Shown here: in pieces, positions 1 to 6,069 of the stretch
How positions within the stretch are numbered: the stretch's first letter is position 1
Layout of the letters: each line of letters opens with the position of its first letter
Origin: Nitrospirota bacterium
GTDB taxonomy: Bacteria > Nitrospirota > Thermodesulfovibrionia > Thermodesulfovibrionales > UBA6898
Assembly (NCBI GenBank): GCA_021787505.1
Contig: JAJYLU010000126.1
Location: 1-6,069 of the forward strand
Direction: 5' to 3'
Length of the DNA stretch: 6,069 nucleotides
Position numbers and translations under genes: made by a program
Notes under the pieces: generated by a model
Databases searched by the model: none
What the model was told of the DNA's origin: nothing
The model's input: only the letters and a program-made list of their open reading frames with translations

Positions 1-12
1 TGGGGTGAGAGT

Positions 13-279
13 ATGTGTCTTGCGATCCCATCGAGAATCGTCCGGATAGATGACCTCATGGCAATAGTCGACGTCTACGGGGCTAGAAGAGAGATAAACC
101 TCATGCTCCTAAGTGACAATGCCGAGATTGGCGACTACGTACTTGTCCATGCAGGCTTTGCGATCCAGAAGGTAGAACGGGAGGCTGCACAAGATGCGTT
201 AAGAGTCATCTCCACGATTATCGAGGAGGTTGAACGCGAGGACTTGTCCCGGGCGCCGGGGGACATGCTTTCGGGCTGA
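13..279 (+). CDS. hypC: HypC/HupF-family hydrogenase maturation chaperone
   Basis: This encodes an 88-residue cytoplasmic chaperone. The N-terminus M-C-L-A-I-P is the family signature, and Cys2 is the residue that HypC uses to bind the Fe(CN)2CO precursor and the large-subunit precursor. His47 in the D-Y-V-L-V-H-A-G-F-A-I stretch matches the other conserved family motif. Family members work with HypD and HypE to build the iron half of the active site and deliver it to the large subunit. The length is normal (about 75-100 residues). The start is fixed by the MCLAIP motif; the purine-rich GGTGAG at 4-9 is a close, imperfect ribosome binding site. The gene stops at TGA (277-279), which shows that TGA terminates translation in this organism. 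It is probably the last gene of an upstream hyp cluster, because a separate promoter-like region lies between it and hyaA. Identity is near certain; the link to this particular hydrogenase is inference from position. Confidence 0.95.
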   Translation: MCLAIPSRIVRIDDLMAIVDVYGARREINLMLLSDNAEIGDYVLVHAGFAIQKVEREAAQDALRVISTIIEEVEREDLSRAPGDMLSG

Positions 280-321
280 TCTCTTTTTTGGCCTTTTGCC
301 CATGCCGTATTCTGACGTATT

Positions 322-333
322 TCCTGGCCAGGA
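322..333. repeat. 12-bp perfect palindrome TCCTGGCCAGGA
   Basis: TCCTGGCCAGGA is its own reverse complement. It lies about 43 bases upstream of the -35 candidate, a position where an activator or repressor could bind. There is no T run and no loop, so it is not a terminator. The operator role is inference; a 12-bp palindrome can also occur by chance. Confidence 0.35.
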
Positions 334-375
334 TAAATTCCCCCTTATCATGTTAGCTTCCTTTATAATTTCAGG

Positions 376-387
376 TTGACGAGTCAA
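376..387. repeat. inverted repeat over the -35 box, possible operator
   Basis: TTGAC-GA-GTCAA is a perfect 5+2+5 inverted repeat that covers the -35 hexamer of the operon promoter. The half-sites resemble those of FNR/CRP-family sites (TTGAT-N4-ATCAA), but the 2-base spacer is too short for that family. The regulator is therefore unknown. Confidence 0.4.
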
Positions 388-404
388 AATTCTCCTGCTA
401 TGGT
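376..404 (+). promoter_or_regulatory. sigma70-like promoter of the hydrogenase operon
   Basis: TTGACG (376-381, five of six matches to the -35 consensus) is separated by exactly 17 bases from TATGGT (399-404, four of six matches to the -10). The bases TGC directly before the -10 give an extended -10 (TGN). The predicted transcript would start near 411 and carry a leader of about 148 bases before hyaA. The -35 is part of a perfect inverted repeat TTGAC-GA-GTCAA (376-387), so a bound regulator could block it. I saw no sigma54 (GG-N10-GC) site of the kind found before many other hydrogenase operons. Confidence 0.6.
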
Positions 405-425
405 GTACTCAGTGGGAGCAGGAGT

Positions 426-575
426 ATGAGCAATTATCATCCTACCGGAGAGTTATACCCGTGTGAACGGGTGCGACATCCGGCCTGTTCTCTTTTGCCA
501 TCCAACTGCAATCCTTTTTCCCCGCATTGCGATACAAATTCGAGCTTGGAGGTGCCTTATGCGCGACGAAGATGA
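426..575 (+). CDS. possible 49-residue upstream ORF overlapping hyaA
   Basis: An ATG at 426 has GGGAG at 414-418, seven bases upstream, and lies just downstream of the predicted transcription start. The frame stays open for 49 codons and ends at TGA 573-575, overlapping the hyaA start by 17 bases in another frame. The predicted peptide has four Cys (13, 21, 28, 35), four His and a basic R-R-R end, and has no recognised family. It could be a translated leader peptide coupled to hyaA, a small metal-binding protein, or a chance ORF. Its length alone is not significant; the ribosome binding site and its position are the only support. Confidence 0.25.
   Translation: MSNYHPTGELYPCERVRHPACSLLPSNCNPFSPHCDTNSSLEVPYARRR
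456..473 (+). other. hairpin in the hyaA leader
   Basis: ACCCG (457-461) pairs perfectly with CGGGT (468-472) around a 6-base loop, and a U-G pair (456/473) extends the stem. It lies inside the predicted leader, within the short upstream ORF. No T run follows, so it is not an intrinsic terminator. A role in translation or RNA stability is possible but not shown. Confidence 0.35.
548..553 (+). promoter_or_regulatory. ribosome binding site that sets the hyaA start
   Basis: GGAGGT is a perfect Shine-Dalgarno core five bases before ATG 559. It decides between this start and an upstream in-frame GTG at 463, which has no such site and would place a long extra stretch before the Tat signal. Confidence 0.85.
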
Positions 576-1671
576 AAAAGTCAGCGAATCAGCCGGAGGC
601 CCTTATCGACAGATAGTGGCACGCGGCGTTTCGAGGAGGGATTTTCTGAAGTTCTGTTCTGCGATGGCGGCGGTTCTCGGACTGCCCGGAACATTCGCCG
701 GCAAGATCGCTGAGGCGATCGAAAAGGCCGAAAGGCCGATCCTGGTATGGCTTGAGTTTCAGGACTGCGCAGGAAACACCGAGGCCCTTCTCAGGGCAAC
801 GAAGCCTACCATTACCGAGATCGTGCTTGATGTGCTTTCAGTCGATTACCACGAGACGATCATGGCGCCTGCGGGGAAGCAGGCCGAAAAATCTCTCGAG
901 GATGTCGTGAAGAACCACAAGGGGAAGTATATCGCCTGTGTGGAAGGTTCGATCCCTTTAAAGGACAACGGCGTCTATTGCTGCGTAGGAGGAAGGAGTG
1001 CGATAGACATAGCGAAAGAGGTCTGCGGCAATGCCCTTGCCACGATCGCCGTAGGCACGTGCGCCACCTCTGGCGGCATACCCGCGGCAGCGCCGAATCC
1101 GACGGGCGCTGTGGGCGTGAAAAAGGCCCTTCCCAATGTCACGGTCCTGAACCTTACGGGCTGCCCGATGAACGTCGAGAACCTCACTGCTACAGTGGTC
1201 CATTTTCTGACCTTCGGCGGTCTTCCCGCGGCCGACAGTATCGGCAGGCCCTTATTTGCATATGGAGAACGGATCCACGACCACTGCGAGCGGCGGGCGC
1301 ATTATGACGCGGGCCAGTTTGTGAAACAGTGGGGCGACGAAGGCCATCGGCAGGGATGGTGCCTCTACGAGATGGGATGCAAGGGACCGGAGACATTCGG
1401 AAACTGCCCCGTCGTCAAATACAATGAAGGGACAAGCTGGCCGGTGCAGGCCGGACACGGCTGCATCGGGTGTTTTCAACCCGAGTTCTGGGACAAAATG
1501 ACACCTTTCTACCGGAGACTGCCGAAAGTGCCGGGGTTCGGAGTGGAGGTCACGGCGGACAAGATCGGAGCAGGAGTGGCGGCGGTCGCGGCGGCTGGAG
1601 TGGCGGCGCATAGAATAGCGCGGGCGATACGAGGTAAACAGGGCAGGGAAAAGGAAGAAGATACTGAATAG
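559..1671 (+). CDS. hyaA: group 1 [NiFe] hydrogenase small subunit, Tat signal, altered proximal cluster
   Basis: This is the 370-residue Fe-S subunit that carries electrons from the Ni-Fe site to cytochrome b. A Tat signal (S-R-R-D-F-L-K-F, residues 25-32) followed by a hydrophobic stretch sends the folded heterodimer to the periplasm. A hydrophobic helix at about 334-352 anchors it in the membrane. Distal [4Fe-4S] ligands are His240, Cys243, Cys268 and Cys274. Medial ligands are Cys283, Cys302 and Cys305, with Pro295 kept, as in [3Fe-4S] medial clusters. For the proximal cluster, Cys70, Cys168 (G-T-C-A-T-S-G-G-I) and Cys202 (T-G-C-P-M-N) are present. The residue normally Cys in C-x-x-C is Asn73 (C-A-G-N), so one ligand is missing. 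AAC to a Cys codon needs two base changes, so a single read error does not explain it. The extra cysteines of O2-tolerant [4Fe-3S] enzymes are absent (Gly72, Gly173). Cys127, two residues before the conserved Glu129, may lie close to this cluster. The gene ends in TAG, 20 bases before hyaB. Confidence 0.95.
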
Positions 1672-1678
1672 AGAAAGG

Positions 1679-1684
1679 AAGGAG
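1679..1684 (+). promoter_or_regulatory. ribosome binding site supporting the hyaB start at 1692
   Basis: AAGGAG lies seven bases before ATG 1692, in the short hyaA-hyaB gap. It shows that translation of the large subunit begins upstream of the two TGA codons, so the TGA codons are inside the gene and not before it. Confidence 0.85.
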
Positions 1685-1691
1685 AGCGGAT

Positions 1692-3401
1692 ATGACAAAG
1701 ATCGCGATTGACCCGATCACGAGAATCGAGGGGCATCTGAGGATAGAGGCCCAGGTGGACGGCGGCAAAGTGTCCGACGCCTGGTCTTCGAGCACAATGT
1801 TCAGGGGCATAGAGATCGTGCTGAAAGGGAGAGACCCCAGGGACGCCTGGGCATTCACGCAGCGGATATGAGGCGTCTGAACAACGGTTCACGCCACCAG
1901 CTCCGTGAGAGCTGTAGAGAATGCGCTCGGCATCACTATCCCGAATAACGCAAGGCTGATCAGGAATCTTATCAGCGGTATCCAGTATATTCAGGACCAT
2001 GTAATTCACTTTTACCATCTGCATGCGCTCGACTGGGTGGATATCGTCAGTGCGCTCAAGGCGGACTCCGGAAAGACATCAGCCCTTGCACAGTCGATCT
2101 CGGACTGGCCGATGTCGAGTGCCGCATACTTCAAGGGAGTCCAGAACAAACTGAAAACGTTCGTGGAAAGCGGTCAGCTCGGCATATTTGCAAATGCCTA
2201 CTGGGGGCATCCCGCCTACAAACTTCCTCCTGAGGCCAACCTCATGGCAGCAGCCCATTACCTGGAGGCCCTTGACTGGCAGAGGGACGTAATACGAATA
2301 CAGGCACTGCTCGGGGCGAAGAACCCTCATGCCCAGACGTATCTGGTCGGCGGCATGGCGATCCCGATCGATGTCAACAGTGAAAACGCCTTGAATGACG
2401 GCAGCTTTGCCTTCATATCGGAAGCCTCGAAGCGGGCGAAGACATTTGTGGAGCAGGTGCTCATCCCGGATATCCTTGCGGTCGCTTCTTTCTACAAAGA
2501 ATGGGCGGGATACGGTTCCGGTATTGGAAATTATCTTGCTTACGGAGAGTTTCCAAATGACAATGTATCCAACACCGAAAATCTCTGGCTTCCCCGGGGG
2601 ATAATACTGAACAGGGACCTCGGGAAGGTACACCCAGTCGATCAGACGAAGATCGAGGAATACGTAACCCATTCCTGGTATGTTTACGGCGAGGGCGGCT
2701 CTGTTTCGAAGCATCCCTGGAACGGCGTCACCGATTATAAGTATACAGGGCCGCAGCCGCCGTACGAGTTCCTTGATACCGACAGGAAGTACAGTTGGCT
2801 CAAGGCGCCGCGCTATGAGAATATGCCGATGGAGGTGGGGCCTCTAGCAAGAATGCTTGTCGCCTATGCATCAGGACATAAGAGGGTAAAGGAGGTGGTC
2901 GATTCTGTCCTGAAGAAACTGTCTGTCGGGCCGGATGCGCTTTTCTCTACGCTTGGAAGGGTCGCTGCGCGGGGCATCGAGACGCTGGTAACCGCTGAGA
3001 TGATGTCCGTCTGGCTCAGCCAGCTGATCGAGAATGTGAAGAGGGGTGACCTGAAGATCCACGAGGGGAGTATGTGGGAGCCTTCAAAATGGCCGAAAGA
3101 GGCCAAGGGATACGGTCTCTATGAAGCGCCGCGAGGCGCCCTCGGGCACTGGGTGAAGATCAAGGACCAAAAGATCGAAAACTATCAGTGCGTCGTGCCG
3201 AGCACATGGAACGGATCGCCGAGGGACGCTACGGGGCAGCGCGGCCCTTATGAGGCGGCCCTGATCGGCACGCCTGTTGCGGACCAAACAAAGCCGGTCG
3301 AGATACTGAGGACCATCCATTCCTTTGACCCTTGTATGGCCTGTGCGGTACATGTGCTCGACGCAAACGGGAAGAAAGTGACGAGGATAAGAGTTGTGTA
3401 A
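1692..3401 (+). CDS. hyaB: [NiFe] hydrogenase large subunit with two selenocysteines in the L1 motif
   Basis: This is the catalytic subunit, 569 residues including two TGA-encoded residues, a normal length for group 1. Motifs in order: D-P-I-T-R-I-E-G-H at 7-15 (Glu13 is the conserved proton-path Glu); L1 at 58-67, reading R-I-U-G-V-U-T-T-V-H with Sec60 and Sec63; [10 protein letters not shown] at 478-487 (Arg481 is the second-shell arginine); N-Y-Q-C-V-V-P at 497-503 with P-R-D at 510-512; L2 D-P-C-M-A-C-A-V-H at 546-554. Cys548 and Cys551 complete the Ni ligands. The 15 residues after His554 are the tail removed by the endopeptidase. The frame is open throughout apart from the two TGA codons, both of which sit on invariant Ni-ligand positions. 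In known [NiFeSe] enzymes the single Sec is the first Cys of L2; here L2 is all cysteine. A naive reading starts at GTG 1905, loses 71 residues including half the Ni site, and would be called a truncated gene. The stop is TAA at 3399-3401. Confidence 0.93.
1869..1871 (+). other. in-frame TGA read as selenocysteine 60
   Basis: Codon 60 of hyaB is TGA at the first cysteine of the L1 C-x-x-C. This residue is a terminal Ni ligand in structurally known group 1 enzymes (equivalent to Cys76 of E. coli Hyd-1). Both flanks match the conserved family motif in the same frame. TGC or TGT becomes TGA by one base change. Confidence 0.9.
1872..1895 (+). promoter_or_regulatory. candidate SECIS hairpin 1, directly after TGA 60
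   Basis: GGCGU (1872-1876) pairs with ACGCC (1891-1895) and GAAC (1879-1882) with GUUC (1887-1890), with a two-base CU bulge (1877-1878) on the 5' side and an AACG loop. This gives nine Watson-Crick pairs starting right at the first TGA, with a bulged U as in the E. coli fdhF SECIS. The second TGA lies inside this stem. The loop guanine is only about 15 bases past the TGA, at the short edge of the bacterial range. Paired by eye; no energy was computed. Confidence 0.5.
1878..1880 (+). other. in-frame TGA read as selenocysteine 63
   Basis: Codon 63 of hyaB is TGA at the second cysteine of L1, the residue that bridges Ni and Fe in group 1 enzymes (equivalent to Cys79 of E. coli Hyd-1). It is followed in frame by T-T-V-H-A, the expected continuation of the motif. 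Confidence 0.9.
1898..1914 (+). promoter_or_regulatory. candidate SECIS hairpin 2
   Basis: CAGCUC (1898-1903) pairs perfectly with GAGCUG (1909-1914) around the loop CGUGA (1904-1908), which shows the GU typical of bacterial SECIS apical loops. The loop G (1905) is 25 bases after TGA 63 and 34 after TGA 60. Both distances fall within the roughly 16-37 base range known for bacterial SECIS elements, so one element could serve both codons. The stem is short (six pairs), and function is inference. Confidence 0.6.
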
Positions 3402-3413
3402 AAGGAGATCGCC

Positions 3414-4067
3414 ATGGAAAGAAAGATATACGTATGGGAAGCGCCGGTACGGGTTACTCACTGGATAAGCGTTCTTTGTCTTGTCACGCTTGCCCTCACC
3501 GGCGTATATATCGGTAACCCCTTTATTACGGCGACCTCCGCAGATCAGTACCTCATGGGGTGGGTGAGGTTTGTTCATTTCGTTGCAGCTTATATTTTTG
3601 TGGTAAACCTTGCGGTCCGCATCTACTGGTCTTTCGCCGGAAACAAGTATGCCACCTGGAAAGCACTCTTTCCGTTCAGCCCGGAGCGGATAATAACTCT
3701 TTTCAGGCAGATGTCGTTTTACGCCTTGATCAGCACGAAGCCTCCTTCGGAGATAGGTCATACGCCTCTTGGGGGTATTGTCTATTTCCTCATACTCGTC
3801 CTCTGCGGTATTTCCGCTGTCACCGGCTTTGCACTCTTTTCGCTCTACAATCCCGCGGGACCGATGCACACGCTCTTCGGCTGGGTCTTTTCTCTTGCAG
3901 CGATAGCTACGGTGAGGCTCATACACCATCTCATCATGTGGTTCCTTATTTACTTCGTTATTGTGCATATCTATATTGTGCTGTTTCTTGATTCGGTCGA
4001 AAAAAACGGTTTGCTGAGCAGTATATTCGACGGATACAAGTTTGTGGAGGAGAAGAAGGCGAAATGA
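3414..4067 (+). CDS. hyaC: Ni/Fe-hydrogenase b-type cytochrome subunit
   Basis: This 217-residue integral membrane diheme cytochrome b takes electrons from the HyaA distal cluster and passes them to quinone. It opens with the family motif W-E-A-P-V-R-V-T-H-W (8-17), followed by transmembrane segments at about 18-36, 50-72, 121-143 and 168-192. The histidines expected to bind the two hemes are present: His16, His55 (R-F-V-H-F), the His171/172 pair and His185 (V-H-I-Y). The family-typical R-I-Y-W-S-F-A-G-N-K-Y-A lies at 69-80. Length matches HyaC/HupC (about 220-240). AAAGGAG (3401-3407) sits six bases before the ATG and overlaps the hyaB stop, so translation is tightly linked. The TGA stop overlaps the hyaD ATG (ATGA at 4064-4067). 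Its presence shows the enzyme feeds the respiratory chain instead of a soluble periplasmic cytochrome c. Confidence 0.95.
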   Translation: MERKIYVWEAPVRVTHWISVLCLVTLALTGVYIGNPFITATSADQYLMGWVRFVHFVAAYIFVVNLAVRIYWSFAGNKYATWKALFPFSPERIITLFRQMSFYALISTKPPSEIGHTPLGGIVYFLILVLCGISAVTGFALFSLYNPAGPMHTLFGWVFSLAAIATVRLIHHLIMWFLIYFVIVHIYIVLFLDSVEKNGLLSSIFDGYKFVEEKKAK

Positions 4068-4564
4068 GGACGGCTGTTCTCGGAGTCGGCAATATCCTTC
4101 TCAGCGACGAGGGTGTCGGGGTCCGGGCGATAGAGGCCCTGACGGACAGGTATACTTTCTCCGGAGAAATGGAATGCATAGACGGCGGCACCATGGGGCT
4201 CGATCTTCTTCCCTTTATCGAAGGAAAAGACAGACTTCTCATAATAGACGCCGTGAATGCCGAGATGTCCCCCGGAACCGTCATCAGGATTGAGAACGAA
4301 GACATACCGAAGTTTTTGGGACAAAAACTCTCTGTGCATCAGATTGGTCTTCCGGAGATGCTCTCGGCCGCCGCGCTTATGTCGATTTTGCCGGAGGAGA
4401 TATGCCTCATCGGAATGCAGCCGGAAAAACTTGAAACAGGCCTCATTCTCTCCGGTGTCGTGTCGGCCCGTTTCAATGATCTTATCTTTGCGGCGATCAC
4501 AAAACTCGCGGAATGGGGGATAGAAGCTAGAGAGAGACCTGTTGTTTATGTCCCGCAGGGTTGA
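4064..4564 (+). CDS. hyaD: hydrogenase maturation endopeptidase (HyaD/HupD, peptidase M52)
   Basis: This 166-residue cytoplasmic protease removes the C-terminal tail of the large subunit after Ni insertion. It begins V-L-G-V-G-N-I-L-L-S-D-E-G-V-G-V (5-20), the family signature. The Ni-recognising residues known from HybD are all present: Glu16, Asp62 (I-I-D-A-V) and His92 (S-V-H-Q). The substrate is presumably HyaB, cut after His554 in D-P-C-M-A-C-A-V-H. The protease acts only once metal is bound, so here it would have to recognise a site with two selenolate ligands from L1. That is interesting, but its own sequence shows no obvious change. It starts in an ATGA overlap with hyaC and ends in a TTGA overlap with the next gene, both signs of one transcript. 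Confidence 0.95.
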   Translation: MRTAVLGVGNILLSDEGVGVRAIEALTDRYTFSGEMECIDGGTMGLDLLPFIEGKDRLLIIDAVNAEMSPGTVIRIENEDIPKFLGQKLSVHQIGLPEMLSAAALMSILPEEICLIGMQPEKLETGLILSGVVSARFNDLIFAAITKLAEWGIEARERPVVYVPQG

Positions 4565-5826
4565 CAAAAAGGCCGAGCGACTTTACATTACCTGACATGC
4601 AGAGAAGAAACCGCCGGCAGATAGTCAGTTGGTGCCTGTTCGACTTCGCAAATTCAAGCTATTCGGCGGTCATCGCCGCGGTGGTCTTCCCCGTCTACTA
4701 CGTGCAGGTTATTGTCGGCGATGCCTCCGGGCTCGGCGACCTGTGGTGGGGAAGGGCCATCTCTTTCAGTATGGCGTTCGTGGCGCTTACTTCCCCTTTC
4801 CTGGGAGGAATAGCTGATTACAGCGGAAGGCGCAAGGGGTTTCTGCTTTTCTATACGCTTCTTTGTGTGTGCTGCGTCTCAGCCCTGGTCCTGCTCAAGA
4901 AGGGCATGGTAATAGAGGGGTTTCTTCTCGTAACGGCGGCGAACGTGGGTATGGAGGGCGGACTAGTGTTCTATAACGCCTTCTTGCCGGAAATAGCCGA
5001 AAGAGAATTTCAGGGCAGGGTATCGGCCTGGGGATACGCGATCGGGTATGCAGGGTCGATCGCTTCATTGCTCATCGCGCTCCCGCTCATTAAGAGCGGT
5101 CAGTACAACGCTGCATGGCTGATGGTGGCTGTCTTTTTTTCCTTTTTCTCCCTCCCCGCCTTTATTTTTCTCAGTCAGGGAAGCCGGAAGGGGCTTTCTT
5201 TGCGGGGGGCCGCAATAAAGGGAGGCAACCATTCCTGGACTACCTTGAAAGCGATATGGGGGAGACGGGAGGTCCGGAGATTTCTCCTCGCCTTTCTTAT
5301 TTACGACGACGGGATTAATACCGTCATCGTATTTTCGAGCATCTTCGCTGCTGCCACCCTCGGATTCGGAGCAAAGGAACTCGTTGGCCTCTATATGGTC
5401 GTTCAGGTGACGGCACTCTTCGGGGCCTTTGTGATGGCCCGTCCGATTGACTACTGGGGACCGAAGAGGGTCGTGACGCTGTCATTAGTGTTGTGGTCAA
5501 TCGTTGCGGTCGCAGCCTACGTGATCTACAATAAGGTCTATTTCTGGGCGCTCGCCTGCTGTGCCGGCCTCGGGCTCGGCACGGTGCAGGCGGCCAGCAG
5601 GGCCTTTTTTGCACAATTTATCCCGCCGGGACGCGAAAGCGAATATTTCGGGGTCTTTTCACTTGTCGGCAAATCCTCCGCCGTTGCAGGGCCGCTTCTG
5701 TTCGGATATGTTTCCTCGACGTTTGGAAGCCAGCGGCCGGCCATACTTGCGATATCGGCATTCTTTATAACGGGGCTGCTGCTGATACGGGGCGTCAGAG
5801 GCGGCGGTCCGAACATCGTCGAGTAG
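4561..5826 (+). CDS. MFS transporter, UMF1 / ATG22-like family
   Basis: This predicted 421-residue membrane protein has about 12 hydrophobic segments and a polar central loop at about 206-236. Family marks are W-C-L-F-D-F-A-N-S-S-Y-S (24-35), the MFS motif A-like G-G-I-A-D-Y-S-G-R-R-K (82-92), Y-N-A-F-L-P-E-I-A (138-146) and S-R-A-F-F-A-Q-F-I-P-P-G-R-E (346-359), which together match the bacterial UMF1 branch related to yeast vacuolar ATG22. The substrate is unknown. The chosen start is TTG 4561, which overlaps the hyaD stop and gives a plausible N-terminus; ATG 4597 is an alternative but has no ribosome binding site. The overlap places it in the hydrogenase transcript, yet no hydrogenase role is known for the family, so it may be a passenger. 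The stop is TAG. Confidence 0.85.
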   Translation: MTKRPSDFTLPDMQRRNRRQIVSWCLFDFANSSYSAVIAAVVFPVYYVQVIVGDASGLGDLWWGRAISFSMAFVALTSPFLGGIADYSGRRKGFLLFYTLLCVCCVSALVLLKKGMVIEGFLLVTAANVGMEGGLVFYNAFLPEIAEREFQGRVSAWGYAIGYAGSIASLLIALPLIKSGQYNAAWLMVAVFFSFFSLPAFIFLSQGSRKGLSLRGAAIKGGNHSWTTLKAIWGRREVRRFLLAFLIYDDGINTVIVFSSIFAAATLGFGAKELVGLYMVVQVTALFGAFVMARPIDYWGPKRVVTLSLVLWSIVAVAAYVIYNKVYFWALACCAGLGLGTVQAASRAFFAQFIPPGRESEYFGVFSLVGKSSAVAGPLLFGYVSSTFGSQRPAILAISAFFITGLLLIRGVRGGGPNIVE

Positions 5827-5863
5827 TTTCCCTGGAAAGGAGATTTTTATCCCTCAATCACGA

Positions 5864-5869
5864 TATAAT
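5864..5869 (+). promoter_or_regulatory. perfect -10 box (TATAAT) directly before the response regulator
   Basis: TATAAT ends five bases before ATG 5875, so transcription from it would begin at or next to the start codon and give a leaderless or nearly leaderless mRNA. No good -35 is visible at 16-18 bases upstream (around 5841 it reads AGATTT), which weakens the call. Confidence 0.35.
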
Positions 5870-5874
5870 TAACT

Positions 5875-6069
5875 ATGCGCGTATTACTTGTAGAAGACGA
5901 ACAGAATGTGGCCAATTTTTTGAAGAAAGGTCTGGAGGAGGAGTTTTATACCGTAGACGTGGCCGAGGACGGCGCCGAAGGATATAGCATGGCCACGTCA
6001 AAGGAATACGACTGCCTCATACTCGACGTCATGCTCCCTCAACTCAGCGGCATAGAGATATGCAAGAAG
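5875..6069 (+). CDS. OmpR-type response regulator, N-terminal part (runs off the window)
   Basis: The first 65 residues of a receiver domain are visible. M-R-V-L-L-V-E-D-E opens the domain, Glu7/Asp8 form the acidic Mg-binding pocket, and Asp51 in L-I-L-D-V-M-L-P is the phosphorylation site. The sequence looks like the OmpR/PhoB class, usually paired with a membrane histidine kinase, but the DNA-binding domain lies beyond the window. TAA at 5866-5868 is in frame just upstream, so the gene cannot start earlier. There is no Shine-Dalgarno at the right distance; an AAAGGAG at 5836-5842 is 32 bases away. A new transcription unit probably begins here. Whether it controls the hydrogenase is unknown. 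Confidence 0.9.
   Translation, partial: MRVLLVEDEQNVANFLKKGLEEEFYTVDVAEDGAEGYSMATSKEYDCLILDVMLPQLSGIEICKK

Follow-up and report, generated by a model that had tools for sequence, protein, structure and literature searches.

A predicted group of Nitrospirota and Chloroflexota [NiFe]-hydrogenases with selenocysteine at both L1 nickel ligands

HysAB-type [NiFeSe] hydrogenases from Desulfovibrio and Desulfomicrobium are described as carrying one selenocysteine (Sec, U) in place of one of four cysteines (PMC4730141, PMC7324405). This single Sec among the four Ni-bound residues occupies a set position, to which a special role in proton transfer and O2 tolerance is ascribed (PMC4730141, PMC9961374, PMC11212049). 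The enzyme described here resembles the HysAB type in that Sec is predicted to replace Ni-binding cysteine in a group 1 large subunit. There is a salient difference, as the Sec of HysA lies in the C-terminal motif, whereas the present protein would have two Sec residues in the L1 motif and keep both L2 cysteines. Sec is likewise a Ni ligand in the VhuU/MvhA and FrhA selenium hydrogenases, group 3 enzymes found in methanogens and some bacteria. Their motif is UxxC, with one Sec (PMC13188914).

Single Sec residues have also been placed artificially at the ligand positions of two Escherichia coli hydrogenases. In Hyd-1, hydrogen oxidation fell whichever of the four ligands was replaced by Sec (PMC9961374, PMC11212049). 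In Hyd-2, all four ligands were exchanged for Sec one at a time, and every variant oxidises hydrogen, at levels below native; the variants at the L1 pair, Cys61 and Cys64, were confirmed by mass and are among these active, below-native forms (PMC11212049). Each engineered enzyme harbors one Sec, and a double L1 variant is not described in the available text of PMC11212049. Higher O2 tolerance is named, in the corresponding parts of PMC9961374 and PMC11212049, for the L2 place of the natural [NiFeSe] enzymes only and not for L1.

An inventory from 2026, covering 119 families or subfamilies of prokaryotic selenoproteins, assigns a UxxC motif with one Sec to the hydrogenase alpha subunit and a CxxU motif to FrhD/VhuD (PMC13188914), and the alpha-subunit motifs of a 2022 review are identical (PMC9312934). 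Other two-Sec UxxU proteins are a Prx-like oxidoreductase and a mercuric-reductase-like metal-binding protein (PMC13188914); their two Sec codons are nine bases apart, as in the present gene, but they have no bimetallic hydrogenase site. A natural L1 Sec is not named in the accessible parts of PMC1794560 and PMC1914089, and no report of one was found in the open-access literature, a scope that leaves bioRxiv preprints and most subscription papers outside. The enzyme described here would add a hydrogenase selenoprotein family that is absent from the 119 families of the 2026 inventory, as far as its available text goes (PMC13188914).

The window, i.e., the whole 6,069-nucleotide stretch of Nitrospirota DNA that was analysed, harbors a hydrogenase large-subunit gene with the following features:

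1692..3401, + strand: [NiFe]-hydrogenase large subunit, 569 residues with both TGA codons read as Sec; PF00374; best solved relative 3myr_B, 749 bits
1869..1871, + strand: TGA at the first L1 cysteine, residue 60; aligns with Cys in solved structures
1878..1880, + strand: TGA at the second L1 cysteine, residue 63; aligns with Cys in solved structures
3333..3353, + strand: L2 motif C-M-A-C-A-V-H (within D-P-C-M-A-C-A-V-H); Cys codons TGT at 3333 and TGT at 3342, His at 3351

A sequence-only reading of the window had described two TGA codons, nine bases apart, that replace both L1 cysteines of an otherwise open frame of 569 residues, and this description is confirmed in each point. The frame extends from ATG at 1692 to TAA at 3399-3401 and is open apart from exactly these two TGA codons, both in L1, while PF00374 covers residues 38-554 (5.6e-240, 798 bits, cut-off 25.8). 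L1 reads R-I-U-G-V-U-T-T-V-H, and the solved structures have R-I-C-G-V-C and R-T-C-G-V-C; the alignment of in-frame UGA with Cys of homologues is a mark of bacterial selenoproteins. In place of the four cysteines of the group 1 pattern, the gene has TGA/TGA in L1 and Cys/Cys in L2. The first L2 ligand residue, which is Sec in HysA, is Cys (TGT). The protein scores 749 bits against 3myr and other [NiFe] chains and 351 bits against HysA chains, and it stays below the NCBIfam cut-offs for HysA (NF045518, 424.2 bits with a cut-off of 780; NF033181, 565.5 with a cut-off of 600). Cleavage during maturation is expected after the L2 histidine (3351). Apart from TGA at both L1 cysteine codons, the gene encodes a group 1 [NiFe]-hydrogenase large subunit in full, and its product would work like the rest of the family, provided that Sec stands in for Cys.

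The large-subunit gene is flanked by genes for its partner subunits and for maturation:

13..279, + strand: HypC-type maturation chaperone (profile matches); stop codon TGA
559..1671, + strand: hydrogenase small subunit with Tat signal and proximal-cluster motif C-A-G-N (TIGR00391, TIGR01409); the start codon may differ
3414..4067, + strand: b-type cytochrome subunit, the quinone-side partner (TIGR02125 above cut-off)
4064..4564, + strand: HyaD/HybD-type maturation protease (TIGR00140 above cut-off)

A Tat-signal small subunit, a b-type cytochrome, and a maturation protease are the companions of a group 1 large subunit, and we take the enzyme, by family, to be hydrogen-oxidising and quinone-linked. 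The arrangement recurs in the two-TGA loci of the window's clade, where the small subunit lies upstream in 139 of 149 testable loci, the cytochrome downstream in 144 of 156, and the protease is present in 101 of 108. It is very probable that both UGA codons are read as Sec in a membrane-bound, Tat-exported hydrogen-uptake hydrogenase, in which Ni is predicted to be coordinated by two L1 selenolates and two L2 thiolates. This ligand set, already put forward in the sequence-only reading, is supported by the sequence and by known ligand roles, with Sec insertion as its predicted element.

The genome of the window (2.2 Mb, 393 contigs, 66.7% complete) encodes selA (613.7 bits) and selB (372.3 bits), both on one contig, as well as a tRNA-Sec (selC, 65.4 bits) with the anticodon TCA, in line with the expectation that Sec machinery accompanies the gene. 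A selD above cut-off was not found in this 66.7% complete genome (best 60 bits) or in that of G003, another two-TGA carrier (70% complete), and both results count against the assignment. Each of the four other genus genomes searched (G015-G018) has selD above cut-off with one in-frame TGA, whose context in G017, S-S-C-A-G-U-A-A-K, is the UxxK site of SelD.

More widely, selB was sought in 80 of the 141 Nitrospirota genomes with a large-subunit match and is above cut-off in 69. With kinship ignored, these comprise all 49 carriers of Sec-Sec or Cys-Sec genes and 20 of the 31 genomes without TGA; the genomes without selB above cut-off, all of them no-TGA, are G196, G283, G396, G063, G045, G054, G082, G310, G250, G039, and G228. 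Among the genomes behind two-TGA loci labelled as Chloroflexota (30) or bearing odd labels (4), selB is above cut-off in 28 of 34. The remaining six (G402, G406, G421, G426, G427, and G428) lack a selB above cut-off, which counts against Sec insertion there, and the two-TGA gene of G428 lies on a 5.35 Mb contig. A selB match at E <= 1e-40 was not found in G426 and G428, nor was a selB adjoining selA in G402, G421, G426, and G428 when the search was repeated with a positive control. The same six genomes have selA above cut-off (546 to 587 bits), and five of the six have tRNA-Sec above the gathering score, two of these being borderline.

A hairpin just 3′ of the UGA is a further mark of bacterial selenoproteins, and a SECIS-like candidate is predicted within the coding sequence:

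1898..1914, + strand: predicted SECIS hairpin CAGCUC-CGUGA-GAGCUG, 17 bases past the second TGA and 26 past the first

The hairpin folds at -8.4 kcal/mol, compared with an average of -2.95 for dinucleotide shuffles of 1895-1917 (z -3.11), a stretch picked after the hairpin had been seen; the full stretch 1881-1925 is unexceptional against such shuffles (z -0.59). Relatives were compared by synonymous-codon shuffles of a 21-base stretch, which leave the encoded protein and the codon usage of each gene unchanged. Two-TGA genes from Nitrospirota, pooled with those under no name or an odd one, have a mean z of -2.10 (n = 99, 93% under -1), those from Chloroflexota one of -1.76 (n = 30, 97% under -1), and the Cys-Sec genes of the window's clade one of -2.48 (n = 4). 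Unlike these Sec forms, the Cys-Cys orthologues whose DNA was read have no hairpin beyond shuffles, with a mean z of 0.02 in the Nitrospirota group (n = 12, 0% under -1) and 0.16 in Chloroflexota (n = 28, 11% under -1). A control stretch farther downstream gives no signal against synonymous-codon shuffles.

The window also has a well-folding second hairpin right behind the first UGA, but in relatives it barely exceeds shuffles (mean z -0.55 for the Nitrospirota set and 0.27 for Chloroflexota). Therefore, one hairpin is assumed for both codons, such that a single SECIS would serve two Sec codons. Counting against the assignment, an Rfam scan of the window at gathering score matched no family, and a simple count of pairs in a fixed register failed to distinguish Sec from Cys genes. 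The distances between hairpin and UGA also differ from those of E. coli fdhF. The RNAalifold consensus of all two-TGA sequences is a 3-pair stem only, which we think is due to a mixture of two stem registers. The third-base G of the Val codon in the loop was considered as a Sec marker and rejected; it occurs in 128 of 129 two-TGA genes and 1 of 12 Cys forms, but GTG is also found in 18 of 28 Chloroflexota Cys forms.

The occurrence of the motif in other genomes, which the sequence-only reading had raised, was examined with a DNA pattern for U-G-V-U-T-[TS]-V-H run over 84,980 species genomes (257 Gb). The pattern matches at least 119 stretches, and 116 of the 119 listed sit in a hydrogenase frame. 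The other three (L050, L143, and L145) look like chance, about seven chance matches being expected for 257 Gb, two strands, some 18 specified bases, and equal base use. By origin, the 119 listed stretches divide into 76 from Nitrospirota, 30 from Chloroflexota, three labelled ‘Deltaproteobacteria’, one labelled ‘Proteobacteria’, six without phylum, and the three chance matches; one MAG contributes at least two of them (L065 and L076). L2 is in view for 92 of the 116 listed hydrogenase stretches and is Cys/Cys in all 92. The Nitrospirae MAG SKS1.bin124 has the same two TGA codons and is 95% identical in DNA to the window over two long pieces, and independent assemblies carry TGA at both L1 places.

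In a sample of 395 Nitrospirota genomes, a large-subunit match at E <= 1e-120 was obtained in 141 (147 matches), with two TGA codons in 71 matches, one in 27, and none in 49; five of the last have TAA or TAG within the aligned stretch. L1 was read in all 98 TGA-bearing matches and in 27 of the 49 without TGA, giving 71 Sec-Sec, 27 Cys-Sec (TGA at the second place only), and 27 Cys-Cys genes. The converse state, Sec-Cys, with TGA at the first L1 place only, was not found in any gene read. Over the 247 genes read, a set that includes the pattern loci and counts some genomes twice, L2 is Cys/Cys in all 222 with L2 in view. In a sample of 400 genomes from Chloroflexota, the phylum of G428, a match at E <= 1e-150 was obtained in 43 (50 matches). 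Of these, 30 were read at L1, with two Sec-Sec and 28 Cys-Cys loci, and two of the remaining 20 matches carry one TGA. Within the window's own phylum, its nearest relatives as a rule have two Sec residues; in Chloroflexota, such genes are exceptional. The two-Sec L1 is a widespread class and not a single oddity, and a second class has Sec at the second L1 position only. Cys orthologues with Cys at both L1 places (e.g., P0001, L200, and L297) share up to 80% identity with the window protein, and one-Sec forms in its clade have 64-68% identity. Scattered stops, which would have spoken against the gene, are not what the relatives have; they differ by a clean TGA/TGC/TGT exchange at the two L1 codons.

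The alternative that survives best, improbable as it is, holds that the UGA codons are read as cysteine or as a Cys/Sec mix, for instance by Cys-charged tRNA-Sec under selenium scarcity. The no-TGA homologues read have Cys, so a Cys product would work, and a tRNA-Sec-like gene with a Cys anticodon exists in two genomes of the family. However, a Cys-anticodon tRNA (GCA) decodes UGC/UGU and not UGA, and the window's genome has SelA together with a TCA-anticodon tRNA-Sec. In addition, UGA and hairpin are kept by selection even though a single base change would yield a Cys codon and such codons recur among relatives.

A product without L1, translated from GTG at 1905, has still less in its favor. 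Its basis is that 46 of the 120 nearest listed database proteins are 498-residue forms with a V/M-R-A-V-E start, corresponding to residue 72 and past both TGA places. Against it, residues 7-59 contain R-I-E-G-H, the proton-gate motif, which is invariant, along with A-P-R-G and D-P-C-x-x-C-x-x-H, across 94 two-Sec members of the window's clade. Codons 1-59 of the window gene also have dN/dS values of 0, 0.05, and 0.04 in the three usable comparisons with two-TGA relatives (L014, L015, and L016, respectively), and, judging from the family, the metal site could not be bound in the absence of L1. The internal start is rejected on account of the conserved N-terminus, and the 498-residue database proteins appear to be two-TGA genes cut short. 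Since these 46 proteins start past L1, genome surveys probably often overlook or misinterpret L1-Sec hydrogenases.

Sec insertion is also preferred over a broken gene or a sequencing error. For codons 64-569, dN/dS is 0.12 (L014) and 0.04 (L015); the set held 14 comparisons, with five usable values and eight comparisons without a usable synonymous distance. The low values on either side of the TGA codons indicate protein-level constraint on both sides. That gene callers stop here, as in the 498-residue forms, would suit a hydrogenase gene with two stops, but the presence of both TGA codons at the same places in 71 genes from the phylum sample and in 116 listed pattern loci, the low dN/dS in the usable comparisons, and the conserved operon leave such a reading next to no credence, and the recurrence of both TGA codons rules it out. 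General reassignment of UGA to a sense codon in the lineage, for which the in-frame TGA codons of a long frame might be taken, is equally implausible and is ruled out because TGA ends hypC, the cytochrome gene, and the protease gene, marking UGA as a general stop here, and because the large subunit has TGA at L1 only.

In the proposed mechanism for a Sec-Sec enzyme, SelB with Sec-tRNA would dock on the single hairpin and decode both UGA codons one after the other, and HypC, other Hyp proteins, and the protease would assemble the usual NiFe(CN)2CO site. In the D. gigas and D. vulgaris numbering, we take the first L1 cysteine to be a terminal Ni ligand and the second to bridge Ni and Fe. Thus, residue 60 would be the terminal selenolate and residue 63 the bridging one. 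Electrons would pass from the small subunit to cytochrome b and on to the quinone pool.

The weakest step is the benefit. L1 selenium may afford reversible over-oxidation of these ligands and a lower proton affinity, which would favour fast re-activation and hydrogen uptake in anaerobes meeting oxidants; proton transfer, sensitivity to O2 and CO, and repair may all be affected. A clue comes from Cys75 of the large subunit of a one-Sec [NiFeSe] enzyme, presumably the first L1 cysteine. This residue is named as oxidised (PMC7324405), and our guess, by analogy, is that L1 selenium guards L1 against lasting oxidation. The engineered enzymes show that L1 selenium is chemically workable and lend no support to a benefit. 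Their lowered hydrogen oxidation, the naming of higher O2 tolerance for L2 but not L1, and the 28 of 30 Chloroflexota loci read that do without Sec count against it.

The exchange of Sec and Cys at exactly matching sites is the usual selenoprotein signature, and the trees bear it out. In a 150-row FastTree, Cys-Cys and Cys-Sec genes are nested among the two-Sec genes that both phyla contribute to the window's clade, implying at least seven changes; a 179-row FastTree with the Chloroflexota Cys forms has ten. An 80-row IQ-TREE that includes ten database proteins has at least 14 L1 state changes, with several of the deeper branches weakly supported. Its Cys/Sec neighbours include P0001 (Cys-Cys) with L167 (99/84), P0026 with L115 (100/100), and P0030 with L105 (100/99), the L1 letters of the P entries being those of predicted proteins. 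Grouping the 35 two-Sec rows of the window's clade as one, a constraint chosen after the tree had been seen, is rejected (p-AU 1.2e-5). On these trees, Sec and Cys forms have swapped repeatedly. A search for positions that co-vary with Sec yielded many differences, not separable from descent.

The genes of a second clade, a Hyb-like paralogue, are Cys-Sec apart from Cys-Cys forms at the base and a lone Sec-Sec gene (L234), which on the simplest reading implies at least two Sec-Sec origins. This clade has a different hairpin, located closer to the one UGA (mean z -2.63, n = 26). Taken together, the loci probably represent a natural class of Nitrospirota and Chloroflexota hydrogenases with an Se2S2 Ni site of one terminal and one bridging selenolate and a shared SECIS. 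The class would have arisen along a ladder from Cys-Cys through Cys-Sec to Sec-Sec, bridging position first, with at least two origins, in two hydrogenase types and with two hairpins. Natural selenium at this other ligand pair, with Cys and one-Sec relatives in the same clade, would offer a ready experiment on the role of each ligand. The window's own genome also carries the Hyb-like paralogue (L002).

The genome of the window also encodes a Hyb-like large-subunit paralogue (L002), with counterparts in related genomes (L018-L036 and L231-L240).

Contig C287 of genome G000, positions 1283-2971: Hyb-like hydrogenase large subunit, L002.

The L1 motif of these paralogues harbors predicted Sec mostly at the second position only (C-G-V-U); L234, from genome G277, is the single Sec-Sec member, and L237 is Cys-Cys. 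The Hyb-like paralogue has a separate hairpin, situated closer to the UGA. It is predicted to be a second selenium hydrogenase type, which is absent from a 2026 selenoprotein inventory (PMC13188914, Table 1).

Sec and Cys-Cys forms of the same-clade large subunit co-occur in three genomes, G303 (L207 and L213), G207 (L215 and L216), and G135 (L218 and L225). Methanogens employ a selenium-dependent hydrogenase isoenzyme switch and, by analogy, these pairs might serve as one.

In the window small subunit (559-1671, + strand), residue 73 is an asparagine that replaces the second proximal-cluster cysteine of C-x-G-C. In raw counts that ignore kinship, the 155 two-Sec operons examined comprise 80 with Asp at this position, 55 with Asn, and 20 with Cys; all four Cys-Sec operons have Asp, and the nine Cys-Cys operons of the window's clade have Cys (6/9) or Asp (3/9).

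Two genomes, G428 (L161) and G426 (L154), harbor the two-TGA hydrogenase, selA, and tRNA-Sec, and a selB search with a threshold of E <= 1e-40 found nothing in either; the G428 hydrogenase lies on a 5.35 Mb contig. The records of four other two-TGA loci (L049, L085, L087, and L074) are labelled Deltaproteobacteria or Proteobacteria, labels that may be outdated or mistaken.

Among the nearest database proteins listed, P0004, P0070, P0113, and 43 others are 498-aa large subunits starting with V/M-R-A-V-E, directly past both TGA positions; these starts are probably misplaced.

Two extra tRNA-Sec-like genes carry a GCA anticodon.

Contig C10 of genome G017: L273, 62 bits to the tRNA-Sec model RF01852.
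Contig C12 of genome G007: L277, 57 bits to RF01852.

Both are typed as tRNA-Cys by ARAGORN and are predicted to be long-armed, Cys-decoding tRNAs alongside a normal tRNA-Sec.
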